From positions 1-64,000 of the forward strand of contig NZ_NFKI01000012.1 in assembly GCF_002160305.1 (NCBI RefSeq): 64,000 nt of DNA, written 5' to 3'. Numbering within the stretch: the first letter of the stretch is position 1; every line of letters begins with the position of its first letter. The notes under the pieces were generated by a model. That model ran no database searches. It was not told the DNA's origin and saw only the letters and a program-made list of their open reading frames with translations. The DNA comes from Pseudoflavonifractor sp. An184 (GTDB taxonomy: Bacteria > Bacillota > Clostridia > Oscillospirales > Oscillospiraceae). A program made the position numbers and the translations under genes. Shown here piece after piece: positions 1-64,000 of the stretch.

Positions 1-181
1 GAAAAATGCCAATACTTTCCCACCGCTGCGCGGCGGAAAAGTCCTCGCTGCGCTCGCTGAACGCCTTGCCATGCAAGGCATTCAGGGCATTCGATCCCAC
101 TCGAGGCGGGCCGCTGCCCCCTCGAGCTCCCCCGACCTGTCTCGGGCGTATTTGATTCTGCACGGGTTTTATGACAAACTG
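1..181 (+). repeat. Terminator-associated TIR element, copy 1 (cut by window edge)
   Basis: Right-hand part of the roughly 220-bp repeat found six times in this window. It shares the core with the other copies: the GC-rich hairpin near 25-40, the GCCTTGC/GCAAGGC stem near 66-82 and the CTCGAG-bounded stem near 100-126. It ends in a degenerate GACAAACTG terminus at about 181. The left terminal hairpin lies outside the window. The right end directly abuts the terminator hairpin of the Asp23-family gene. Confidence 0.85.
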
Positions 182-205
182 GAGGCGGCGCACAGCGCCG
201 CCTCC
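181..205 (-). terminator. Intrinsic terminator stem of the Asp23-family gene
   Basis: An 11-bp perfect GC-rich stem with a 3-nt loop lies just downstream of the stop codon at 227. Its natural U-tract position is occupied by the end of repeat copy 1. Confidence 0.6.
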
Positions 206-226
206 ATGGGGTCCATGTGATCCGGA

Positions 227-607
227 TTATACCTTGCCCGCCGGGGGGAAGGTGACGCCGCCCACGTTTACATTCACCGCCGCGATCTCCAGGCCGGTCA
301 TAGACTCCACCGCGTTTTTCACGCCGTCCTGCACGGCGCGGCCCACCTCGGGAATGGTGTGTCCATAAGCCATGAGAATAGACAGGTCCACGGTCACCTT
401 TTCGTCCTCCATCTGGACGCGGACGCCCTTGGCCAGATTTTTCTTGCCCAGCAGCTCGGCGATGTCGCTGCCCAGATTGGCGGCCAGGCCGCTGACCCCC
501 TCCACCTCCAGAGCGGCGGCGGCGGCGATGCCGGCCAGCACTTCCTCAGAAATATGGATGTTGCCCAGCTCGTCAGAGCGGGAGACATACTCCTTGTTCT
601 CACCCAC
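227..607 (-). CDS. Asp23/Gls24 family envelope stress protein (YqhY-like)
   Basis: A 126-residue acidic protein with the Asp23/Gls24 pattern: an N-terminal GNIHISEEVLAGIA segment, the EVEGVSGLA motif, a central VTVDLSILMAYGHTIPEV strand-helix and a C-terminal AVNVNVGGVTF strand. Family members are cytosolic or membrane-associated and linked to cell-envelope homeostasis; the biochemical role is not settled. The start appears to be GTG at 607, with an AGGAG about 11 nt upstream; no ATG fits. Position downstream of spoIIIAH is the usual context for yqhY in Clostridia and Bacilli. It has its own promoter at 689-717. Confidence 0.85.
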   Translation of the reverse strand: MGENKEYVSRSDELGNIHISEEVLAGIAAAAALEVEGVSGLAANLGSDIAELLGKKNLAKGVRVQMEDEKVTVDLSILMAYGHTIPEVGRAVQDGVKNAVESMTGLEIAAVNVNVGGVTFPPAGKV

Positions 608-688
608 GGATGGTCACACTCCTTCTCGTTGACTTCCGGGGCGCGCCTCCCGGCGGGCCGGGGAGCGCCCCAAGAAATTCTTGCCTTT

Positions 689-717
689 ATTGTAACACGC
701 CGGAGTGTTTTTGACAA
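689..717 (-). promoter_or_regulatory. Sigma-A-type promoter for the Asp23-family gene
   Basis: On the minus strand TTGTCA (717-712) and TACAAT (694-689) are separated by 17 nt. The promoter lies between the spoIIIAH stop and the Asp23-family start, so this gene can be expressed independently of sporulation. Confidence 0.6.
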
Positions 718-782
718 CTGATACTGGTTTCAAAATCGAATGCTTTCCTGGAAAGTTTTCCCGCCGGACGGCGGCCGGTCAG

Positions 783-1415
783 TCACGCCTGGGGCTCCAC
801 GGCGATGATTTTGACCTGGTCGGCGGTAAAGCCGGTGGTCTGATGGACCACATCCACGATCCGGGCAGTGTCCGTGTCGGTGAGGCCCCCCTCCGGGGCG
901 GCCACCGCCAGGCTCAGGGCGTTCTCCCCGATGAAGGCCACGCAGTCGGCGTACCCCTTGGCGATGACCAGGTTTTCGATCTGGGCCTCGGTGACGGTAT
1001 AGTCGGCCATGGCCTGGATGCTGGCGTTGGCCTCGTCCTTCAGGGTCTGGTCCGCGTCCTCCCCGGCGGCGTCCTGGAGCAGGGCAAGGGCGCTGTCCCG
1101 GGACTGCTGCCGGTTGAGCCGGGCGGTGGAGAAGTAGTCGCTGGAGGTCTCGCCGGTCTGACTGGCCCCGGCCTCCGACTGAGTCTCACCCTCCGTCTGG
1201 CTTCCGCCCTCCGCCCCGCTGGAGGAGCTGCCGGAGGTTCCGTTCAGCAGGGGGTCCTCACTGCCCACCAGGGTGGACTCCCCCAGGGTCTTGCCCGCCG
1301 CCTCCTGCTCATAGCTCCAGTTCAGATAGACCGCCGCGCACACGAACAGGGCGATGGCCGCCACCACCGCGTTGCGCTTCCAGAGCTGAGAGAGTCCCTT
1401 GCCTTTCGTTTTCAT
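783..1415 (-). CDS. spoIIIAH: Stage III sporulation protein AH
   Basis: 210 residues from ATG at 1415, which has an AGGGAGGA Shine-Dalgarno 7 nt upstream; an upstream in-frame ATG lacks one. One N-terminal transmembrane helix (about residues 12-30) is followed by a low-complexity Ser/Gly/Glu/Gln linker and a C-terminal ring-building (YscJ/FliF-like) domain ending TGFTADQVKIIAVEPQA. In known systems SpoIIIAH spans the mother-cell side of the double membrane and joins SpoIIQ to form the channel that supports late forespore gene expression. It is the last gene of the spoIIIA operon. The linker is long, so its exact length is probably not conserved. Confidence 0.92.
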   Translation of the reverse strand: MKTKGKGLSQLWKRNAVVAAIALFVCAAVYLNWSYEQEAAGKTLGESTLVGSEDPLLNGTSGSSSSGAEGGSQTEGETQSEAGASQTGETSSDYFSTARLNRQQSRDSALALLQDAAGEDADQTLKDEANASIQAMADYTVTEAQIENLVIAKGYADCVAFIGENALSLAVAAPEGGLTDTDTARIVDVVHQTTGFTADQVKIIAVEPQA

Positions 1416-1477
1416 GTCCCGATTCCTCCCTAACATCAAATTTTATGCTGCGTTTTCATTCATACAGAGCCAGCCTG

Positions 1478-1993
1478 CTAGCCGCTGGGGCACACAGAGA
1501 TCCGGTCGCTGCCCAGGCCGGTGAGGGCGGAGACCGCCTGGACGATCTGGAGGCACACCTCCGGGTCCCCTCCCCCGGGACAGACCACCAGGGCCCCCTG
1601 AAACTGGGGGGCCAGGGTCTGGAGGGGGACCACCTCCTGGCTGCCCGAGCCCCGGCCCAGGGTGACGGTGGCGGAGCTGGAGTCCCCGTCCGCCCCCCGC
1701 TGGGTGTCCTGGGCCAGCACCTGCCGGCTGCCGCTCTTTAAGGTCAGTACTACCTGGGCCTCTCCGGCCCCCTGGATCTGGGACAGGGCCTCCGCCAGCC
1801 GGTTCTCAAAGGCCTCCAGATCGAACTCCTCCTGGAGCTGTGCCGGAGTCTGGGCGCTCTTGTCCTCTCCTCCGCCCCCCAGAGGCAGCAGCAGGAGCAG
1901 AACGCCCGCCGCCAGCACCAGCAGAACATATTGGTAGCGGCCCAACAGCTTTTTAGCTGCGGGGGACAATCCCTTGAGCCAGGACAATTTCAC
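1478..1993 (-). CDS. spoIIIAG: Stage III sporulation protein AG
   Basis: 171 residues starting at GTG 1993, which overlaps the spoIIIAF stop codon (GTGA, 4-nt overlap), so the two are translationally coupled. One transmembrane helix (about residues 18-37, VLLVLAAGVLLLLL) is followed by a soluble ring-building domain (GAGEAQVVLTLKSG; ALVVCPGGGDPEVCLQIVQAVSALTGLGSDRISV). SpoIIIAG homologues form a large ring in the mother-cell membrane as part of the SpoIIIA-SpoIIQ channel. Length and fold order match the family. Confidence 0.92.
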   Translation of the reverse strand: MKLSWLKGLSPAAKKLLGRYQYVLLVLAAGVLLLLLPLGGGGEDKSAQTPAQLQEEFDLEAFENRLAEALSQIQGAGEAQVVLTLKSGSRQVLAQDTQRGADGDSSSATVTLGRGSGSQEVVPLQTLAPQFQGALVVCPGGGDPEVCLQIVQAVSALTGLGSDRISVCPSG

Positions 1994-2490
1994 TGGAATC
2001 CCTCCTCCTTGGTTGGAAAGCTCTGCCGCGCCCGGGGAATTGCCAGCTCCTCCTCCAGAATGCGGGCCAGCTCCTCCTTCTGCCGGGGAGTAAAGCTGCC
2101 CTGGAGTGCGGCGGACCGGGGGAGAAAGACGCCGTTCTCCCCCAGCTGGCAGGTGACCTGGGCGGTGCATGCCGCCCCCATCTGGGCCGCCTTGTCCACA
2201 ATATATGCGGCAAATTCCTGCTCTATGACGGATTTCAGCGCCGCGTTCCGCTCCTCCTCCAGGGTCTGAGCCTGGACGGCGGCCCGGGCCTGATAGTCTT
2301 TCAGCAGGTCCCCGGGGGAGAGGGCCTCCACCTCCACCAGGGGACGGAGAATGGCCGAGAGCATCAACAGCCCGCAGGCCAGCTTCCCCACCCGCCGCAC
2401 CGCCCCCTCGGGCATCAGACTGTTGGCCAGGGCGCACAGGATGGCGGCGGCGGTGATCCCGGTGAGCCAGGCGCGCAGCAGCTCCATCAT
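1990..2490 (-). CDS. spoIIIAF: Stage III sporulation protein AF
   Basis: 166 residues beginning at the first of two adjacent ATG codons (2490), which overlaps the spoIIIAE stop as ATGA. Two N-terminal transmembrane helices (about residues 5-22 and 35-50) precede a soluble domain of about 110 residues rich in charged helix (EEERNAALKSVIEQEFAAYI). This matches SpoIIIAF, a mother-cell membrane component of the SpoIIIA complex with a ring-building-motif-like domain. It also overlaps spoIIIAG downstream. Confidence 0.9.
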   Translation of the reverse strand: MMELLRAWLTGITAAAILCALANSLMPEGAVRRVGKLACGLLMLSAILRPLVEVEALSPGDLLKDYQARAAVQAQTLEEERNAALKSVIEQEFAAYIVDKAAQMGAACTAQVTCQLGENGVFLPRSAALQGSFTPRQKEELARILEEELAIPRARQSFPTKEEGFQ

Positions 2491-3557
2491 GGCGAGGCCA
2501 CCGCCGAGACCGCGGACACAATGCTGAACAGAAGGATCAGGGCGCAGCTCCCCGTCATCCCCAGGATCAGCCCGAAGGCCCCGCCGATCTCGTCCATGAG
2601 CCGGCTCAGTCCGCTGCCCGCCACCGTGCCTGTCAAAACCGCCGCCCCCTTGTAGGTCAGATAGTGAAACGCCAGCTGGAGAAAGGGCACGATGCAGATG
2701 GCCAGCACCACCAGGGTGCCCACCACCCCCACCGTCCCTCGGAGCACCCCCGCCCCGGCCAGGACGGTCTCCGCCGCGTCGGAGAGGATGCCCCCCACCA
2801 CCGGCACCGCCCGGGAGATGGCCAGCTTGGCCGCCTTCACCGCCGCCGCGTCCGCCGACCCGGCGATGGCCCCGCTGGCCGCTAAGTACCCCACGAACAC
2901 CAGAAGCCCCGCGGTGAGCAGGAAGGTGATGGCCCCCTTGATGAGGGCGGAGAGCTTCTTCAGCCCCTCGTTGCCCAGGGCGGCCTGGGCGCAGCAGGCG
3001 GCCACATAGGCGTACAGCAGCGGGACCAGCAGCCGGTCGATGGCGGTGATGAGCAGATCGGAGAAGAGCACCGTCACCCCCTGCCGCACCGCCGCCCCGG
3101 TGACGCCGCCGGTGGCGGCGGTGAGGGTGGCCATGGCGGGCAGAAGGAGGCCGGCAAAGGCGTCCATCTGCTGGATCGTCTCCCGGCCCAGACCGATCAT
3201 GGCGTTCATGTCGCTCACCGTCAGGGCGGTCACCGCCAGGGCCCCCGCCACCTCCACCGCCTTCAGGCCGCCCGCCTTCCCGTCCAGCGCGGCGCTCTCC
3301 GCCAGACCGCACAGCAGGACCACCGCCAGCAGCTTCAGCCCGGTCTGGAAGCTGTGCCGGAGCAGGCTCCCTGCCTGGTCCAGCCCCGTCTCCAAAATGC
3401 TCTGGACCCCCTGGCCCAGGCCGTCGGTCTCCGTCACCCCGTAGCCCTCCGCCTCCCGGAGGAGCTCGTCCACCTGAGGGAAGGACAGCTCCGCCCCCAG
3501 GGCGGGCAGGACCAGGAAGGGGAGCAGCACCATCAGCACACAGATCATCCGTCTCAT
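2487..3557 (-). CDS. spoIIIAE: Stage III sporulation protein AE
   Basis: 356-residue polytopic membrane protein. A signal-like hydrophobic N-terminus (residues 4-22) is followed by a short extracytoplasmic stretch and about seven transmembrane helices with the Gly/Ala-rich loops typical of SpoIIIAE (LLPAMATLTAATGG; GGILSDAAETVLAGAG). In the family it is the largest membrane subunit and is compared with specialised export-apparatus proteins. It overlaps both neighbours by 4 nt (ATGA junctions), so the operon is fully coupled here. Confidence 0.93.
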   Translation of the reverse strand: MRRMICVLMVLLPFLVLPALGAELSFPQVDELLREAEGYGVTETDGLGQGVQSILETGLDQAGSLLRHSFQTGLKLLAVVLLCGLAESAALDGKAGGLKAVEVAGALAVTALTVSDMNAMIGLGRETIQQMDAFAGLLLPAMATLTAATGGVTGAAVRQGVTVLFSDLLITAIDRLLVPLLYAYVAACCAQAALGNEGLKKLSALIKGAITFLLTAGLLVFVGYLAASGAIAGSADAAAVKAAKLAISRAVPVVGGILSDAAETVLAGAGVLRGTVGVVGTLVVLAICIVPFLQLAFHYLTYKGAAVLTGTVAGSGLSRLMDEIGGAFGLILGMTGSCALILLFSIVSAVSAVASP

Positions 3558-3946
3558 ACCAGCATCTCCGCCATCAGCTCCATGACCCCCCGCACCAGTG
3601 GCAGGGCGGCCGCCAGGGCCAGCACCGTCCCCGCGATCTCCACGGCGGAGGCCAGCCCGCCCTCACCCGCCGAGCGGCACACCTCGCCGGTGAGCTTGGT
3701 GAGGATGGACAGCACCACCGTCTTGAACACCGGCTCCACCACCGTCCGGTCCAGGCCGGCCAGCTGGGCCAGCTCCTCCATGAGGGCGGCCACCGACGTG
3801 AGGCCCTCCGCCGCGCTCAGCAGCACCCAGACTCCCGCCGCCAGCACCAGCACCAGGGCGATCTCCGGGGTTCCCCGCCGCACCACGGCGGCGCACAGGG
3901 CGGCCGTCACCGCCACCGCCGCCGCCTGGGTCATCAGCTCCGTCAT
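3554..3946 (-). CDS. spoIIIAD: Stage III sporulation protein AD
   Basis: 130 residues from ATG 3946, overlapping the spoIIIAC stop by 4 nt. Four predicted transmembrane segments and the SVAALMEELAQLAGLD and EPVFKTVVLSILTKLTGEVCRSAGE segments identify SpoIIIAD. It is a small polytopic subunit of the SpoIIIA complex, probably pairing with SpoIIIAC (a FliP/Q/R-like role is suggested in the literature for this group). The frame stays open upstream of 3946, but that part has no ribosome-binding site and overlaps spoIIIAC. Confidence 0.92.
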   Translation of the reverse strand: MTELMTQAAAVAVTAALCAAVVRRGTPEIALVLVLAAGVWVLLSAAEGLTSVAALMEELAQLAGLDRTVVEPVFKTVVLSILTKLTGEVCRSAGEGGLASAVEIAGTVLALAAALPLVRGVMELMAEMLV

Positions 3947-4137
3947 AGGCCGAACAGGTTTTTCACCAGGTCGAACAGGTCGGCGATCTCCTGCACCACC
4001 ATCATCAACACCACCACCAGCCCCGCCAGCGTGGTCATCATGGCCTGCTCGTCCCGGCCCGCCCGGATCAACACCTGGTTGAGCACCGCCACCAGGATGC
4101 CGATGGCCGCGATGCGGAAAATCAGGTCTACCTCCAT
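3943..4137 (-). CDS. spoIIIAC: Stage III sporulation protein AC
   Basis: 64 residues with two transmembrane helices. The sequence MEVDLIFRIAAIGI followed by VLNQVLIRAGRDEQAMM is the SpoIIIAC signature. It is a very small membrane subunit of the SpoIIIA complex, one of the most conserved proteins of the operon. Start ATG 4137 has a GAGGGATGG-type ribosome-binding site. It follows spoIIIAB after a 67-nt gap, the largest gap within the upstream half of the operon. Confidence 0.93.
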   Translation of the reverse strand: MEVDLIFRIAAIGILVAVLNQVLIRAGRDEQAMMTTLAGLVVVLMMVVQEIADLFDLVKNLFGL

Positions 4138-4204
4138 GTGTCCATCCCTCTTTCGTGGCGTCCGCCACGGGGTGGATTCCCGCCGCAGACAGTATTGTAC
4201 TCCC

Positions 4205-4714
4205 TCAAAGGAGCAAAATGACCAGAAACGCGCCGCCGCTCAGCCCCAGGGCCTGGTACACCCGGCCCATGCGCAGTTTCTCTCCCTCCGCCCGCTCCCG
4301 CTCCCGGTCCAGGGCGGCGCGGGCCTGGGCGATGGCCTCCCGCTGGCCCTGGGCCTCGTACCGGCCCAAGACCTCCCCCAGGGGGAGCAGGGCGGCCCGG
4401 CCCTCCGGGGCGAGCCCCTCCAGCTCGGTCACCAGCCGCCGCCATGCGTCGGGGAAGGGTTCCCAGTCCAGCCGCCCGCAGGCGGCGGCGCACTGGGCAA
4501 ACAGGGTGCTGGCCGGCTCCCCCGTCCGGAGAGATAACTCCTCCAGCACCTGGGGCAGGGGGCTGCCCCGCTCCCACAGCTCCCGCTCCAGCAGCTCCAG
4601 ACCAATGGACAGCTGCTCCAGCCGCCGCACCTTCCGCCCCAGCTCTGCCGCCGCCGTCAGACCCAGCCAGGCGGCCCCGAAGGCCACCAGCACCGCCCCC
4701 ATCAGACGCATCAT
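4205..4714 (-). CDS. spoIIIAB: Stage III sporulation protein AB
   Basis: 169 residues: an N-terminal hydrophobic helix (3-20), a cytoplasmic helical domain (RRLEQLSIGLELLERELWERGSPL) and a C-terminal hydrophobic helix (YQALGLSGGAFLVILLL). This is the domain order of SpoIIIAB, which resembles GspF-type proteins and is thought to interact with the SpoIIIAA ATPase. The ATG overlaps the spoIIIAA stop (ATGA). Confidence 0.92.
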   Translation of the reverse strand: MMRLMGAVLVAFGAAWLGLTAAAELGRKVRRLEQLSIGLELLERELWERGSPLPQVLEELSLRTGEPASTLFAQCAAACGRLDWEPFPDAWRRLVTELEGLAPEGRAALLPLGEVLGRYEAQGQREAIAQARAALDRERERAEGEKLRMGRVYQALGLSGGAFLVILLL

Positions 4715-5619
4715 GCCAATCCCTCCACTTCATACCGCCTCGCCCCCTGTTGGGGGCGGATGTATACCAGGCGCCGGAACACCCGGGCCTCCATCAGCTC
4801 CCGGTAGAGGGGGCGGCGGGTCAAGTCCTCCCGGTCCCGGCCGTGGGCTGTGGCCAGCAGGGCGGTTCCGCACCCCGCCGCCGTCACCAGGGCCCGGACG
4901 TCCTCCGGGGCGGTGACCTCGTCCGCCGCCAGAATCTGGGGGTTCATGGCCCGCAGGAGCATCATCAGCCCCTGGGCCTTGGGGCAGCCCTCCAGCACGT
5001 CGGTGCGCCTCCCCACCGCCAGCTGGGGACGGCCGTTCCACAGGGCGGCGATCTCCCCCCGCTCGTCGGCCACCCCCACCCGCTGGGGGACCATGTGCAC
5101 CCCGTCGGAGGCCATGCGGATCAGATCCCGCAGAAGGGTGGTCTTGCCCGCCCCCGGAGGGGCCAGGATGAGGGTGCTCTCCAGGCATCCGTCCGGGCCG
5201 GTCAGCTTGTCCCACACCGGCTCCGCCGCCCCCAGGCCCTGGCGGGCCACCCGCACGGAGGCGGAGGACAGGTTCCGCAGGTTGAAGATCTCCCCGCCCC
5301 GGAGGACGGCGGTACCGCACAGCCCCACCCGGTGTCCCCCCTCCACGGTCAGATACCCCCGGCGCATCTGGTCCAGCACTGTGTGGACCGAGGCCCGGCT
5401 GGCCAGCTCCAGCAGCTGCTCCAGATCCCGGCCCGTCACCGGCTCCCGGCCCAGAGTCCGCTCCCCCTCTGGCAGGACCGCCGCCAGGGGCTGTCCGCAC
5501 CGGAGCCGCAGCTCCTCCGCCCGCCCCCGGTCCGCAGGGAGGAGACTCAGCGCCTCCTGCCGCAGACGGATGGGGAGCACCCGGGCCGCCTGTTCGTATG
5601 CCTGTTGATTGTGTTCCAT
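4711..5619 (-). CDS. spoIIIAA: Stage III sporulation protein AA, secretion-type ATPase
   Basis: 302 residues from ATG 5619, with GTGAGGA just upstream; a longer in-frame extension reaches through the promoter and is rejected. It has a Walker A motif (APPGAGKTTLLRD, about residue 145), a Walker B region (PQILAADEV) and the ATAHGRD segment of VirB11/GspE-like secretion ATPases. It energises the SpoIIIA-SpoIIQ channel from the mother cell. It is the first gene of the operon, directly behind the sigma-E-type promoter at 5642-5671. Length matches the family (about 300). Confidence 0.95.
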   Translation of the reverse strand: MEHNQQAYEQAARVLPIRLRQEALSLLPADRGRAEELRLRCGQPLAAVLPEGERTLGREPVTGRDLEQLLELASRASVHTVLDQMRRGYLTVEGGHRVGLCGTAVLRGGEIFNLRNLSSASVRVARQGLGAAEPVWDKLTGPDGCLESTLILAPPGAGKTTLLRDLIRMASDGVHMVPQRVGVADERGEIAALWNGRPQLAVGRRTDVLEGCPKAQGLMMLLRAMNPQILAADEVTAPEDVRALVTAAGCGTALLATAHGRDREDLTRRPLYRELMEARVFRRLVYIRPQQGARRYEVEGLA

Positions 5620-5641
5620 GTTCCTCACCGGCCTTTGCTCT

Positions 5642-5671
5642 ATCCTATGTGGACAGGCAGGGGGATATGAC
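5642..5671 (-). promoter_or_regulatory. Sigma-E-type promoter of the spoIIIA operon
   Basis: Minus strand reads GTCATATC (5671-5664), a 14-nt spacer, then CATAGGAT (5649-5642), close to the known sigma-E consensus (GTCATATT - 14 nt - CATACAAT). It ends 22 nt before the spoIIIAA ATG. In Bacillus spoIIIA is transcribed in the mother cell by sigma-E, so context and motif agree. Confidence 0.82.
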
Positions 5672-5936
5672 TGGGGGTTGAGGTCCCTCTTGAGGGGATT
5701 TCGCCGCCTGCTCTTTTTAAACGGTCCACTCCCCGTATCAAGGGACCGATTCCCCTGCCAGGGGGATAAGGTGGTGTCACCAGTCTGTATTGTAATAATT
5801 CTCTTCTTTCTGATTTTGTCTCCAAAAATTTCAGAGCAAGGATTTTCGGAGGAAAACCATGCTCTAAAATTATGGAAGAGACGGTTGAAATCGATATTTT
5901 GGATGGACGGGACCGCTGCAGAAGAACCGCTAAACG

Positions 5937-6071
5937 GCCCTTCTGGGCCGCGGCGCAAGTGCGCCGTACAAGCGTTTTGGCCGTAGGCCAAAACCTTGGC
6001 GCAGGGGTGGCTCTGCCGCCCCGAGCATTGAAATCCCGAAGGGTGGAGCCGCCCTACGGGCCGCGAAACCC
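5937..6071. repeat. Cluster of four to five adjacent GC-rich hairpins, no gene
   Basis: Consecutive inverted repeats GGCCC/GGGCC, GCGGCGCA/TGCGCCGT, GTTTTGGCC/GGCCAAAAC, GGGGTGGC/GCCGCCCC and GGGTGGAGC/GCCGCCC are packed into about 135 bp between the spoIIIA promoter region and the tRNA-Leu terminator. It looks like an interspersed palindromic element, but only one copy is in the window. The adjacent stretch 5672-5936 shows nothing recognisable. Confidence 0.4.
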
Positions 6072-6111
6072 AAAATAAAAGGACATCTGCAAAGCAGATG
6101 TCCTTTTATTT
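6072..6111 (-). terminator. Terminator downstream of tRNA-Leu
   Basis: A 19-bp perfect inverted repeat around an AAA/TTT loop (arms 6072-6090 and 6094-6112). On the minus strand it ends in a T-rich run directly after the tRNA CCA end. Confidence 0.8.
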
Positions 6112-6196
6112 TGGTGCGCCTGAAGGGACTCGAACCCACACGCATCGCTGCACGAGAACCTAAATCTCGCATGTCTACCAATTCCATCACAGGCGC
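6112..6196 (-). tRNA. tRNA-Leu (anticodon UAG)
   Basis: 85 nt including an encoded CCA. Acceptor GCGCCTG pairs with CAGGCGC. The anticodon stem CGAGA/TCTCG encloses loop TTTAGGT, giving anticodon UAG, and there is a long variable arm as in class II tRNAs. The T stem has one T-T mismatch. The 5' 39 nt, up to the end of the anticodon loop, are duplicated upstream at 6825-6863, flanking a 667-bp insertion. This gene is therefore a rebuilt copy whose native promoter has been displaced. Confidence 0.93.
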
Positions 6197-6201
6197 ATAT
6201 T
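6158..6201 (-). repeat. 44-bp direct repeat (attachment-site-like), tRNA copy
   Basis: Perfect 44-bp match to 6825-6868. It covers the 5' end of tRNA-Leu through the anticodon loop plus 5 nt upstream. The two copies bracket the 667-bp insertion with the orphan gene. Identity stops exactly at the 3' edge of the anticodon loop, a known crossover location for tyrosine integrases. Confidence 0.9.
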
Positions 6202-6276
6202 CAATTTTCCTCGATTTCTCCTCGCGAATGGTACCCGAGGTAGGGACTCTTAATTACCATTTATACAAACAAAAAA

Positions 6277-6795
6277 TCACCTTGTTTGCCATAGAACAAA
6301 ATCAATCTTCTTCACATCTGTAATATCTACATTAGGGAAATTAGCATCAAATACCGCAACCTTGGCTTGGGCCTCGGAAGTCTGATACCAATCACAGATT
6401 TTTTGATAAGTGTCAAGAACTCTCTGAAAACGAGATTTACAAGAATAATACGGGGCCCTCAAACCCAGATTGGAAAGCACATACTTATCCCATACCGGCA
6501 TCTCCGGTCGGACAGTTGCCAGTAGCTTGCTGGAAAAAGAGGCATGAATACAGCCTGTTTCTTGAAACAAATAAGTCAGAACTTGCGCATATGTAAGTGC
6601 ATCGTCAAACTTATGCTCCTCCAAATAGCGATAGAAGCAACAATAAAATCTTTCGGAGCGTTGGCGCATTCTATAATACCCATTAAACAGGCGCTGAAAT
6701 TCCCGATCTTTAGATACATCCGTTTGATATAGGCAAGACATAATAGAACAATACTTTTGAAGGCCTATTCCTATCTTCTCTATAGACGTATCCAC
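6277..6795 (-). CDS. Orphan AT-rich protein inside the tRNA-Leu insertion
   Basis: 172 residues from GTG 6795 (AAAGGCGG ribosome-binding site 6-7 nt upstream); ATG 6741 is an alternative without one. The protein is soluble and Tyr/Phe/Cys-rich, with segment SSKLLATVRPEMPVWDKYVL. That resembles a conserved segment seen in uncharacterised proteins I associate with mobile or defence islands, a resemblance from memory and unproven. Base composition is clearly more AT-rich than every neighbour, indicating transfer. It is the only gene between the two att-like repeats; no integrase is present. Its start lies 30 bp from the tRNA fragment, so the old tRNA promoter (6929-6957) probably drives it. Confidence 0.65.
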   Translation of the reverse strand: MDTSIEKIGIGLQKYCSIMSCLYQTDVSKDREFQRLFNGYYRMRQRSERFYCCFYRYLEEHKFDDALTYAQVLTYLFQETGCIHASFSSKLLATVRPEMPVWDKYVLSNLGLRAPYYSCKSRFQRVLDTYQKICDWYQTSEAQAKVAVFDANFPNVDITDVKKIDFVLWQTR

Positions 6796-6824
6796 AACGG
6801 TCCGCCTTTCACTGAGGTGACAGC

Positions 6825-6868
6825 ACCTAAATCTCGCATGTCTACCAATTCCATCACAGGCGCATATT
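6825..6868 (-). repeat. 44-bp direct repeat: orphaned 5' half of tRNA-Leu
   Basis: Upstream copy of the 44-bp repeat. It keeps the acceptor 5' strand, D arm and anticodon loop of tRNA-Leu, then diverges. It is a non-functional tRNA fragment left at the original location behind the original promoter. Confidence 0.9.
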
Positions 6869-6928
6869 TCATTTGAACACGGGGCGCTGACAGCTCCACG
6901 CCTGCGCGGCGGCTTCCGTTCATTTCGT

Positions 6929-6957
6929 ATAGTACACAAAAGCGGCAAAAAAGTCAA
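6929..6957 (-). promoter_or_regulatory. Original tRNA-Leu promoter, now upstream of the orphan gene
   Basis: Minus strand TTGACT (6957-6952), 17-nt spacer, TACTAT (6934-6929), 65 bp before the tRNA fragment. After the insertion this promoter reads through the fragment into the orphan gene and possibly on to the rebuilt tRNA. The rest of 6869-7089 contains no gene. Confidence 0.55.
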
Positions 6958-7089
6958 GGGCGGCGGCCGCCTCTCCCCCTTCTCTATTTCCAGGCCGCCG
7001 GCCATCCGCTGAAACCCCGCAGGCGGCCGGTCCGCCGCGTTTGTCGTTCTTCCAAGACGGTGCGATGTGTAAAAAGATTGAAATTAGGG

Positions 7090-7118
7090 TTGACAAACCA
7101 CAGGACAGGACGTATAAT
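7090..7118 (+). promoter_or_regulatory. Promoter of the feo operon
   Basis: TTGACA (7090-7095), 17-nt spacer, TATAAT (7113-7118): full consensus. A TTAGC-N4-GCTAA palindrome begins 11 bp after the -10 box. Confidence 0.85.
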
Positions 7119-7129
7119 CTTCCATGAAG

Positions 7130-7143
7130 TTAGCGAGAGCTAA
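7130..7143 (+). promoter_or_regulatory. Probable metal-regulator operator upstream of feoA
   Basis: Inverted repeat TTAGC-GAGA-GCTAA just downstream of the -10 box, where repressor binding would block transcription. The half-site resembles DtxR/IdeR/MntR-type operators. The same palindrome recurs at 7483-7496. Confidence 0.55.
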
Positions 7144-7227
7144 TTTTATTTTCACCGACAAGTTAGCACTTGGTAATCAAAATGCCGGTCGCTTGGCTTG
7201 ATCAAATCGTGAACGGTGGTATCAGGC

Positions 7228-7440
7228 ATGAAGTTAACAGATGCAGTAGAGGGCCAGGAATACGTCATCCGCCAAATCGACACCGATGATGAGGAGATGA
7301 ACGCTTTTCTGTTCTCTCTGGGCTGTTACAGCGGTGAGAAGATCACGGTGATTTCTCACATCAAGGGAGGCTGTATTGTCGCCATCAAGGACGCGCGGTA
7401 CAACTTTGACCAGCAGCTGGCCGACGCGATCATCGTCTAA
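7228..7440 (+). CDS. feoA: Ferrous iron transport protein A
   Basis: 70 residues from ATG 7228, preceded by GGTGGT at a good distance; an upstream GTG at 7216 is less likely. The small SH3-like FeoA fold is recognisable from NAFLFSLGCYSGEKITVISHIKGGCIVAIKDARYNFDQQLADAIIV. FeoA is a cytoplasmic accessory protein for FeoB-mediated Fe(II) uptake. It is the first gene of the cluster behind the palindrome-marked promoter and is followed by a hairpin with a short T-run before feoB. Confidence 0.93.
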   Translation: MKLTDAVEGQEYVIRQIDTDDEEMNAFLFSLGCYSGEKITVISHIKGGCIVAIKDARYNFDQQLADAIIV

Positions 7441-7445
7441 GCAGC

Positions 7446-7470
7446 AGGGCAGCTTCGCGCTGCCCTTTTC
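7446..7470 (+). terminator. Hairpin with T-run between feoA and feoB
   Basis: GGGCAGC/GCTGCCC stem with TTTT directly after. It may partially terminate the feoA transcript and so reduce feoB expression, or act as an RNA-processing boundary. Confidence 0.5.
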
Positions 7471-7482
7471 CCGGCGCATCAG

Positions 7483-7496
7483 TTAGCAAGAGCTAA
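7483..7496 (+). promoter_or_regulatory. Second TTAGC-N4-GCTAA palindrome, upstream of feoB
   Basis: TTAGC-AAGA-GCTAA, matching the operator-like palindrome at 7130-7143 in both arms. I see no good -10/-35 pair beside it. It may mark a second regulated start or be a duplicated leader segment. Confidence 0.45.
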
Positions 7497-7569
7497 TTTA
7501 TCGAAATCGGATGGGTGCATCCGAGAGGGAGTCAAACCAGCAAAACATCCATCAAGGGAGGAATCTTAC

Positions 7570-9591
7570 ATGAGAATTGCTCTGACCGGCAATCCAAACT
7601 CCGGTAAGACCACCATGTACAACGCCCTCACCGGCCGGAATGAACGGGTCGGCAACTGGGCGGGCGTCACGGTGGAGAAGAAGGAACACCCCATCAAGAA
7701 GGCCTACTACGGCGGCGAGGAGCAGCTCATCGCCGTGGACCTGCCCGGCGCCTACTCCATGTCTCCCTTCACCAGCGAGGAGAGCATCACCAGCTCCTAT
7801 GTGAAGAAGGAACACCCGGATGTGATCATCAACATCGTGGACGCCACCAACCTGAGCCGCAGCCTGTTTTTCACCACTCAGCTGCTGGAGCTGGGAATCC
7901 CGGTGGTGGTGGCGCTGAATAAGAGCGACATCAACGAGAAAAAAGAGACGAAGATCGATGTGGAGACCCTGTCTGCCAAGCTCAAGTGCCCGGTGATTAA
8001 GACGGTCTCCACCTCCAACGAGGGCCTGAAGGCCGTGGTGGAGGCCGCCGCGGCCCACGCCAATCAGGTGCAGGACGCCCCCTACCGGGAGGGCGACATC
8101 GACCTGACCGACAAGACGGTGGTGGAGCTTGCCGACCGGAAGCGCTTTGATTTCGTCAACGGGATTGTGGCCCAGGTGGAAAAGCGGAAGGTGTTCACCA
8201 AGGACAAGAACAGCGGCGACTCCATCGACGCCGTTCTCACCAAGCCCTGGCTGGGCATCCCCATCTTCGCCGTGGTCATGTTCCTGGTGTTCCAGATCTC
8301 CCAGGTGTGGGTAGGCCCCTACATTGCCGACGCCCTGGTGGCTCAGATCGAGAATTTCCAGGGCTGGGTGGGCGAGCTGGTGTCCGACGCCAACCCGCTG
8401 CTGTCCGCCCTGCTGGTAGACGGCATCATCGGCGGCGTGGGCGCCGTGGTGGGCTTCCTGCCCCTGGTCATGGTCATGTACTTCCTCATCGCCCTGCTGG
8501 AGGACTGCGGCTACATGTCCCGTGTGGCCGTGGTGCTGGACCCCATCTTCAAAAAAGTGGGCCTGTCCGGCAAGTCAGTGATCCCCTTTGTCATTGCCAC
8601 TGGCTGTGGCATCCCCGGCATTATGGCCTGCCGTACCATCCGCAACGAGCGGGAGCGCCGGTCTACCGTTATGCTGGCTACGTTTATGCCCTGCGGGGCT
8701 AAGATCCCCGTCATCGCCCTGTTTGCCGGTGCCTTCTTTGATGACGCGGGCTGGGTTAGCTTCCTGATGTACTTCATCGGCATTGTGCTCATTTTCCTGG
8801 GAGCCCTGCTGGTGAACAAAGTGACCGGCTATAAGGTACGCAAGTCCTTCTTCATTATTGAGCTGCCGGAGTATAAGCTCCCCTCCCTGTGGTTCGCCTT
8901 CAAGTCCATGTGCAGCCGGGGCTGGGCCTACATTGTAAAGGCTGCCACCATCATCCTGCTGTGCAACACGGCGGTACAGATCATGCAGACCTTCAACTGG
9001 AGCTTCCAGGTGGCCGAGACGGCGGACTCCTCTATCCTGGCCTCCATCGCCGCCCCCTTCGCCGTCCTGCTGGTGCCCATCGTGGGTGTGCTCAGCTGGC
9101 AGCTGGCCGCCGCCGCCGTCACCGGATTCATCGCCAAGGAGAATGTGGTGGGCACCTTGGCCGTGTGCTTCGTAGGGCTGGAGAACTTCATTGACACCGA
9201 CGAGCTGGCTATGCTGGAGGGTGCCGGTGCGGATGTAGCTGGAATCATTGCCATCACCAAGGTGGCCGCGCTGGCTTACTGTATGTTTAACCTGTACACG
9301 CCCCCCTGCTTCGCCGCCATCGGCGCCATGAACTCTGAGATGGGCAGCACGAAGTGGGTGCTGGGGGCCATCGGCCTTCAGCTGTGCACCGGCTACACCG
9401 TGGCCTATCTGGTGTACACCATCGGTACCCTGATTACCGCTCCTGGGACCCTGAACGTGACCGCCGCCATCGGCGGCCTGGTAGGCATCGTGGTGATGAT
9501 CGCCATCGTGGTCACGCTGGCCCGCCGCTCCAACCGGCACATCCAGGAGGAGTACCGCCTGGACGCCCCCAATACGGCCGCTACTCGGTAA
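7570..9591 (+). CDS. feoB: Ferrous iron transport protein B (GTPase permease)
   Basis: 673 residues. The N-terminal G domain has G1 GNPNSGKTT (7-15), a G3 DLPG motif and G4 NKSD, followed by the GDI-like helical region. The membrane part contains two Gate (nucleoside-recognition-like) repeats with VIPFVIATGCGIPGIMACRTI and the cysteine-bearing TPPCFAAIGA segment of FeoB. It imports Fe(II) under anaerobic conditions. The ribosome-binding site is AGGGAGGAATC. Cys-rich partner genes follow at once. Confidence 0.97.
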   Translation: MRIALTGNPNSGKTTMYNALTGRNERVGNWAGVTVEKKEHPIKKAYYGGEEQLIAVDLPGAYSMSPFTSEESITSSYVKKEHPDVIINIVDATNLSRSLFFTTQLLELGIPVVVALNKSDINEKKETKIDVETLSAKLKCPVIKTVSTSNEGLKAVVEAAAAHANQVQDAPYREGDIDLTDKTVVELADRKRFDFVNGIVAQVEKRKVFTKDKNSGDSIDAVLTKPWLGIPIFAVVMFLVFQISQVWVGPYIADALVAQIENFQGWVGELVSDANPLLSALLVDGIIGGVGAVVGFLPLVMVMYFLIALLEDCGYMSRVAVVLDPIFKKVGLSGKSVIPFVIATGCGIPGIMACRTIRNERERRSTVMLATFMPCGAKIPVIALFAGAFFDDAGWVSFLMYFIGIVLIFLGALLVNKVTGYKVRKSFFIIELPEYKLPSLWFAFKSMCSRGWAYIVKAATIILLCNTAVQIMQTFNWSFQVAETADSSILASIAAPFAVLLVPIVGVLSWQLAAAAVTGFIAKENVVGTLAVCFVGLENFIDTDELAMLEGAGADVAGIIAITKVAALAYCMFNLYTPPCFAAIGAMNSEMGSTKWVLGAIGLQLCTGYTVAYLVYTIGTLITAPGTLNVTAAIGGLVGIVVMIAIVVTLARRSNRHIQEEYRLDAPNTAATR

Positions 9592-9597
9592 ACTGCC

Positions 9598-9759
9598 ATG
9601 ACGGACTTAATCGTTGCGGCCATTGTCCTGGCCATCATCGGCGGCATCCTCTTCTACCTGTACCGGGCCAAGAAGCGGGGCGAGACCTGCATCGGCTGCC
9701 CCTACGCCAAGCAGTGCGGAAGCGGAGCCTGTGGCGGACATAGAGTAAAACACCAATAG
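9598..9759 (+). CDS. FeoB-associated Cys-rich membrane protein
   Basis: 53 residues starting 4 nt after the feoB stop. One N-terminal transmembrane helix (LIVAAIVLAIIGGILFYLY) is followed by a basic KK-R segment and a Cys cluster C-x2-C-P-x5-C-x4-C. This is the arrangement of FeoB-associated Cys-rich membrane proteins, which occupy the FeoC position in Firmicutes. The function is inferred from context: metal binding or stabilisation of FeoB. Confidence 0.85.
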   Translation: MTDLIVAAIVLAIIGGILFYLYRAKKRGETCIGCPYAKQCGSGACGGHRVKHQ

Positions 9760-9772
9760 TTCCAGTTGGGAA

Positions 9773-9801
9773 GGGGATGCGCGCCTTTGGGCCGCATCCC
9801 C
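9773..9801 (+). terminator. Stem-loop after the FeoB-associated gene
   Basis: GGGGATGCG/CGCATCCCC stem with an 11-nt loop between the Cys-rich protein and the HMA gene. No strong T-run follows, so read-through into the HMA gene is likely. Confidence 0.4.
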
Positions 9802-9829
9802 CTCCGCACAGAAAGGAGCTGTCTCGGCA

Positions 9830-10180
9830 ATGGAAAACGCCGTTATTTTTGTCCTGCTGGCGGCGGCTGTGGCGGTGGGAGTCTGGTACACCGTGCGCCA
9901 TTTCAAAGGGGAGGGCGGCTGCTGCGGCGGCGGGAGCTACCGGCCCAAAAAGAAAAAGCTCCCCCATGTGATAGGGGAGAGGACCTTCCAGGTGGAGGGG
10001 ATGCACTGCGCCCACTGCAAGGCCCGGGTGGAGGAGGCCGTCAACGACATCCACGGCGCGGCGGGCCGTGCCGACTGGAAAAAGGGCCTTCTGACAGTCC
10101 TCTACTCCCAGCCGGTGGACGACGGGCAGATCAAACAGCGGGTGGAGAAGGCCGGTTACCGGATCACCGGGGTCCTGTGA
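9830..10180 (+). CDS. Membrane-anchored heavy-metal-associated (HMA) domain protein
   Basis: 116 residues. Residues 3-20 form one transmembrane helix, followed by a CCGGG cluster and a Lys-rich linker much like the preceding FeoB-associated protein. Residues about 50-116 form an HMA/CopZ-like ferredoxin fold with the metal-binding GMHCAHC motif. It looks like a fusion of a FeoB-associated Cys-rich anchor with a metallochaperone domain. Linkage to feoAB suggests handling of incoming metal, though HMA domains more often carry Cu(I). Confidence 0.8.
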   Translation: MENAVIFVLLAAAVAVGVWYTVRHFKGEGGCCGGGSYRPKKKKLPHVIGERTFQVEGMHCAHCKARVEEAVNDIHGAAGRADWKKGLLTVLYSQPVDDGQIKQRVEKAGYRITGVL

Positions 10181-10247
10181 CCTCCGAAGGCCCTCTGCCG
10201 CTCCCCCCGCCGCCGTCCACAAAGAGCAGTTGACGTTATCTTACAGA

Positions 10248-10289
10248 AAAGCCCCTGGAACGGTTCACACGAACCGTTCCAGGGGCTTT
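10248..10289. terminator. Bidirectional terminator between the HMA gene and trpA
   Basis: Perfect 19-bp stem with ACAC/GTGT loop, A-rich on the left and T-rich on the right, located between two convergent genes. Confidence 0.85.
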
Positions 10290-10298
10290 CAGCTTCGC

Positions 10299-11078
10299 TC
10301 AAGGACGGGAGGGGGCGGCCTTCATGTCCGCTACATAGTCCCGGATATGGGGAACCGCCTCCCGGCCATACTGCTGGGCCAGCGTAACGATGGCGGAACC
10401 CACAATCACTCCGTCGGCCGTATGGGCCAGGGCGGCCGCCTGGTCCGGGGTGGAGACGCCGAAGCCTACGGCACAGGGGAGGTCCGGGTTGGCCTCCTTG
10501 GCCAGGCGGACCATCCGTCCCACATCGGTGGTAATCTCCCCCCGTACGCCGGTCACCCCCAGGGAAGAGATGCAGTAGAGGAACCCCTCCGCCTCCCGGG
10601 CAATCATAGCGATGCGTCCCTCTGAGGTGGGCGCGATGAGGGAGATGAAGTCCAGGCCGTATTTCCGGCACACCGGGGCGAACTCCCCCTTCTCCTCGTA
10701 GGGCACGTCGGGGAGAATGAGCCCGTCCATGCCGGCCTCCGCCGCCGTGGAGACAAACCGCTCCGTGCCGTAGGAGAACACCACATTGGCGTAGGTCATG
10801 AACACCATGGGGGTGGTCACATCCTTCCGCAGGCGGCGGACCATTTCAAAGATCTTGCCGGTGGTGGTCCCGGCGGCCAGCGCCCGCTGGTTGGCGGCCT
10901 GGATTACCGGCCCCTCGGCGGTGGGATCTGAGAAGGGGATGCCCAGCTCGATCAGGTCGGCCCCCGCCTGGGCCATAGCCCGGACGGCCGCCTCGGTGGT
11001 CTCCAGGTCCGGGTCCCCGCAGGTGAGGAAGGGAATAAACGCCTTTCCGTGGGAAAACGCGTCTGTGATACGGCTCAT
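10299..11078 (-). CDS. trpA: Tryptophan synthase alpha chain
   Basis: 259 residues. The TIM barrel contains catalytic Glu in [17 protein letters not shown], catalytic Asp in [11 protein letters not shown], and the phosphate-binding loops GVTGVRGE and GFGVSTPDQ. It cleaves indole-3-glycerol phosphate to indole and glyceraldehyde 3-phosphate. Last gene of trpEGDCFBA; the start overlaps the trpB stop by 4 nt (ATGA). Confidence 0.96.
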
Positions 11079-12259
11079 TCGGAAATCTCCTCCCCTCTGT
11101 ACCGGGCGATGGCGGCGCAGTCCTTGTCGCCCCGGCCGGAAATATTGATGACGATGATCTTGTCCTTTCCCATATCAGGGGCCAGCTTCACGGCGTGGGC
11201 CACCGCATGGGCCGACTCGATGGCGGGGATGATCCCCTCGGTGCGGCTCAGGTACTCAAAGGCGCTGACCGCCTCCTCGTCGGTGACCGCCACATACTCC
11301 GCCCGCCCCGTGTCGTGGAGCATGGCGTGCTCCGGACCGATGCCCGGGTAGTCCAAGCCGGCGGAGATGGAGTACACCGGGGCGATCTGGCCGAACTCAT
11401 CCTGGCAGAAGTAGGACTTCATGCCGTGGAAGATGCCCAGTTTTCCCGTGGCGATGGTGGCCGCCGTGTCCGGGGTGTCCACCCCCCGGCCGGCGGCCTC
11501 GCAGCCGATGAGCCGCACGGAGGGGTCCTCAATGAAGTGGTAGAAGGCCCCGATGGCGTTGGAGCCTCCCCCCACGCAGGCCAGCACCGCGTCGGGGAGC
11601 CGCCCCTCCTTCTCCAGCATCTGGGCCTTGATCTCCTTAGAGATCACCGCCTGGAAGTCCCGGACCATGGCGGGGAAGGGGTGGGGCCCCATGACGGAGC
11701 CCAGGCAGTAGTGGGTGTCTGAGATGCGGGTGGTCCACTCCCGGAAGGCGGCGGAGCAGGCGTCCTTCAAGGTGGCGGTGCCCGAGGTCACCGGCACCAC
11801 CGTGGCCCCCAGCAGCCGCATTTTGTATACGTTCAGGGCCTGGCGGCGGGTGTCCTCCTCCCCCATGAACACCACGCACTCCATACCGAAGAGGGCCGCC
11901 GCCGTGGCGGTGGCCACTCCGTGCTGCCCCGCGCCCGTCTCAGCGATGAGGCGGGTCTTGCCCATCTTCTTGGCCAGCAGGGCCTGACCCAGCACGTTGT
12001 TGATCTTGTGGGCCCCGGTGTGGTTCAGATCCTCCCGTTTGAGATAGATCTTCGCGCCCCCCAGGTCCTCGGTCATGCGCCGGGCATAGTAGAGCCGGGA
12101 GGGCCGTCCGGCGTACTCGTTCAGCAGTTCTGTGAGCTCCGCCTGGAACTCCGGGTCGTCTTTGCAGTGGTTGTAGGCCTCCTCCAGCTCGTTGACCGCG
12201 TTCATCAGGGTTTCGGGGATGTACTGACCGCCGTGGATGCCAAATCGTCCCTTGGACAT
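11075..12259 (-). CDS. trpB: Tryptophan synthase beta chain
   Basis: 394 residues of the TrpB1 type. PLP lysine lies in [15 protein letters not shown] and the PLP-phosphate loop is [21 protein letters not shown] is the substrate loop. It condenses indole with serine to tryptophan in a complex with TrpA. The canonical N-terminus [16 protein letters not shown] supports ATG 12259. It lies 4 nt after the trpF stop. Confidence 0.97.
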
Positions 12260-12263
12260 GTGC

Positions 12264-12869
12264 TCATTCCTCTCTTGCGGCGGCCACCGCCGCCTGTATT
12301 TTGGTAAAATCCTTCAAGCCGTCCGTCTCCACCCCGCTGGACAGGTCCACCCCATAGGGGCGCAGGGTGCGGATGGCTTCGGGTAAATTCTCCGGGTCCA
12401 GTCCCCCTGCCAGCAGGTAGGGCCGTGGAAAGTGTCTCAGCAGGGACCAGTCGAAGGTTTTCCCGGTCCCCTGGCCGCTGTCCAATAAAATCCGGTCCGC
12501 CGGGAAGGCGATGGCCTGCTCCAGATCGGCGGGTTCGTGGACCTGAAAGGCCTTCCAGATCTCCTTTCCCGGGGCCGCCGCCCGCAGAGCGGCTGTGTAA
12601 TCCTCGTCCTCGCCGCCGTGGAGCTGCGCTATGGAAATGATACCACGATTCAGCAGATCTGTCACTACCTCCACCGGCTGGTCCACAAATACCCCCACGG
12701 GGATCACCGACGAGTCCAGCTCCCGCCGTAAGGACCGGAGCTGGTCTGGGGTGACGCTGCGGCGGCTCTTGGGGAAGTTCACCACAAAGCCGCACCAGTC
12801 GGGTTTGGCCTGATTGACACAGGCAACGTCCTGGGGACGGCTCAGGCCGCAGATCTTGATGCGGGTCAT
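12264..12869 (-). CDS. trpF: Phosphoribosylanthranilate isomerase
   Basis: 201 residues. [10 protein letters not shown] carries the catalytic Cys, QLHGGED is conserved, and catalytic Asp lies in [15 protein letters not shown]; the phosphate-binding segments [10 protein letters not shown] and [12 protein letters not shown] follow. It performs the Amadori rearrangement of phosphoribosylanthranilate to CdRP. The start overlaps the trpC stop. It stands alone, not fused to trpC as in enterobacteria. Confidence 0.96.
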
Positions 12870-13654
12870 CTGGCCGCCTCCCGGAAGGCCGCCAGCATGG
12901 CCCCCTTGTCCCCGGCGCGCATGAGGGCCTCCCCAATGAGCACCCCGTCCGCCCCCATGGAGCGCACCGCCGATACGTCCTCGGGCCGGTGGACGCCGCT
13001 CTCCGCCACATACAGCACCCCGGGAGGGATCTGGTCCCGCAGCCGGGCGGCGTTGTCCAGGTTCACCGAGAAGTCCTTCAAGTTCCGGTTATTCACCCCG
13101 ATGATCTTAGCCCCGGCAGCCACGGCGGATGCGACCTCCTTCTCGTCGTGGGCCTCCACCAGGGCGGCCAGTCCCAAGTCGTGGCAGATGGTCAGATACC
13201 GCTCCAGGGTTTCCGTGTCCAGCAGGGCGCAGATGAGCAGCACGCAGTCCGCCCCCATGAGTCTCGCCTGGTAGAGCTGGTAGGAGTCCACCGTGAAGTC
13301 CTTGCGGAGCATGGGGGTGTCCACCGCCCCCCGAACCTCCCGAAAAATCCGGTCGGAGCCCAGAAACCACTTGGGCTCTGTCAGGCAGGAGATGGCGTCC
13401 GCCCCGGCGCGTTCATAGTCCCTTGCAATGTCCAGATAGGGAAATTCTTTTGCGATGATCCCCTTGGAGGGGGAGGCCTTCTTTACCTCGCAGATGAAGG
13501 ACAGCTCCGGCTTTGCCAGGGCGGCCTGAAAGCGCTCCCCCCTCCCCCGCCCCAGGGCGCGGCACTGGGCCTGGAGCACGTCCAGGCTGTTCTCCGCCTG
13601 GTCCGCCGCCACCCGCTCCCGGGCGTGGGCGGCCAGCTGGTCTAAAATGGTCAT
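12866..13654 (-). CDS. trpC: Indole-3-glycerol phosphate synthase
   Basis: 262 residues. Catalytic Lys in [11 protein letters not shown], Lys in LRKDFTVD, Glu in [11 protein letters not shown], and the [10 protein letters not shown] and [11 protein letters not shown] segments define TrpC. It closes the indole ring from CdRP. It overlaps trpD and trpF by 4 nt on each side, so translation is probably coupled across the operon. Confidence 0.96.
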
Positions 13655-14688
13655 GTCTCCGCCTCCTCAGGAAGGTTGCTGGCGGCAATGAGCTTTTCCA
13701 ACGTCTCCAGTGCCCTGCCGGAGTCGATGAGCTCCCCGGCCAGGGCCACGCCGTCCCGCATGGTGTCCGCCCTGCCGCCGATGTACAGGGCGGCCCCGGC
13801 GTTGAGGAGCACCGCGCTGCGCTTGGGTCCCCGCTCCGCGCCGGAGAGGATGGCCCGGACAATCTGGGCGTTCTCCGCCGGGGTGCCCCCCCGCAGCTCC
13901 TCCCGGGTACAGCGGGATAGGCCGAAGTCCTCGGGGGCGATGGTATAGGCCCTGAACCAGCCGTCCTTGATCTCGCACACGTTGGTGGGGGCGCTCATGG
14001 AGATCTCGTCCAGCTTATCCTGGCCATAGACCACCATGCCCCGCCGGACCCCCAGGTTGATGAGCACCTGGGCCAGGGGAGCCACCAGATAGTCGTCGTA
14101 CACCCCCAGCAGCTGCATGGAGGGTTTTCCCGGGTTGGTAAGGGGACCCAGGATGTTGAACACGGTGCGGAAGCCCAGCTCCCTGCGGATGGCCCCCACG
14201 TACTTCATGGAGGTGTGGTACTTCTGGGCGAAGAAGAAGCACATGCCCACTTCGTTCAGAAGCTGGATGCACCGCCGGGGGCTCTGCTGGATGTTCACCC
14301 CCAGGGCCTCCAGGCAGTCCGCCGTGCCGCACTGGGAGGAGGCCGCCCGGTTGCCGTGCTTGGCCACCTTCACACCCCCCGCCGCGGCAACCAGTCCGGA
14401 GGTGGTGGAGATGTTGAAGCTGTGGGCGTTGTCCCCGCCGGTGCCCACGATCTCAAAGACCTCCATGCCCGTGTCCACCTGGGTGGCGTGGGCGCGCATG
14501 GCGGCGGCGCAGCCGGCGATCTCGTCGGTGGTCTCCGCCCGGGCGCTCTTGGTGGACAGGGCGGCCAGGAAGGCGGCGTTCTGGGTGGGGGTGGTCTCGC
14601 CGCTCATGATCTCGTTCATCACAGTGTAGGCCTCGTCGTAGGTCAGGTCCTCCTTGCTGACGATCTTTACAATGGCTTCCTTAATCAT
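13651..14688 (-). CDS. trpD: Anthranilate phosphoribosyltransferase
   Basis: 345 residues. The PRPP-binding loop [16 protein letters not shown], the [21 protein letters not shown] segment and the [36 protein letters not shown] signature region are all present. It transfers phosphoribose to anthranilate. It starts 3 nt after the trpG stop. It is not fused to trpG, unlike in E. coli. Confidence 0.96.
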
Positions 14689-14691
14689 GGC

Positions 14692-15258
14692 TTATCCCTC
14701 CAAGAAATTTTTTACGATCTGACGCCCCTCCGGCGTGAGAATGGACTCGGGGTGGAACTGCAATCCATAGACGGGGCGGTCCTTATATTGCACCGCCATG
14801 ACCTCCCCGTCCTGGGTGCGGGCGGTGACGGTGAGGCACTCCGGCAGGGCGTCCTCCACCGCGGCCAGAGAGTGGTACCGGGCCGCCGTGATGGTGTCCG
14901 GCAGTCCCCGGAACAGGGGACAGGTCAGATCCAGCGCCACCTGGGAGGGCTTGCCGTGCATAAGCTCCTTGGCGTAGGACACGGTGCCCCCGAAGGCCTC
15001 GCAGATGGCCTGGTGCCCCAGGCACACCCCCAGGATGGGCAGCTCCTCCGAGAGTTCCCGAATGGCCGCCTCACACACCCCGGCGTCCGCCGGGCGGCCA
15101 GGGCCGGGGGAGAGAATCAGGTGGCTGGGGTTCATCCGGCGAATGTCCTCCACACTGACCTGGTCGTTGCGCACCACCCGGATGTCCGGGCTGAGGCTCC
15201 CCACCAGCTGGTACAGGTTGTAGGAAAAGCTGTCGTAGTTGTCGATGAGCAGAATCAT
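14692..15258 (-). CDS. trpG: Anthranilate synthase component II (glutamine amidotransferase)
   Basis: 188 residues from ATG 15258. Class I amidotransferase with nucleophile Cys in ILGVCLGHQ and catalytic His-Glu in LQFHPES; the oxyanion region is LILSPGPGRPADAG. It supplies ammonia to TrpE. The start overlaps the trpE stop by 4 nt; a longer in-frame extension overlaps trpE and is rejected. It could also serve as PabA. Confidence 0.95.
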   Translation of the reverse strand: MILLIDNYDSFSYNLYQLVGSLSPDIRVVRNDQVSVEDIRRMNPSHLILSPGPGRPADAGVCEAAIRELSEELPILGVCLGHQAICEAFGGTVSYAKELMHGKPSQVALDLTCPLFRGLPDTITAARYHSLAAVEDALPECLTVTARTQDGEVMAVQYKDRPVYGLQFHPESILTPEGRQIVKNFLEG

Positions 15259-16730
15259 AGGTCCCTCGCTTTCTGGGCCAGCTCCAGGGCCCGGACCACG
15301 GCTTTTGCCTTGTTGATGCACTCCTGATACTCCTTCTCCGGCTCCGAGTCGGCCACAATGCCCGCCCCGGAGCGGATGAACACCTTCCCGTTTTTGGCGA
15401 AGGCCAGGCGGATGGCGATGCAGGCGTCCAGGTTGCCGGTGAAGTCCAGGTAGCCGATGGCCCCGCCGTACACCCCCCGCTTGTTGTGTTCCAGCTGGTC
15501 GATGATCTCCGCCGCCCGCAGCTTGGGGGCTCCCGACAGAGTGCCTGCCGGGAGGATGGCGTCGATGGCGTCCACTGCGTCGCAGTCCTCCCGCAGCTCC
15601 CCCCGGACGGTGGAGCCGATGTGCATGACGTGGGAGAAGCGCTCAATGGACAGGTACTTCTCCACCTGTACGGAGCCGAAGCGGCTGATCTTCCCAATGT
15701 CGTTCCGCCCCAGGTCCACCAGCATGTTGTGTTCGGCCAGCTCCTTTTCGTCCGACAGGAGCTCTTCTTCCAGCCGCTTATCCTCCTCCGCTGTCTTTCC
15801 CCTGGGCCGGGTGCCCGCCAGGGGAAAGGTGTGGAGCACCCCGTCCTCCAGCTTCACCAACGTCTCGGGAGACGCCCCGGCCAGTTCCATGTCGTCGCTG
15901 GTGAAGTAGAACAGGTAGGGAGAGGGGTTGATGGTGCGCAGGATGCGGTACACATCCAGCAATGACCCCTCAAATCCCGCCTCCAGCCGGTTGGACAGCA
16001 CCACCTGGAAGATGTCCCCCTCCCGGATGTAGTGCTTGGCCTGCTCCACCATGGAGCAGAACTGCTCCCGGCTGAACAGGGCCTCCACCGGCGTGGTGAG
16101 CCGGGCCGGCCGCCGGGGGGCCGGGGCCCCGTGGCGGAGGACCTCCGCCATCCGGTCCAGCTGGGCGCAGGCGGCGGGGTAGGTCTCATCCAGGTCGGAG
16201 GCGTCCGCGTTGGTGATCAGGATGAGCTTCTGCCGGAAGTTGTCAAAGGCGATGACGCTGCGGAACAGCATCAGATCCATGTCCTTGAACTTCTCCTGGT
16301 CCTCCCCCGTGAGGCGGAGGGTTGGCTCGGCGTACTTCATGTAGTCATAGGAGAAGTAGCCCACCAGTCCGCCGGTGAAGGGGGGCTGGCCGGGGATCTT
16401 GGGGCTTTTGTGTTCGGAGAGAATCTGCCGCAGGGCCTCCCCCGGGTGCTGAATGCGGCTGGAGGTCCGCTCCCCGTCCCGGAGCTGCACCACCCCGTCC
16501 TTGGCCGTAATCTCCAGCTCGGGCTCAAACCCCAGGAAGGTCCAGCGGCCCCAGCCCTCCTGGTCGGCGGCGGACTCCAGCAGAAAGCAGTGGTTGTCCC
16601 GCGCCCGGAGGATGCGCAGGGCCTGGATGGGGGTGAGGAAGTCGCTGAGCAGCTCCCGGGCCACCGGAATCTCCCGGTAGGGCCCGGAGGCGGCCAGGGT
16701 TCTGGCCTCCTTCAACGTGGGATAGTACAT
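15255..16730 (-). CDS. trpE: Anthranilate synthase component I
   Basis: 491 residues from ATG 16730 with AGGAGGT 6 nt upstream. The chorismate-binding domain contains the IREGDIFQVVLSNR, GASPETLVKLEDG and TFPLAGTRPRGKT segments and DAILPAGTLSGAPKLRAAEIID. It converts chorismate to anthranilate. First gene of the trp operon, directly downstream of the T-box leader, so expression should respond to uncharged tRNA-Trp. Confidence 0.96.
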   Translation of the reverse strand: MYYPTLKEARTLAASGPYREIPVARELLSDFLTPIQALRILRARDNHCFLLESAADQEGWGRWTFLGFEPELEITAKDGVVQLRDGERTSSRIQHPGEALRQILSEHKSPKIPGQPPFTGGLVGYFSYDYMKYAEPTLRLTGEDQEKFKDMDLMLFRSVIAFDNFRQKLILITNADASDLDETYPAACAQLDRMAEVLRHGAPAPRRPARLTTPVEALFSREQFCSMVEQAKHYIREGDIFQVVLSNRLEAGFEGSLLDVYRILRTINPSPYLFYFTSDDMELAGASPETLVKLEDGVLHTFPLAGTRPRGKTAEEDKRLEEELLSDEKELAEHNMLVDLGRNDIGKISRFGSVQVEKYLSIERFSHVMHIGSTVRGELREDCDAVDAIDAILPAGTLSGAPKLRAAEIIDQLEHNKRGVYGGAIGYLDFTGNLDACIAIRLAFAKNGKVFIRSGAGIVADSEPEKEYQECINKAKAVVRALELAQKARDL

Positions 16731-16742
16731 GGAAAGACCTCC

Positions 16743-17053
16743 TTTTTTTCCGGGACGAAATGCAAAAACGCCCGTCCCTGACAATTTCTGTCAAGGACGG
16801 GCGTATCCTTACGCTCGCGGTGCCACCTTGCTTCACGGCCCTTTCACCGGCCGTGCCCTTAGCGGAGTACCAACATACCCCCGGCAACTGACGTATGCCC
16901 ACACGTCGCAGAATACTCAGCCGGAACTCCGGCCTTTGACTGCGCCCTCAGCGGTCCATTTGACAGTTCGTTTCTTACCCGGCTCTCAGCTCCCCGGGCT
17001 CTCTGTAAAGGCGTGACTGCCGTTATCTCCGCTTCAACGGTTTGATTTTCTGT
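16743..17053 (-). promoter_or_regulatory. T-box riboswitch (tRNA-Trp responsive) of the trp operon
   Basis: The leader contains the hallmark AGGTGGCACCGCG (16828-16816, minus strand), followed by a strong terminator whose stem spans 16804-16768 and ends in a T-run. A TGG codon at 16958-16956, in the region where the specifier loop should lie, fits tRNA-Trp. It sits between the promoter at 17054-17082 and trpE. Confidence 0.9.
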
Positions 17054-17082
17054 ATCATACACAATTTCCCCCGCCCTGTCAA
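17054..17082 (-). promoter_or_regulatory. Promoter of the trp operon
   Basis: Minus strand TTGACA (17082-17077), 17-nt spacer, TATGAT (17059-17054). Confidence 0.8.
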
Positions 17083-17195
17083 CCCCCGCCGCGTTTTTTG
17101 ATCAAACAAAAAGACAGTTTTATTCTAATCATTTCTGAAAAATTTTTTCTGGATGAAGAAATCGAATTTTCTGAAATTCCCCTGAAACAGAAGGA

Positions 17196-17214
17196 TTCGT
17201 CGGAACTTGTCGAA
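17196..17214 (+). promoter_or_regulatory. Spo0A box(es) upstream of the Spo0A-like gene
   Basis: TTGTCGAA at 17207-17214 matches the 0A box core (TTGTCGAA). A weaker TTCGTCGG-type site precedes it by about one helical turn. This suggests autoregulation. A possible promoter TTGCAT (17247-17252) with TACATT 17 nt later lies downstream, so the boxes sit at activator positions. Nothing else is recognised in 17083-17339. Confidence 0.55.
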
Positions 17215-17339
17215 ACTTTTTATTCCATTTTTTGGCAAAAACGCCTTGCATATCCTGTCTGATTATGATACATTTTACTTGGCCGCTCCGGGCGTATCCG
17301 GCGGGCCGGCCATATCATTCCAGGAGGAGAAGAGCGAAT

Positions 17340-18101
17340 ATGGAGTATGCCAAGCGACTGCTGGTAGCGGATACCAGCGACGAATTCCGGCGCCATCTGA
17401 TTGAGGCGCTTCAAAACGAATCGGACATGGAAGTAGTGGGCGAGACGGGCGACGGCCAGCAGCTGCTGGAGATGGTCCGGACCCTGCAGCCCGACGCCGT
17501 GGTCATGGAGATGGTGCTCTCCGGCATGGACGGGATCGAAGTGCTGGAGCAGCTGCGGGAGCTTCCCCCGGAGCACCGCCCCCGGATTCTGGTGCTGTCC
17601 AGCTACATCCACGGGGCCATCGCCGACCTGGCCGCCGCCAATGGGGCCGACCACTTCATGGTCAAGCCCTGCAAATTCAGCACCATCTGCGCCCGCATCC
17701 GGCAGCTCACCACTTTTGAGGCCATAGAGGAGGACAAGAGCCGCTCCCACAGTCTGGAGACCCTGGTCACCTCCATCATCCATGAGGTGGGCGTCCCCGC
17801 CCATATCAAGGGCTACCAGTATCTCCGGGAGGCCATCCTCATCGCCGTGGACGACATGGAGGTCATCAACGCTGTGACCAAGGTCCTCTACCCCGAGGTG
17901 GCCAAGCGGTTCGGCACCACCGCCTCCCGGGTGGAGCGGGCCATCCGCCACGCCATTGAGGTGGCCTGGGACCGGGGCGACTTGGAGACCTTGCAGAAAT
18001 ACTTCGGTTACACCGTCTCCAACGTGAAAGGAAAACCCACCAACAGCGAGTTCATCGCCATGATCGCCGACCGGCTCCAGCTCCAGCAGCGGGAGGGATG
18101 A
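17340..18101 (+). CDS. spo0A: Spo0A-family sporulation regulator with altered phospho-acceptor
   Basis: 253 residues from ATG 17340 (CAGGAGGAGA upstream). The C-terminal Spo0A DNA-binding domain is highly conserved ([47 protein letters not shown]). The N-terminal receiver keeps Asp11, the Ser of LVLSS and the Lys of MVKP. However, the phospho-acceptor position reads [12 protein letters not shown], with Glu57 where Spo0A has Asp, and the second acidic residue is Thr12. It is therefore either a phosphorylation-independent (phosphomimetic) Spo0A or a diverged paralogue. It does not follow spoIVB, the usual spo0A neighbour. A 0A box lies upstream. Confidence 0.88.
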
Positions 18102-18184
18102 GCGCTCCCCGTTTCCCCAGCCACCCCGCGGAACCCCCGCGCACGCACCAGAAAAGAGGATAATTTGTACCAGGAATTCTAAGA

Positions 18185-18225
18185 GGCGGACCAGAGAACA
18201 GCGTTCAGGTCCGCCTTGTTTTTTT
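18185..18225 (+). terminator. Terminator of the Spo0A-like gene
   Basis: GGCGGACC/GGTCCGCC stem followed by TTGTTTTTTT. Confidence 0.85.
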
Positions 18226-18294
18226 CGCCCGTTTCCCCTATAATAAAAACCGGTCCATCTTTTGGAACCCTGTAAAGCAAGGAGGCACATCACC

Positions 18295-18540
18295 ATGACC
18301 ATTCAGTACACGCCTCGGGGCGTCTGCTCCCGGGCCTTTACCATTCAGGTGGAGGACGGCGCCATCCGCTCCGTTCAGATCGTGGGGGGCTGCGACGGAA
18401 ATCTGAAGGGCATCTCCAGTTTGCTGCGGGGGATGCCGGTGGACGAGGCCATCCGGCGGCTGGAGGGCATCCGCTGCGGCGGAAAGCCCACCTCCTGCCC
18501 GGATCAGATCGCCCAGGCCCTGAAAACGGCTCAGGGATGA
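18295..18540 (+). CDS. TSCPD domain-containing protein (TIGR03905 type)
   Basis: 81 residues from ATG 18295 with AAGGAGG 9 nt upstream; a longer in-frame extension lacks a start signal. It has the conserved pattern YTPRGVCSRAFTIQVEDG, VQIVGGCDGNLKGIS and the Cys-containing IRCGGKPTSCPDQIA of the stand-alone TSCPD family. The domain also occurs at the end of class II ribonucleotide reductases. The function of the small stand-alone form is unknown; the paired cysteines suggest metal or redox chemistry. Confidence 0.85.
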   Translation: MTIQYTPRGVCSRAFTIQVEDGAIRSVQIVGGCDGNLKGISSLLRGMPVDEAIRRLEGIRCGGKPTSCPDQIAQALKTAQG

Positions 18541-18541
18541 A

Positions 18542-18571
18542 AAACGGACCGCTTTCCAAAGCGGTCCGTTT
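18542..18571. terminator. Terminator hairpin, left duplicate (30 bp)
   Basis: Perfect 14-bp stem with 2-nt centre beginning 2 nt after the TSCPD stop. It is an exact 30-bp duplicate of 18792-18821. The two copies bracket the repeat element like a target-site duplication. Confidence 0.9.
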
Positions 18572-18791
18572 CAGGCTGTCGAAAAAGTCTAAGGACTTTT
18601 CCGACAGCCTGAAAAAATGCCGTTACTTTCCCGCCGCTGCGCGGCGGAAAAGTCCTCGCTGCGCTCGCTGAACGCCTTGCCCAGCAAGGCATTCAGGGCA
18701 TTCGATCCCACTCGAGGCGGGCTACCGCCCCCTCGAGCTCCCCCGCCAACACTCGGGCGGATTCGTCTGAACAGAGGTTTTCGACAAGCTG
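18572..18791 (+). repeat. Terminator-associated TIR element, copy 2 (complete, 220 bp)
   Basis: Begins CAGGCTGTCGAAAAAG and ends TTTTCGACAAGCTG, imperfect terminal inverted repeats of about 15 bp. The left 40 nt (18572-18611) form a near-perfect hairpin. Internal stems lie at about 18628-18652, 18668-18697 and 18710-18737. There is no credible ORF. It is flanked on both sides by the same 30-bp terminator hairpin. Confidence 0.92.
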
Positions 18792-18821
18792 AAACGGACC
18801 GCTTTCCAAAGCGGTCCGTTT
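18792..18821. terminator. Terminator hairpin, right duplicate, with T-run
   Basis: Exact copy of 18542-18571, followed by TTTTTTCTC on the plus strand. It probably retains terminator function for the plus-strand gene and for the convergent carboxypeptidase gene. Confidence 0.88.
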
Positions 18822-18828
18822 TTTTCTC

Positions 18829-20196
18829 TTATCGACGGCGGCGGCCGCTGTAATGGCCCCGCCGGCCCGCGCCCATACCTACGCCGGAGCGGTAGCGCCG
18901 GCGCTTCCGGAACACCAGCACCCGCAGCAGGACAATCACCACAACGGCCAGTACCACCACAAGGAGCAGGCGCACCCCCGCATTTTGGAAGAAGGTCTCC
19001 ACCTGGTGCTTGTAGTAGAGAAAATCCGAGCGCTCCACCGAGGTGTCCGCCACCAGGTCCAGCCGGCCGTATTCCGTCCCGTCATAGCGGATGGTCAGAA
19101 TGCCCAGCACCTGGCCCGCCTCCACGGGGGCGTCCACGCTCTCGCTGAATAAGGAGGGGACCATCTCCACCTGCTCCAGGTCGATGTCCTTGGGCAGGGT
19201 CCGGGTGATGGAGCCCAGAGGCTTTACGTTCACCTCGTCCGCCTGGGTGGACAGGTTTACCTTCACCTTGGCCACCAGGGCCTCGTCTGGGGACAAGGTG
19301 ACCCGCTGGAAGTTGCCAAAGCCCCAGTTCAGCAGCTTGATGGTCTCGCTGAACTGGCGGGCGTCCGTGCTGCCGTCCGCCTGCTTCACCTCTTCCGCCC
19401 CCAGGATGACGGAGATCAGATACATGTCCCCCTTCCGGGCGGTCTCCACCAGGCAGCATCCCGCCTCGTCGGTGGTGCCCGTCTTGCCCCCGGTGCCCGG
19501 GCCGTACAGATACTGGGTGTAGGTCCAGTTGGAGGTGAGGGCGTTGGTGTTGCGGATGATCCGCTCCTCCGACACGCCGTTGGCGGGAAGGGTGTAGTTG
19601 GGGCTGGTGAGGATGGTCTGGAACAGGTCGTACTCCATGGCCGCCTTCATAAAGCGGGTGATGTCGTAAGCGGTGGTGTAGTGGTTCTCGTCGTGGTAGC
19701 CGTGGGGATTGGCAAAGTGGGTCCCCTCACAGCCCAGCTCCTCCGCCCGCTGGTTCATGTGGTCCACAAAGGCCTCCACGCTCCCGTCCACCGCAATGGC
19801 CAGGATCTGGGCCACCTCGTTGCCCGAGGGGAGGAGCAGACAGTACAAATACTGCTCCAGGGTGTAGGTATCCCCCACCTGTATCTTGGCGGTGGAGCTG
19901 CCCTCCGGCACCTCCAGGGCCTCCGCCGTGGCAGTGATGGGGGTGTCCAGGGTCAGCTCTCCCGCGTCCACCGCCTCCAGCACCAGCAGGGCGGTCATCA
20001 CCTTGGTGATGCTGGCGGGGTACACCTTGTCATAGGCCCCCTTGTCATAGAGCACCTCGTCGTAGGTGGCGTCGATGAGGATGGCGTTGCGGCAGGTGAG
20101 ACCCGGGTCCTCCACCGCAGCGGCGGACATGGGCAGGAACAGGGCGGCCAGAAGGATCACCGCCGCCAGAAGGCTGGGAAAACGGCATTTTTTCAT
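18829..20196 (-). CDS. D-alanyl-D-alanine carboxypeptidase (S11 family, DacF-like)
   Basis: 455 residues from ATG 20196 with a GGAG 8 nt upstream (an ATG five codons earlier lies on that site). A signal peptide occupies the first 26 residues or so. The three active-site motifs are SITK (catalytic Ser), SGN and KTGTT. A C-terminal beta-domain is followed by a transmembrane helix (LLLVVVLAVVVIVLLRVLVF) and a very basic tail. It trims the terminal D-Ala of peptidoglycan stem peptides outside the membrane. The single C-terminal helix replaces the usual amphipathic anchor. Confidence 0.93.
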   Translation of the reverse strand: MKKCRFPSLLAAVILLAALFLPMSAAAVEDPGLTCRNAILIDATYDEVLYDKGAYDKVYPASITKVMTALLVLEAVDAGELTLDTPITATAEALEVPEGSSTAKIQVGDTYTLEQYLYCLLLPSGNEVAQILAIAVDGSVEAFVDHMNQRAEELGCEGTHFANPHGYHDENHYTTAYDITRFMKAAMEYDLFQTILTSPNYTLPANGVSEERIIRNTNALTSNWTYTQYLYGPGTGGKTGTTDEAGCCLVETARKGDMYLISVILGAEEVKQADGSTDARQFSETIKLLNWGFGNFQRVTLSPDEALVAKVKVNLSTQADEVNVKPLGSITRTLPKDIDLEQVEMVPSLFSESVDAPVEAGQVLGILTIRYDGTEYGRLDLVADTSVERSDFLYYKHQVETFFQNAGVRLLLVVVLAVVVIVLLRVLVFRKRRRYRSGVGMGAGRRGHYSGRRRR

Positions 20197-20273
20197 TGGG
20201 CAATTCTCCATATGTATGATATAATAGAAAAGAATCTCCGGCGCAGCGCCGGGATCAATATTCTGTAAACCTC

Positions 20274-20302
20274 ATTATAGCAAACCGAATCCATCCCCGC
20301 AA
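20274..20302 (-). promoter_or_regulatory. Promoter of the D,D-carboxypeptidase gene
   Basis: Minus strand TTGCGG (20302-20297), 17-nt spacer, TATAAT (20279-20274). A small CCGGCGC hairpin lies in the leader. Confidence 0.65.
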
Positions 20303-20320
20303 GCACCAGGAGGGAGAAAA

Positions 20321-20755
20321 ATGGCTGGAATTTCCCGGTTTGAAAAAGGAGTGCTTCTCCTCACAGCCGGTTTCGTGCTGTTCACCGGCGGCTGGTTCCT
20401 GGCCGGGCAGAATACCTCCGAGCCCTACACCGTCACGGTATCCGCCCCGCAGGAGCCCTCCGCCCCGGACCCGGCCCTCCAGGAGGCGCCCGCCGAGGGG
20501 GAGCGCCCGGACAGTCTGCTGCCCGGCGAGGTCATCGACCTGAACGCCGCCGACGCCTACGACCTGGACCGGCTGCCCGGCATCGGGCCCGCCAAGGCGG
20601 AGGCCATTCTGATCTATCGGGAGGAGCACGGCTCCTTCCAGAGCGTGGACGATCTGCTCTCCGTCTCCGGCATCGGGGAGGTCACATTGGAGAACCTGCG
20701 TCCCTATGTGACGGCGGGAGGCGCGGCAGAGACAGCGGGGGCAACGGGCGGGTAA
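20321..20755 (+). CDS. ComEA-like helix-hairpin-helix protein
   Basis: 144 residues: one N-terminal transmembrane helix (about residues 10-28), a Pro/Ala/Glu-rich spacer and a C-terminal HhH domain (VIDLNAADAYDLDRLPGIGPAKAEAI, then LLSVSGIGEVTLENLRPYV). This is the ComEA DNA-receptor layout: a membrane-anchored protein binding double-stranded DNA outside the cell during transformation. No comEC lies beside it here. The last codons (TAGATGG) and the stop overlap a small GGGCGGG/CCCGCCC palindrome. Confidence 0.85.
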   Translation: MAGISRFEKGVLLLTAGFVLFTGGWFLAGQNTSEPYTVTVSAPQEPSAPDPALQEAPAEGERPDSLLPGEVIDLNAADAYDLDRLPGIGPAKAEAILIYREEHGSFQSVDDLLSVSGIGEVTLENLRPYVTAGGAAETAGATGG

Positions 20756-20813
20756 TCCCCGCCCCTACGGGCAGTCCCACCTTTTATGCAAGGGCGGCCA
20801 TCAGCCGCCCGAG

Positions 20814-20996
20814 GGCGGTTCTAGGCCTTGTTTGAAAATCGGAAATGTGCCCGACGGCGAGGGATTTTTTCGCCAGACAAGGCGATTTGACGCGGCAATA
20901 CTTTGTGTATTGCAAGGAAAATCAACGCAGTATGGCGGAAAAAGAACCGCCGTTTGGGCATATTGACATGTTTCAAACATGGCCTAGGGAACCGCC
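20814..20996. mobile_element. MITE-like element with 24-bp terminal inverted repeats
   Basis: Starts GGCGGTTCTAGGCCTTGTTT and ends with the near-complement (AAACATGGCCTAGGGAACCGCC). The whole 183 bp folds into one long imperfect hairpin; for example GTGCCCGACGGCGA pairs with the CCGCCGTTTGGGCA region and GCAATAC with GTATTGC. No ORF is credible. It lies between the ComEA hairpin (GGGCGGC/GCCGCCC near 20792-20810) and the response-regulator gene, whose leader it now forms. A TTGACA at 20963-20968 could serve as a -35 box. Confidence 0.8.
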
Positions 20997-21021
20997 TAAA
21001 GAAAGCAAGGAGTTTTATATC

Positions 21022-21729
21022 ATGGCAAAAATACTGGTCGTAGATGACGAGAAGGTCCTGGTCAAGGGAATCACCTTCAATTTAAAAAACGAGGGCTATC
21101 AGGTGGAGACCGGCTACGACGGCGAGGAGGCGGTGGAGCTGGCCCGGGAGGGAAATTTCGACCTGATTATCCTGGACCTGATGATGCCCAAGATCGACGG
21201 GCTCCAGGCCTGCATGCGCATCCGGGAGTTCTCCAACGTGCCCATCATCATGCTCACCGCCCGCAGCGAGGACACGGACAAGATCATCGGCTTTGAGTGC
21301 GGGGCGGACGACTATATCACCAAGCCCTTCAACATCCTGGAGCTGAAGGCCCGGGTGCGGGCCCTGCTGCGCCGCTCCGGAGCGGCGGGCCAGCGCCAGG
21401 CGGGGCGGGGCGCCCTCACTGTGGGCCACATCCGCCTGGACCCCAGCGAGCGCTCCGCCTGGAAGGACGGCAAGCCGGTGGATTTGACCGCCAAGGAGTT
21501 CGACCTGATGGAGCTGCTCATGCGCAACCCCGGCCGGGTGTACAGCCGGGAGAACCTGCTCAATGTGGTGTGGGGCTATGAGTATATCGGGGACTACCGC
21601 ACGGTGGACGTGCACATCCGCCGCCTGCGGGAGAAGCTGGAGCTGGACCCGGCCAATCCGGCATACATCCGCACCAAATGGGGGGTGGGCTACTACCTGA
21701 GCAGTCAGGGGAGCTCCTCCGGCCGGTGA
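21022..21729 (+). CDS. OmpR/PhoB-family response regulator
   Basis: 235 residues from ATG 21022 (AGCAAGGAG upstream). The receiver domain has acidic pair Asp9-Asp10 (VVDDEK), phospho-acceptor Asp in LIILDLMMPKIDG, Thr in MLTARSED and Lys in YITKPF. The C-terminal winged helix has LTAKEFDLMELLMRNPGRVYSRENLL and YRTVDVHIRRLREKL. It pairs with the downstream sensor kinase (31 nt between the genes). The target is unknown. The promoter region is occupied by a MITE-like element. Confidence 0.92.
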   Translation: MAKILVVDDEKVLVKGITFNLKNEGYQVETGYDGEEAVELAREGNFDLIILDLMMPKIDGLQACMRIREFSNVPIIMLTARSEDTDKIIGFECGADDYITKPFNILELKARVRALLRRSGAAGQRQAGRGALTVGHIRLDPSERSAWKDGKPVDLTAKEFDLMELLMRNPGRVYSRENLLNVVWGYEYIGDYRTVDVHIRRLREKLELDPANPAYIRTKWGVGYYLSSQGSSSGR

Positions 21730-21760
21730 CCACCTGTTCCAAGAGAGGATGAGACGCGCC

Positions 21761-23284
21761 ATGCCGGAACCGTCGGCCAAATCCAAGGAAAAACAGAAGA
21801 TCCCCTTTTTCTCCCGCCTCCAGGTCAAGTACGCCCTGAGCTACCTGGCCCTGCTGGCGGTGGTGCTGGTCCTGCTGAACACCTACCCCCTGATCGCCTC
21901 CCAGAATCTGCTGATCTCCTCCAAGGAGGACTCCCTGCGCAGTCAGATCGCGGTCATGTCCTCCGCCCTCATGGAGCTGGAGACCCTCTCCGCCGACCAG
22001 GTGGCCCGGGTGATGAACATGCTGGACAACATGGGGCTGGAGCGGATTCTGGTCACCGACCCCTCGGGGCTGATCCTGTACGACAGCCTCACCCAGGGGC
22101 AGTCGGAGGAGGGGGAGGACTCCTCCGCACAGGCCCCGCCGGACGCCGGCGGAGGCTCCGCCCAGCCGACCTATCAGTACGCCCTGTTTCAGGAGGTGGC
22201 CCTGGCCCTCCAGGGGAACGACGTGCTCTACACCAACTATGAGGACGGGGTATTTCTCTCCACCGCCGCCGCCCCCATCCTGTACCGGGGCATGATCATC
22301 GGCGGCATCTATATCTGCGACTGGGACAACACCCAGGGGACGCTGCTCATGAGCCTGCAGCAGAACCTGCGCACCATCTCTCTGGTGCTGATGGTCATTG
22401 CCCTGCTGGTCAGTTTCTTCTTCTCCAAAGTGCTCACCTCCCGCATCGGGGCCCTGCTGCGGGCCATCCGCATCGTGGGCGAGGGGGAGTACGGCCACCG
22501 GCTCCAGCCGGCGGGGAAGGACGAGCTGGCCCATCTGGCGGAGGAGTTCAACCAGCTCACCGACCGCCTTCAGACCACCGAAGAGGTCCGCCGCCGCTTT
22601 GTCTCCGACGCCTCCCATGAGCTGAAGACCCCCCTGGCCTCCATCCGCCTGCTGGCCGACTCCATCCTCCAAAACCAGGAGATGGACCGGGAGACCGTCC
22701 AGGACTTTGTCAGCGACATCGGGGAGGAGGCCGAGCGCCTCACCCGCATCACCGAGCATCTGCTGGCCCTCACCCGGCTGGACAGCCTGCCGGTGGGCGA
22801 GACCTCTATTGTGGACCTGTCCGCCGTGGGCCGCAGGGCGGTCTCCATGCTCCTGCCGGTGGCCGACGCCGCCCAGGTGACCATCGAGACCACCTGGAAG
22901 AGCGGCTGCACCCTCCGGTGCACCGAGGACGACCTGTACCAGATCTGTTTCAACCTGATTGAAAACGCCGTCAAATATAACTTCCCCGGGGGAAAGGTGT
23001 TCGTCTCCACCCGCCGGAATGGGGACCAGGTGCTCTTTGAGGTGGCGGACACGGGCATCGGCATCCCGGAGGAGGAGCTGCCCAAGGTGTTCAACCGCTT
23101 CTACCGGGTGGACAAGGCCCGCTCCCGGGCGGCGGGGGGCACCGGTCTGGGGCTGTCCATCGTGCGGGACACGGTGCGCCGCCACGGGGGCTGGGTCACC
23201 GCCCAGCGCCGGGACCCCGAGGGCAGTGTGTTCACTGTGGGCTTCCCCTGTGAGACGCCTGAGGTGGGAGGTGAGGAACTGTGA
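21761..23284 (+). CDS. Sensor histidine kinase (HAMP-HisKA-HATPase)
   Basis: About 507 residues from ATG 21761 (GAGAGGATGAG upstream; ATG 21749 is an alternative). A transmembrane helix near residue 25, an extracytoplasmic sensor region of about 150 residues with an acidic Ser/Gly-rich insert, a second helix (VLMVIALLVSFFFS) and HAMP are followed by HisKA with SHELKTPLASIR and HATPase motifs NLIENAVKY, DTGIGIP and GGTGLGLSIV. It phosphorylates the preceding regulator. The stop overlaps the GTG start of the GerMN lipoprotein, which may modulate the sensor. Confidence 0.93.
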   Translation: MPEPSAKSKEKQKIPFFSRLQVKYALSYLALLAVVLVLLNTYPLIASQNLLISSKEDSLRSQIAVMSSALMELETLSADQVARVMNMLDNMGLERILVTDPSGLILYDSLTQGQSEEGEDSSAQAPPDAGGGSAQPTYQYALFQEVALALQGNDVLYTNYEDGVFLSTAAAPILYRGMIIGGIYICDWDNTQGTLLMSLQQNLRTISLVLMVIALLVSFFFSKVLTSRIGALLRAIRIVGEGEYGHRLQPAGKDELAHLAEEFNQLTDRLQTTEEVRRRFVSDASHELKTPLASIRLLADSILQNQEMDRETVQDFVSDIGEEAERLTRITEHLLALTRLDSLPVGETSIVDLSAVGRRAVSMLLPVADAAQVTIETTWKSGCTLRCTEDDLYQICFNLIENAVKYNFPGGKVFVSTRRNGDQVLFEVADTGIGIPEEELPKVFNRFYRVDKARSRAAGGTGLGLSIVRDTVRRHGGWVTAQRRDPEGSVFTVGFPCETPEVGGEEL

Positions 23285-23799
23285 GACGGCTGCTTCTCTC
23301 CCTTGTCCTGGCCCTCTCCCTCCTGCTGGCCGGCTGCGGCACCGGCAGGGAGAGCTCAGGGGTGCTGCTGTACTTCTGCACCGACCCCAACGACCACAGC
23401 CAGCTCCACGGCCCCGCCATCCAGAGCCAGCCCTACCTGGGCCCCTCCGGCCCCGGGGTGGAGGAGCTGGTGAGCGCCCTGCTGGCCGGTCCTACCCAGG
23501 ACGGCCTGGTCTCCCCCTTTCCCCAGGGGCTCTCTCTCCAGAGCTGGGCGCTGGAGGACGGGCTGCTCACCCTGAATTTTTCCGAGCAGTACGGCGGGCT
23601 GGCGGATATCTCCCTCACCTTGGCCGACTACTGCCTGGTGCTCACCCTCAGCCAGGTGGAGGGGGTGGACACAGTCCAGATCCAGTCCGCCGGGCACACC
23701 TACCACTCCCGCAGCCACCAGACCATGAAGGCGGACGAGGTGCTCACCGACCAGAGCCTGCCTGAGGAGGTCCTGCATCCCAGCGACGAGGAAAATTAG
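23281..23799 (+). CDS. GerMN-domain lipoprotein
   Basis: 172 residues from GTG 23281, overlapping the kinase stop. The signal peptide ends in lipobox LLAGC (Cys20 or so). The mature part contains one GerMN domain: LLYFCTDPNDH, then VEELVSALLAGPTQDGLVSPFPQGLSLQSW, LTLNFSEQY and TLADYCLVLTLSQVEGVDTVQIQ. GerM-type proteins act at the outer face of the membrane and take part in sporulation and germination. Coupling to a kinase resembles other lipoprotein-kinase pairs (LpqB/YycH-like logic), which is inference. Confidence 0.88.
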   Translation: MRRLLLSLVLALSLLLAGCGTGRESSGVLLYFCTDPNDHSQLHGPAIQSQPYLGPSGPGVEELVSALLAGPTQDGLVSPFPQGLSLQSWALEDGLLTLNFSEQYGGLADISLTLADYCLVLTLSQVEGVDTVQIQSAGHTYHSRSHQTMKADEVLTDQSLPEEVLHPSDEEN

Positions 23800-23960
23800 G
23801 CCCTCTCGCTATGCCCCAGCACGCCCAGCATCAGCCGGGCTCCCAGGTAAAAGCCCCGCCGGAACAGGAGACGGCCGGAGCGCCTCTCCATGCCGCCATG
23901 CAGCTGGGAGAGGCGGCCGGCGAAGTCTACCCCAAGGGCTTGGCGGCTCTGTTTATACAC
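23796..23960 (-). CDS. Possible small hypothetical protein (truncated?)
   Basis: Minus-strand frame of about 54 codons ending at 23796, with tentative GTG start 23960. The C-terminal pattern FRRGFYLGARLMLGVLG resembles the conserved end of small clostridial proteins of unknown function (GFxLGARLMxEVL type). I see no convincing ribosome-binding site, and the reading frame continues upstream without a better start, so it may be a remnant. It converges on the GerMN gene, overlapping its stop by a few nucleotides. Confidence 0.35.
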   Translation of the reverse strand: MYKQSRQALGVDFAGRLSQLHGGMERRSGRLLFRRGFYLGARLMLGVLGHSERA

Positions 23961-24038
23961 GGGGTATGCCTGCCGTTTCAGGGGTTTACACCGAGGGGCT
24001 GGGATGGGCGGTGAAATTCCTCCTCCGGCGAAAGAACA

Positions 24039-24068
24039 GTCATACCCCCTCTCTTTGTCCCATACAAT
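24039..24068 (+). promoter_or_regulatory. Sigma-E-type promoter of yabP
   Basis: GTCATACC (24039-24046), 14-nt spacer, CATACAAT (24061-24068). The -10 element is a perfect sigma-E consensus. It lies 25 nt upstream of the yabP ATG and has the same architecture as the spoIIIA promoter at 5642-5671. Confidence 0.85.
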
Positions 24069-24093
24069 GGTAAAAAACAAAGGAGTGGGGATT

Positions 24094-24384
24094 ATGGCGT
24101 ACGACGACAGCCGCCTGCCGGCGGAGGCGGCCCACCACATTCTGCTGGAGGGGCGGGAGCAGCTCACCGTCTCCGGCGTGGAGGAGGTGGAGAGCTTTGA
24201 CGAGAACACCATCGTCATGTCCACGGTGAAGGGGACGCTGGTGGTCCGGGGGGAGGACCTGCACATCGAGAAGCTCTCCCTGGACGGGGGCGACATGAAG
24301 GTGGAGGGCAGCGTGGACTCCCTCACCTATGAGGACGACCGCCGCGGGAGGGGCGGGCTGCTCTCCCGCCTGCTGGGGGGATGA
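24094..24384 (+). CDS. yabP: Sporulation protein YabP
   Basis: 96 residues from ATG 24094 (AAAGGAGTGGGG upstream). The YabP fold is recognisable from HHILLEGREQLTVSGVEEVESFDENTIVMSTVKGTLVVRGEDLHIEKLSLDGGDMKVEGSVDSLTYE. In Bacillus YabP is made under mother-cell control and is needed for spore development; the molecular function is unclear. It overlaps yabQ by 4 nt (ATGA). Confidence 0.93.
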   Translation: MAYDDSRLPAEAAHHILLEGREQLTVSGVEEVESFDENTIVMSTVKGTLVVRGEDLHIEKLSLDGGDMKVEGSVDSLTYEDDRRGRGGLLSRLLGG

Positions 24385-25073
24385 CGGTGGATGTGGCCGC
24401 CCAGGGGGCGGCTCTGGTCCAGGCGGTGCTGCTGGGACTGGCCGCCGGGGTGCTGTACGACCTGTTCCGCATTCTGCGGGTGCGGGTGCGGCTCCCCCTG
24501 CTTGGCCCGGCGCTGGACCTGCTGTTCTGGCTGACGCTCACTGTGACGCTGTTCCTCTGGTCCCAGTGGGCCTGGGGCGGGCCGGTGCGCCTATACGGGG
24601 CGGCGTTTCTGTTCCTGGGCGGGGTGGTCTACTTCGGGCTGTTCAGCCGCTGGCTGCTCTGGCTGGGGTACCGGCTGGCCGACCTGATGACCGCAATTCT
24701 TAAGATTCTGGCCCTTCCGTTGTTTGCACTAAATCACCTCCAGAAAAAAATCAAAAAACTTGCAAAAAATATCTTCCTTTTCGCGGGAAAATGGTATAGA
24801 ATAAATCAGATAACTCAGGAAATGGAGTCCGCGGCCCGCCGGATGGCGGCCCGGGAGAGGGGAGGATCGTCACATGCGTCTGAAACGTGCGGGACTGCTG
24901 ACCAAGCTGGTCATCGTGGTGCTTCTGGTGTATCTGGCCACCTCCCTGCTGGATCTGCGGGGGCAGATTCAGTCCGTTCAGGAGGAGCGGGACACGCTGG
25001 AACAGCAGGTGGAGGAGCAGCGGCTGGCCAACCAGCAGCTGGAAGACGCCATCGAAAACAGCGACGACCCTGA
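24381..25073 (+). CDS. yabQ: Sporulation protein YabQ with overlapping 3' extension
   Basis: 230-codon frame starting within the yabP stop. Residues 1 to about 165 look like YabQ: four to five transmembrane helices (GLAAGVLYDLFRILRVRVRL motif) and a basic cytoplasmic tail with LQKKIKKLAKNIF. The last 66 codons run through the start of divIC in another frame and give low-complexity Ala/Gly residues. Either the native stop was lost, or the true C-terminus lies near 24870 and there is a frameshift. The function is in the spore cortex pathway by family. Confidence 0.85.
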   Translation: MTVDVAAQGAALVQAVLLGLAAGVLYDLFRILRVRVRLPLLGPALDLLFWLTLTVTLFLWSQWAWGGPVRLYGAAFLFLGGVVYFGLFSRWLLWLGYRLADLMTAILKILALPLFALNHLQKKIKKLAKNIFLFAGKWYRINQITQEMESAARRMAARERGGSSHASETCGTADQAGHRGASGVSGHLPAGSAGADSVRSGGAGHAGTAGGGAAAGQPAAGRRHRKQRRP

Positions 25074-25149
25074 AACTCTGGAGCGGGTGGCCCGGGAGAA
25101 GGGCTACGTCAAAGAGGGCGAGACCCTGTACATCGACGTGGCCGGCTGA
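24874..25149 (+). CDS. Septum formation initiator family protein (FtsB/DivIC)
   Basis: 91 residues. A short cytoplasmic N-terminus and a transmembrane helix (LVIVVLLVYLATSLL) are followed by a coiled coil (IQSVQEERDTLEQQVEEQRLANQQLEDAIENS) and the DivIC end motif ETLERVAREKGYVKEGETLYID. It is a divisome scaffold that links FtsL to peptidoglycan synthases. The first 200 bp are overlapped by the yabQ frame. Placement between yabQ and the S1 gene matches Bacillus (yabP-yabQ-divIC-yabR). Confidence 0.92.
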   Translation: MRLKRAGLLTKLVIVVLLVYLATSLLDLRGQIQSVQEERDTLEQQVEEQRLANQQLEDAIENSDDPETLERVAREKGYVKEGETLYIDVAG

Positions 25150-25239
25150 CGGCTCCGCCGGGGCTGCGGGGCCCCGGTCCGCGCCTGTGCACGGCGCGGC
25201 TTGAGGGGGAAATTTACAAGGAGGATATTTCAGTCAGTG

Positions 25240-25704
25240 ATGGAGTTTGGTGTTGGGTCCATTTTGGACGGTAAGGTAACGGGAATCACAAAGTTCGGCG
25301 CCTTCGTGGCCCTTCCGGAGGGACGCTCCGGTCTGGTCCACATCTCGGAGATCGCCTACACCTATGTCAACGAGGTGTCCGATTACCTGAAGGAGGGACA
25401 GGAGGTCAAGGTGAAGGTCATTGGCATTGACCAGGCCAACCGGATCAACCTGTCCATTAAGAAGGTGAGCGATCCCCCTCCCCGCCCCGCGGGCGGACAG
25501 GGCGGACGTCCCGCTCGTACAGGAGGGGCTCCCCGTTCCGGCGGAGCGCCCCGCTCCGGAGGCTTCGCGCCCCGGCCCGCACCCAAGGAACCCACTGACT
25601 TTGAGGACCGGCTGCGCCAGTTCATGCAGGCCTCGGACAGCAAGCTCTCCGAGCTGCGCTATCTGGAGAAGAAGGGCGGAAACCGCCGGGGCGGCCGCCG
25701 GTAA
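25240..25704 (+). CDS. S1 RNA-binding domain protein (YabR-like)
   Basis: 154 residues from ATG 25240; alignment of MEFGVGSILDGKVTGITKFGAFV with the usual S1 start supports this, although the AAGGAGG lies about 15 nt away. One S1 OB-fold (residues 1-75) is followed by a Gly/Arg/Pro-rich disordered tail (GGAPRSGGAPRSGG) and a C-terminal helix (TDFEDRLRQFMQASDSKLSELR). It binds RNA; the exact target is unknown. Confidence 0.9.
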   Translation: MEFGVGSILDGKVTGITKFGAFVALPEGRSGLVHISEIAYTYVNEVSDYLKEGQEVKVKVIGIDQANRINLSIKKVSDPPPRPAGGQGGRPARTGGAPRSGGAPRSGGFAPRPAPKEPTDFEDRLRQFMQASDSKLSELRYLEKKGGNRRGGRR

Positions 25705-25725
25705 GCCGGATCGCATTGGAAAACG

Positions 25726-25757
25726 AAGCGGCCGCAGATCATTCTGCGGCCGCTTTT
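25726..25757 (+). terminator. Terminator of the yabP-yabR cluster
   Basis: 13-bp stem AAGCGGCCGCAGA/TCTGCGGCCGCTT followed by TTCT. Confidence 0.85.
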
Positions 25758-25932
25758 CTGTATGCGGATGGTTTCAACCAGCCGGGGAGTCCCTCCCCAT
25801 AGGAAAAGGGACGCCCCAAGGACGTCCCCCATGCGCATTGGTTGAGCTGCCCGGAAAGAATACCATAAAATCCCAACTTCGTCAACGGGAGGCCTGTCGA
25901 ATCTCCGCCGCCTTCCGGGAAAGGAACACGCT

Positions 25933-27099
25933 ATGCTGATTATCAACGGCACCGTCCACACCATGGAGGGCCTCACCATCCCCGGGGGCTATGTGGACAT
26001 CCGGGGGGACAAGATCGCCGGGACCGGCCCCATGGAGGAGTGTCCCAAGAGCTGGGAGGGGGAGGTCTTTGACGCCCAGGGGGGACACATCCAGCCCGGC
26101 TTTGTGGACGCCCACTGCCACCTGGGGATGTTCGGGGACTCCACCGGCATCGAGGGGGACGACGGCAACGAGGCCACCGACCCCTGCACCCCCCACCTGC
26201 GGGCAGTGGACGCCGTCAATCCCATGGACCGGGGCTTTCAGGAGGCCCGGGAGGCGGGGGTGACCACCGTCCTCACCGGCCCGGGGAGCGCCAACCCCAT
26301 CAGCGGCCAGTTCGCCGCCCTGAAAACCAACGGCCGCTGGGTGGACGCCATGGTGCTCAAGGCCCCGGCGGCCATGAAGCTGGCCCTGGGGGAGAACCCC
26401 AAGCTCACCTACCACGAGCGGCATGAGGCCCCCACCACCCGCATGGCCACCGCCGCCATCATCCGGGAGAACCTGGCCAAGGCGGCGGAGTACCGGGAGA
26501 AGCTGGAGCGGGCGGCACAGGACGAGGAGGAGGACAAGCCCGACTACGACGCCAAGCTGGAGGCCCTTCTGCCGGTGATCCGGGGGGAGCTGCCGGTCCA
26601 TATCCACGCCCACCGGGCGGACGACATGGCCACCGGCATCCGCATCTGCAAGGAGTTTGGCCTGAAGTATGTGCTGGTCCACGGCACCGAGGGCCACCTG
26701 ATCCCCGACCTGCTGGCCCAGGAGGGGGCGGGGGTCATCACCGGCCCCTGCCTCACCGACCGCTCCAAGCCGGAGCTGATGCACCAGTCCCTGGAGACTC
26801 CCGCCATCCTCCAGCGCTTCGGGGTAAAGGTGGCCATCTGCACCGACCACCCGGAGACCCCCATCCAGTACCTGCCCCTGTGCGCCGCCATGGCCATCCG
26901 GGGGGGCATGGACCCGGAGAGCGCCCTGGCCTGCGTCACCATCCGGGCCGCCGAGCTGGCGGGGGTGGCCGACCGGGTGGGCTCCCTGGCCCCCGGGAAG
27001 GACGCGGATGTGACCGTCACCAGCGCCCATCCCCTCAACTGGCTCAGCCGGATGCGGCTGGTGGTGATGGACGGAAAGGTGGTCCACGGGCGGCTGTAA
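25933..27099 (+). CDS. Amidohydrolase-family protein (imidazolonepropionase-like)
   Basis: 388 residues. The metal-dependent hydrolase signature PGFVDAHCHLG carries the HxH pair; HIHAHRADD and YVLVHGTEGH provide further metal ligands, and AICTDHPETP contains the conserved Asp. The C-terminal beta strand domain ends GSLAPGKDADVTVTSAHPL. The subgroup hydrolyses cyclic amide or guanidine-type compounds, but the substrate cannot be told from sequence. The ribosome-binding site is GAAAGGAAC. It is probably monocistronic. Confidence 0.88.
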   Translation: MLIINGTVHTMEGLTIPGGYVDIRGDKIAGTGPMEECPKSWEGEVFDAQGGHIQPGFVDAHCHLGMFGDSTGIEGDDGNEATDPCTPHLRAVDAVNPMDRGFQEAREAGVTTVLTGPGSANPISGQFAALKTNGRWVDAMVLKAPAAMKLALGENPKLTYHERHEAPTTRMATAAIIRENLAKAAEYREKLERAAQDEEEDKPDYDAKLEALLPVIRGELPVHIHAHRADDMATGIRICKEFGLKYVLVHGTEGHLIPDLLAQEGAGVITGPCLTDRSKPELMHQSLETPAILQRFGVKVAICTDHPETPIQYLPLCAAMAIRGGMDPESALACVTIRAAELAGVADRVGSLAPGKDADVTVTSAHPLNWLSRMRLVVMDGKVVHGRL

Positions 27100-27171
27100 G
27101 CAGCTTCCAAGCCTGCCGTTTTGCCCCTTCATAAAACTTTCACAAAAAACAGTGGAAATTTTTCGCTCCTG

Positions 27172-27180
27172 TGGTATAAT
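27172..27180 (+). promoter_or_regulatory. Extended -10 promoter of hpf
   Basis: TG-G-TATAAT extended -10 about 90 bp upstream of hpf. The -35 region is weak. Confidence 0.55.
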
Positions 27181-27266
27181 AAAACCATCGGAGGGGAGAA
27201 CCCTCCCTCACCGGAGGAGTTTCCCTCCCACTCAAGCCCCCTCGGGGGCGAAAGGAGCGGACAAGT

Positions 27267-27818
27267 ATGAAGTTTGTGTTTACAGACAAAAAGGTGAACG
27301 TGCCCAACTACATCCACAACTACGCGGAAAAGAAAGTGGGCAAGTTAGACCGTTTCTTTAAGGAGGATGCCACCGCCTCACTGACGTTCAGCGTGGAGAA
27401 GGACCGCAACCGGGTGGAGGTCACCATCCGGTCCAGCGGCACCATCTTCCGTGTGTCGGAGAGCACCTCTGATATGCACGCCTCCATCGACGCCGCCGTG
27501 GCCTCCCTGGAGCGGCAGATCCGCAAGAACAAGACCCGTCTGGAGAAGCGGCTGCGCACCGGCGCCTTTGAGCGCTCGGTAGACGCCTCCACGGAGATCT
27601 CCTCCTTTGTCCCCGATGAGCCGGAGGAGGGGGAGTACCACGTGGTCCGGACCAAGACCTTCCCCATCAAGCCCATGACCCAGGACGAGGCCATTCTGCA
27701 GATGAATCTGCTGGGCCACAGCTTCTTCGCCTTCAAGAACGAGGACGCGGGCGGGGCCTTCGCGGTGGTCTACCGCCGCAATGACGGGGATTACGGCATC
27801 ATTGAGGATGCGACCTGA
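27267..27818 (+). CDS. hpf: Ribosome hibernation promoting factor, long form
   Basis: 183 residues. The N-terminal HPF/RaiA domain (TDKKVNVPNYIHNYAEKKVGKLDRFF; FSVEKDRNRVEVTIRSSGTIFRV) is followed by a linker and the C-terminal dimerisation domain (VVRTKTFPIKPMTQDEAILQMNLLGHSFFAFKNEDAGGAFAVVYRRNDGDYGIIE). Long HPF forms 100S ribosome dimers in stationary phase. The gene ends just before a terminator hairpin (27837-27863) that carries repeat copy 3. Confidence 0.95.
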   Translation: MKFVFTDKKVNVPNYIHNYAEKKVGKLDRFFKEDATASLTFSVEKDRNRVEVTIRSSGTIFRVSESTSDMHASIDAAVASLERQIRKNKTRLEKRLRTGAFERSVDASTEISSFVPDEPEEGEYHVVRTKTFPIKPMTQDEAILQMNLLGHSFFAFKNEDAGGAFAVVYRRNDGDYGIIEDAT

Positions 27819-27836
27819 TTCCACAAAAACATGTTC

Positions 27837-27863
27837 AAAGGGGCGGCCATTGGCCGCCCCTTT
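27837..27863. terminator. Terminator hairpin of hpf (left partner of repeat copy 3)
   Basis: Perfect 13-bp stem around one nucleotide. It is similar, not identical, to the hairpin at 28084-28107 (GGGGCGGCCA...TGGCCGCCCC in both), as expected of an old, diverged duplication. Confidence 0.8.
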
Positions 27864-28083
27864 CAATATATCGAAAACCTGTGCGGAACAAAATCTGTTC
27901 GAGTCTGGGCGGGGGAGCTCGAGGGGGCAGCCGCCCGCCTCGAATGGGATCGAATGCCCCGGAAGCCTTGCTGTGCAAGGCTCCCGGCACGCGGAGCGCG
28001 GACTTTTGCGCTGCTGTGCAGCGCAAAAGTAACGGCATTTTTGCAGGCTGTCGGAAAAGTCCCTGGGCTTTTTCGACAGCCTG
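27864..28083 (-). repeat. Terminator-associated TIR element, copy 3 (diverged, 220 bp)
   Basis: Same length and order as the other copies, but about the most diverged. Two internal stems are preserved with different bases: CCGGaAGCCTTGC/GCAAGGCTcCCGG, where others have CTGAA/TTCAG at the stem base, and TTTTGCGCTGC/GCAGCGCAAAA, where others have TTTTCCGCCGC/GCGGCGGGAAA. The 40-nt terminal hairpin is at 28044-28083. It is flanked by similar terminator hairpins. Confidence 0.9.
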
Positions 28084-28107
28084 CGGGGCGGCCAGTTGGC
28101 CGCCCCG
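28084..28107. terminator. Terminator hairpin, right partner of repeat copy 3
   Basis: CGGGGCGGCCA/TGGCCGCCCCG stem followed by CTTTTT on the plus strand. Confidence 0.75.
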
Positions 28108-28127
28108 CTTTTTGTGCGCTGAAAATG

Positions 28128-28607
28128 CTATTCTGTTGTCCCCCCTGCTTCCCGCCAGCGCTTCAGGGTGGGGAGAAAGGCCAGCAGCCCCGCCCGGGCC
28201 TCCGCCTCATCCAGGTCCAGTCCGTTGGCCCGGTTCCACTCCGCTAAAAACTGCAGGTTGTGCTCCGCCATCTCCTCCATGGTCACATTCTGAAGGAACC
28301 GCCCCTGCTGGTAGCAGTACGTGCAGTACGCCTCCGACCGGCTGCCGTCCGCCTCGGTCCCCCGCTCCCCGTCCCGGGTCAGGGCCATGCCGCAGCTTTG
28401 ACAATATCCGGCGGGGTACCCCAGCAGCCGGTCCACCGGCACCTGGAAGGTCTTTGCGATCTCCTTCAGGGTATCGGTGCTGGGGACGGTCTCGCCGGTC
28501 TCCCAGCGGGAAACCGCCTGCCGGGTGACCCGGAGCCTTTGGGCAAACTCCTCCTGGGACAGCCCCAGGTCCCGGCGCAGCTCCAACAGCGCATCCCTTG
28601 TCTCCAT
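28128..28607 (-). CDS. XRE-family regulator with zinc-ribbon domain
   Basis: 159 residues from ATG 28607 (AAAGGAGGCG upstream). Residues 5-60 form an HTH (LGLSQEEFAQRLRVTRQAVSRWETGETVPSTDTLKEIAKTF). A zinc-ribbon-like section with CQSCGMAL and AYCTYCYQQG follows (two CxxC pairs), then a helical tail. It is a DNA-binding repressor-type protein, divergent from the ABC transporter genes at 28760, which it probably regulates. Confidence 0.88.
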   Translation of the reverse strand: METRDALLELRRDLGLSQEEFAQRLRVTRQAVSRWETGETVPSTDTLKEIAKTFQVPVDRLLGYPAGYCQSCGMALTRDGERGTEADGSRSEAYCTYCYQQGRFLQNVTMEEMAEHNLQFLAEWNRANGLDLDEAEARAGLLAFLPTLKRWREAGGTTE

Positions 28608-28759
28608 CCAATCGCCTCCTTTTTGACCAGTATAGCAGACCGCCTCCGCATGCACAAGCAACGGGCGGTTGCGGAATTCTTACCACTCTGTTCGATTTTG
28701 GAAAGACTCTGGAAAGGTTGTTTGGGTACAATGGGGACATCAGAAAGGAGTGCATCCCC

Positions 28760-29428
28760 ATGACGGTTTTGGAAACCAAGGAATTGAAAAAGTACTACGG
28801 CTCCGGCGACACCCAGGTGAAGGCCCTGGACGGAGTCGATCTGACAGTGGAGAACGGGGAGTTCGTGGCCATCGTGGGCACCTCGGGCTCGGGCAAGTCC
28901 ACCCTGCTCCACATGCTGGGCGGGCTGGACCGGCCCACCGGCGGCTCCGTCCTGGTGGAGGGCCGGGACATCTTCGCCCTGAAGGATGAGGAGCTGACCA
29001 TCTTCCGCAGAAGAAAAATAGGCTTTGTGTTCCAGTCCTACAACCTGGTGCCGGTGCTCAGCGTCTATGACAACATCGTCCTGCCCATTCAGCTGGACGG
29101 CGGCCGGGTGGATGAGACGTATGTGGACCAGGTCATTGAGGCCCTGGGGCTGGAGCAGATGCTGGACCGCCTGCCCAACCAGCTCTCCGGCGGACAGCAG
29201 CAGCGGGTGGCCATCGCCCGGGCCCTGGCTACTAAGCCCGCCATCCTCCTGGCCGACGAGCCCACGGGCAATCTGGACTCCCGGACCAGCCAGGACGTCC
29301 TCTCCCTGATGAAGACCACCGGACAGAAATTTGCCCAGACCATGGTGATGATCACCCACAACGAGGAGATCGCCCAGCTCGCCGACCGCATCGTCCGCAT
29401 TGAGGACGGCAGGATCGTCACGCGGTGA
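28760..29428 (+). CDS. ABC transporter ATP-binding protein (MacB/LolD type)
   Basis: 222 residues from ATG 28760 (AGAAAGGAG upstream). Walker A GTSGSGKST, Q-loop VFQSYNLVPVLSVYDNIVLP, signature LSGGQQQR, Walker B ILLADEPTGNLDS and H-loop ITHN. The LSGGQQQRVAIARAL motif and the short length are typical of the type that works with FtsX-like permeases. It is followed after 13 nt by such a permease. Likely roles are antimicrobial peptide export or resistance, or lipoprotein/envelope work; the substrate is unknown. Confidence 0.93.
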   Translation: MTVLETKELKKYYGSGDTQVKALDGVDLTVENGEFVAIVGTSGSGKSTLLHMLGGLDRPTGGSVLVEGRDIFALKDEELTIFRRRKIGFVFQSYNLVPVLSVYDNIVLPIQLDGGRVDETYVDQVIEALGLEQMLDRLPNQLSGGQQQRVAIARALATKPAILLADEPTGNLDSRTSQDVLSLMKTTGQKFAQTMVMITHNEEIAQLADRIVRIEDGRIVTR

Positions 29429-29441
29429 GGGGGTGCGCGCC

Positions 29442-32126
29442 ATGAAGGTATCCAACGACAAGTGCATCCGCCGCCTGGCCTGGAAGAGTTTAATGGCCAA
29501 CCGGACCCGAAATCTCATCGCGGTGCTGGCCATCGCTCTGACGGCGGTGCTGTTCACCTCCCTCTTTACCATCGCCCTGTCCATCAACGAGGGCATCCAG
29601 CAGTCCAACTTCCGCCAGGTAGGGGGCTTCTCCCACGGCGGGTTCAAGTACCTGACGGAGGAGCAGTGCAGCGAATTGAAGGATGATCCCCTCATCGGCC
29701 AGTGGGGGGTGCGGCGCTTCCTGGGCATGCCCACAGAGGCGCCCTTCAACAAGGCCCATGTGGAGGTGGGCTGGTCCGACGCAAACTACGCCCACTGGTC
29801 CTTCTGCGATCCGGTGGAGGGTTCCCTGCCCCAGGAGGGCACCGACCAGGCGGCCACCGACACCCAGGTGCTGGCGCTGCTGGGCATTGAGCCGGAGCTG
29901 GGGGCCCAATTCACCCTCACCTTTGACGTGGACGGCCATGAGACCACCCAGACCTTCACCCTGTGCGGCTGGTGGGAGCGGGACGGGGCCGTCCAGGCCA
30001 GCCACATGCTCATCCCGGAGAGCCGGGTGGACGCCATCCTGGACGAGGTGGGGGTGGACCCCAACAACCCCACCGACGGCATGACGGGCGCCTGGAACCT
30101 GGACGTGATGCTGAAAAGCGGCTCCCGGCACATCCAGCAGGACCTGGATCAGATTCTGGCCGGCCACGGCTATCAGAGCGAGACGCCGGGAGAGAACTAC
30201 ATTGACACCGGAATCAACTGGGGCTACACCGGGGCCCAGCTGTCCGACAGTATGGACCCGGCCACGGCGGCGGTGATCTCGGGGATGCTCCTGCTCATCC
30301 TCCTCACCGGCTATCTCATCATCTACAACGTGTTCCAGATCTCGGTGGCCGGGGATATCCGGTTTTACGGCCTGCTGAAGACCATCGGCACCACGGGGCG
30401 TCAGCTGAAGCGGATCATCCGGTACCAGGCCCTGGCCCTCTCCGCCCTGGGCATTCCCCTGGGGCTCCTGGCCGGGTGGCTCATCGGCGGGCAGCTCACT
30501 CCGGTGATCATCTCCCACCTGGACGGAGTGTCCGGCGTGGTGTCGGTGAGCCCCGTGCTCTTTTTGGGCTCCGCCCTGTTCGCCCTGTTCACGGTGCTCC
30601 TGTCCTGCCACCGGCCCGGCCGGGTGGCGGCCAAGGTCTCCCCCATTGAGGCGGTGCGGTACACTGAGGGGGCCGGAAGAAAATCCCGCCGCCCCTCCGG
30701 GAAGCGCCTTGCCCATAAGGGGGCGGGCCGGTCCTCCCTGCCGGCCATGGCCTGGGCCAACCTGGGCCGCAGCCGGGGCAAGACCGCCGTCACAATTACC
30801 TCCCTGTCTCTGGCGGTGGTACTGCTGACGGTGACGGTGAACTTTACCAATGGCTTTGACATGGACAAGTATGTGTCCAACTTCACCGCCAGCGACTTCA
30901 TCGTGGCCAACGCCGGGAAATTCCAAAACAGCGTCCTGGACTTCACCCCCGATATGGCCGTGCCCCAGTCCGCCATGGACGATATCGGCGCCCAGGGGGG
31001 CATCACCGACGGCGGCGTGGTGTACGGTCAGACCTCCTCCGCCCTGGAGTATATCACCGAGGACTACTTCCGGCAGATGAACCAGCGCTTCTACACCCCG
31101 GAACAGCTGGACAGCGCCATCCGCCTGACCGGCCGGAACGAGGCGGGAGACCTGGCCGCAAACGTCCAGCTCTCCGGCATGAGTCCCTTTGCCCTGGACC
31201 ACCTGACGGTGCTGGAGGGGGACCTGTCCAAGCTCTATGAGGACGGCGGAACGTATGTGGCCGCCGTGTATGCCGAGGACGACTACGGCAGAGCGGACAT
31301 GGACTCCCACTGGGCCCGCCTGGGGGATACGGTCACCATCCGGTACGTGGAGGAGTGGGAATATGTGGACCCGGACACCGGCATCGCCTACTCCGATGCG
31401 GAGGATGTACCCGCCGGGGCCAACTGGGTGGCGCAGCCGGTCAAGTACCGGGACGCGGCGTATCAGGTGGCCGCCCTGGTGACGGTGCCCTCCGCCCTCA
31501 GCTACCGGTACTACGGCAGCGACGAGTTTATTCTCAACGCTCAGACCTTCGTGGAGGACACCGGGACCAGCTCGGTGATGTACTACGCCTTTGACACCAC
31601 CGGCGAGGCCAACGCCTCTATGGAGGAATTTTTAAAAAATTACACGGAGAACGTAAATCCGGAGCTGGACTACGAGAGCAAGGCCCTCTACGCCGGGGAG
31701 TTTGAGAGCATGCGCTCCATGTTCCTGCTGCTGGGCGGGGCCCTGAACTTCATTGTGGGGCTGGTGGGGGTGCTGAACTTCTTCAACACCATCCTCACCG
31801 GCATCCTGGCCCGGAAGCGGGAACTGGCCGTCCTCCAGTCCATCGGCATGACGGGAAAACAGCTGAAGACCATGCTGGTGTATGAGGGGCTGTTCTACGC
31901 CCTGGGGGCGGCGGCCATCTCTCTGGCGCTGACTCTGATTCTGGGCCCGGCGGCCTTCACAGCGGTGGGGAACCTGTTCTGGTTCTTCACCTACCGCCTG
32001 ACCCTGGTCCCCTTTCTGGTGGTGATCCCAATATTCGCCCTTCTGGGCATCCTGGTCCCTCTGGGCGTGTACCGGTCGGTGGCCCGGCACACCATCGTGG
32101 AGCGCCTGCGGGAGTCGGAGACCTGA
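29442..32126 (+). CDS. FtsX-like ABC permease
   Basis: 894 residues from ATG 29442. An N-terminal transmembrane helix (LIAVLAIALTAVLFTSLFTIAL), a large extracellular MacB-like domain and an FtsX domain (AAVISGMLLLILLTGYLIIYNVFQISV...FYGLLKTIGTTGRQLKRII) are followed by a second extracellular domain and a C-terminal FtsX domain (FIVGLVGVLNFFNTILTGILARKRELAVLQSIGMTGKQL). This duplicated layout is typical of the BceB/YxdM and MacB-like peptide-resistance permeases. It works with the preceding ATPase. Confidence 0.92.
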   Translation: MKVSNDKCIRRLAWKSLMANRTRNLIAVLAIALTAVLFTSLFTIALSINEGIQQSNFRQVGGFSHGGFKYLTEEQCSELKDDPLIGQWGVRRFLGMPTEAPFNKAHVEVGWSDANYAHWSFCDPVEGSLPQEGTDQAATDTQVLALLGIEPELGAQFTLTFDVDGHETTQTFTLCGWWERDGAVQASHMLIPESRVDAILDEVGVDPNNPTDGMTGAWNLDVMLKSGSRHIQQDLDQILAGHGYQSETPGENYIDTGINWGYTGAQLSDSMDPATAAVISGMLLLILLTGYLIIYNVFQISVAGDIRFYGLLKTIGTTGRQLKRIIRYQALALSALGIPLGLLAGWLIGGQLTPVIISHLDGVSGVVSVSPVLFLGSALFALFTVLLSCHRPGRVAAKVSPIEAVRYTEGAGRKSRRPSGKRLAHKGAGRSSLPAMAWANLGRSRGKTAVTITSLSLAVVLLTVTVNFTNGFDMDKYVSNFTASDFIVANAGKFQNSVLDFTPDMAVPQSAMDDIGAQGGITDGGVVYGQTSSALEYITEDYFRQMNQRFYTPEQLDSAIRLTGRNEAGDLAANVQLSGMSPFALDHLTVLEGDLSKLYEDGGTYVAAVYAEDDYGRADMDSHWARLGDTVTIRYVEEWEYVDPDTGIAYSDAEDVPAGANWVAQPVKYRDAAYQVAALVTVPSALSYRYYGSDEFILNAQTFVEDTGTSSVMYYAFDTTGEANASMEEFLKNYTENVNPELDYESKALYAGEFESMRSMFLLLGGALNFIVGLVGVLNFFNTILTGILARKRELAVLQSIGMTGKQLKTMLVYEGLFYALGAAAISLALTLILGPAAFTAVGNLFWFFTYRLTLVPFLVVIPIFALLGILVPLGVYRSVARHTIVERLRESET

Positions 32127-32137
32127 CAGAAAGAAAG

Positions 32138-32176
32138 GCCCGGCACTGTGGAGTGATCCATAGCGCCGGGTCTGTT
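32138..32176. terminator. Bidirectional terminator
   Basis: CCCGGC...GCCGGG outer stem with an inner TGGA/TCCA stem between the permease and the convergent acyltransferase gene; TCTGTTTTT follows on the plus strand. Confidence 0.7.
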
Positions 32177-32177
32177 T

Positions 32178-33227
32178 TTAATCCGCCAGCCAGCGTCCAA
32201 CCCCCGGAATATGGGAGAACAGCCAGGCGAAGGGGAGGGAGAGCAGGAAGTAGACCAGGGCGAACACCGGCACCGAGGCCACCGCCCCCAGGGCCAGAGG
32301 GGACACCCCGAACCACCGGAACACCAGGGCCCAGATCTGGTGGAACAGGTACACCCCAAAGACGCACTCCCCCAGAGCGTACACCGCCCGGCGGCGGGAG
32401 CGCTCCTCGCTCACTCCCAGCACATAGCGGAACAGAGTGCACAGGGCGGCCGCCGTCAGGGCCACCCCCGGAGCGGTGTAGCCGTACCACAGGTCCCGCC
32501 CCCCGCCGATGAGGCTGGGCCCCGCCAGGGTGAGGACCACCCCCAGGACGCCCAGGATGTAGATGAGAAACTCCGGAATGCGGCCGATGGTGAAGTGCCT
32601 CAAATACCACCCGGCCAGGTAGTAGCCCATATAGCCCAGCACCATGTGGACCTGGAACCGCTCCAGCAGGACGGTGAGCACCTGATTGGGGTGGAAGGCG
32701 GCCCACAGGGGCAGCACGCCGGCAAAGAGGAGGGCCAGGCCCAGGATATACAAAATCTCCCCCCGGCTGGCCGACGAGGCGAACCGCTGGAGCAGGGGGT
32801 GGACCAGATACAGGCCGATGAGGGGATATAGAATCCACAGGTGGAAATAGGTGTCCCCCTGGGCCGCCGACACCAGGGCGGACCAGACGCCCCCCAGAGT
32901 GAGGGCCCCGCCCTCCAGCAGGTGGGACACCACGGCGTACAGGCCCCCCCAGAACACCAGCATGCAGAAGGCGGGGAGGGCCAGGGTCAGCAGGGTCCCC
33001 CCCAGGGCGGATTTATTTCCCCCCTCCAGGGCGTACATCCCCCACACCATGAACAGGGCGGGGACCGACCAGCGGGTGAGCCCCTCGTAGATGGACAGCA
33101 CCTGCCAGTCTCCGCTGGAGATGGGCGCCAGGTCCTGTCCGCTCTGGGCCAGCAGGAGCATCAGGGCCGCAAATACGGCAAAGACCCGGAAAAATCCGGG
33201 CCAGCCGCTGTTTCGTTCCCCCGCCAT
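32178..33227 (-). CDS. Acyltransferase family 3 membrane protein
   Basis: 349 residues with about ten transmembrane helices. Features of the acyltransferase-3 (OafA/WecH-like) family include helix 1 FFRVFAVFAALMLLLAQ, the YEGLTRWSVPALFMVWGMYALEG segment, HLWILYPLIGLYLVHPLL and a Gly/Ser-rich loop. The family acetylates or succinylates surface glycans. The classical N-terminal R/H catalytic residues are not obvious, so catalytic competence is uncertain. It overlaps the VOC gene stop by one nucleotide. Confidence 0.75.
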   Translation of the reverse strand: MAGERNSGWPGFFRVFAVFAALMLLLAQSGQDLAPISSGDWQVLSIYEGLTRWSVPALFMVWGMYALEGGNKSALGGTLLTLALPAFCMLVFWGGLYAVVSHLLEGGALTLGGVWSALVSAAQGDTYFHLWILYPLIGLYLVHPLLQRFASSASRGEILYILGLALLFAGVLPLWAAFHPNQVLTVLLERFQVHMVLGYMGYYLAGWYLRHFTIGRIPEFLIYILGVLGVVLTLAGPSLIGGGRDLWYGYTAPGVALTAAALCTLFRYVLGVSEERSRRRAVYALGECVFGVYLFHQIWALVFRWFGVSPLALGAVASVPVFALVYFLLSLPFAWLFSHIPGVGRWLAD

Positions 33228-33595
33228 CAGTCCTTCTCCGGGACGATCTCGATCCAGTAGCCGTCGGGGTCGCTGATGAAGTAGATGCCCATGGCCGGAT
33301 TCTCGAAGCAGATGCAGCCCATGGCCTTGTGCTTCTCATAAAACGCCTGGTACTGATCCGTCACGAAGGCCAGATGGAACTCACATTCCCCCAGGTTGTA
33401 GGGCTCGGTGCGGTCCCGGAGCCAGGTGAGCTCCAGCTGGAAATCGGTGCGGCCGTCCCCCAGGTAGACCAGCCGGAAGGAGCCGTCGGCGGCGTCCTTC
33501 ACCCGCACCGGCTCCAGGCCCAGGGCCTCCTTGTAGAAGGCCAGACTCTTGTCCAGGTCCAGGACGTTAAAATTAAAGTGGTTGAATTGAATCAT
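33227..33595 (-). CDS. Glyoxalase/VOC family protein
   Basis: 122 residues with two beta-alpha-beta-beta-beta repeats. Candidate metal ligands are His6 (FNHFNFNV), Glu in DFQLELTW, His in CEFHLAF and Glu in YWIEIVPE, the spacing of glyoxalase I. It resembles lactoylglutathione lyase of the small bacterial type. A methylglyoxal-detoxifying role is plausible, but other VOC activities cannot be excluded. It has its own promoter at 33667-33696. Confidence 0.85.
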   Translation of the reverse strand: MIQFNHFNFNVLDLDKSLAFYKEALGLEPVRVKDAADGSFRLVYLGDGRTDFQLELTWLRDRTEPYNLGECEFHLAFVTDQYQAFYEKHKAMGCICFENPAMGIYFISDPDGYWIEIVPEKD

Positions 33596-33666
33596 GGTTC
33601 CGTTCTCCTTTTGATGGGGTGGAGGCGTATTTTCCGCCCCCCGGGCCCGAAATCCGGGCCGGTTTT

Positions 33667-33696
33667 ATTATACCGTACCCCTTCGGCGGATTGCAA
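33667..33696 (-). promoter_or_regulatory. Promoter of the VOC gene
   Basis: Minus strand TTGCAA (33696-33691), 18-nt spacer, TATAAT (33672-33667). Confidence 0.65.
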
Positions 33697-33721
33697 CCGA
33701 AAGTTCCCAGCCCTCCGCCGG

Positions 33722-33751
33722 TTGACGGGGTTCCCCTTTTTCTTTTATAAT
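33722..33751 (+). promoter_or_regulatory. Promoter of birA
   Basis: TTGACG (33722-33727), 18-nt spacer, TATAAT (33746-33751), divergent from the VOC promoter. Confidence 0.7.
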
Positions 33752-33788
33752 ATCCAAAAGAGACTTACCAAACCAGGAGGACAACACC

Positions 33789-34781
33789 ATGAGCCGGGAG
33801 AAGGTACTGTCCCTGCTGCTGGAGCAGGGGGACCGCTATGTGTCGGGGGAGGCCATGAGCCGCGCCCTGGGAATCAGCCGGGCCGCCGTGTGGAAGGCCA
33901 TCGAGGCCCTGCGCCAGGAGGGCTATGTGATCCAATCCGCCCCCAACCGGGGCTACCGCCTGGAGAACGCCCCGGACCGGGTGCGTGAGGGGGAGCTCTC
34001 CGGCCCCCTGGCCGGCTGCCGGGTGGGGGGGCACCTCCTGTGCCTGGAGACCATCGACTCCACCAACACCGAGGCCAAGCGCCAGGCCATGGCCGGGGCC
34101 CCCGACGGCCTGGTCATCGTCAGTGAGGAGCAGACCGGAGGCCGGGGCCGCCGGGGCCGTTCCTTCCAGTCCCCCAAGGGGAAGGGGCTCTACCTCACCG
34201 CCCTGCTCCGCCCCAGGCTGGACCCCAGCCAGGTGGCTGACATCACCGCCTGGGTGGCGGTGGCGGTGTGCGACGGCATTGAGGCCGCCTGCGGCGTCCG
34301 CCCCCAGATCAAGTGGACCAACGACCTGGTACTGAACGGCAGAAAACTGTGCGGCATCCTCACCGAGCTGGGCCTGGAGAGCGAGAGCAACGACCTGGAC
34401 TACTTAATCACCGGCATCGGCATCAATGTGAACCACACCCCCGAGGACTTTGACGCCGAGGTCCGGCCCATCGCCACCTCCCTGGCCCAGGAGCTGGGCC
34501 ATCCCGTCCGCCGGGCCCAGCTGGCGGTGGAGATCATTCGGGCTCTGGACCGGATGTACGCCCAGTTCCCCCAGAACAAACAGGACTACCTGGAGCGGTA
34601 CCGCGCCGACTGCCTCACAGTGGGAAAGCAGGTCCAGCTCATCACCCCCGCCGCCCGGGAGGAGGCCTTTGCCGTGGCCATCGACGACGACTTCCGCCTG
34701 GTGGTGGAGTACCCCGACGGCCGCCGGGCCGCCCTGTCCGCCGGAGAGGTATCCGTGCGGGGCATGTACGGCTACGTATAA
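33789..34781 (+). CDS. birA: Bifunctional biotin-[acetyl-CoA-carboxylase] ligase / repressor
   Basis: 330 residues. The N-terminal winged helix (YVSGEAMSRALGISRAAVWKAIEALRQEGYVIQSAPNRGYRL) is followed by the biotin-ligase core with TIDSTNTEAKR, the biotinyl-AMP loop GRGRRGRSFQSPKG and the KWTNDLVLNGRKLCGILTE segment, then a C-terminal SH3-like domain. It activates biotin and attaches it to carboxylase carrier domains. The N-terminal domain suggests it also represses biotin genes. No promoter-proximal BirA operator was identified here. Confidence 0.95.
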   Translation: MSREKVLSLLLEQGDRYVSGEAMSRALGISRAAVWKAIEALRQEGYVIQSAPNRGYRLENAPDRVREGELSGPLAGCRVGGHLLCLETIDSTNTEAKRQAMAGAPDGLVIVSEEQTGGRGRRGRSFQSPKGKGLYLTALLRPRLDPSQVADITAWVAVAVCDGIEAACGVRPQIKWTNDLVLNGRKLCGILTELGLESESNDLDYLITGIGINVNHTPEDFDAEVRPIATSLAQELGHPVRRAQLAVEIIRALDRMYAQFPQNKQDYLERYRADCLTVGKQVQLITPAAREEAFAVAIDDDFRLVVEYPDGRRAALSAGEVSVRGMYGYV

Positions 34782-34798
34782 CAAGAACCAAACAAGCA

Positions 34799-34831
34799 GG
34801 CCCGGAGGCGGAAGAAAACCGTCTCCGGGCC
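34799..34831. terminator. Terminator between birA and dpaB
   Basis: 13-bp stem GGCCCGGAGGCGG/CCGTCTCCGGGCC between convergent genes. The minus-strand side is followed by a T-rich stretch. Confidence 0.7.
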
Positions 34832-34877
34832 ATTGCTTGATCCGGCCGGGAGGAAATCGGCCGGACGGGAGAAAAGC

Positions 34878-35459
34878 TCATGGAGTGACCAGCATGGGCT
34901 GGAGCTGCCGCCCCTCCAAGGCGGCCAGAGCCGCGTCGGCCACCAGGGAGAAGTCGGCCACCAGAGAGGTGGGCTTGTGGACGGGGTCGTCCTGGCCGAA
35001 GGGGACGAAGTAGATGTACTTGCGGCCCAGCAGGCTCCCCAGGTTGGCGGCGGAGGCGGAGAGCCCGTCGTTGGTGGAGGGGGCGATGAGCACCGGCCGC
35101 CCGTTGCGCAGGTGGGCCTTGGCCGCCATGGTGACGCTGGTGTCGGTGATCCCGTTGGCCAGCTTCCCCAGGGTGTTTCCCGTACAGGGGGCGATGATCA
35201 GCAGGTCCAGCAGCTTCTGGGGCCCGATGGGCTCCGCCTCCTTGATGGTGGAGATGACCCGGTGGTCGCAGATGCGCATCATCTCCCGCATCAGGTCGTG
35301 GGCGTCCCCGAACCGGGTGTCCGCCGCCGCCGTGTACTCGGATACAATGGGGACCACATGGGCAAAGCGGGCCTTCACCTGTTCCAGGGCCTCCATGGCC
35401 CGGCTGTGGGTGCAGAAGGAGCCGCACATGGCAAATCCTACGGTTTTCTCTTCCAACAT
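34878..35459 (-). CDS. dpaB: Dipicolinate synthase subunit B
   Basis: 193 residues of the flavoprotein (UbiX/Pad-like) fold: VGFAMCGSFCTHSRAMEALEQV at the N-terminus, the LLIIAPCTGNTLGKLANGITDTSVTMAAKAHLR motif and VLIAPSTNDGLSASAANLG. With DpaA it makes dipicolinic acid from dihydrodipicolinate in the mother cell; DPA then fills the spore core. It follows dpaA after 23 nt. Confidence 0.93.
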   Translation of the reverse strand: MLEEKTVGFAMCGSFCTHSRAMEALEQVKARFAHVVPIVSEYTAAADTRFGDAHDLMREMMRICDHRVISTIKEAEPIGPQKLLDLLIIAPCTGNTLGKLANGITDTSVTMAAKAHLRNGRPVLIAPSTNDGLSASAANLGSLLGRKYIYFVPFGQDDPVHKPTSLVADFSLVADAALAALEGRQLQPMLVTP

Positions 35460-35482
35460 AACATCCGCTTCCTTTCCTATTC

Positions 35483-36358
35483 CTATGCGCCAAGCTCGTG
35501 GAGCATGTTATAAATCGTGTTTTTGATGGCCGCGCCGGCGGTGACCGGGGCCACCTTTCCCGGCAGGGACAGGGCCCAGATCACGTTCCGCCCCAGGCGG
35601 GCGGCGGCCTCCAGGTCCACGCCCCCAGGCTTGCTGGCCAGGTCCAGCACCAGGCAGTCGGGCTTCAGGTCGGCCAGCTCCGCCTCCCCCAGCACCAGGG
35701 CGGGCACCGTGTTCACCACCAGGTCGTACCCGCACAGCCAGCCCGCCAGCTGTCCGGTCTTTTCCGCCCCATAGCCGATGGCCTGGGCCCAGGCCAGGGA
35801 CTCGTACCGCCGGGCGGCCACGGTGACTCTGGCCCCCATGGCCGCCATCCGCTGGGCCGCCGCCCGGCCCACCCGGCCGAAGCCGATCACCAGCACCCGG
35901 GAGCCGTGAAGGGTGATGGGCATCTGCTCCAGGGCGATCTGCACCGCCCCCTCGGCGGTGGGCACCGCGTTGGCCACCGCCAGTTCCTCCCGGGCGAAGT
36001 AGTCCAGCACGGCGATCCCCCGCTGTCCGGCCAGGGCCTCCGTCACCGGGTCCACCCGTCCCCCGCACACCATCTGCCCCGGGCGGATGGCCTCCATCAC
36101 CTGGACCAGCGTGGGCTCCAGCCGGGACAGGGGACAGTTCAGCTTCCCCTCCCCCTGGGACACCGGCAGGGGCAGGATGACGCAGTCCGCCTCCCCCGCC
36201 CCCCGCAGCGTGCCCTCCACCGTCAGCCCATCGGCCGGGACCACCCCCTCCTCCAGGGCGTAGGCGTGGACCCGGTGGCCGTCCTCGGAGAGCAGCTGGG
36301 CCAGCTTTCCCTGGCGCATGTCGCCCCCCAGAACCCAAAAATTCAGTTCCTGTCTCAT
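35483..36358 (-). CDS. dpaA: Dipicolinate synthase subunit A
   Basis: 291 residues from ATG 36358 (GGAGGATGGG upstream). It contains the N-terminal DpaA domain (FWVLGGDMRQGKLAQLLSEDGH), a Rossmann segment (SRVLVIGFGRVGRAAAQRMAAMGARVTVAAR) and the C-terminal KVAPVTAGAAIKNTIYNMLHEL. It is the dehydrogenase half of dipicolinate synthase. Upstream on the minus strand, ACC (36414-36412) with CATAGCTTG 16 nt later resembles a weak sigma-K-type promoter, which would fit mother-cell timing; that promoter call is tentative. Confidence 0.93.
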   Translation of the reverse strand: MRQELNFWVLGGDMRQGKLAQLLSEDGHRVHAYALEEGVVPADGLTVEGTLRGAGEADCVILPLPVSQGEGKLNCPLSRLEPTLVQVMEAIRPGQMVCGGRVDPVTEALAGQRGIAVLDYFAREELAVANAVPTAEGAVQIALEQMPITLHGSRVLVIGFGRVGRAAAQRMAAMGARVTVAARRYESLAWAQAIGYGAEKTGQLAGWLCGYDLVVNTVPALVLGEAELADLKPDCLVLDLASKPGGVDLEAAARLGRNVIWALSLPGKVAPVTAGAAIKNTIYNMLHELGA

Positions 36359-36440
36359 AACCCATCCTCCCGTCACGTTCTGCATCAAGCTATGAAGATA
36401 GGCCCCTTTTGGTGACGGGCGCCCGGAAAAGACAGCAAAA

Positions 36441-36467
36441 GACCGCCGTACGAAACGTACGGCGGTC
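36441..36467. terminator. Terminator hairpin beside repeat copy 4
   Basis: GACCGCCGTACG/CGTACGGCGGTC stem with an A-rich left flank and the repeat element starting 2 nt after it. Confidence 0.7.
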
Positions 36468-36468
36468 T

Positions 36469-36656
36469 CAGCTTGTCGAAAAACCTCTGTTCAGACGAAT
36501 CCGCCCGAGTGCTGGCGGGGGAGCTCGAGGGGGCGGCAGCCCGCCTCGAGTGGGATCGAATGCCCTGAATGCCTTGCATGGCAAGGCGTTCAGCGAGCGC
36601 AGCGAGGACTTTTCCGCCGCGCAGCGGCGGGAAAGTAACGGCATTTTTGCAGGCTG
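36469..36656 (-). repeat. Terminator-associated TIR element, copy 4 (truncated)
   Basis: Starts CAGCTTGTCGAAAAACCTC next to a terminator hairpin and keeps all internal stems. It breaks off inside the terminal hairpin after GCAGGCTG at 36656, where complete copies continue for 33 more bases. A small GCCCT/AGGGC hairpin follows. It lies between dpaA and the cytidylate-kinase-like gene. Confidence 0.88.
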
Positions 36657-36678
36657 CCCTGCGGAGGGCGGGCGTCTA

Positions 36679-37695
36679 TTATTTTTGCAGAAGCAGCCGC
36701 TCGATCAGCTGCACGGACCCCTCGATGCCGTAGCTGGCCGAGTTGATGCACAGGTCGTAGTTGACCACGTCTCCCCACTTCCGGCTGGTGAAAAACTCGT
36801 AGTAGGAGCGGTGGCGGTGGTCCACCTTCTTGAGGAACTTCCGGGCGCTCTTATAGTCCAGGTTGTCCTGCTTCATCACCCGGCGCACCCGCACCTCGAA
36901 GGGGGCGTTGACGAAAATGCTCACATGGGGGATCTGGTGGTTGGTGAGGATCACGTCGGCGCAGCGGCCCATAATGACAAAGTCCTCCCGCCGGGCCATG
37001 TCGCAGATCAACTCGCTCTGGTTGAAAAAGACCGCCTCCGCCTTGGGCAGGCCGTGGTAGCGGCTGAACTCCCGGATGCGGGCCTTGAGCCCCTTCGGCT
37101 TCTCCACCGCCATGGGGTCTTGATTCAGATCCTGGGGGTTGGTGAAGCTGGCCCGGTCGCGGATGTGGTCCTGCTGGGCCTCCAGCCGCTTCAGAACCTC
37201 GGCAAAGATCTCCGTGTCATAGTAGTTGATCTTCAGGGTGTCCGCCAGATTGAAGCCCACGTCGGTCCCGGCGCTGCCATAGGTGCGACCGATGCAGATC
37301 ACCAGGTGGTTTCCCGCGCTGAACCGGCCCTTCCAGCTGTTCTGGGAGAAGGACTGGTTGAGCCCCGCCAGAGTTTCGTCCAAAATATCCACCGCGCCGA
37401 AGCGGTCGGGCAGCTTCTGGATCAGCTTCCAGATCTCGTTGTACTCGGTCATCACCCGGGAGCGCTCCTGCCGCTCGGGAATGGTGCGGGCCATGTTGCC
37501 GATCAGGGCCAGGGAGCTTCGCAGGTAGTGGCTGGTGCGGTGTTCCTTCATGATCTGGGTCAGCTCCCGGATGGACTCCTCCCGGCTGGCGTTGAACACC
37601 CGGCCCAGGCCGGACCCCAGCACCCGGTAGACCTCGGCGTCCAGATCATACAGGCGGTTTGCGATCTCAAGCACTAAATTTCTCGTCTCTTCCAT
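36679..37695 (-). CDS. Cytidylate-kinase-like protein with N-terminal helical domain
   Basis: 338 residues. Residues 1 to about 125 are a helical region not found in standard cytidylate kinases (EESIRELTQIMKEHRTSHYLRSSLALIGNMARTIPERQERSRV). Residues about 130-335 resemble the cytidylate-kinase-2 family: P-loop-like ICIGRTYGSAGTDVG, FVIMGRCADVIL, VRVRRVMKQDNLDYKSA and YDLCINSASYGIEGSVQLI. It may phosphorylate a nucleotide or other small substrate; that is uncertain. It is 16 nt from the upstream transporter gene, so they are probably co-transcribed. Confidence 0.78.
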   Translation of the reverse strand: MEETRNLVLEIANRLYDLDAEVYRVLGSGLGRVFNASREESIRELTQIMKEHRTSHYLRSSLALIGNMARTIPERQERSRVMTEYNEIWKLIQKLPDRFGAVDILDETLAGLNQSFSQNSWKGRFSAGNHLVICIGRTYGSAGTDVGFNLADTLKINYYDTEIFAEVLKRLEAQQDHIRDRASFTNPQDLNQDPMAVEKPKGLKARIREFSRYHGLPKAEAVFFNQSELICDMARREDFVIMGRCADVILTNHQIPHVSIFVNAPFEVRVRRVMKQDNLDYKSARKFLKKVDHRHRSYYEFFTSRKWGDVVNYDLCINSASYGIEGSVQLIERLLLQK

Positions 37696-37711
37696 GACAA
37701 CTCAGCCCTCC

Positions 37712-39157
37712 TCACATGAAAAAGATCAGCGTATCCAGGATAAAGACGGGGATCAGGAAGCGCACCGACCAGAACATATACCCGAAGAAGGACGGCATGC
37801 GGATACCATTTTCATCCGAGATGGACTTGACCATAAAGTTGGGCGCGTTGCCGATATAGGTGTTGGCCCCCATGAACACCGCGCCGCAGGAGATGGCCGC
37901 CAGCATCTTGGTGGGCACGACCCCCAGGGTGGTGGCCAGCCCGGTCTGTGCCCCCTGGGCACAGGCCGCCGTCAGGAAGACCAGATAGGTGGGGGTGTTG
38001 TCCAGGAAGCTGGACAGGGCGCCGGTGGCCCAGAACATCTCCGCCGGGTGGGTGAGCCCCAGCTCGCCGCCCTTGGCGGTGAGGAGCATCAGGGCGGGCT
38101 GCATGGTGATAAAGATGCCCACAAAGAGCACCGCCACCTCCTGGATGGCCCCCCAGGTGAAATGGTTGGATTTGCGCACCGACACATCGGTGGTCTTGAA
38201 GGAGAGGAACGCCGCCAGGAGGATAATAATGATCTCCAGCAGCGCGGGGATGGTGAGGGTGACCTCGCCGAAGATGGGAATGCCGATCACCTCGCCCGCC
38301 CCATTCTGGAACATGGGGAGGGTGGGGAGCACCCCGCTGAGCACCACGGCGGCCACGATCATCACCAGGAAGATCAGATTGTGGAGCCCCCGGATGTGGA
38401 TCTCCGTGCCCGGCTTCCGGATGTCGGGCATGTTGCCGGCGGCGATGTCCTTGCGGTAGGCCCGCATGTCGATCCAGTAAAAGACCGCCAGCAGGATCAC
38501 CGCGTTGAACAGCAGCACCGGGGCCAGCTGAAGGCTCCAGAAGAAGGGCACGCCCCGGGAGAAGCCCATGAGCAGCGGAGGGTCCCCGATGGGGGTCAGG
38601 CAGCCGCCCATGTTGGAGATCAGGAAGACGAAAAACACCATGATGTGGCTGCGGTGCCGCCGCCAGGCGTTCATTTTGATCACCGGACGGACCATGAGCA
38701 TGCTGGCACCGGTGGTGCCGATCCAGCTGGACAGCACCGTGCCCAGGAGCAGGAGAAACACATTGATTCGGGGAGAACCGGCCAGATCCCCCTCCAGAGA
38801 GATATTGCCGGCCACGCAAAACAGTCCGAACAGCAGCACAATAAAGGTGAGGTAGTCGCCGATCAGGCACTCCAGCGCCGTCTCCACCGCCGTACCCAGT
38901 CCCCCCATCAGAGCATAGGGGATGAGAAAGGCCAGCGACCAGAACGCAACCGCCAAGGGCTGATGGCTCTCCCACCACGAGGAGCACAGCAGCGGACACA
39001 GGGCGATGCACAGCAGCAGCCCCGCAAAGGGGATGCTCAGCCAAAGCGGGACCTCTCCCCCCGCTCCGGACAGGGAGGCCCGATTCCAAATTCCCATCAG
39101 GAGCATCCCCAGCATCAGGAGCGCTCCTAAGCCAAATGAAACTTTCTTCGCCAACAT
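37712..39157 (-). CDS. NhaD-type sodium:proton antiporter / citrate-transporter-like permease
   Basis: 481 residues from ATG 39157 (GGAGAGG upstream; a longer frame exists). About 12 transmembrane helices, with SSWIGTTGASMLMVRPVI, ISNMGGCLTPIGDPPLLMGF, LSSFLDNTPTYLVF and MGANTYIGNAPNFMVKSI. These re-entrant-loop motifs match the NhaD/UIT1 group of the ion-transporter superfamily. The likely role is Na+/H+ exchange; dicarboxylate transport is the alternative. It lies upstream of the kinase-like gene in the same operon. Confidence 0.85.
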   Translation of the reverse strand: MLAKKVSFGLGALLMLGMLLMGIWNRASLSGAGGEVPLWLSIPFAGLLLCIALCPLLCSSWWESHQPLAVAFWSLAFLIPYALMGGLGTAVETALECLIGDYLTFIVLLFGLFCVAGNISLEGDLAGSPRINVFLLLLGTVLSSWIGTTGASMLMVRPVIKMNAWRRHRSHIMVFFVFLISNMGGCLTPIGDPPLLMGFSRGVPFFWSLQLAPVLLFNAVILLAVFYWIDMRAYRKDIAAGNMPDIRKPGTEIHIRGLHNLIFLVMIVAAVVLSGVLPTLPMFQNGAGEVIGIPIFGEVTLTIPALLEIIIILLAAFLSFKTTDVSVRKSNHFTWGAIQEVAVLFVGIFITMQPALMLLTAKGGELGLTHPAEMFWATGALSSFLDNTPTYLVFLTAACAQGAQTGLATTLGVVPTKMLAAISCGAVFMGANTYIGNAPNFMVKSISDENGIRMPSFFGYMFWSVRFLIPVFILDTLIFFM

Positions 39158-39487
39158 GATCCTCTCCAAACTTTTCCTCAGTCTCCGGGATCTCCTCAAG
39201 GACGGTACAGGCGGCTGATTTTTTCCACACACTGAAACGCTTTTTTACACAGGCAGGGCGGCGGCCGAACCGATTCCAAGTCCCTGCTCCGGGATGCGGC
39301 CCTCCCGCCGCTCCCGGCACACAGTCCGTGTTTTACCGGTTCCGCCCCGGCCAGATGCTATTTTAGCACAAAAAAGCACTCCCAGCAACGCGCCATTTTG
39401 TATTTATAATATTTTAACTATACCTCATATAGTATTTCAGTAAATAACAGTTCCCGTTTTATCGTGTAAATTTCACAAAATTCTTTC
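39158..39487. other. Intergenic region without a gene
   Basis: About 330 bp between divergent genes. The right part (39410-39480) is AT-rich with several TATA-like stretches that may include the promoter of the transporter gene. I see no RNA gene or clear palindrome. Confidence 0.5.
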
Positions 39488-39516
39488 TTGCGCCTCTGTG
39501 CCCGCCGCGATAAAAT
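39488..39516 (+). promoter_or_regulatory. Promoter of the aldo/keto reductase gene
   Basis: TTGCGC (39488-39493), 17-nt spacer, TAAAAT (39511-39516), 35 nt before the ATG. Confidence 0.6.
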
Positions 39517-39551
39517 GGTAAGGTATTTTCCACGACAAGGAGGTCTTTGAA

Positions 39552-40391
39552 ATGGAATCTTTTGTTCTATCTAACGGCATGAATATCCCCGCCATCGGCT
39601 TCGGGTGCTACGCCCTGAATCCCCCGGAGCAGAAGCGGATTCTTCTTGACGCAATCGAGGCGGGCTACCGCCACTTTGACACCGCCTCATTTTATCAGAC
39701 GGAGGAGGCGCTGGGCCAGGCCGTCCGGGAGAGCGGGATTTCCCGGGAGGCGTTTTTCCTCACCACAAAGCTCTGGCGTACCCAGATGGACGACCCCCGG
39801 GCGGCCTTTGAGGCCTCCCTCCGGACTCTGGGAACCGACTACCTGGACCTCTACCTGATTCACTGGCCCCGCCCCGACCTGGAGCGGGCCGATTGGAAGG
39901 AGCTGGACGCCCGGGTCTGGGACTGCCTGCAGGAGCTGTATCAGCAGGGGAAGGTGCGGGCCATCGGCACCAGCAACTTCCTGCCCCACCATCTGATGAA
40001 TCTCGCCGCCCGCGGCGGGCTTCTCCCCATGGTGAATCAGCTGGAGTACCACCCGGGCTATCTTCAGAGCGCCGCGGTTCAGTACTGCCGGGAGAACCAC
40101 ATTCAGGTGTCCGCCTGGTCTCCCCTGGGGCGGCGGAGGCTGATGGACGACCCCCTGCTCAGCGAGATCGCCGCCGCTCACCAGGTCACCGTCCCCCAGG
40201 TCTGCCTGCGCTTCGCCCTGCAGAACGGCGTGCTCCCCCTCCCAAAATCCTCCAGTCCGAAGCGTATGTGGGAAAACCTGGACCTGTTCCGGTTCTCCCT
40301 GTCCCAGGAGGAGATGTCCTGGATCGCCACCATGCCTCAGACCGCCTGGTCCGGGGAGCATCCAGACCGGGAGCGGACACGTCTCCCCTGA
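39552..40391 (+). CDS. Aldo/keto reductase
   Basis: 279 residues, (beta/alpha)8 barrel. The catalytic tetrad is visible as Asp and Tyr in HFDTASFYQTE, Lys in FLTTKLW and His in YLIHWP. NADPH-binding residues lie in PLPKSSSPKRMWENLDLF. It is most like AKR5-type 2,5-diketogluconate or general carbonyl reductases. The substrate is not deducible. The ribosome-binding site is AAGGAGGTC. Confidence 0.93.
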   Translation: MESFVLSNGMNIPAIGFGCYALNPPEQKRILLDAIEAGYRHFDTASFYQTEEALGQAVRESGISREAFFLTTKLWRTQMDDPRAAFEASLRTLGTDYLDLYLIHWPRPDLERADWKELDARVWDCLQELYQQGKVRAIGTSNFLPHHLMNLAARGGLLPMVNQLEYHPGYLQSAAVQYCRENHIQVSAWSPLGRRRLMDDPLLSEIAAAHQVTVPQVCLRFALQNGVLPLPKSSSPKRMWENLDLFRFSLSQEEMSWIATMPQTAWSGEHPDRERTRLP

Positions 40392-40520
40392 TCCCCTCCG
40401 GCTGCGCGAAACCAGACTCAGATATTTTTTGTCATTTTCTTGTCTTTTCAGTCTCTTTTAAGAATAAAATTCAACTTTTCACCGGAATAGAAAGCTTTTC
40501 TTCAAAAAGGCTTTTCCCAC

Positions 40521-40550
40521 TTGACAAAAAATTTATACCTGCGCTATACT
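40521..40550 (+). promoter_or_regulatory. Promoter of the SLH-amidotransferase-like gene
   Basis: TTGACA (40521-40526), 18-nt spacer, TATACT (40545-40550), giving a leader of about 130 nt. Confidence 0.75.
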
Positions 40551-40683
40551 GAATTTGATCAAAATGATTCATCTGTTTTCACAGAAGATGCGTCATTTTG
40601 ACGAGCCGCGACAGAAAGGAATTCTCTCCGTGGCGTCCCCTTCCTCTCTGCCCGGCTGGTAGAAATTGAAGGAGGTCCAGCTT

Positions 40684-42756
40684 ATGAAAAAGATATTCCG
40701 CAGAGCCCTGTCCCTGACCATCGCCTCTGGTCTCACCCTGGCGATGGCCGTCACCGCCGGCGCCGCTGAGGGCGACACCCTGACCCGCGGCGAGATGGCC
40801 AAGCTCCTGGTGGAGGGCGCCGGTCTGACCGACCAGGTCGCCCAGTATCAGAGCCAGGCCAGCGTGTTCTCCGACGTGGCGGAGGACAGCGAGTACAAGG
40901 GCTACATCAACCTGGCCTATGCCCAGGGGCTGATCAGCGGCACCGGCGCAGACACCTTCAGCCCGGACGCCCAGACCACCCAGGTGGAAGCTGCCGCCGC
41001 CATCATGCAGTATGCCGGCGTCCCTGAGGAAATGCTCACCTCCTGGCCCTCTGATTACAGCACCACCGCGGCGCGGGTCGGACTGACGGACGGAATCACT
41101 TACAGCGCCGACGCGGCGGTGACTGAGGGCCAGTTCCAGACCATGCTGGAGAACGGCTCCTCCCTCGTCGGCAAGCCCTATATCGGCATCACCTGGAAGG
41201 CCAACGACCAGGACTATGCCGGCTTCAAGGCTGTCATTGAGGCCGCCGGCGGCAACCCGGTGGAACTTTACCAGGTCACCAGCACGGCCGTGGGCTACGG
41301 CGCGGACGGCATGATCCAGAGCGCCTATGTGGAGGACACCGGCAACCTGCTGCAGGAGTACGCCGACCAGATCAAGGCCCGCAACTACTCCGCCACCAAC
41401 GTGGCTGAGGTGATGGAGGGCATCGACGGCGTGTTCTTCACCGGCGGCGAGGACATCAGCCCCTCCCTGTTCGCAGTACCTCAGGAGGAGGCCAACGGCG
41501 GCGAGGAGATTAACGCCACCCGCGACATCTCCGACTACACCCTGATGGCCTACTGCATTGACAATGATGTGCCCACCCTGGCTGCCTGCCGGGGCATGCA
41601 GATGATGAGTATCGTCTCCGGCGCCGATTTTATCCAGGAGATCCCCGACTACTACGCCGAGCAGGGCGCGGAGTATAACGACCTGCACCGTATGCCCGCC
41701 GGAACGCCCAACCGGGATTACGCCCGCCACAGCGTCGAGATCATTGACAAGGAGTCTTGGCTGTACGACATCGTGAATGCGGATACGCTGGACAACGTCT
41801 CCTCCTGGCATCACCAGGCCGTCCGCAGCGTAGAGGGCACCGATCTGACCGTGGTGGCGCAGACAGTGGACAATGGCGTGACCATCATTGAGGGCGTGGA
41901 GAATCAGAACAACACCTTCTGCCTGGGCGTCCAGTTCCACCCGGAGAACGACTGTAAGCTGGCCGTGTATGACAAGAACCCCGAGGCCGCTCTGTGCGAT
42001 GTGGATACCTGCATGACCTTCTTTGAGACCCTGGTGGGCTATGCCGCGGATAAGACCGTCATCGGCATCTCCTGGGGCGGGGACCCTGTAGACTATACCG
42101 ATATTCAGGACATCATCCGTGACGCGGGCGGCGTCGTGACCCACCTCCCTCAGATCACCAGCTATGACCAGGCGGTAGACGCGCTGGCCCAGGTGGACGG
42201 CATCGTGGTCACCGGCGGTGAGGATATCAATCCTGCCCTTTACAACGAGGAAGCCAGCCCGCTGCTGGAGGATAATACCGAGTACCGCGACATCCGGGAT
42301 ACTTCCGACTATAATTTGATCAAGGCGGCTGTGGATACCGATGAGCCCATGCTGGATATCTGCCGCGGAATGCAGATGCTCAACGTAGTGTGCGGCGGCG
42401 GCCTGATCCAGGATCTGAATACCTATATGAACACCCCGGACTCCACCGCGCATCGCGCGGCGCCGGACTGGGCCCGCCACAGCATTACGGTGACGGATAC
42501 GGATTCCCTGCTGTACGATATCGTGGGCGGCACGACTCTGGACAACGTGGCCTCTTGGCATCACCAGGCTGTGAACCCTGACCGGGTGGGGGATGGCCTG
42601 ACTGTGGTCTCTTCTGCGGCCGACGGTGTGATCGAGGCGTTGGAGTACCAGGACAACCACTTTGCGCTGGGCGTCCAGTTCCATCCTGAGGCAGATGCGC
42701 TGACCAGCGATGCGTTCATGGCCTTCTTCGAGGCGCTGCTGGAGGCGGCGGCGTGA
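40684..42756 (+). CDS. SLH-domain surface protein with two tandem PuuD-like (peptidase C26) domains
   Basis: 690 residues from ATG 40684 (GGAGGT 7 nt upstream; an in-frame TTG at 40666 lies before the Shine-Dalgarno). A signal peptide (about 1-28) is followed by S-layer-homology sequence (about 30-125: LTRGEMAKLLVEGAGL ... GYINLAYAQGLISGTG) and two class I glutamine-amidotransferase-like domains. Both keep the nucleophile (Cys302 and Cys560 in CRGMQM), the WHHQAV segment and the catalytic His-Glu (His419 and His667 in FHPE). PuuD relatives hydrolyse gamma-glutamyl bonds in the cytoplasm. Here secretion suggests action on extracellular gamma-glutamyl peptides or cell-wall stem peptides. Confidence 0.88.
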   Translation: MKKIFRRALSLTIASGLTLAMAVTAGAAEGDTLTRGEMAKLLVEGAGLTDQVAQYQSQASVFSDVAEDSEYKGYINLAYAQGLISGTGADTFSPDAQTTQVEAAAAIMQYAGVPEEMLTSWPSDYSTTAARVGLTDGITYSADAAVTEGQFQTMLENGSSLVGKPYIGITWKANDQDYAGFKAVIEAAGGNPVELYQVTSTAVGYGADGMIQSAYVEDTGNLLQEYADQIKARNYSATNVAEVMEGIDGVFFTGGEDISPSLFAVPQEEANGGEEINATRDISDYTLMAYCIDNDVPTLAACRGMQMMSIVSGADFIQEIPDYYAEQGAEYNDLHRMPAGTPNRDYARHSVEIIDKESWLYDIVNADTLDNVSSWHHQAVRSVEGTDLTVVAQTVDNGVTIIEGVENQNNTFCLGVQFHPENDCKLAVYDKNPEAALCDVDTCMTFFETLVGYAADKTVIGISWGGDPVDYTDIQDIIRDAGGVVTHLPQITSYDQAVDALAQVDGIVVTGGEDINPALYNEEASPLLEDNTEYRDIRDTSDYNLIKAAVDTDEPMLDICRGMQMLNVVCGGGLIQDLNTYMNTPDSTAHRAAPDWARHSITVTDTDSLLYDIVGGTTLDNVASWHHQAVNPDRVGDGLTVVSSAADGVIEALEYQDNHFALGVQFHPEADALTSDAFMAFFEALLEAAA

Positions 42757-42794
42757 TCCTCCGGAAGAACACGCTGAATGATCTATGAAATTTG

Positions 42795-42830
42795 AAACGG
42801 CTCCGCAGGTAACACCTGCGGAGCCGTTTT
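42795..42830 (+). terminator. Terminator of the SLH-PuuD gene
   Basis: 16-bp stem AAACGGCTCCGCAGGT/ACCTGCGGAGCCGTTT with TTTT. Confidence 0.88.
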
Positions 42831-42863
42831 GTCTAAGCGCAAAGCGGGGGATAAGAGAAAACG

Positions 42864-42895
42864 ATCCCCGGCTTCCCTTGAGGAAAGCCGGGGAT
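42864..42895 (-). terminator. Terminator of infC-rpmI-rplT
   Basis: ATCCCCGGCTT/AAGCCGGGGAT stem downstream of rplT on the minus strand, followed by CGTTTTCTC. Confidence 0.85.
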
Positions 42896-42916
42896 GCGTT
42901 AAATCCAAGTTGTCGC

Positions 42917-43273
42917 TCAGGCCAGGGCCTTCTTGGCGGTCTCGGTGAGCTGGGTGAAAGCGGCCTTGTCGTTGACGGCCAGCTCGGCCAGCATCTTCCG
43001 GTTCATCTCAATCCCGGCCTTCTTCAGCCCGTTCATGAAGGTGGAATAATTCATGCCGTTGAGCTTGCAGGCGGCACTGATCCGGGTGATCCACAGGCGG
43101 CGGAAATCGCGCTTCTTGCGCTTGCGGCCCACATAGGCGTACACGCCGGACTTCATCACGGCCTGGTTGGCCATCTTGAAGTGCTTGGACTTGGCGCCCC
43201 AGTAGCCCTTGGCCATCTTCAGGATCTTATTTCTTCTCTTGCGCGTCATCATCGCGCCCTTCACTCTTGCCAT
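42917..43273 (-). CDS. rplT: 50S ribosomal protein L20
   Basis: 118 residues, standard length. The basic N-terminal extension ([26 protein letters not shown]) and the globular part ([32 protein letters not shown]) are diagnostic. It binds 23S rRNA early in assembly. In Firmicutes it also represses the infC-rpmI-rplT operon through its leader. Last gene of the operon, 20 nt after rpmI. Confidence 0.98.
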
Positions 43274-43293
43274 TGTTCTTCAGCCTCCTTCTC

Positions 43294-43497
43294 TTACTTA
43301 TACAGGATCATGCGCTTGATGGCGGCCTCGTTGGTCTTATCCGCATAGCCGCCCTTCCGGAGGCCTCTCTTCAGCTTGGTGGTCTTGCCGTGGCCGTTGA
43401 GCAGATGCCGCTTGCCGGCGTGGGCACGCTTGACCTTGCCGTTCTTGGTGAGAGCGAAACGCTTCTTGGCGCCGCTGTGGGTCTTGATCTTCGGCAT
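43294..43497 (-). CDS. rpmI: 50S ribosomal protein L35
   Basis: 67 residues. [24 protein letters not shown] and [25 protein letters not shown] match the family along its length. It is a small basic 50S subunit protein located between infC and rplT, as in most bacteria. ATG 43497 is preceded by AAAAGGAG. Confidence 0.98.
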
Positions 43498-43518
43498 AAC
43501 AGAAAACTCCTTTTCGAC

Positions 43519-44049
43519 TTACTTTTTCGCGTCCTTGACCGGCTTGGGGGACAGGAAGATGGACATATGCCGTCCCTCCAGCTTCGGACTTTTATCCATC
43601 ACGGCGACCTCGCCGCAGGATTCGGCAAACTTCAGCAGCAGCTCCTGACCGATGTTGGTGTGCGCCATCTCACGGCCCCGGAACCGGACGGTGACCTTGC
43701 ACCGGTTGCCCTCGGCCAGAAACTTCTGGGCGTTGCGCAGCTTGACGTTGAAATCGTTCACGTCGATGCTGGGGGACATCCGGATCTCCTTGATTTCCAC
43801 CACGCGCTGGTTCTTCCGGGCTTCCTTTTCACGCTTGGTCTGCTCGAACCGGTACTTGCCGTAGTCCATCAGCTTGCACACCGGGGGCACGGCATTGGGC
43901 GAAATTTTGACCAGATCCAGCTCACGCTCCTCGGCCAGGCGCAGCGCCTCCTGAGAGGACATGATGCCCAGCTGTTCGCCGCTCTCCGAGATCAGGCGGA
44001 CCTCCTTATCCCGGATTTCTTCGTTGGTTTGATGACCTGTGTTAGCGAT
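43519..44049 (-). CDS. infC: Translation initiation factor IF-3 (non-AUG start)
   Basis: 176 residues. I assign the start to ATC at 44049-44047, with GGAGG 9 nt upstream: no ATG/GTG fits, and IF-3 genes characteristically begin with AUU/AUC/AUA for autoregulation. N-domain: NTGHQTNEEIRDKEVRLISESGEQLG. C-domain: EIRMSPSIDVNDFNVKLRNAQKFL and VTVRFRGREMAHTNIGQELL. It binds the 30S subunit and checks start codons. First gene of the operon. Confidence 0.95.
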   Translation of the reverse strand: MANTGHQTNEEIRDKEVRLISESGEQLGIMSSQEALRLAEERELDLVKISPNAVPPVCKLMDYGKYRFEQTKREKEARKNQRVVEIKEIRMSPSIDVNDFNVKLRNAQKFLAEGNRCKVTVRFRGREMAHTNIGQELLLKFAESCGEVAVMDKSPKLEGRHMSIFLSPKPVKDAKK

Positions 44050-44063
44050 GGGAAAGCACCTCC

Positions 44064-44218
44064 AAACAAAAAAATAAAACGCGTCTGCCTGAATGGCACC
44101 CGCGTCACAGCAAAACCACACCGAACACAGATGTTCCGGCGGGGATTCTCCATGTTGACCCTTTGGCTCTGGCCTGGGGTGAGGACGGGGCACCGTTCCT
44201 GCTTTGTTGTACTTTAGC
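44064..44218 (-). promoter_or_regulatory. infC leader with attenuator (probable L20 leader)
   Basis: The 155-nt leader ends in a hairpin (ACGCG...TGCC-ATTCA-GGCA...CGCGT, about 44105-44080) followed by TTTATTTTTTT, 5 nt before the infC Shine-Dalgarno. A terminator placed there indicates attenuation. In Firmicutes this operon is controlled by L20 binding its leader. I did not fold the whole leader. Confidence 0.65.
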
Positions 44219-44247
44219 AGTATAGCAGTGTCCCGCCCTCTTGTCAA
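44219..44247 (-). promoter_or_regulatory. Promoter of infC-rpmI-rplT
   Basis: Minus strand TTGACA (44247-44242), 17-nt spacer, TATACT (44224-44219). Confidence 0.88.
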
Positions 44248-44282
44248 GCACTTTTTTCTTGTTTTCAGAGAGGCGGCCGTCC

Positions 44283-45128
44283 TCAGGCGCCGCTCTCCTC
44301 CGCCCGGCTCAGCTCCCCGGTCAGGGTGTCCAGCCGGTAATTCCGGGTATCCGTGGCAATATACCACACCGGGGTCAGGGACGAGGGCCCTGTTCCCGCA
44401 CTGGTCACATAGCCCGGAGTGATGCTGTCAATCCGGCTGCACACGTCTCCCAAGGCCACCAGCCCATGGTAAAACTGAAACAGGGCGGTGGGAATGGAGA
44501 TAGGCTTCTGACCTGTGTCCAGGGCCGGTTCTCCCGTCAGCCGCCGTCCCTCGATTGCCGACAAACTGTCCCCCTGGAACGTCAGCGTGATCAGGTGGTT
44601 GAACACCGGCACCTGATTCCAAAGCTGCCGGCAAACCACGGTCAAAGCGTCCTCCTCCCCGCCGTCAGCCTGAACGGAAAGGCTCTCTCCCTGGATGCCA
44701 AGGATCTCCAGGATTTGAAGGCTGTATGCGGCGGCGTCCTGCTCCTCCAGTCGGAAAGCGCCCTCCACAAACTCCCCCTGGAAGGTGCCGTCCCGGTGGA
44801 ATTGGATGCTCCCCGTCTCGTTGTAATAGCGGTAGATCTCATCGCTCCATGCCTGCTCCTGCACCTCGCCGCCCAGAAGGACTGCGGCGGCCTCCCGCTC
44901 CTGCCCGCGGTCCCACTCCACCGTCTGGGGCAGCAGGGTCATCTCCTCGGGGACGGTCTCATCCTCCACTGTCACGCCGTTGTTCTTCAAGAATTGAATG
45001 GAGTTCTGTCTGGCCTCCTGCCGGGCATTCTGGACCTGAAATTCCCGCTGGACCAGAAATCCCAGCAGGCTCACATTGGTGACCGCCAGAATTATGAGTA
45101 TGATCGTCTTGATCCGGGACCACTCCAT
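44283..45128 (-). CDS. walI: WalI/YycI-like regulator of the WalK kinase
   Basis: 281 residues. N-terminal MEWSRIKTIILIILAVTNVSLLGFLV is the typical YycI start (MDW-RxKTIFI) with one transmembrane helix. The extracytoplasmic part contains the two-subdomain layout ending GDVCSRIDSITPGYVTSAGTGPSSLTPVWYIATDTRNYRLDTLTGEL. In Bacillus YycI forms a complex with YycH and WalK in the membrane. It is the last gene of the cluster, 6 nt after the WalH-like gene. Confidence 0.8.
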   Translation of the reverse strand: MEWSRIKTIILIILAVTNVSLLGFLVQREFQVQNARQEARQNSIQFLKNNGVTVEDETVPEEMTLLPQTVEWDRGQEREAAAVLLGGEVQEQAWSDEIYRYYNETGSIQFHRDGTFQGEFVEGAFRLEEQDAAAYSLQILEILGIQGESLSVQADGGEEDALTVVCRQLWNQVPVFNHLITLTFQGDSLSAIEGRRLTGEPALDTGQKPISIPTALFQFYHGLVALGDVCSRIDSITPGYVTSAGTGPSSLTPVWYIATDTRNYRLDTLTGELSRAEESGA

Positions 45129-45134
45129 CCGCCG

Positions 45135-46451
45135 TCACCTCCCTGTGTCAAGGGCCCGTGCGGCCGCCCAGGAGGCGGAGACCAGTCCCTCGCCTCCGCC
45201 GTCCAAATAGACCAAAAGCAGCTCCTCTCCCTCGTGCCCTTTGGTCTCCATGGCGGCCAGCGCCTGCCGGACCGGAAGGACCACCGAGGTGGTCCCGCTG
45301 TCCGTATAGCTGCGGAACCACAGCTGAAATTCCGTAATCTGCCCCTGCTCCACCACAAAGCGGGCGGCCCAGCCCTCCTCCCCAATGCGGACCTGGGCCC
45401 CATTGAGGCTGTAACCAAACTCCACCACCCAATTTTCTTCCCCGTTCTCCTTCGCGGAGATCAGATAGAGGGCGGCCTCTCCGCTGTTCTGTCCCAGCGT
45501 CTGCTGGGCCAGGCGGCGGCAGCCCTCCACTGCCTCATAGACGCCGGTCCCGGGCAGGCGGTAGCGGTCGCTTCCCTCCGCCGCAGCCTCATAGGCCACA
45601 TGCCCATCCTCCGCGATGTGGAGCGTATCGTTGCGGCTGCGGATCACATACTCTCCCGCCGCAGGGTAGGAAATGGAGTTCTCCGGAAAGCCCAGCTGCT
45701 CCTGGAGCGCCTGGCGGCGCTCCTCGCTGGTAATGGGATTGGAGGCGCTGTAAACCACAGGGACCGGGGTTTGGGCCTGTACCATGGTATATGGCGCCAG
45801 CACGCCCAGTTCCTCAGCCTCAAAGGCGAACACGGTTCCATTCTCCTGAAGCGCCCCCACCGCCTCGTTCAGGCGGCTGGAGCTGATTACGTCCGAAGCA
45901 CAGCCCCAGCCCTGATCCGCCGACTCATCCCAATAGTACAGGAGCACCTGTCCCTCCACCGCCGTGAGCACCATCCGCCGTACTGTCCCGGTGAGGGTCT
46001 GATTGTCCACGGACAGCCACCCGTTCAGGACCGCCACCGGAATCTCCCCCTGCCAGTCAAAGTAGAGGCCCGGCGCGGTGGACAGAGCCTGCCGGAATTC
46101 CGTTTCACTCACAGCGTAAGGCTGACTGGCGCTGCTCAGGGCCTCCACCAGAAGGCTGTACGACTGCTGGTAAAGGCTGTCCGTGCTCTCCTGGTCATAC
46201 TGCACCCCATAGCGCACCACTTCGCCCCCCCGCTGAATAGCCGCCGCCATGCGCAAAGGGCGCGCGGTGGCCCCGGGGCTCTCTGTGGAGGCGGAGTTCT
46301 CTGCCTCCGCCTGATATGCGGTTCCGGAATCCTCCGTGCTTACAATGGCCGCCTGGGTGCGCATCAGCAGAAAGACAGCCGAACCGCTCAGCAGGACGAT
46401 CAGAGCGCTTTTAAGGCGCTCAATGCGCCGTTTTTTATTTCCTCTCGTCAT
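45135..46451 (-). CDS. WalH/YycH-like membrane protein
   Basis: 438 residues from ATG 46451 (GAGGG 9 nt upstream, overlapping the walK end). A short basic cytoplasmic tail and one transmembrane helix (SALIVLLSGSAVFLLM) precede a large extracytoplasmic domain. The sequence is diverged from Bacillus YycH, so I rely on position (directly between walK and walI), size (about 440) and topology. The likely role is to modulate WalK signalling at the outer membrane face. Confidence 0.65.
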   Translation of the reverse strand: MTRGNKKRRIERLKSALIVLLSGSAVFLLMRTQAAIVSTEDSGTAYQAEAENSASTESPGATARPLRMAAAIQRGGEVVRYGVQYDQESTDSLYQQSYSLLVEALSSASQPYAVSETEFRQALSTAPGLYFDWQGEIPVAVLNGWLSVDNQTLTGTVRRMVLTAVEGQVLLYYWDESADQGWGCASDVISSSRLNEAVGALQENGTVFAFEAEELGVLAPYTMVQAQTPVPVVYSASNPITSEERRQALQEQLGFPENSISYPAAGEYVIRSRNDTLHIAEDGHVAYEAAAEGSDRYRLPGTGVYEAVEGCRRLAQQTLGQNSGEAALYLISAKENGEENWVVEFGYSLNGAQVRIGEEGWAARFVVEQGQITEFQLWFRSYTDSGTTSVVLPVRQALAAMETKGHEGEELLLVYLDGGGEGLVSASWAAARALDTGR

Positions 46452-48216
46452 GGCTGGGTCCCTCAATGTTCAGCTCCATGCGCACCGACAGGCCGGGGCC
46501 GTCCCGGTCCACCAGCTCCAGCGCGCCTTCATGCCGGTCTACGATCTCCTTGGCGATGGACAGCCCCAGGCCAGTGCCCCCAGACTGCCGGGAGCGGGCC
46601 TTGTCCACCCGGTAAAAGCGCTCAAAAATTCGGGGACGGTCCTCCGCCGGAATGCCGATACCGTTGTCGTCCACCTGCATCCACACCCGGCCGCCATTCT
46701 GTCCCGCAGAAATTCGGATCTGCCCGCCGTCCGGGGTGTACTTGATGGAGTTGGAGACAATATTCATCATCACCTGCATGATCCGCTCCCGGTCGGCCCG
46801 TACCTGAGGCAGACCGGGCTCCATGCGCAGCTTCATGGTGTGGCTGTGGCGCTGGGCCTCCATATAGACGGCGTTGTATAGGTCCTGCACCGCCTCTTCA
46901 AAGGAAAACCAGCTCAGCTTCAGCTCATCCCGTCCCGAATCGAACCGGGACAAGGTAAGCAGATCCTGAACAATATGGGTCATGCGGTCGCTTTCGTTCA
47001 AAATAACTCCCAGGAATTTCTTCTCCGTGGCGGGCGGGATGTCCCCGGCGCTGTCGGAGAGGGTCTCCGCATAACTGCGGATATTGGTCAGGGGAGTGCG
47101 CAGCTCGTGGGAGACGTTGGCCACAAACTCCCGCTGCATCTCCTGATTTTTCCGCTCCTCAGTGACGTCGTGCAGGACCACCAGCACGCCTCCCTGCCGT
47201 TCCCGGTCAAAGGGGGCCAGCAGCAGGTCCAGCACCTGGTCTCCCACCCGGACCTCTCCTTCCAAGTGGTCGGGGGCGGCCATGGCCTCTCTCAGGGAGA
47301 ACTGCCCCCCAAAGAGTTCCTTGTAGGTGGTATCCGCTCCAATGGGCCGTCCCAGCATACCCTCTGCCGCCGGGTTGGAGTGGATCACCCGGCCGTCCCG
47401 GTCAAAGGCCACCACACCGTCGGTCATGTGGAGAAACAGGGTGTCCAGCTTGTTGCGCTCGTTCTCCACCTGGCGCAGGGTGTCCCGGAGCTGCCGTGCC
47501 ATGTCGTTGAAGGTGTCGGTAAGCACGCCGATCTCATCCCTTGAGGTGACCTCGATGCGCCGGGAAAAGTCCCCCTCCGCCACCCGCATGGCCCCCTCGG
47601 TGAGGCGCTGAATGGGAATGATCATGGTCTTGGACAGCAGGAAGGAGAGCAGGATGGAGATGATCAGTCCGAAGACCAGAGATTCCAGAATCAGGCCGAA
47701 AATCTGGCTGATCAGGCTGTTCACCGTGGCCTTGTTGTCCAGAATATAGATGACGTACTGGTTGTCCCCCCGGGTGATGGGCAGGGCCACGTCCATATAG
47801 TCGGCGGCGATGTTGGCCTCGGTCCCCTCCTCCCGCTCCACCAGGGCCCGGGTCAGGTTGGGGGAGTCGTACTCCAGTCCGCGCCCCTCCTCCTCGTCGG
47901 TTCCGGTCAGGTAGGCGCCGGTCTCCCCGTCCAGGATATACAGGGTGCGGCTGCGGCTGTCCAGTCCCAAATCGCCGTAGTATGCCTCCATGATGCTCAA
48001 AATGGCTTGCGCCCCGTCCTCGTCCGGCGTGACCTCGGTCTCCAGGTTGCGGCTCAGGGCCTGGTTCTGATCAAAGACCCGGCTCATCTGGGTATAGAAC
48101 TCCTCCAGATAGAAGGCCATAACGGAGTTGATCAGGAAGGTACCCACCACTGTCATCAGGGACAGGATGAGCAGCACCATGATCATCACCAGCTTCATAT
48201 GCACGCTGCGAAGCAC
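46435..48216 (-). CDS. walK: Sensor histidine kinase WalK
   Basis: About 593 residues. I prefer GTG 48216 (AAAGGGGG 8 nt upstream) over GTG 48225, which abuts the ribosome-binding site. Two transmembrane helices (about 10-32 and 180-205) enclose an extracytoplasmic sensor domain. HAMP (IIPIQRLTEGAMRVAEGDFSRRI), PAS (LFLHMTDGVVAFDRDGRVIHSNPAAEGML), HisKA (SHELRTPLTNIRSYAETL) and HATPase (IVSNSIKYTPDGG; DDNGIGIP; GGTGLGLSIA) follow. This TM-sensor-TM-HAMP-PAS order is that of WalK, the cell-wall homeostasis kinase. Confidence 0.92.
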   Translation of the reverse strand: MLRSVHMKLVMIMVLLILSLMTVVGTFLINSVMAFYLEEFYTQMSRVFDQNQALSRNLETEVTPDEDGAQAILSIMEAYYGDLGLDSRSRTLYILDGETGAYLTGTDEEEGRGLEYDSPNLTRALVEREEGTEANIAADYMDVALPITRGDNQYVIYILDNKATVNSLISQIFGLILESLVFGLIISILLSFLLSKTMIIPIQRLTEGAMRVAEGDFSRRIEVTSRDEIGVLTDTFNDMARQLRDTLRQVENERNKLDTLFLHMTDGVVAFDRDGRVIHSNPAAEGMLGRPIGADTTYKELFGGQFSLREAMAAPDHLEGEVRVGDQVLDLLLAPFDRERQGGVLVVLHDVTEERKNQEMQREFVANVSHELRTPLTNIRSYAETLSDSAGDIPPATEKKFLGVILNESDRMTHIVQDLLTLSRFDSGRDELKLSWFSFEEAVQDLYNAVYMEAQRHSHTMKLRMEPGLPQVRADRERIMQVMMNIVSNSIKYTPDGGQIRISAGQNGGRVWMQVDDNGIGIPAEDRPRIFERFYRVDKARSRQSGGTGLGLSIAKEIVDRHEGALELVDRDGPGLSVRMELNIEGPSHDERK

Positions 48217-48237
48217 CGGAGGCACCCCCTTTCATTC

Positions 48238-48333
48238 AGAGTGGAAAGTGAAGAGTGGAGATATGGGTCCGGCTGCGCCGGATATTGAAAATCATTCGCC
48301 TTGGGCGAACTCCATTTCTTCACTCTCCACTCT
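48238..48333. repeat. Palindromic MITE-like element between walR and walK
   Basis: Left arm AGAGTGGAAAGTGAAGAG and right arm CTTCACTCTCCACTCT are near-complementary. Two small hairpins (CCGGCTGCGCCGG and TTCGCCTTGGGCGAA) fill the centre. An extra ACTCTTCACTCT follows to 48347. There is no ORF. Confidence 0.65.
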
Positions 48334-48357
48334 CAACTCTTCACTCTAAAATAACAA

Positions 48358-48429
48358 TCAGCTCTGCTGTCCGCCGAACAGGTATCCCATTCCCCGCTTG
48401 GTCAAAATGAACTTGGGAGAGGCGGGGTC
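48358..48429 (-). pseudogene. Relic 3' end of a second walR allele
   Basis: Minus strand encodes DPASPKFILTKRGMGYLFGGQQS and a stop, matching the last 24 codons of walR (48590-48661) except for the final Asn to Ser. Of 24 codons 16 are identical, 7 differ synonymously and 1 changes the amino acid. No other part of the gene remains. It sits where the walR end would be if walR and walK were adjacent. Confidence 0.85.
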
Positions 48430-48477
48430 TGTCTCCCCAGGAAACTGCATTTCCCGGGGGCCCCTTCTCTTTTATGA

Positions 48478-48588
48478 ATCCTCGGGGCGAATGAATCGCC
48501 CCTGCGGAAATTCTCCGCTTCGCTCCGAATTTACGCCGGACTTCCGGCGTCCCGCCTGCGGCGGGTCCCGGAGGACGCCCCCGCCGGT
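48478..48588. repeat. Palindromic repeat sequence next to the walR stop
   Basis: GGGGCGA/TCGCCCC hairpin (about 48484-48502) and CCGCCTGCGGCGG within a larger GGCGTCC/GGACGCC palindrome (48546-48578). It looks like an interspersed palindromic element. It separates intact walR from the relic walR 3' end. Confidence 0.5.
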
Positions 48589-48589
48589 C

Positions 48590-49309
48590 TCAGTTCTGCT
48601 GACCGCCGAACAGGTACCCCATACCCCTTTTTGTTAGAATGAACTTGGGAGAGGCGGGGTCGTCCTCGATCTTTTCACGCAGGCGGCGCACCGCCACGTC
48701 CACGGCCCGCACGTCGCCCACATAGCCCTCATAATTCCACACGTGCTCCATCAGGGCCTCCCGGGAGAACACCTTCCCCGGCTGGGAGGCCAGAAAGCAG
48801 ATCAGGTCGTACTCCCGCTGGGTCAGCTCCAGGGCCCGGCCGTCCTTGTACACCGTGGCCCCCTCCAGGTCCACCACCACCCGGCCCAGATCCAGCCGCT
48901 TTCCCGGTTCGCTCCCCGGCTGGGGCGGCTGCGCGGGCGCCATGGACACCCGCCGGATATTGGCCTTGACCCGGGCCAGCAGCTCCCGCATGGCGAAGGG
49001 CTTGGTGATATAGTCGTCCGCCCCCAGCTCCAGACCCAGGACCTTGTCGGCCTCCTCCTCCCGGGCGGTGAGCATCAGGATGGGCACGGCGGACCCCGCC
49101 TCCCGGATCTTCCGGCACACGTCAAATCCGTTCATCCCCGGCAGCATCAGGTCCAGCAGGATCAGGTCCGGGTTCTGTTCCAGAGCCAGCTGGAGGCCGG
49201 TGTTTCCGTCGTAGGCCTCCAGGGTATCGTACCCCTCCCGGCTGAGGTTGAAGGACAGAATATCCACGATGTTCTGCTCGTCTTCCACAATCAGAATGGT
49301 CTTTCCCAA
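48590..49309 (-). CDS. walR: Response regulator WalR
   Basis: 239 residues. Receiver: LIVEDEQ (Glu-Asp acidic pair), Asp53 in LILLDLMLPGMNG, Thr in MLTAREEE and Lys in YITKPFAM. Winged helix: LTQREYDLICFLASQPGKVFSREALMEHVW and VRAVDVAVRRLREKI. Co-location with walK and walI supports WalR, the regulator of autolysins and wall metabolism, essential in many Firmicutes. The usual tight coupling to walK is broken by 370 bp of repeats and a relic. Confidence 0.92.
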   Translation of the reverse strand: MGKTILIVEDEQNIVDILSFNLSREGYDTLEAYDGNTGLQLALEQNPDLILLDLMLPGMNGFDVCRKIREAGSAVPILMLTAREEEADKVLGLELGADDYITKPFAMRELLARVKANIRRVSMAPAQPPQPGSEPGKRLDLGRVVVDLEGATVYKDGRALELTQREYDLICFLASQPGKVFSREALMEHVWNYEGYVGDVRAVDVAVRRLREKIEDDPASPKFILTKRGMGYLFGGQQN

Positions 49310-49323
49310 CTTGGCTCCCTCCC

Positions 49324-49860
49324 TTACAGATTCAAAAGCACCTTGGTCTTCAGGACCGTCGCCACCGTCTTGGCGTCCTCCAGGGTCCCGTCCATCACCT
49401 TTTGGACCAGCTCCTCAAAGGGCATGGTGACAATGTTTAAAAACTCATCGTCGTCCGGATGACTCTGGGCGCGGCTCAGGTCCCGGGCCAGGTACATGTG
49501 CAGCTTCTCGGTGCAGAAGCCCGGAGAAGCTAAAATGCACCCCAGGTAGGTCAGCTCCCCCGCCTCCAGGCCGGTCTCCTCGCTGAGCTCCCGGGCGGCG
49601 GCCACCCGGTGGTCCTCCCCCTCGTCCAGTTTTCCGGCGGGCAGCTCCAGCAGCAGCTGGTGGAAGGGATAGCGGTACTGCTGCACCAGCGTCACGTTCC
49701 CATCCCGGTCCAGAGGCAGAATGGCCACCCCGCCGGGGTGGAGCACCACCTCCCGCTTGGCCTGCATTCCGTTGGGCAGCTCCGCCTGATCCACCAGCAG
49801 GGTGACGATCTTGCCCTGATACACCGTCTCGCTTGAAAGGGTCCGCTCCGTCAAATCCAT
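49324..49860 (-). CDS. NUDIX hydrolase (ADP-ribose pyrophosphatase type)
   Basis: 178 residues from ATG 49860 (GAGGAAG 8 nt upstream; a longer frame starts at 49884). The Nudix box is GKLDEGEDHRVAAARELSEETGLEAG (G-x5-E-x7-REUxEExGU). VVLHPGGVAILPLDRDGNVTLVQQYRYPF and LYLARDLSRA match the NudF/ADP-ribose type. It hydrolyses ADP-ribose or similar nucleoside diphosphates. It lies 14 nt upstream of walR and may be co-transcribed with it. Confidence 0.92.
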   Translation of the reverse strand: MDLTERTLSSETVYQGKIVTLLVDQAELPNGMQAKREVVLHPGGVAILPLDRDGNVTLVQQYRYPFHQLLLELPAGKLDEGEDHRVAAARELSEETGLEAGELTYLGCILASPGFCTEKLHMYLARDLSRAQSHPDDDEFLNIVTMPFEELVQKVMDGTLEDAKTVATVLKTKVLLNL

Positions 49861-50132
49861 AAGGTATTCTTCCTCTCTGCCCATCCGGTTTACCGCGCGG
49901 CTCTCCCGCTCCCCGGAGGTTTTTTATCCCATTCAGGTCTGTACTGCGGCTTTATTTCTTCCACTCCGCCGCCCCATGTGAATTTTATTATAGCACAGCT
50001 GCCCGGCCCCGGTAAAGCCAAACGTCTGATTTTCCCGGCGCCGCGCCCGCCTCCCCTCCCGCCCAGAACCCGGTTTCTTCGGCTCGGAGCGGCCTGATTA
50101 TCCGGCCGGTAAAATTTTGACGTCTCTCCCAC

Positions 50133-50161
50133 TTGCATTTTCTCTCCATCCGGGTTACAAT
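50133..50161 (+). promoter_or_regulatory. Promoter of the DUF1292 gene
   Basis: TTGCAT (50133-50138), 17-nt spacer, TACAAT (50156-50161). Confidence 0.7.
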
Positions 50162-50193
50162 AGGGACAGAAAACAGGCAGGAGGTATTCCCCT

Positions 50194-50505
50194 ATGAGCG
50201 AGGCGTACGGCCCCGATTTTATCACCGTCACCGACGAGGACGGCAACGAGTTTGAGCTGGAGCTGGTGGACACCCTGGAGCACAACGGCGTCACCTACCA
50301 CGCCCTGTTCCCCGCTTCTCAGGAGGATGAGGAGAGCGGCGAACCGGTGGACGTGGACGCGGACGACGAGGAATACGGCCTGGTGATCATGAAGGCAGTG
50401 GAGGAGAACGGCGAGGAGCTGCTCTCCACCCTGGACAGCGACGAGGAGATCGAGGAGATCTACAACCTCTTCATGGAGCGGTTTTTCCAGGAGGAGGACG
50501 AATAA
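50194..50505 (+). CDS. DUF1292 family protein
   Basis: 103 residues, very acidic (about one third Asp/Glu). The DUF1292 pattern is clear: FITVTDEDGNEFELELVDTLEHNGVTYHALFPA and EEYGLVIMKAVEENGEELLSTLDSDEEIEEIYNLFMERF. Members are small cytosolic proteins of unknown function, widespread in Firmicutes and often next to yrrK/yqgF-type genes. The ribosome-binding site is AGGAGG. It is followed by a probable 6S RNA gene. Confidence 0.92.
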   Translation: MSEAYGPDFITVTDEDGNEFELELVDTLEHNGVTYHALFPASQEDEESGEPVDVDADDEEYGLVIMKAVEENGEELLSTLDSDEEIEEIYNLFMERFFQEEDE

Positions 50506-50524
50506 TTCAGACTTCAGGCGGGTT

Positions 50525-50717
50525 TTCCTGCTCGGTGCGTGATGGGCCTTTTTAAACCCACATTTCTTAAACGGGACGCCCACCTCACGGCGTGGCTTGC
50601 AGGCCTCCCGGCCCCCATTGAGGTCGGCTGGAAGTTGGAAGCAGTAAAGCGTTGTGGAGGCGACCCACCTGCCATTTTGTGCAGGTTTTAAACAGGTCCA
50701 CACGGCCAGAGCGGGGT
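50525..50717 (+). ncRNA. ssrS: Probable 6S RNA
   Basis: About 190 nt with pairing ends (CCTGCTC...GTGCGTG with CACGGCC...GAGCGGG) and a long interrupted stem. The central region carries TTTTTAAACCCACATTTCTTAAACGGG on one side and GTTGTGGAGGCGACCCACCTGCC on the other, as I recall from clostridial 6S RNAs. It is non-coding on both strands. 6S RNA traps sigma-A RNA polymerase in stationary phase. A covariance-model search was not possible here. Confidence 0.7.
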
Positions 50718-50741
50718 ATATAAAACTCACTTGGATATGGG

Positions 50742-50767
50742 CCGCGGCGCAAGCCGCGGTCTTTTTT
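50742..50767 (+). terminator. Terminator after the probable 6S RNA
   Basis: CCGCGGC/GCCGCGG stem followed by TCTTTTTT. Confidence 0.85.
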
Positions 50768-50845
50768 ACGCCTATGCGCGCCGGACATTTGTCCGATTTC
50801 CCATGAACAAACTGTAAAAGCTGACGTTTCTCTCCCCTTTCCCCC

Positions 50846-50874
50846 TTGAATCCTCCCGCAGATTCTTGTATAAT
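50846..50874 (+). promoter_or_regulatory. Promoter of the foldase gene
   Basis: TTGAAT (50846-50851), 17-nt spacer, TATAAT (50869-50874). Confidence 0.75.
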
Positions 50875-50952
50875 AGCACAGAATTCCCCGTCCGGCCGCG
50901 TCTCTATGCGGCCGGACACTTGCAAGTTCACAATGAGAGGACGGAATCAACT

Positions 50953-52509
50953 GTGAGTGCATCCAGAGAAAAGAAAACCCGGTCGGACGCCACCTATGTT
51001 CAGCGCCGAAATCACCGCGAGGAGGACAAGGACCGCCGCAAGCACGTGCTGTACGGCATCGCCGGCGGCGTGGTCGTGGTGTTGGCCATTGCCCTGCTGG
51101 TCTGGGACAGCGGCTTCTTCCAGAAGCGCTCCACCGCTGTCACCATTGACGGAGAGAACTATGGCCCCGCTGTGGTCCAGTATTATTACCAGACAGCGCT
51201 CAACACCGCCTACTACAATTCCATGATGGGCGCTTCCACCTTTGATTACAGCGTGGACCCTGCCGAACAGGTCTATGACGAGGAAAGCGGTCAGACCTGG
51301 CGGGACTACCTGCTGGATCAGGCCATTGACGACCTGACCCAGGTCACCGCCCTGGTCCACACCGCCGAAAGCGAGGGCTACACTCTCCCCCAGAAGGATC
51401 AGGCTTATCTGGAGAGCCAGCTGAACTCCCTGGACAGCGTCTGGCGCTCCAACAGCTCCTATGACAGCCTTTCCAGCTATCTCAAGCTGAATTACGGCAG
51501 CTATATGGATGAGGACACCTTCCGGCAGATTTACGCCGACCAGGTGCTGGCCGACTCCTACCGGCAGCACTATCAGGACAGCCTGACCTATACCGACGAG
51601 GAAGCAGAGACCTATTACAGCGAGCACGCCAACGACCTGGACACCTTCGGCTACACGGTCTTTACGGTCCAGGCCACCGTGGAGGAGCAGACCGATGAGG
51701 AGGGCAACACGGTGGAGATGACCGACGAGGAGAAAACCGCCGCCCTGGAGACCGCCAAGGCCGACGCTCTGGCCACCGCCCAGGCGATTCAGAGCCGCCT
51801 GACCAACGGTGAGGACGCTCAGGCCCTGGCCGACGAGTACGCCGACGCGCTGTACAGCTCCTCCATCCACACCACCGCCATGGGCTCCACCTTCTCCTCC
51901 GCCGCCTATGCCGACTGGCTGTATGACGCCGCCCGCCAGAGCGGGGACATTACCCTGGCCGAGCTGGACCGCAGTGAGAGCAGCGCATACAACTACTATG
52001 TGGTCCAGTTTGACAGCCGGACCCGGGACGACTCCGCCACCGCCGATGTGCGCCACATTCTGATCGGGGCCGCTTCTTCCGGCACCACCCCCACTCAGGA
52101 GGAGTTCGACGCCGCCGAGGCCGAGGCCCAGGCCCTTCTGGACCAGTGGAAGGCCGGGGACGCCACGGAGGACAGCTTCGCCGCCCTGGCCGTCCAGAAT
52201 ACGGACGACAGCGGCTCCCAGTCCACCGGCGGTCTGTACACCGGCATCTCCAGCACCGACAGCCTGGAGCCCAACTTCCTGAACTGGGCTCTGGACCCCG
52301 CCCGCCAGCCGGGGGATACCGGGATCGTCAAAAATGAGAGCAGTTCTATCCAGGGCTGGCACATCATGTACTTTGTGGGCTGGGACGACCCCGCCTGGGA
52401 GTACACGGTAAAGTCCACTTGGAAAACGGATGACACCAGCGAGTGGCTGTCCTCCCTCACCGAGAATCTGGAGACCGTCCGCGGCTCCGGTCTGAATTAC
52501 GTCTCTTAA
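50953..52509 (+). CDS. Membrane-anchored parvulin-type peptidyl-prolyl isomerase (PrsA/SurA-like)
   Basis: 518 residues from GTG 50953 (GAGAGGACGG upstream). A basic cytoplasmic N-terminus, one transmembrane helix (VLYGIAGGVVVVLAIALLVW) and a long acidic extracytoplasmic region follow. A SurA-N-like helical section contains WRDYLLDQAIDDLTQVTALVHTAESEGY. A parvulin segment starts at TADVRHILIGAAS and ends GGLYTGISSTDSLEPNFLNWALD and GWHIMYFVGWDD. It likely folds secreted proteins. It differs from PrsA in using a membrane anchor, not a lipobox. Confidence 0.88.
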   Translation: MSASREKKTRSDATYVQRRNHREEDKDRRKHVLYGIAGGVVVVLAIALLVWDSGFFQKRSTAVTIDGENYGPAVVQYYYQTALNTAYYNSMMGASTFDYSVDPAEQVYDEESGQTWRDYLLDQAIDDLTQVTALVHTAESEGYTLPQKDQAYLESQLNSLDSVWRSNSSYDSLSSYLKLNYGSYMDEDTFRQIYADQVLADSYRQHYQDSLTYTDEEAETYYSEHANDLDTFGYTVFTVQATVEEQTDEEGNTVEMTDEEKTAALETAKADALATAQAIQSRLTNGEDAQALADEYADALYSSSIHTTAMGSTFSSAAYADWLYDAARQSGDITLAELDRSESSAYNYYVVQFDSRTRDDSATADVRHILIGAASSGTTPTQEEFDAAEAEAQALLDQWKAGDATEDSFAALAVQNTDDSGSQSTGGLYTGISSTDSLEPNFLNWALDPARQPGDTGIVKNESSSIQGWHIMYFVGWDDPAWEYTVKSTWKTDDTSEWLSSLTENLETVRGSGLNYVS

Positions 52510-52530
52510 ACTCAATTTCCCTGCTTTTTC

Positions 52531-52559
52531 GGAGCGCCGCTCAGCGGCGCTCCCTTTTT
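52531..52559 (+). terminator. Terminator of the foldase gene
   Basis: 10-bp GGAGCGCCGC/GCGGCGCTCC stem with TCA loop and CTTTTT. Confidence 0.9.
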
Positions 52560-52645
52560 GCCTCCGCACCTCTCTCTCCACCCCGGCATAGCATGGAGCA
52601 AGACAGGCGGGCCCTTATGGGGCGCCGCCGGAAGGAGGAACGCTT

Positions 52646-53038
52646 ATGGAAGGAACCGGGACCCTGACGGTCCGTGTCATTACCTCCCGGGCCCAGCTGC
52701 CGGTGGAGGGGGCCACCGTGGTGGTCACCCAGAAGGGGGAGGGCGGAAAGTACCAGCTGCTGTCCGTCCAGGCCACCGACCGCAGCGGCGCCACAAAGCC
52801 CGTCGCCATTTCCACTCCTGCCCTGGGGGAGAGCACCCACCCGGGCAGCTCGGTCCCCCCATACGCCGTGTGCGACGTGTGGGCGGAACATCCGGGCTAC
52901 GCCATGCTGCTGGTGGAGGGGGTCCAGATTTTTCAAGGGGTGGAGACTCTCCAGTCCATGGAGCTGGAGCCCCTGAACGAGGGGCAGTCCAGCCTGATTC
53001 AGAACAATATCCGGGAGATTCCCGGCCAGACCCTGTGA
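52646..53038 (+). CDS. Carboxypeptidase-regulatory-like beta-sandwich protein, probably spore-related
   Basis: 130 residues (AAGGAGGAACG upstream). It opens with a transthyretin/CarboxypepD-like strand pattern (GTLTVRVITSRAQLPVEGATVVVTQKG; YQLLSVQATDRSGATKPVAI), then AEHPGYAMLLVEGVQIFQGVETLQSMELEPL. No signal peptide is visible. It is the first gene of a three-gene set with peptidoglycan-binding partners. Upstream, AC (52568) with CATAGCATG 17 nt later loosely resembles a sigma-K promoter (tentative). The role is probably structural in the spore envelope, by inference only. Confidence 0.65.
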   Translation: MEGTGTLTVRVITSRAQLPVEGATVVVTQKGEGGKYQLLSVQATDRSGATKPVAISTPALGESTHPGSSVPPYAVCDVWAEHPGYAMLLVEGVQIFQGVETLQSMELEPLNEGQSSLIQNNIREIPGQTL

Positions 53039-53047
53039 GGTGTCCCC

Positions 53048-54283
53048 ATGCCTGTGCAAGTGACCCCCTACGTGCCCCGCACTATTACGGTGCACATGGG
53101 AGCGCCGGATGAGTGGGCGGAGAATGTGACGGTCTCGTTTCCGGACTACGTGAAAAATGTGGCCTCCAGCGAGATCTACCCCACCTGGGAGCCGGCGGCC
53201 ATTCAGGCCAACATCCTGGCCATCACTTCCTTCGCCCTGAACCGGGTGTACACCGAGTTCTATCCCAGCCGGGGCTATGACTTTCAGATCACCTCCACCA
53301 CCGCCTACGACCAGAAGTTCATCCGGGACCGGAATATCTTTGAGAACATCAGCCGGACCGTGGATGAGATGTTCACCGACTACATCCGCAGAGAGGGCTT
53401 TGTGGAGCCCCTGGCCGCCAAATTCTGCAACGGCACCACCTCCACCTGCGCCGGACTCTCCCAGTGGGGCAGCCAGGAGCTGGCCCAGCAGGGCTACGGC
53501 CCCATGGAGATCCTGCGCTACTACTACGGGGACGACATCGAGCTTGTGGAAAACGCCCCGGTCCAGTCCCTGGGCCAGTCCTACCCGGGCTATCCCCTGC
53601 GGCTGGGCTCCACCGGGCCGGATGTGGTGGCCATGAAGACCATGCTCAACCGCATCTCCCAGGGCTATCCGGCCATCCCGAAGCTCTGGCCGGTGACCCG
53701 GACCTTTGACGAGAAAACCCAGTCGGCGGTGCGCACCTTCCAGTCGGTCTTCGGTCTGACAGCGGACGGGGTGGTGGGCAAGGCCACCTGGTACAAGATG
53801 GTCTATCTGTACGTAGGGCTCAGCCGCCTATCCGAGCTGGTGAGTATGGGCCAGCAGTTCCAGGGCTTCTCCTTCCAGTACCCCGGCATTCTCCGCCAGG
53901 GGGACCGGGGCGGAGACGTGTCGGTGCTCCAGTACATGCTGGCGCTGGCGGCCGAGTTCGACCCCGCTCTCACCGAGCTTGCGGTAGACGGAGTGTACGG
54001 GGCCCGCACCGCCCAGGCGGTGCGGGAATACCAGCAGAGCCGGGGCCTTCAGGTGGACGGCGTGGTGGGGGAGGAGACCTGGTACTCCATCTACGGGGAC
54101 TTCACCGGCATCGAGCGGGACCTGCGCAACGACAACATCAACTTCCCCCAGGGGAATGCGGCCCAGGCCATGTCCCGGGAGGACGCCTCTTACCGCTACG
54201 GCGCCTCCAGCCGCCACGGCCAGTTCCCCGGCCAGGACCTGGAGCTGGGGAGCAGTGATCAGAAAGGAGTGAGTCTGGTATGA
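53048..54283 (+). CDS. SpoIID-like and twin peptidoglycan-binding domain protein
   Basis: 411 residues. Residues about 1-170 resemble SpoIID/amidase-enhancer sequence (YVKNVASSEIYPTWEPAAIQANILAITSFALNRVYTE; FCNGTTSTCAGLSQWGSQELAQQGYGPMEILRYYYG). Two PG_binding_1 domains follow (LRLGSTGPDVVAMKTMLNRI...FGLTADGVVGKATW and LRQGDRGGDVSVLQYMLALAA...GLQVDGVVGEETW). No signal peptide is apparent, so it may be packed from the mother cell during spore assembly. It starts 9 nt after the previous gene. Confidence 0.8.
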   Translation: MPVQVTPYVPRTITVHMGAPDEWAENVTVSFPDYVKNVASSEIYPTWEPAAIQANILAITSFALNRVYTEFYPSRGYDFQITSTTAYDQKFIRDRNIFENISRTVDEMFTDYIRREGFVEPLAAKFCNGTTSTCAGLSQWGSQELAQQGYGPMEILRYYYGDDIELVENAPVQSLGQSYPGYPLRLGSTGPDVVAMKTMLNRISQGYPAIPKLWPVTRTFDEKTQSAVRTFQSVFGLTADGVVGKATWYKMVYLYVGLSRLSELVSMGQQFQGFSFQYPGILRQGDRGGDVSVLQYMLALAAEFDPALTELAVDGVYGARTAQAVREYQQSRGLQVDGVVGEETWYSIYGDFTGIERDLRNDNINFPQGNAAQAMSREDASYRYGASSRHGQFPGQDLELGSSDQKGVSLV

Positions 54284-54822
54284 CTACACCGCAGCAGCTG
54301 GAGGAGGAGATGCTCTCCAATCCGGTGCGCAGCCTGCAGTATATGCTCCGGCGGCTTGCCGGCAGATATGATTTTCTGCCTCAACTGGCGCTGGACGGGA
54401 TTTTTGGCGAGCGGACCCTGGAGGCCGTCATGCTGTTTCAGCGGGAGCTGGCGCCTCCCGTCACCGGCATTGTGGACCAGCGGACCTGGAACGCCATCCG
54501 GGACGCCTGGATCGATCTGGAGCGGGAGACCGCGCCCCCCCGCACCCTCCGCATCTTCCCGGGGGAGGGGCACCAGGTTCAGCCCGGCATGTCCGGCGGT
54601 ACGATGGTTCTGCCCCAGACCATGTTCCATCTGCTCCGCCAGCGGCTGGAGGGCATCGCTGAGGGGGAGGCCAACGGCGTTCACGGGGACGCCTCGGTCC
54701 AGAACACCCTGTGGCTCCAGAATCTGGCCCAGCTGGAGCAGACCGGAGTCATGGACCGGCAGACCTGGGATATGCTCAGCCGGCTGTACGAGCTGTTTAT
54801 CACAGCGGAACCTCTGCCGTAA
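54280..54822 (+). CDS. Peptidoglycan-binding domain protein
   Basis: 180 residues, overlapping the previous stop by 4 nt. A PG_binding_1-like N-terminal half (VRSLQYMLRRLAGRYDFLPQLALDGIFGERTLEAVMLFQRELAPPVTGIVDQRTW) is followed by a second, weaker helical repeat (LPQTMFHLLRQRLEGIAEGEANGVHGDASVQNTLWLQNLAQLEQTGVMDRQTWDML). It has no catalytic motif. It probably works with the SpoIID-like protein encoded just upstream in cortex or coat attachment; that is inference. Confidence 0.75.
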   Translation: MTTPQQLEEEMLSNPVRSLQYMLRRLAGRYDFLPQLALDGIFGERTLEAVMLFQRELAPPVTGIVDQRTWNAIRDAWIDLERETAPPRTLRIFPGEGHQVQPGMSGGTMVLPQTMFHLLRQRLEGIAEGEANGVHGDASVQNTLWLQNLAQLEQTGVMDRQTWDMLSRLYELFITAEPLP

Positions 54823-54827
54823 AAATT

Positions 54828-54866
54828 CCGGGCCGCCTCTTGACACTGAGAGGCGGCCCGGTTTTT
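54828..54866 (+). terminator. Terminator of the SpoIID/PG-binding operon
   Basis: CCGGGCCGCCTCT/AGAGGCGGCCCGG stem followed by TTTTT. Confidence 0.9.
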
Positions 54867-54913
54867 AATAATAGAGTGAGAAGAGAACCTTTTACGCAGA
54901 GGAGGAGAACACA

Positions 54914-55933
54914 ATGACAACAGTACGACTGGGCCGCACGGAGCTGGTGGCCGGCAAGCAGAGCTTCGGCTGTCTGCCCATTCAGCGCATCACCAAGGAG
55001 GAGGCCGTCGCCCTGCTCCGCCGGGCCCACGACGGGGGCATGAACTACTTCGACACCGCCCGGGCCTACTCGGACAGCGAGGAGAAGGTGGGGGCCGCCT
55101 TTGCCGGCATGCGGGACAAAATCATCATCTCCACCAAGACCCAGGCGGTGACGGCGGAGGGGATGCGGAAGGACCTGGAGGAGAGCCTGCGCGCCCTCCA
55201 GACCGACTACATTGACATCTACCAGTTCCACAACCCCGCCTTCTGCCCCAAGCCCGGCGGGGAGGACGGCCTGTACAAGGCCGCCCTGGAGGCCAAGCGC
55301 CAGGGGAAGATCCGGCACATCTCCATCACCAACCACCGGCTGGCCGTGGCCCACGAGGCCATCGACTCCGGGCTGTACGACACCCTCCAGTTTCCCTTCA
55401 GCTACCTCTCCGGTCCCCAGGAGCTGGAGCTGGTGGACAAGTGCCGGGCGGCGGACATGGGCTTCATCGCCATGAAAGCCCTGGCCGGCGGCCTCATCCG
55501 GGACGGGCTGACGGCGGCCGCCTTCATGGAGACACAGCCCTCCGTGGTCCCCATCTGGGGCGTCCAGTACGACTGGGAGCTGGACCAGTTCCTGGACTGC
55601 GTCAAAAATCCCCCGGAGATGACGGCGGAGCGCCAGGCGGTCATCGACCGGGACCGGAAGGAGCTCTCCGGGGACTTCTGCCGGGGGTGCGGCTACTGCA
55701 TGCCCTGCCCCGCGGGCATTGAGATCAACAACTGCGCCCGCATGTCCCTCATGCTCCGCCGTGCCCCGGCGGAGGGCTGGCTCACGCCGGAGTGGCAGGA
55801 GAAGATGGGCAAAATCCAGGACTGCCTCCACTGCGGCGCCTGCATGTCCAAGTGCCCCTACGGTCTGGACACCCCCCGCCTGCTGGAGGAGAATTACCGG
55901 GACTACCAGCAGGTGCTGGCCGGGCGGGGCTGA
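54914..55933 (+). CDS. Aldo/keto reductase with C-terminal 4Fe-4S motifs
   Basis: 339 residues. AKR barrel with NYFDTARAYSDSEEKVG (Asp, Tyr), IISTKTQ (Lys) and YQFHNP (His). The C-terminus adds two cysteine clusters, CRGCGYCMPCPAGIEI and CLHCGACMSKCPYGL, typical of ferredoxin-type 4Fe-4S sites. Proteins of this type are common in anaerobes and probably couple carbonyl reduction to ferredoxin-like electron flow. The substrate is unknown. Confidence 0.92.
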   Translation: MTTVRLGRTELVAGKQSFGCLPIQRITKEEAVALLRRAHDGGMNYFDTARAYSDSEEKVGAAFAGMRDKIIISTKTQAVTAEGMRKDLEESLRALQTDYIDIYQFHNPAFCPKPGGEDGLYKAALEAKRQGKIRHISITNHRLAVAHEAIDSGLYDTLQFPFSYLSGPQELELVDKCRAADMGFIAMKALAGGLIRDGLTAAAFMETQPSVVPIWGVQYDWELDQFLDCVKNPPEMTAERQAVIDRDRKELSGDFCRGCGYCMPCPAGIEINNCARMSLMLRRAPAEGWLTPEWQEKMGKIQDCLHCGACMSKCPYGLDTPRLLEENYRDYQQVLAGRG

Positions 55934-55952
55934 TCCAAAATTTCAAGTAGTC

Positions 55953-55986
55953 CGGGAGCTGCCCTGCGGGGCAGCTCCCGCTTTCC
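55953..55986 (+). terminator. Terminator of the Fe-S aldo/keto reductase gene
   Basis: GGGAGCTGCCC/GGGCAGCTCCC stem followed by GCTTTCCTCT. Confidence 0.75.
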
Positions 55987-56001
55987 TCTCCCCGGGAAAT
56001 C

Positions 56002-56030
56002 TTTACTTCTCCCACGAGGAATGATACAAT
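56002..56030 (+). promoter_or_regulatory. Promoter of ptb-buk
   Basis: TTTACT (56002-56007), 17-nt spacer, TACAAT (56025-56030). Confidence 0.6.
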
Positions 56031-56070
56031 ACAGATACCGTACAACCCATATTTTCAGGAGGAAATTTCC

Positions 56071-56982
56071 TTGGTTATTTCTGGATTTCAGGAGCTGAAG
56101 ACGCAGCTGCGGGAGGCCGCCCCCCAGCCGGCGGTGGTGGCCGCCGCCCACGACGAGCACACCCTGGAGGCCGTGTTCCAGGCCCGGCGGGACGGGCTGA
56201 TCTCCCCTATTTTGGTAGGGGACGTGGAGCGCATCCGCTCCATCGCCCGCTCCCAGGGGGAGGAAATTCCTCAGGAGGCGCTGGTGCAGGCCGGCGGCGA
56301 GGGGGAGTGCGCCCAGCGCTCCGTGGACCTGATCCGCCAGGGCCGGGGCAAGCTGCTCATCAAGGGGATGCTCCAGACCGGCGCCCTGCTCCGGGCGGTG
56401 GTCCAGCCGGACACGGGCATCCGGGCCTCGGAGCTGCTGTCCCACGTGGCCATTTTGGACGTGCCCGCCTACCACAAGCTGATGTTCGTCTCCGACGGGG
56501 GCATGGTCATCGCTCCGGACCGGAATCAGAAGCGGGAGATATTACGAAACGTATTGTCTCTGTGCCGCTTTCTGGGGTATGAGCAGCCCAAGGCCGCCAT
56601 TTTGTGCGCCGCGGAGACGGTGAGCCCCCGCATGCCGGAGACCGAGGACGCCGCCGCGCTGAAGGAGGAGGGCGCCAGGGGGGACTTCGGCCCCTGTCTG
56701 GTGGAGGGGCCCATCTCCTTCGACCTGGCCACCGACCGGGCGGCGGCGGAGATCAAGGGCTACCGCAGCCCCGTGGCGGGAGACGCGGACGTCTTTCTGG
56801 TCCCCTCCATTGCGGCGGGCAACCTCATGTGCAAGGCCCTCTACGGCATGGCCGGGGGAAAGATGGCCGGCGTGGTGCTGGGGGCCTGCGTCCCCATCAC
56901 CATCAACTCCCGCAGCGCCGCCCCGGAGGAGAAGTACGACTCCATCGCCATCGCCGCCGCCATGGCCCAGTCCAATCCGTAA
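56071..56982 (+). CDS. ptb: Phosphate butyryltransferase
   Basis: 303 residues from TTG 56071 (CAGGAGGAAA upstream; no ATG fits). Phosphate acyltransferase fold: AAAHDEHTLEAVFQARRDGLISPILVGD, LIKGMLQTGALLRAVV, FVSDGGMVIAPDRNQKREIL and DVFLVPSIAAGNLMCKALYGMAGGKMAGVVLGACVPITINSRSA. It converts butyryl-CoA to butyryl phosphate. The short length (about 300) and adjacency to buk favour Ptb over Pta. The pair forms the kinase route of butyrate production. Confidence 0.92.
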   Translation: MVISGFQELKTQLREAAPQPAVVAAAHDEHTLEAVFQARRDGLISPILVGDVERIRSIARSQGEEIPQEALVQAGGEGECAQRSVDLIRQGRGKLLIKGMLQTGALLRAVVQPDTGIRASELLSHVAILDVPAYHKLMFVSDGGMVIAPDRNQKREILRNVLSLCRFLGYEQPKAAILCAAETVSPRMPETEDAAALKEEGARGDFGPCLVEGPISFDLATDRAAAEIKGYRSPVAGDADVFLVPSIAAGNLMCKALYGMAGGKMAGVVLGACVPITINSRSAAPEEKYDSIAIAAAMAQSNP

Positions 56983-57017
56983 TCAGTCCTATTGTTTTTA
57001 CCATAAGGAGAACCGAT

Positions 57018-58103
57018 ATGTCCTACCGCCTCTTGATTCTGAACCCCGGCTCCACCAGCACCAAGGCCGCCGTCTATGACGGCGACCGGCAGGTGGCCAT
57101 GAAAAGCATTGTCCACACCAACCAGGACCTAGCCCCCTACCCCACCTTGTACGACCAGCTGGACTACCGGGTGGCCCTGGTGCGGGGCTGGCTGGGACAG
57201 GAGGGGATCGGCCTGTCCACCCTGTCCGCCGTGGTGGGCCGGGGCGGTATCATCCCCAACATCGTGGCCGGGGGCTATGTGGTGGACGACAACCTGGTGG
57301 ACTGCCTGCGCAACTACCCGGTGTTCGACCACGCCTCCAACCTGGGCGGCCTCATGGCCCGTGCCTTTGCCCAGCCCCTGGGCATCCCCGCCTACATCTA
57401 TGACGCGGTGACCAGCGACGAGCTGCTCCCCGAGGCCCGGGTCACCGGCTTCAAGGAGGTCACCCGCACCAGCTTTTGCCATGTGCTCAACGCCCGGGCC
57501 ACCGCCCACAAGTACGCCGAGGCCCTGGGGCGGAAGTATGAGGACATGAACCTTGTTGTGGCCCACCTGGGGGGCGGCATCTCCATCTCCGCCCACAGCC
57601 GCGGCCGGATCATCGACTCGGTGTCCGACGACGCCGGCCCCTTCTCCCCCGACCGCTCCGGCAGCCTGAACATGCTGTACGTGGTGGACCTGTGCTACTC
57701 GGGCAAGTACACCAAGAAGGAGATGCTGAAAAAGCTCCGGGGCGAGGGAGGCATGTCCGCCCTGCTGGGCACCCACGACTGCCAGGAGATCGAGCGGCGC
57801 ATCGAGAGCGGGGACGAGTGGGCCGCTCTGGTCTATAAGGCCCAGGCCCTTCAGATCGCCAAGGGGGTGGGCATCATGCTGGGCTGCTTCACCGAGCTCA
57901 TCGACGCCGTCATCCTCACCGGAGGGCTGGCCAACTCCAAGAAGCTCACCGGCATGGTCATCGACTACCTCCACAACCTGGTGAAGGTGGTGGTCATCCC
58001 CGGGGAGAACGAGATGGAGGCTCTGGCCCTGGGCGGCCTGCGCATCCTCCGCGGGGAGGAGACGGTCCACACCTTCCACCCCGCCTGCGCCCTGGTCCCC
58101 TGA
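57018..58103 (+). CDS. buk: Butyrate kinase
   Basis: 361 residues from ATG 57018 (AAGGAGAACC upstream). ASKHA kinase: LLILNPGSTSTKAAVYDG at the N-terminus, GRGGIIPNIVAGGYVVDD, ATAHKYAEALGRKYEDMNLVVAHLGGGISISAHSRGRIID and DAVILTGGLANS. It makes butyrate and ATP from butyryl phosphate. It is 35 nt downstream of ptb, clearly one operon. Branched-chain acyl phosphates could be alternative substrates. Confidence 0.94.
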   Translation: MSYRLLILNPGSTSTKAAVYDGDRQVAMKSIVHTNQDLAPYPTLYDQLDYRVALVRGWLGQEGIGLSTLSAVVGRGGIIPNIVAGGYVVDDNLVDCLRNYPVFDHASNLGGLMARAFAQPLGIPAYIYDAVTSDELLPEARVTGFKEVTRTSFCHVLNARATAHKYAEALGRKYEDMNLVVAHLGGGISISAHSRGRIIDSVSDDAGPFSPDRSGSLNMLYVVDLCYSGKYTKKEMLKKLRGEGGMSALLGTHDCQEIERRIESGDEWAALVYKAQALQIAKGVGIMLGCFTELIDAVILTGGLANSKKLTGMVIDYLHNLVKVVVIPGENEMEALALGGLRILRGEETVHTFHPACALVP

Positions 58104-58130
58104 CCAGCCCCTCGGGTTTCTCCGCCCCAA

Positions 58131-58175
58131 TTCGAGCGGATTTATCTCATCAGAAATTTTTTGACAAGCTGACTA
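58131..58175 (+). repeat. Remnant right end of a terminator-associated element
   Basis: TCGAGCGGATTTATCTCATC...TTTTTTGACAAGCTGA resembles the last 42 bp of the repeat family. It lies directly before the left part of copy 5, so two elements appear joined head to tail. Confidence 0.6.
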
Positions 58176-58355
58176 AAAATGCCGATACTTTCCCGCCGCT
58201 GCGCGGCGGAAAAGTCCTCGCTGCGCTCGCTGAACGCCTTGCCAAGCAAGGCATTCAGGGCATTCGATCCCACTCGAGGCGGGCTGCCGCCCCCTCGAGC
58301 TCCCCCCGCCAACACTCGGGCGGATCCGTTTGAACAGAGGTTTTTCGACATGCTG
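58176..58355 (+). repeat. Terminator-associated TIR element, copy 5 (lacks left hairpin)
   Basis: Core from AAAAATGCCGATACTTTCC to TTTTTCGACATGCTG, with all internal stems. The 40-nt left terminal hairpin present in complete copies is missing and replaced by an element remnant. The right end abuts the terminator stem at 58356-58383. Confidence 0.88.
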
Positions 58356-58383
58356 ACAGCCGGTTCCGTTTGGAACCGGCTGT
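58356..58383. terminator. Terminator hairpin beside repeat copy 5
   Basis: ACAGCCGGTTCC/GGAACCGGCTGT stem between buk and glnN (convergent). Only one copy is present here. Confidence 0.75.
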
Positions 58384-58414
58384 TTCAGCATAAGAAAAGA
58401 AGAAGGATGAATTG

Positions 58415-60502
58415 TTACATGTAAAACAGCATGTCGCTGTAAGTGGGGAAGGGCCACGCCTTCCGCTCCACCAGGGTCTCCAGCTGGTCGGCCAGCTTCC
58501 GGGCGGCGGTCATGTCCTCAAAGACAACCGCGTGGAAGTAGGTCAGCCGGGCCTCGACGGCCTCCGGAGCCCCCTTCAAGTCGGCCTCCAGCTTCTCACA
58601 GGCGGCCAGCAGCCCGTCGGTCAGCTCGGAGATCCGGCCCTCTATGGTGGTCTCGTACCGGCAGGCGGAACTGCCGGCCCGGCCCAGGGCCCGGCGGGCC
58701 AGCTCCCCGGCGTAGGCGGAGGCGGCGGGCAGGATATCCCGCTTGATCATATCCGCCATGGTGTTGGCCTCGATGGACAGCACATGGCAGTAGTTCTCCA
58801 TGTGGATCTCCCGGCGGGCCTCCATCTCCTCCCTGGTGAAGATGCCGTGCTTGGTGAACAGGGCCACATTCTTCTCGGCGGTGTAGATGGGCAGGGCGTC
58901 GGCGGTGGAGGTGAGGTTGGACAGCCCGCGGCGGGCGGCCTCCTGGAGCCAGGCGTCCTCATAGCCGTTGCCGTTGAAGATGATCCGCTGATGCTGGGTG
59001 AACACCCGGCGGATGAGGGAGGCCAGGGCCTCGTTGAAGTCGTCGGCCCCCTCCAGTTCGTCGGCAAACTGCTCCAGCTCCTCGGCCATGATGGTGTTCA
59101 GGGCGATGTTGGGGCCGGCGATGGACTGGGAGGAGCCCAGCATCCGGAACTCAAACTTGTTGCCGGTGAAGGCCATGGGGGAGGTGCGGTTCCGGTCGGT
59201 GTTGTCCTGGGGGATGGGGGGCATCACGTCCACCCCCACCCGCAGGGACTTCTTGCCGGGGTCGGAGTACTCGGTGCCGTGGATGATGGACTCCACCACG
59301 GCGGTGAGCTCGTCGCCCAGGAAGATGGACACCACGGCGGGAGGAGCCTCCTGGGCCCCCAGGCGGTGGTCGTTGCCCGCGAAGGCCACGGTGGCGCGCA
59401 GGAAGTCCTGATACTCGTCCACCCCCTTCACAAAGGCGGCCAGGAACAGCAGGAAGCGGGCGTTCTGGCTGGGGGTGCTGCCCGGCTTGAACAGGTTGTC
59501 GCCGGAGTCGGTAGCCAGGGACCAGTTGTCGTGCTTGCCCGAGCCGTTGATGCCGGCAAAGGGCTTCTCATGGAGCAGGCACACCAGGCCGTGCTTCCGG
59601 GCCACCTTCTTCATCACGTCCATGGTGATCTGGTTGTGGTCGCAGGCGGTGTTGGCGTCGGTGTAGATGGGGGCCATCTCATGCTGGCAGGGGGCCACCT
59701 CGTTGTGCTTGGTCTTGGACAGGACCCCCAGCTTCCACAGCTCCCGGTCCAGATCCTGCATGTAGGCGGCCACCCGGGGCCGGATGGCGCCGAAGTAGTG
59801 GTCCTCCAGCTCCTGGCCCTTGGGGGCGGAGGCGCCGAACAGGGTGCGTCCGCACATGCGCAGGTCCATGCGCTTGGCGAAGTCCTTCTCGTCGATGAGG
59901 AAGTACTCCTGCTCGGGGCCCACCTGGGCGGTGACCCGCTTGGTGGCGGTGTCGCCGAACAGACGCAGGATGCGCACCGCCTGGCGGCTCACCTCGTCCA
60001 TGGAGCGCAGAAGGGGGGTCTTTTTATCCAGCACCTGGCCGGAGTAGGAGTAGAACACGGTGGGAATATACAGGGTGTTGTCCCGCAGGAAGGCGTAGGC
60101 GGTGGGGTCCCAGGCGGTGTAGCCCCGTGCCTCGAAGGTGGCCCGCAGGCCGCCGGAGGGGAAGGAGGAGGCGTCGGGCTCGCCCCGGACCAGCTCCTTG
60201 CCGGAGAACTCCAGCAAAACCTTGCCGCCGGGGGCGGGGGTGATAAAGCTGTCGTGCTTCTCCGCGGTGTAGCCGGTCATGGGCTGGAACCAGTGGGTGA
60301 AATGGGTGGCGCCCCGCTCAACGGCCCAGTGCTTCATGGCGTCGGCGATATCGTTGGCGATGGCCAGGTCCAGCTCTGTCTGGCTCTCAATACACTCCTT
60401 CCAGGCGCTGAAGGAATTGGAGGAGAGGTACTGCCGCATCGCGTCCTCGTTGAAGACCATGCTTCCAAACAGCTCGGTGAGATCTGTGGCTTTCGTTTCC
60501 AT
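58415..60502 (-). CDS. glnN: Glutamine synthetase type III
   Basis: 695 residues from ATG 60502 (GAAAGGAG upstream). This is the long GSIII form. It contains FQPMTGYTAEKHDSFI, TAQVGPEQEYFLIDE (metal-binding Glu), NEVAPCQHEMAPIY, NGSGKHDNWSLATDSGDNLF and AFAGNDHRLGAQEAPPAVVSIFLG. It forms glutamine from glutamate, ammonia and ATP. It is 47 nt downstream of asnB, whose enzyme consumes glutamine, and likely shares its T-box-controlled transcript. Confidence 0.96.
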   Translation of the reverse strand: METKATDLTELFGSMVFNEDAMRQYLSSNSFSAWKECIESQTELDLAIANDIADAMKHWAVERGATHFTHWFQPMTGYTAEKHDSFITPAPGGKVLLEFSGKELVRGEPDASSFPSGGLRATFEARGYTAWDPTAYAFLRDNTLYIPTVFYSYSGQVLDKKTPLLRSMDEVSRQAVRILRLFGDTATKRVTAQVGPEQEYFLIDEKDFAKRMDLRMCGRTLFGASAPKGQELEDHYFGAIRPRVAAYMQDLDRELWKLGVLSKTKHNEVAPCQHEMAPIYTDANTACDHNQITMDVMKKVARKHGLVCLLHEKPFAGINGSGKHDNWSLATDSGDNLFKPGSTPSQNARFLLFLAAFVKGVDEYQDFLRATVAFAGNDHRLGAQEAPPAVVSIFLGDELTAVVESIIHGTEYSDPGKKSLRVGVDVMPPIPQDNTDRNRTSPMAFTGNKFEFRMLGSSQSIAGPNIALNTIMAEELEQFADELEGADDFNEALASLIRRVFTQHQRIIFNGNGYEDAWLQEAARRGLSNLTSTADALPIYTAEKNVALFTKHGIFTREEMEARREIHMENYCHVLSIEANTMADMIKRDILPAASAYAGELARRALGRAGSSACRYETTIEGRISELTDGLLAACEKLEADLKGAPEAVEARLTYFHAVVFEDMTAARKLADQLETLVERKAWPFPTYSDMLFYM

Positions 60503-60549
60503 AGGGCATTCTCCTTTCATTTCATCCCGCAAGCGGGGGAATCGGTATC

Positions 60550-62133
60550 TTAAAACCCGCTGGCCCCGTAGTTGGCCAGCACCCGGGCGGAGGGGTCGTC
60601 CACATCGCAGCCCTCCCAGGAGCGGTTGGGCATCCAGAAGTCCTTGACCATTTTTGCCTGACCGGGGTAGTAGGCCTCAAACAGCTCCCGGTAGAGCAGG
60701 CTCTCCTTGGTGAAGGGAGTGGCGAAGTCGTATTTGGAGCTGAGCTGCCGGAACTCCTGGTCGGTATATTTACTCTCGGCGTACTCCTTCAGGTCGTCCA
60801 CCAGGGAGTGGCCCACCGCGTCGGAGAAGGCCGCCTTCTCCCGCCACAGGATGTCCTCGGGCAGGAGGCGGTCCCCCTCGAAGGCGTGGCGGAGGAGGTA
60901 CTTGCCCTTTCCGTAGGTGTTCACCTTCAGGGCGGGGTCCACGCCCATGACGTACTTCACAAAGTCCAGGTCGCCGAAGGGCACCCGGGCCTCGATGGAG
61001 TGGGCGCTGATGCACCGGTCGGCCCGGAGGACATCGTACATATAGAGCTCATCCACCCGCTTCTTGGCCTCCTCCTGGAAGGCGGCGGGGGAGGGAGCGA
61101 AATCGGTATACTTATAGCCGAAGAGCTCGTCGGAGATCTCCCCGGTGAGGAGGACCCGCACGTCGGTGTGCTCATGGATGGCCTTGCACACCAGGTACAT
61201 GCCCATACTGGCCCGGATGGTGGTGATGTCGTAGGTGCCCAGGGCGGCCACCACCTCGGGGAGAGCCTTCAACACATCTTCTTTTGTAATAATGACCTCG
61301 GCGTGGTCGCTGCCGATGTACTCGGCCACCTCCCGGGCGTACTTCAGATCGATGGCGTCCCCATCCATGCCGATGGCGAAGGTGCGGATCTTCTTGCCCA
61401 GAATTTTGGAAGCGATGGCGCACACCAGGCTGGAGTCCAGGCCGCCGGAGAGGAGAAAGCCCAGGGGAGCGTCCGCGTCCAGCCGCTTCTCCACCCCGGC
61501 GATGAGCTTCGTCCGGATGTTTTGGCACACGGTCTCCAGGTCGTCCTTCCGGTACACGTCCACCGTGGTCAGATCGGCGTAGCGGACGAACTCGCCGCCG
61601 GCGTAGTAGTGGCCGGGCGGGAAGGGGAACACCTCTTTGCACAGGCCGATGAGGTTCTTGGCCTCGCTGGCAAAGACCATGCCGCCGTCGTAGTCATAGC
61701 CGTAAAACAGGGGGCGGATGCCGATGGGGTCCCGGGCGGCCACCAGGGAGTCGGTCCTGCTGTCGTAGAGAATGAGGGCAAACTCCGCGTCCAGCATGGA
61801 GAACATATCCAGGCCGTACTCCCGGTACAGGGGGAGGAGCAGCTCGCAGTCGCTGCCGCTCTGGAAGGTATAGCCTTTCCCCTCCAGCTCGGTCCTGAGT
61901 TCCCGCCAGCCATACAGCTCGCCGTTGCACACCACCATGTCCCCGTCCAGGGAGAAGGGCTGCATGCCGCTCTCATCCAGGCCCATGATGGCCAGGCGGT
62001 GGAAGCACAGCCAGCCCGACGGGGTCTCCACCACGCTGGACATGTCCGGCCCCCGGGAGAGTGTCTGGTCGAAGTAGGGGAGGATCTCCTCCCTGGTTCG
62101 TGATTTTTTGGTAAAGCCCATGATTGCACACAT
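60550..62133 (-). CDS. asnB: Asparagine synthetase B (glutamine-hydrolysing)
   Basis: 527 residues from ATG 62133 (GGAGGTG upstream). Cys2 is the Ntn amidotransferase nucleophile (MCAIMGF), and SRGPDMSSVVET, VCNGELYGW and GSDCELLLPLY define the glutaminase domain. The synthetase domain has the PP-loop LGFLLSGGLDSSLVCAIAS and LLTGEISDELFGY. It uses Asp, Gln and ATP. The sequence is somewhat short of typical AsnB-large forms but complete. Confidence 0.95.
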   Translation of the reverse strand: MCAIMGFTKKSRTREEILPYFDQTLSRGPDMSSVVETPSGWLCFHRLAIMGLDESGMQPFSLDGDMVVCNGELYGWRELRTELEGKGYTFQSGSDCELLLPLYREYGLDMFSMLDAEFALILYDSRTDSLVAARDPIGIRPLFYGYDYDGGMVFASEAKNLIGLCKEVFPFPPGHYYAGGEFVRYADLTTVDVYRKDDLETVCQNIRTKLIAGVEKRLDADAPLGFLLSGGLDSSLVCAIASKILGKKIRTFAIGMDGDAIDLKYAREVAEYIGSDHAEVIITKEDVLKALPEVVAALGTYDITTIRASMGMYLVCKAIHEHTDVRVLLTGEISDELFGYKYTDFAPSPAAFQEEAKKRVDELYMYDVLRADRCISAHSIEARVPFGDLDFVKYVMGVDPALKVNTYGKGKYLLRHAFEGDRLLPEDILWREKAAFSDAVGHSLVDDLKEYAESKYTDQEFRQLSSKYDFATPFTKESLLYRELFEAYYPGQAKMVKDFWMPNRSWEGCDVDDPSARVLANYGASGF

Positions 62134-62149
62134 AATAAAAATACACCTC

Positions 62150-62548
62150 CGGATGATTTTGCAGCTGCTTCTCCCCTTCGGCCTTTTCCCCCCTCTTTGT
62201 GCTAAAAAGGGGAAGAAACTCCTCCGGGTTAGGACGAATGCTGCGCTCCGCGGTGCCACCTAACTTGCCCTCACAACCTGAGGACCACTTTTCCGGCTCT
62301 GACAAGCCATTGCGATGTAACGGTCGCCCCCGGCTCCCATACTTGCTTGCGCGTTCCGTTCGCGGCTGAGGAGTGTTCTTCCCGCGGTCTCCTGCGCGGG
62401 GCTTCCACCGTCCCCCGCTCTCTGGGGCCGAGCCTCCGCGGTACTTTTCTCCCTCAATGCCTTTGTCCGTATTGGGTGTGTCAACCTTCGCAGAAATGCA
62501 AAGAGGGCGCCGCGGCTCCCTTGCCGCAGCGCCCTTGCTGTTGATGGC
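62150..62548 (-). promoter_or_regulatory. T-box riboswitch upstream of asnB (probably tRNA-Asn)
   Basis: T-box hallmark AGGTGGCACCGCGG at 62261-62248 (minus strand) in a leader of about 400 nt. A Stem-I-like start GAGGGAGAAAAGTACCGCGG and a candidate AAC specifier at 62377-62375 (AAGAACAC) fit tRNA-Asn and the asnB product. An extra strong hairpin AAGGGCGC...GGCGCCCT precedes Stem I. I do not find a textbook terminator with U-tract after the antiterminator region. Confidence 0.82.
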
Positions 62549-62551
62549 GCT

Positions 62552-62580
62552 ATTATATGCGCCGCTTTTTGGAATGTCAA
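62552..62580 (-). promoter_or_regulatory. Promoter of the asnB-glnN operon
   Basis: Minus strand TTGACA (62580-62575), 17-nt spacer, TATAAT (62557-62552): full consensus. The stretch 62581-62705 carries nothing recognisable. Confidence 0.9.
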
Positions 62581-62705
62581 GGGGAAACCTTCAAAAAACT
62601 TTCTCTCCATTTCTATTTTAGATGCTTCCACAAAAAATTTTTGATTCCATTCTCGTCCATCTGGCAATTCCGGCGATTATGGATCTTTTGTACTTCACAT
62701 TTTTC

Positions 62706-63215
62706 TCACCCAAGGTCCTGAATGTTCATTTTGTTCAACTCGTTCTGAAAGTCCCGGCGGTTCTTGTAGTGGAGCCAGATGCCCCCCAGCACCACTGTGG
62801 GGATGTTGCCCACCAGGAACAGCAGGACCGCTGAGGGGAGCAGGTGTCGGAACATTTCTTCCTGAGCCGCTTGTTTTTCCTGGGCGTCGGGGTCGGGGTG
62901 CTGTTCGATGATGTTCCCCTCCCCGTCATAGGTAGTAATCATGCCGTTCTCTGTGATGGTTTGCTGGACTACCTGGCCGTTCTCATCAAGGGTCATGGAA
63001 CCGCCGCTGCCCGTCTGGATCAGTCCAAACGCGCCAAGACCGAATACCAGCAGCAGGCTGAACAGGAAGCTCAGGACTGGCAGAATCAGCCCCAGCCAGC
63101 GGGTCTTCCGCCTGCACAGCCACACCTGGAGGGCCACCACCAGCGCCACCGGCAGAAGAATGGAGATCAAGGCTATCAAAAGGCTGATTACTCCAAATAC
63201 AGACCACATCGCCAT
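62706..63215 (-). CDS. Hypothetical membrane protein
   Basis: 169 residues. There are three or four transmembrane segments: about 5-32, 40-65 and a C-terminal pair around VLLFLVGNIPTVVLGGIWLHY. They are separated by a soluble acidic loop (GSMTLDENGQVVQQTITENGMITTYDGEGNIIEQ). I do not recognise a catalytic motif. It starts 3 nt after the DUF2089 stop (GGAGGA ribosome-binding site), so the two form an operon and probably a functional pair. Confidence 0.75.
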   Translation of the reverse strand: MAMWSVFGVISLLIALISILLPVALVVALQVWLCRRKTRWLGLILPVLSFLFSLLLVFGLGAFGLIQTGSGGSMTLDENGQVVQQTITENGMITTYDGEGNIIEQHPDPDAQEKQAAQEEMFRHLLPSAVLLFLVGNIPTVVLGGIWLHYKNRRDFQNELNKMNIQDLG

Positions 63216-63218
63216 TTG

Positions 63219-63515
63219 TCATTCCTCCTTCGCTTTCTTATAGGCGCTGATAAGCACCTTTGCGGTGTCAAAGTCCAGCTTCTCGTTGACGGTCAGCCGC
63301 TTGATGAGGCCGATATAGGGATCGGCGGCGGTGTCCTCACTGAGTTTGATTTTCTGGATCAGACGGTCCAGCCGCAGCCGCACGGTGGGGTAGGTCACCC
63401 CATACTCCCCCGCCATCTCCTTCAACGACCCGGAGGCCAGCACAAATTTTTTGATGAACACCAGGTCCTCGTCCTCCAGTCCGGCCATCCACTCGGGCAC
63501 GGTCTCGATTGCCAT
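63219..63515 (-). CDS. DUF2089-type HTH regulator
   Basis: 98 residues from ATG 63515 (AGAGGAGGCGG upstream). The helix-turn-helix is FIKKFVLASGSLKEMAGEYGVTYPTVRLRLDRLIQKI, followed by VNEKLDFDTAKVLISAYKKAKEE. This matches the DUF2089 family, small regulators encoded next to membrane proteins. A palindrome over its own -35 box suggests autoregulation. Confidence 0.85.
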   Translation of the reverse strand: MAIETVPEWMAGLEDEDLVFIKKFVLASGSLKEMAGEYGVTYPTVRLRLDRLIQKIKLSEDTAADPYIGLIKRLTVNEKLDFDTAKVLISAYKKAKEE

Positions 63516-63543
63516 GCAGTCACCGCCTCCTCTCTGTATCTGG

Positions 63544-63580
63544 AGTATATCATTTAATTTTATTAAAGTCAATCTTTAAT
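63544..63580 (-). promoter_or_regulatory. Promoter and probable operator of the DUF2089 operon
   Basis: Minus strand TTGACT (63572-63567), 17-nt spacer, TATACT (63549-63544). An inverted repeat ATTAAAG-ATTGA-CTTTAAT (63580-63562) covers the -35 element, the place where an autorepressor would bind. Confidence 0.7.
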
Positions 63581-63682
63581 TTTGTTTTTCTTTTTATGGG
63601 AATAAAATTTTAGTAAATCAGAAGTTTCAAAGGGAATCCCGCAGAATCCTTTGCTCTCGTGCAGCTTCCGTGAGACGCAACA

Positions 63683-63711
63683 AGCCCCGCATCCAGTTGG
63701 ATGCGGGGCTG
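63683..63711. terminator. Terminator hairpin, left duplicate (29 bp)
   Basis: AGCCCCGCATCC/GGATGCGGGGCT stem, repeated exactly at 63933-63961 on the other side of repeat copy 6. Confidence 0.88.
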
Positions 63712-63932
63712 CAGCTTGTCGAAAAACCTCTGTTCAGACGAATCCGCCCGAGTGTCGGCGGGGGAGCTCGAGGGGGCGGCAGCCCGCCTCGAGTGGGATC
63801 GAATGCCCTGAATGCCTTGCTTGGCAAGGCGTTCAGCGAGCGCAGCGAGGACTTTTCCGCCGCGCAGCGGCGGGAAAGTAACGGCATTTTTGCAGGCTGT
63901 CGGAAAAGTCCTTAGACTTTTTCGACAGCCTG
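63712..63932 (-). repeat. Terminator-associated TIR element, copy 6 (complete, 221 bp)
   Basis: Starts CAGCTTGTCGAAAAACCTC and ends TTTTTCGACAGCCTG. It carries the same internal stems as copy 2 and the 40-nt terminal hairpin at 63893-63932. It is flanked by exact 29-bp duplicates of a terminator hairpin. There is no credible ORF. Confidence 0.92.
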
Positions 63933-63961
63933 AGCCCCGCATCCAGTTGGATGCGGGGCTG
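63933..63961. terminator. Terminator hairpin, right duplicate
   Basis: Exact copy of 63683-63711. It lies 23 nt downstream (minus strand) of the stop codon of the gene entering from the right edge. Confidence 0.85.
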
Positions 63962-63984
63962 AAATTGCTGTATGGGAGACGAAC

Positions 63985-64000
63985 TTACTTCGCGGCCTTG
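63985..64000 (-). CDS. 3' end of a gene running off the window
   Basis: Minus strand reads Lys-Ala-Ala-Lys-stop (TAA at 63987-63985) immediately before a terminator hairpin. Ala/Lys-rich ends are common in ribosomal and DNA-binding proteins, but nothing more can be said. Confidence 0.4.

Follow-up and report, generated by a model that had tools for sequence, protein, structure and literature searches.

A MITE of Pseudoflavonifractor that appears to insert into intrinsic terminators with duplication of the whole hairpin

Terminators or repeated palindromes are targets of group IIC introns and of palindrome-preferring ISs, which rely on different enzymes, and we know of no duplication of a whole hairpin by either of them. 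The closest described systems are IS1272 and TnSha1, two elements of the IS1182 family from Staphylococcus. They insert at hairpins or inverted repeats whose sequences are unrelated; several of these targets are confirmed terminators, and according to the accessible parts of the reports the stem-loop is partly or wholly deleted upon insertion, with no target-site duplication (PMC4923244, PMC5678879). Some of the older IS1272 targets are described as not being inverted repeats (PMC5678879). Beside the replacement pathway that its authors put forward for IS1272, the same paper draws the duplication of a whole stem-loop as a hypothetical pathway b (Fig. 13 therein). For palindromic targets, both papers cite a 2015 review on IS. 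IS1182-related elements, as far as the accessible text of another report goes, vary in duplication, deletion and type of target (PMC12056078), and for the family member ISPse1 the value 4 is listed in a column that we take as the length of the duplication (PMC3281130); going by this tabulated 4-bp duplication, hairpin duplication is not a property of the whole IS1182 family. Hairpin targeting is known in the family. Apparently new are the duplication of a whole terminator as the rule and its use by a MITE: no report of either was found in the literature searched, and since most subscription papers lay outside this search, this is no proof of absence.

The element at 18572-18791 and its insertion site

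The window analysed here is a stretch of 64,000 nucleotides from Pseudoflavonifractor sp. An184 (NZ_NFKI01000012.1). The preliminary description had placed in it a 220-bp element that ends in imperfect inverted repeats, encodes no transposase and is bracketed by two exact 30-bp terminator hairpins, and each of these points was recovered. AAACGGACCGCTTTCCAAAGCGGTCCGTTT is present exactly twice, letter for letter, at 18542-18571 and at 18792-18821. The 220 bp between the two copies (18572-18791, plus strand) start with CAGGCTGTCGAAAAAGTC and end with GGTTTTCGACAAGCTG, the right inverted repeat (18776-18791, plus strand), and no ORF of at least 80 amino acids in the ORF listing overlaps them. At its left end the element has a 40-bp palindrome (18572-18611), which holds the left inverted repeat together with an inverted copy of that repeat. 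An A-run precedes the left hairpin copy and a T-tract follows the right one, and thus a terminator between two convergent genes was split. From reading the translations, the left neighbour (18262-18540) looks like a TSCPD-type protein and the right neighbour (18829-20211, minus strand) like a dacF-like D-alanyl-D-alanine carboxypeptidase; both assignments are putative.

The element has the properties of a MITE. It is short and non-coding and has terminal inverted repeats, it is flanked by a target-site duplication and has empty sites in relatives, and it shares its ends with an autonomous element from another genome of the same genus (G007). Small size, lack of coding capacity, inverted repeats, many copies and a target-site duplication are also described for bacterial MITEs (PMC10969869). 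In contrast to the element studied here, the accessible text of that source mentions terminator-like repeats and structured transcripts, not a target-site duplication that comprises a whole terminator. A known RNA family was considered for the element and dropped, since the Rfam scan of the window gave no match at gathering score inside it. The three matches at this score lie elsewhere in the window: a tRNA (6115-6196, minus strand), a 6S RNA (50522-50721, plus strand) and a T-box leader (62227-62466, minus strand).

When the window element was aligned with 39 further copies (alignment A3), the 57 predicted pairs were paired in 98.9% of cells and those of the left palindrome (helix 1) in 98.4%. 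Two-sided changes were found at 9 pairs, versus a mean of 4.3 in shuffled alignments and 1 to 3 with slid partners; further pair types were not outstanding, with 60 of 500 shuffles reaching the observed value. The stems of the element body are maintained, and the pattern fits RNA and DNA hairpins alike; template switching in palindromes could also produce this covariation. On folding, the whole 289-nt stretch was far more stable than shuffles (z = -11.9), which is in part due to the two hairpin copies that can pair with each other.

Hairpins at the ends and length of the duplication

The An184 genome (3.59 Mb, 162 contigs) yielded at least 69 rows of element matches from the 40 candidates scored out of 160. 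The right-end motif, allowing up to two mismatches, was matched 102 times and the reversed pattern 4 times. Element matches were present in 12 of 60 genomes including that of An184, all from the same genus (one of 24 genera searched). From the An184 genome, 60 loci and 40 further stretches were read. Within the window, a copy with 98% identity (63712-63932, minus strand) lies between two identical 29-bp hairpins (63683-63711 and 63933-63961). Another copy (27864-28083, minus strand; about 81% identical over 213 bp) has a diverged right end, CAATATATCG.., and similar hairpins at its right (27837-27863) and left end (28084-28107). A copy cut by the window edge (1-181, plus strand) has a hairpin at its right end (182-204). 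Two copies are one-sided: that at 36469-36656 (minus strand) is without the left palindrome and has a hairpin at its right end (36440-36468), and that at 58157-58355 (plus strand) follows the right end of another copy and has a hairpin (58356-58383) at its own right end. Including these two, 18 copies in the genome are devoid of the left palindrome (others are, for example, L025, L027 and L028). Among the 18, a left hairpin that resembles the right one was seen by eye only in L080, and several start within about 10 bases of an upstream stop codon; our guess is that the left palindrome was lost by deletion of two neighbouring palindromes. At L004 and L029, two element copies stand in tandem and have one hairpin in common.

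A hairpin (score of at least 13) starts within 4 nt of 79 of the 86 right-end motifs (up to two mismatches) in the An184 loci read, versus 88 of 5000 random window positions. The seven misses comprise L096, where a hairpin is visible by eye but unscored, L049, L066 and L092, where the hairpin is lost or halved, two places that belong to other repeats (L082), and the right end at 58171, which runs into another copy.

Other repeats were also seen. Short palindromes CAGCTTGTCGAAAA..TTTTCGACAAGCTG adjoin a conserved hairpin, ACTTTTCAGAACGTTAAAACGTTCTGAAAAGT, at L052, L082, L083 and L098 and may represent one end of a third family of repeats. Hairpins likewise adjoin a second family of MITEs with related ends (CAGACTGTCAAAAAAGTGG.. 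and ..GGGCTTTTTTGACAAGCTG), at L075 in the An184 genome and at L154 in the related genome G010.

Duplication of the flanking terminator hairpins, which the preliminary description had proposed to look for in other copies, is indeed frequent. Left and right flanks match (score of at least 12) in 35 of the 40 two-sided copies with an intact left palindrome and fall below this score in five. For 1560 permuted pairs of left and right flanks the median was 0.5, the 99th percentile 6 and the maximum 24, the latter probably from a pair of sites whose hairpins are much alike, such as L008 and L029; 18 of the 40 observed values exceed 24. The hairpins vary in sequence between sites and match only within a site. 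Varying as they do between copies, they do not belong to the consensus of the element; had they belonged to it, this would, as named beforehand, have spoken against transposition. The inverted comparison outscored the direct one in 7 of the 40 copies, with a clean inverted loop only in L006; the others are hairpins shifted by small indels, on which ungapped scoring performs poorly. In L006 (1504-1724) the loops of the two hairpin copies are opposite, and the copies agree in 32 of 32 positions as reverse complement.

An A- or T-tract (5 of 10 nt) adjoins the hairpin in just 26 of 35 copies, a count without a control. According to crude ORF calling in the 20 of 40 copies that have enough flank, a gene 3' end is present at a distance of up to 200 nt on the upstream side of the element in 11 copies and on the downstream side in 10. 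No orientation bias of the element relative to gene ends was seen in these 20 copies, as expected from the symmetry of a hairpin target.

Exact duplications measure 22-39 bp in 21 MITE copies and 18-36 bp in 15 copies of the autonomous IS; in 35 of the 36 the midpoint falls within 0.5 nt of the palindrome's centre. Because the exact lengths span 18-39 bp and yet stay centred on the palindrome, the length of the duplication seems to be set by structure. Ordinary long staggered cuts in linear DNA, with the palindrome merely preferred and the stem-loop without influence on the length, could in principle give duplications of 25-30 bp if the stagger were fixed, and the cruciform of our model is something we infer; however, the range of lengths and the centring argue against such cuts, which we regard as unlikely.

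An autonomous IS1182-family element and its relatives

When 15 genomes of the genus were searched for PF13751, 37 matches came from G007 and 12 from a second genome, G011. The G007 element mostly has 1590 bp (L144 only 1316 bp) and the ends CAGCCTGTCGAAAAAGTC and ATTTTTCGACAAGCTG; as in the IS1182 family, terminal inverted repeats about 1590 bp apart flank the transposase gene. Its transposase has the Pfam domains DUF772 and DDE_Tnp_1_6 and belongs to the NCBI IS1182 family (NF033551) with 392.8 bits at a cut-off of 270, a family whose name is silent on hairpin duplication. The cut-off is exceeded by the transposases of G007, G011, L061 and L107, and the nearest plasmid matches are annotated as IS1182 family as well.

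Of 32 loci read in G007, five did not have a full pair of ends and were left out. The remaining 27 distinct copies all have hairpins on both sides, which match in 16 (score of at least 15) and are two different ones in 10; in L117 they differ by one loop base. Like IS1272 and TnSha1, as far as the accessible accounts of these go, the G007 element combines an IS1182-family transposase with hairpin targets that have no sequence consensus. In 24 of 26 readable copies the transposase frame reads past the right end (..FFDKL or FFDRL) without a stop and enters the captured hairpin (for example L103, 463-1983). With no stop inside most G007 copies, it is the captured hairpin that determines the tail of the transposase. 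The transposases of G011 and G007 share 50% identity. Seven of the 12 G011 loci have both ends, four the right end only and one neither. The hairpins match in three of the seven, exactly in L122 and L128 and in 35 of 37 positions in L124, which differs only in the loop; L118 and L120 have one hairpin in common, at opposite ends.

The left ends of the MITE and the G007 element differ at only 1 of 18 positions (CAGGCTGTCGAAAAAGTC and CAGCCTGTCGAAAAAGTC, respectively), and both right ends contain TTTTTCGACAAGCTG. As an IS of the same genus has ends that are almost those of the MITE and treats its targets in the same way, an IS1182-family IS is the likely mobiliser of the window MITE in trans, and the transposase would come from the G007-type clade. 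In the An184 assembly a close transposase was not found; there are only two matches to the PF13751 family, of which the intact one (L061) is 29% identical to the G007 transposase. At this identity and with no hairpin at its ends by eye, L061 was rejected as the obvious donor. The MITE might then be moved by some other transposase and its resemblance to the IS1182 element be coincidental, for which speak the assembly without a matching transposase and the indirect case for mobilisation in trans; the agreement of both ends and the identical target behaviour make such a coincidence quite improbable.

A genome scan with the G007 and G011 transposases, from which 80 loci of named records were kept, led mostly to Oscillospiraceae and other Clostridia; viral contigs gave 7 transposase loci, and six plasmid loci were added to the set. 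With ends located by motif alone, a duplicated hairpin was found in 47 of 69 usable loci and in none of 4692 permuted pairs. Of the others, 15 have different hairpins on the two sides and 7 have one hairpin, among them three (L221, L244, L286) with a flank of at most 5 nt. These 69 remained from 91 loci after 13 without a recognised end motif and 9 at contig edges were left out. A stricter, independent script found a duplicated hairpin in 38 of 77 loci, again with none in the permuted pairs (0 of 5852); here 8 of 85 loci were left out as edges. The viral loci L268 and L269 are outside both counts. Included in both are the loci of record AP018533 (CCNA10), which appears to be G011 because the hairpins are the same. 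In Bacilli, copies from Sutcliffiella and Peribacillus have the same hairpin on both sides and the Exiguobacterium copy has two different ones. The element ends of ISEfa7 (L289) and of an Acetoanaerobium copy (L291) were sought and not located.

Empty sites and proposed mechanism

Empty sites with a single hairpin, a search for which the preliminary description had suggested, exist at three loci of the window. At site 63712, G010 and G085 hold one 29-bp hairpin, which agrees in every position with both window copies; the flanking pieces show 95% and 100% identity. At site 27864 there is again a single hairpin in G010 and G085, and the element is also absent from L280, L281, L283 and L284 in other genomes. 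At site 18542, where the junction was read in 7 of 30 loci, G026, G077, G083 and G078 are without the element and have one terminator-like hairpin each. In G010 the same junction is occupied by a MITE of another kind, which has a duplicated hairpin of its own, and in G008 by a relative of the window MITE with another, nearly duplicated hairpin. Counting the window, the terminator of this gene pair has three insertions in three genomes. The opposite picture, the same element with unrelated flanks and no empty sites, was looked for and not seen. Together with hairpins that are specific for each site, the empty sites support the earlier proposal of a transposition with a long target-site duplication whose target is an intrinsic terminator, duplicated as a whole. 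Different from IS1272 and TnSha1, as described in the accessible parts of those reports, the stem-loop would not be lost: a single hairpin is present where the element is absent, and two where it has inserted.

A replacement of the IS1272 type, in which insertion would remove the target stem-loop and the hairpins on the two sides would be terminators that had existed separately before, would be in line with the family relation and with the different hairpins in 15 of the 69 relatives and in 10 of the 27 G007 copies. For the matching copies it is contradicted by empty sites with one hairpin versus two identical ones in occupied sites. As to the non-matching copies, three G007 hairpins recur at the opposite end of another copy (L137/L139 in 26 of 26 bp, L144/L145 in 29 of 29, L129/L144 in 21 of 22), which is the expected trace of recombination between copies, shown for these three exchanges only. 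We therefore hold such a replacement to be highly improbable. That the hairpins belong to the element, which would carry its own flanking terminators, is hardly credible at all: nearly all ends have one, but their sequences differ between sites and match only within a site, and the orthologous empty sites that keep a single hairpin contradict it.

Very probably, then, we are dealing with a MITE whose mobility depends on an IS1182-family DDE transposase supplied in trans, which would choose palindromes, join the element at the feet of the stem and duplicate the hairpin. The transposase would act in trans on the MITE and select a strong palindrome; in the present case this would usually be an intrinsic terminator. 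Each 3' end of the element would be joined to a target strand at the 5' foot of a stem-loop, and gap repair would then leave a whole hairpin on each side, of any length or sequence, because the two joints would sit exactly one hairpin apart. The sequences themselves back the hairpin target, the duplication, the empty sites, the like behaviour of the autonomous IS and the centring on the palindrome. The recognised target would be an extruded cruciform or another stem-loop form, and the strand chemistry would be as outlined. Transcription would presumably still end after the insertion: one hairpin retains the side with the T-tract and the other the side with the A-tract, and termination may survive because the tract required by each gene is still present at the far hairpin, though lost from the near one.

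We lean towards a wider reading, in which a large clade of IS1182 elements in Firmicutes reads the shape of DNA, that is, the cruciform of almost any strong palindrome. With joints at the two 5' feet of the cruciform, the duplication would be defined by structure and not by distance. Terminators would be the natural supply of such palindromes and the duplication would be a safe landing for both genes, which would let the MITE spread to about 100 right ends in one genome and supply many gene ends with a conserved, structured segment.

There is little documentation of DDE transposases that choose their targets by DNA structure. These genomes offer a natural data set for such a choice, in which the length of the duplication tracks that of the palindrome and empty sites are clean. 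Pathway b, in the accessible text of its source so far a drawn possibility (PMC5678879, Fig. 13), becomes directly testable. If our reading is true, it would suggest a sequence-independent way of inserting DNA at the ends of genes and would explain a class of repeats that places extra structured sequence after many genes.
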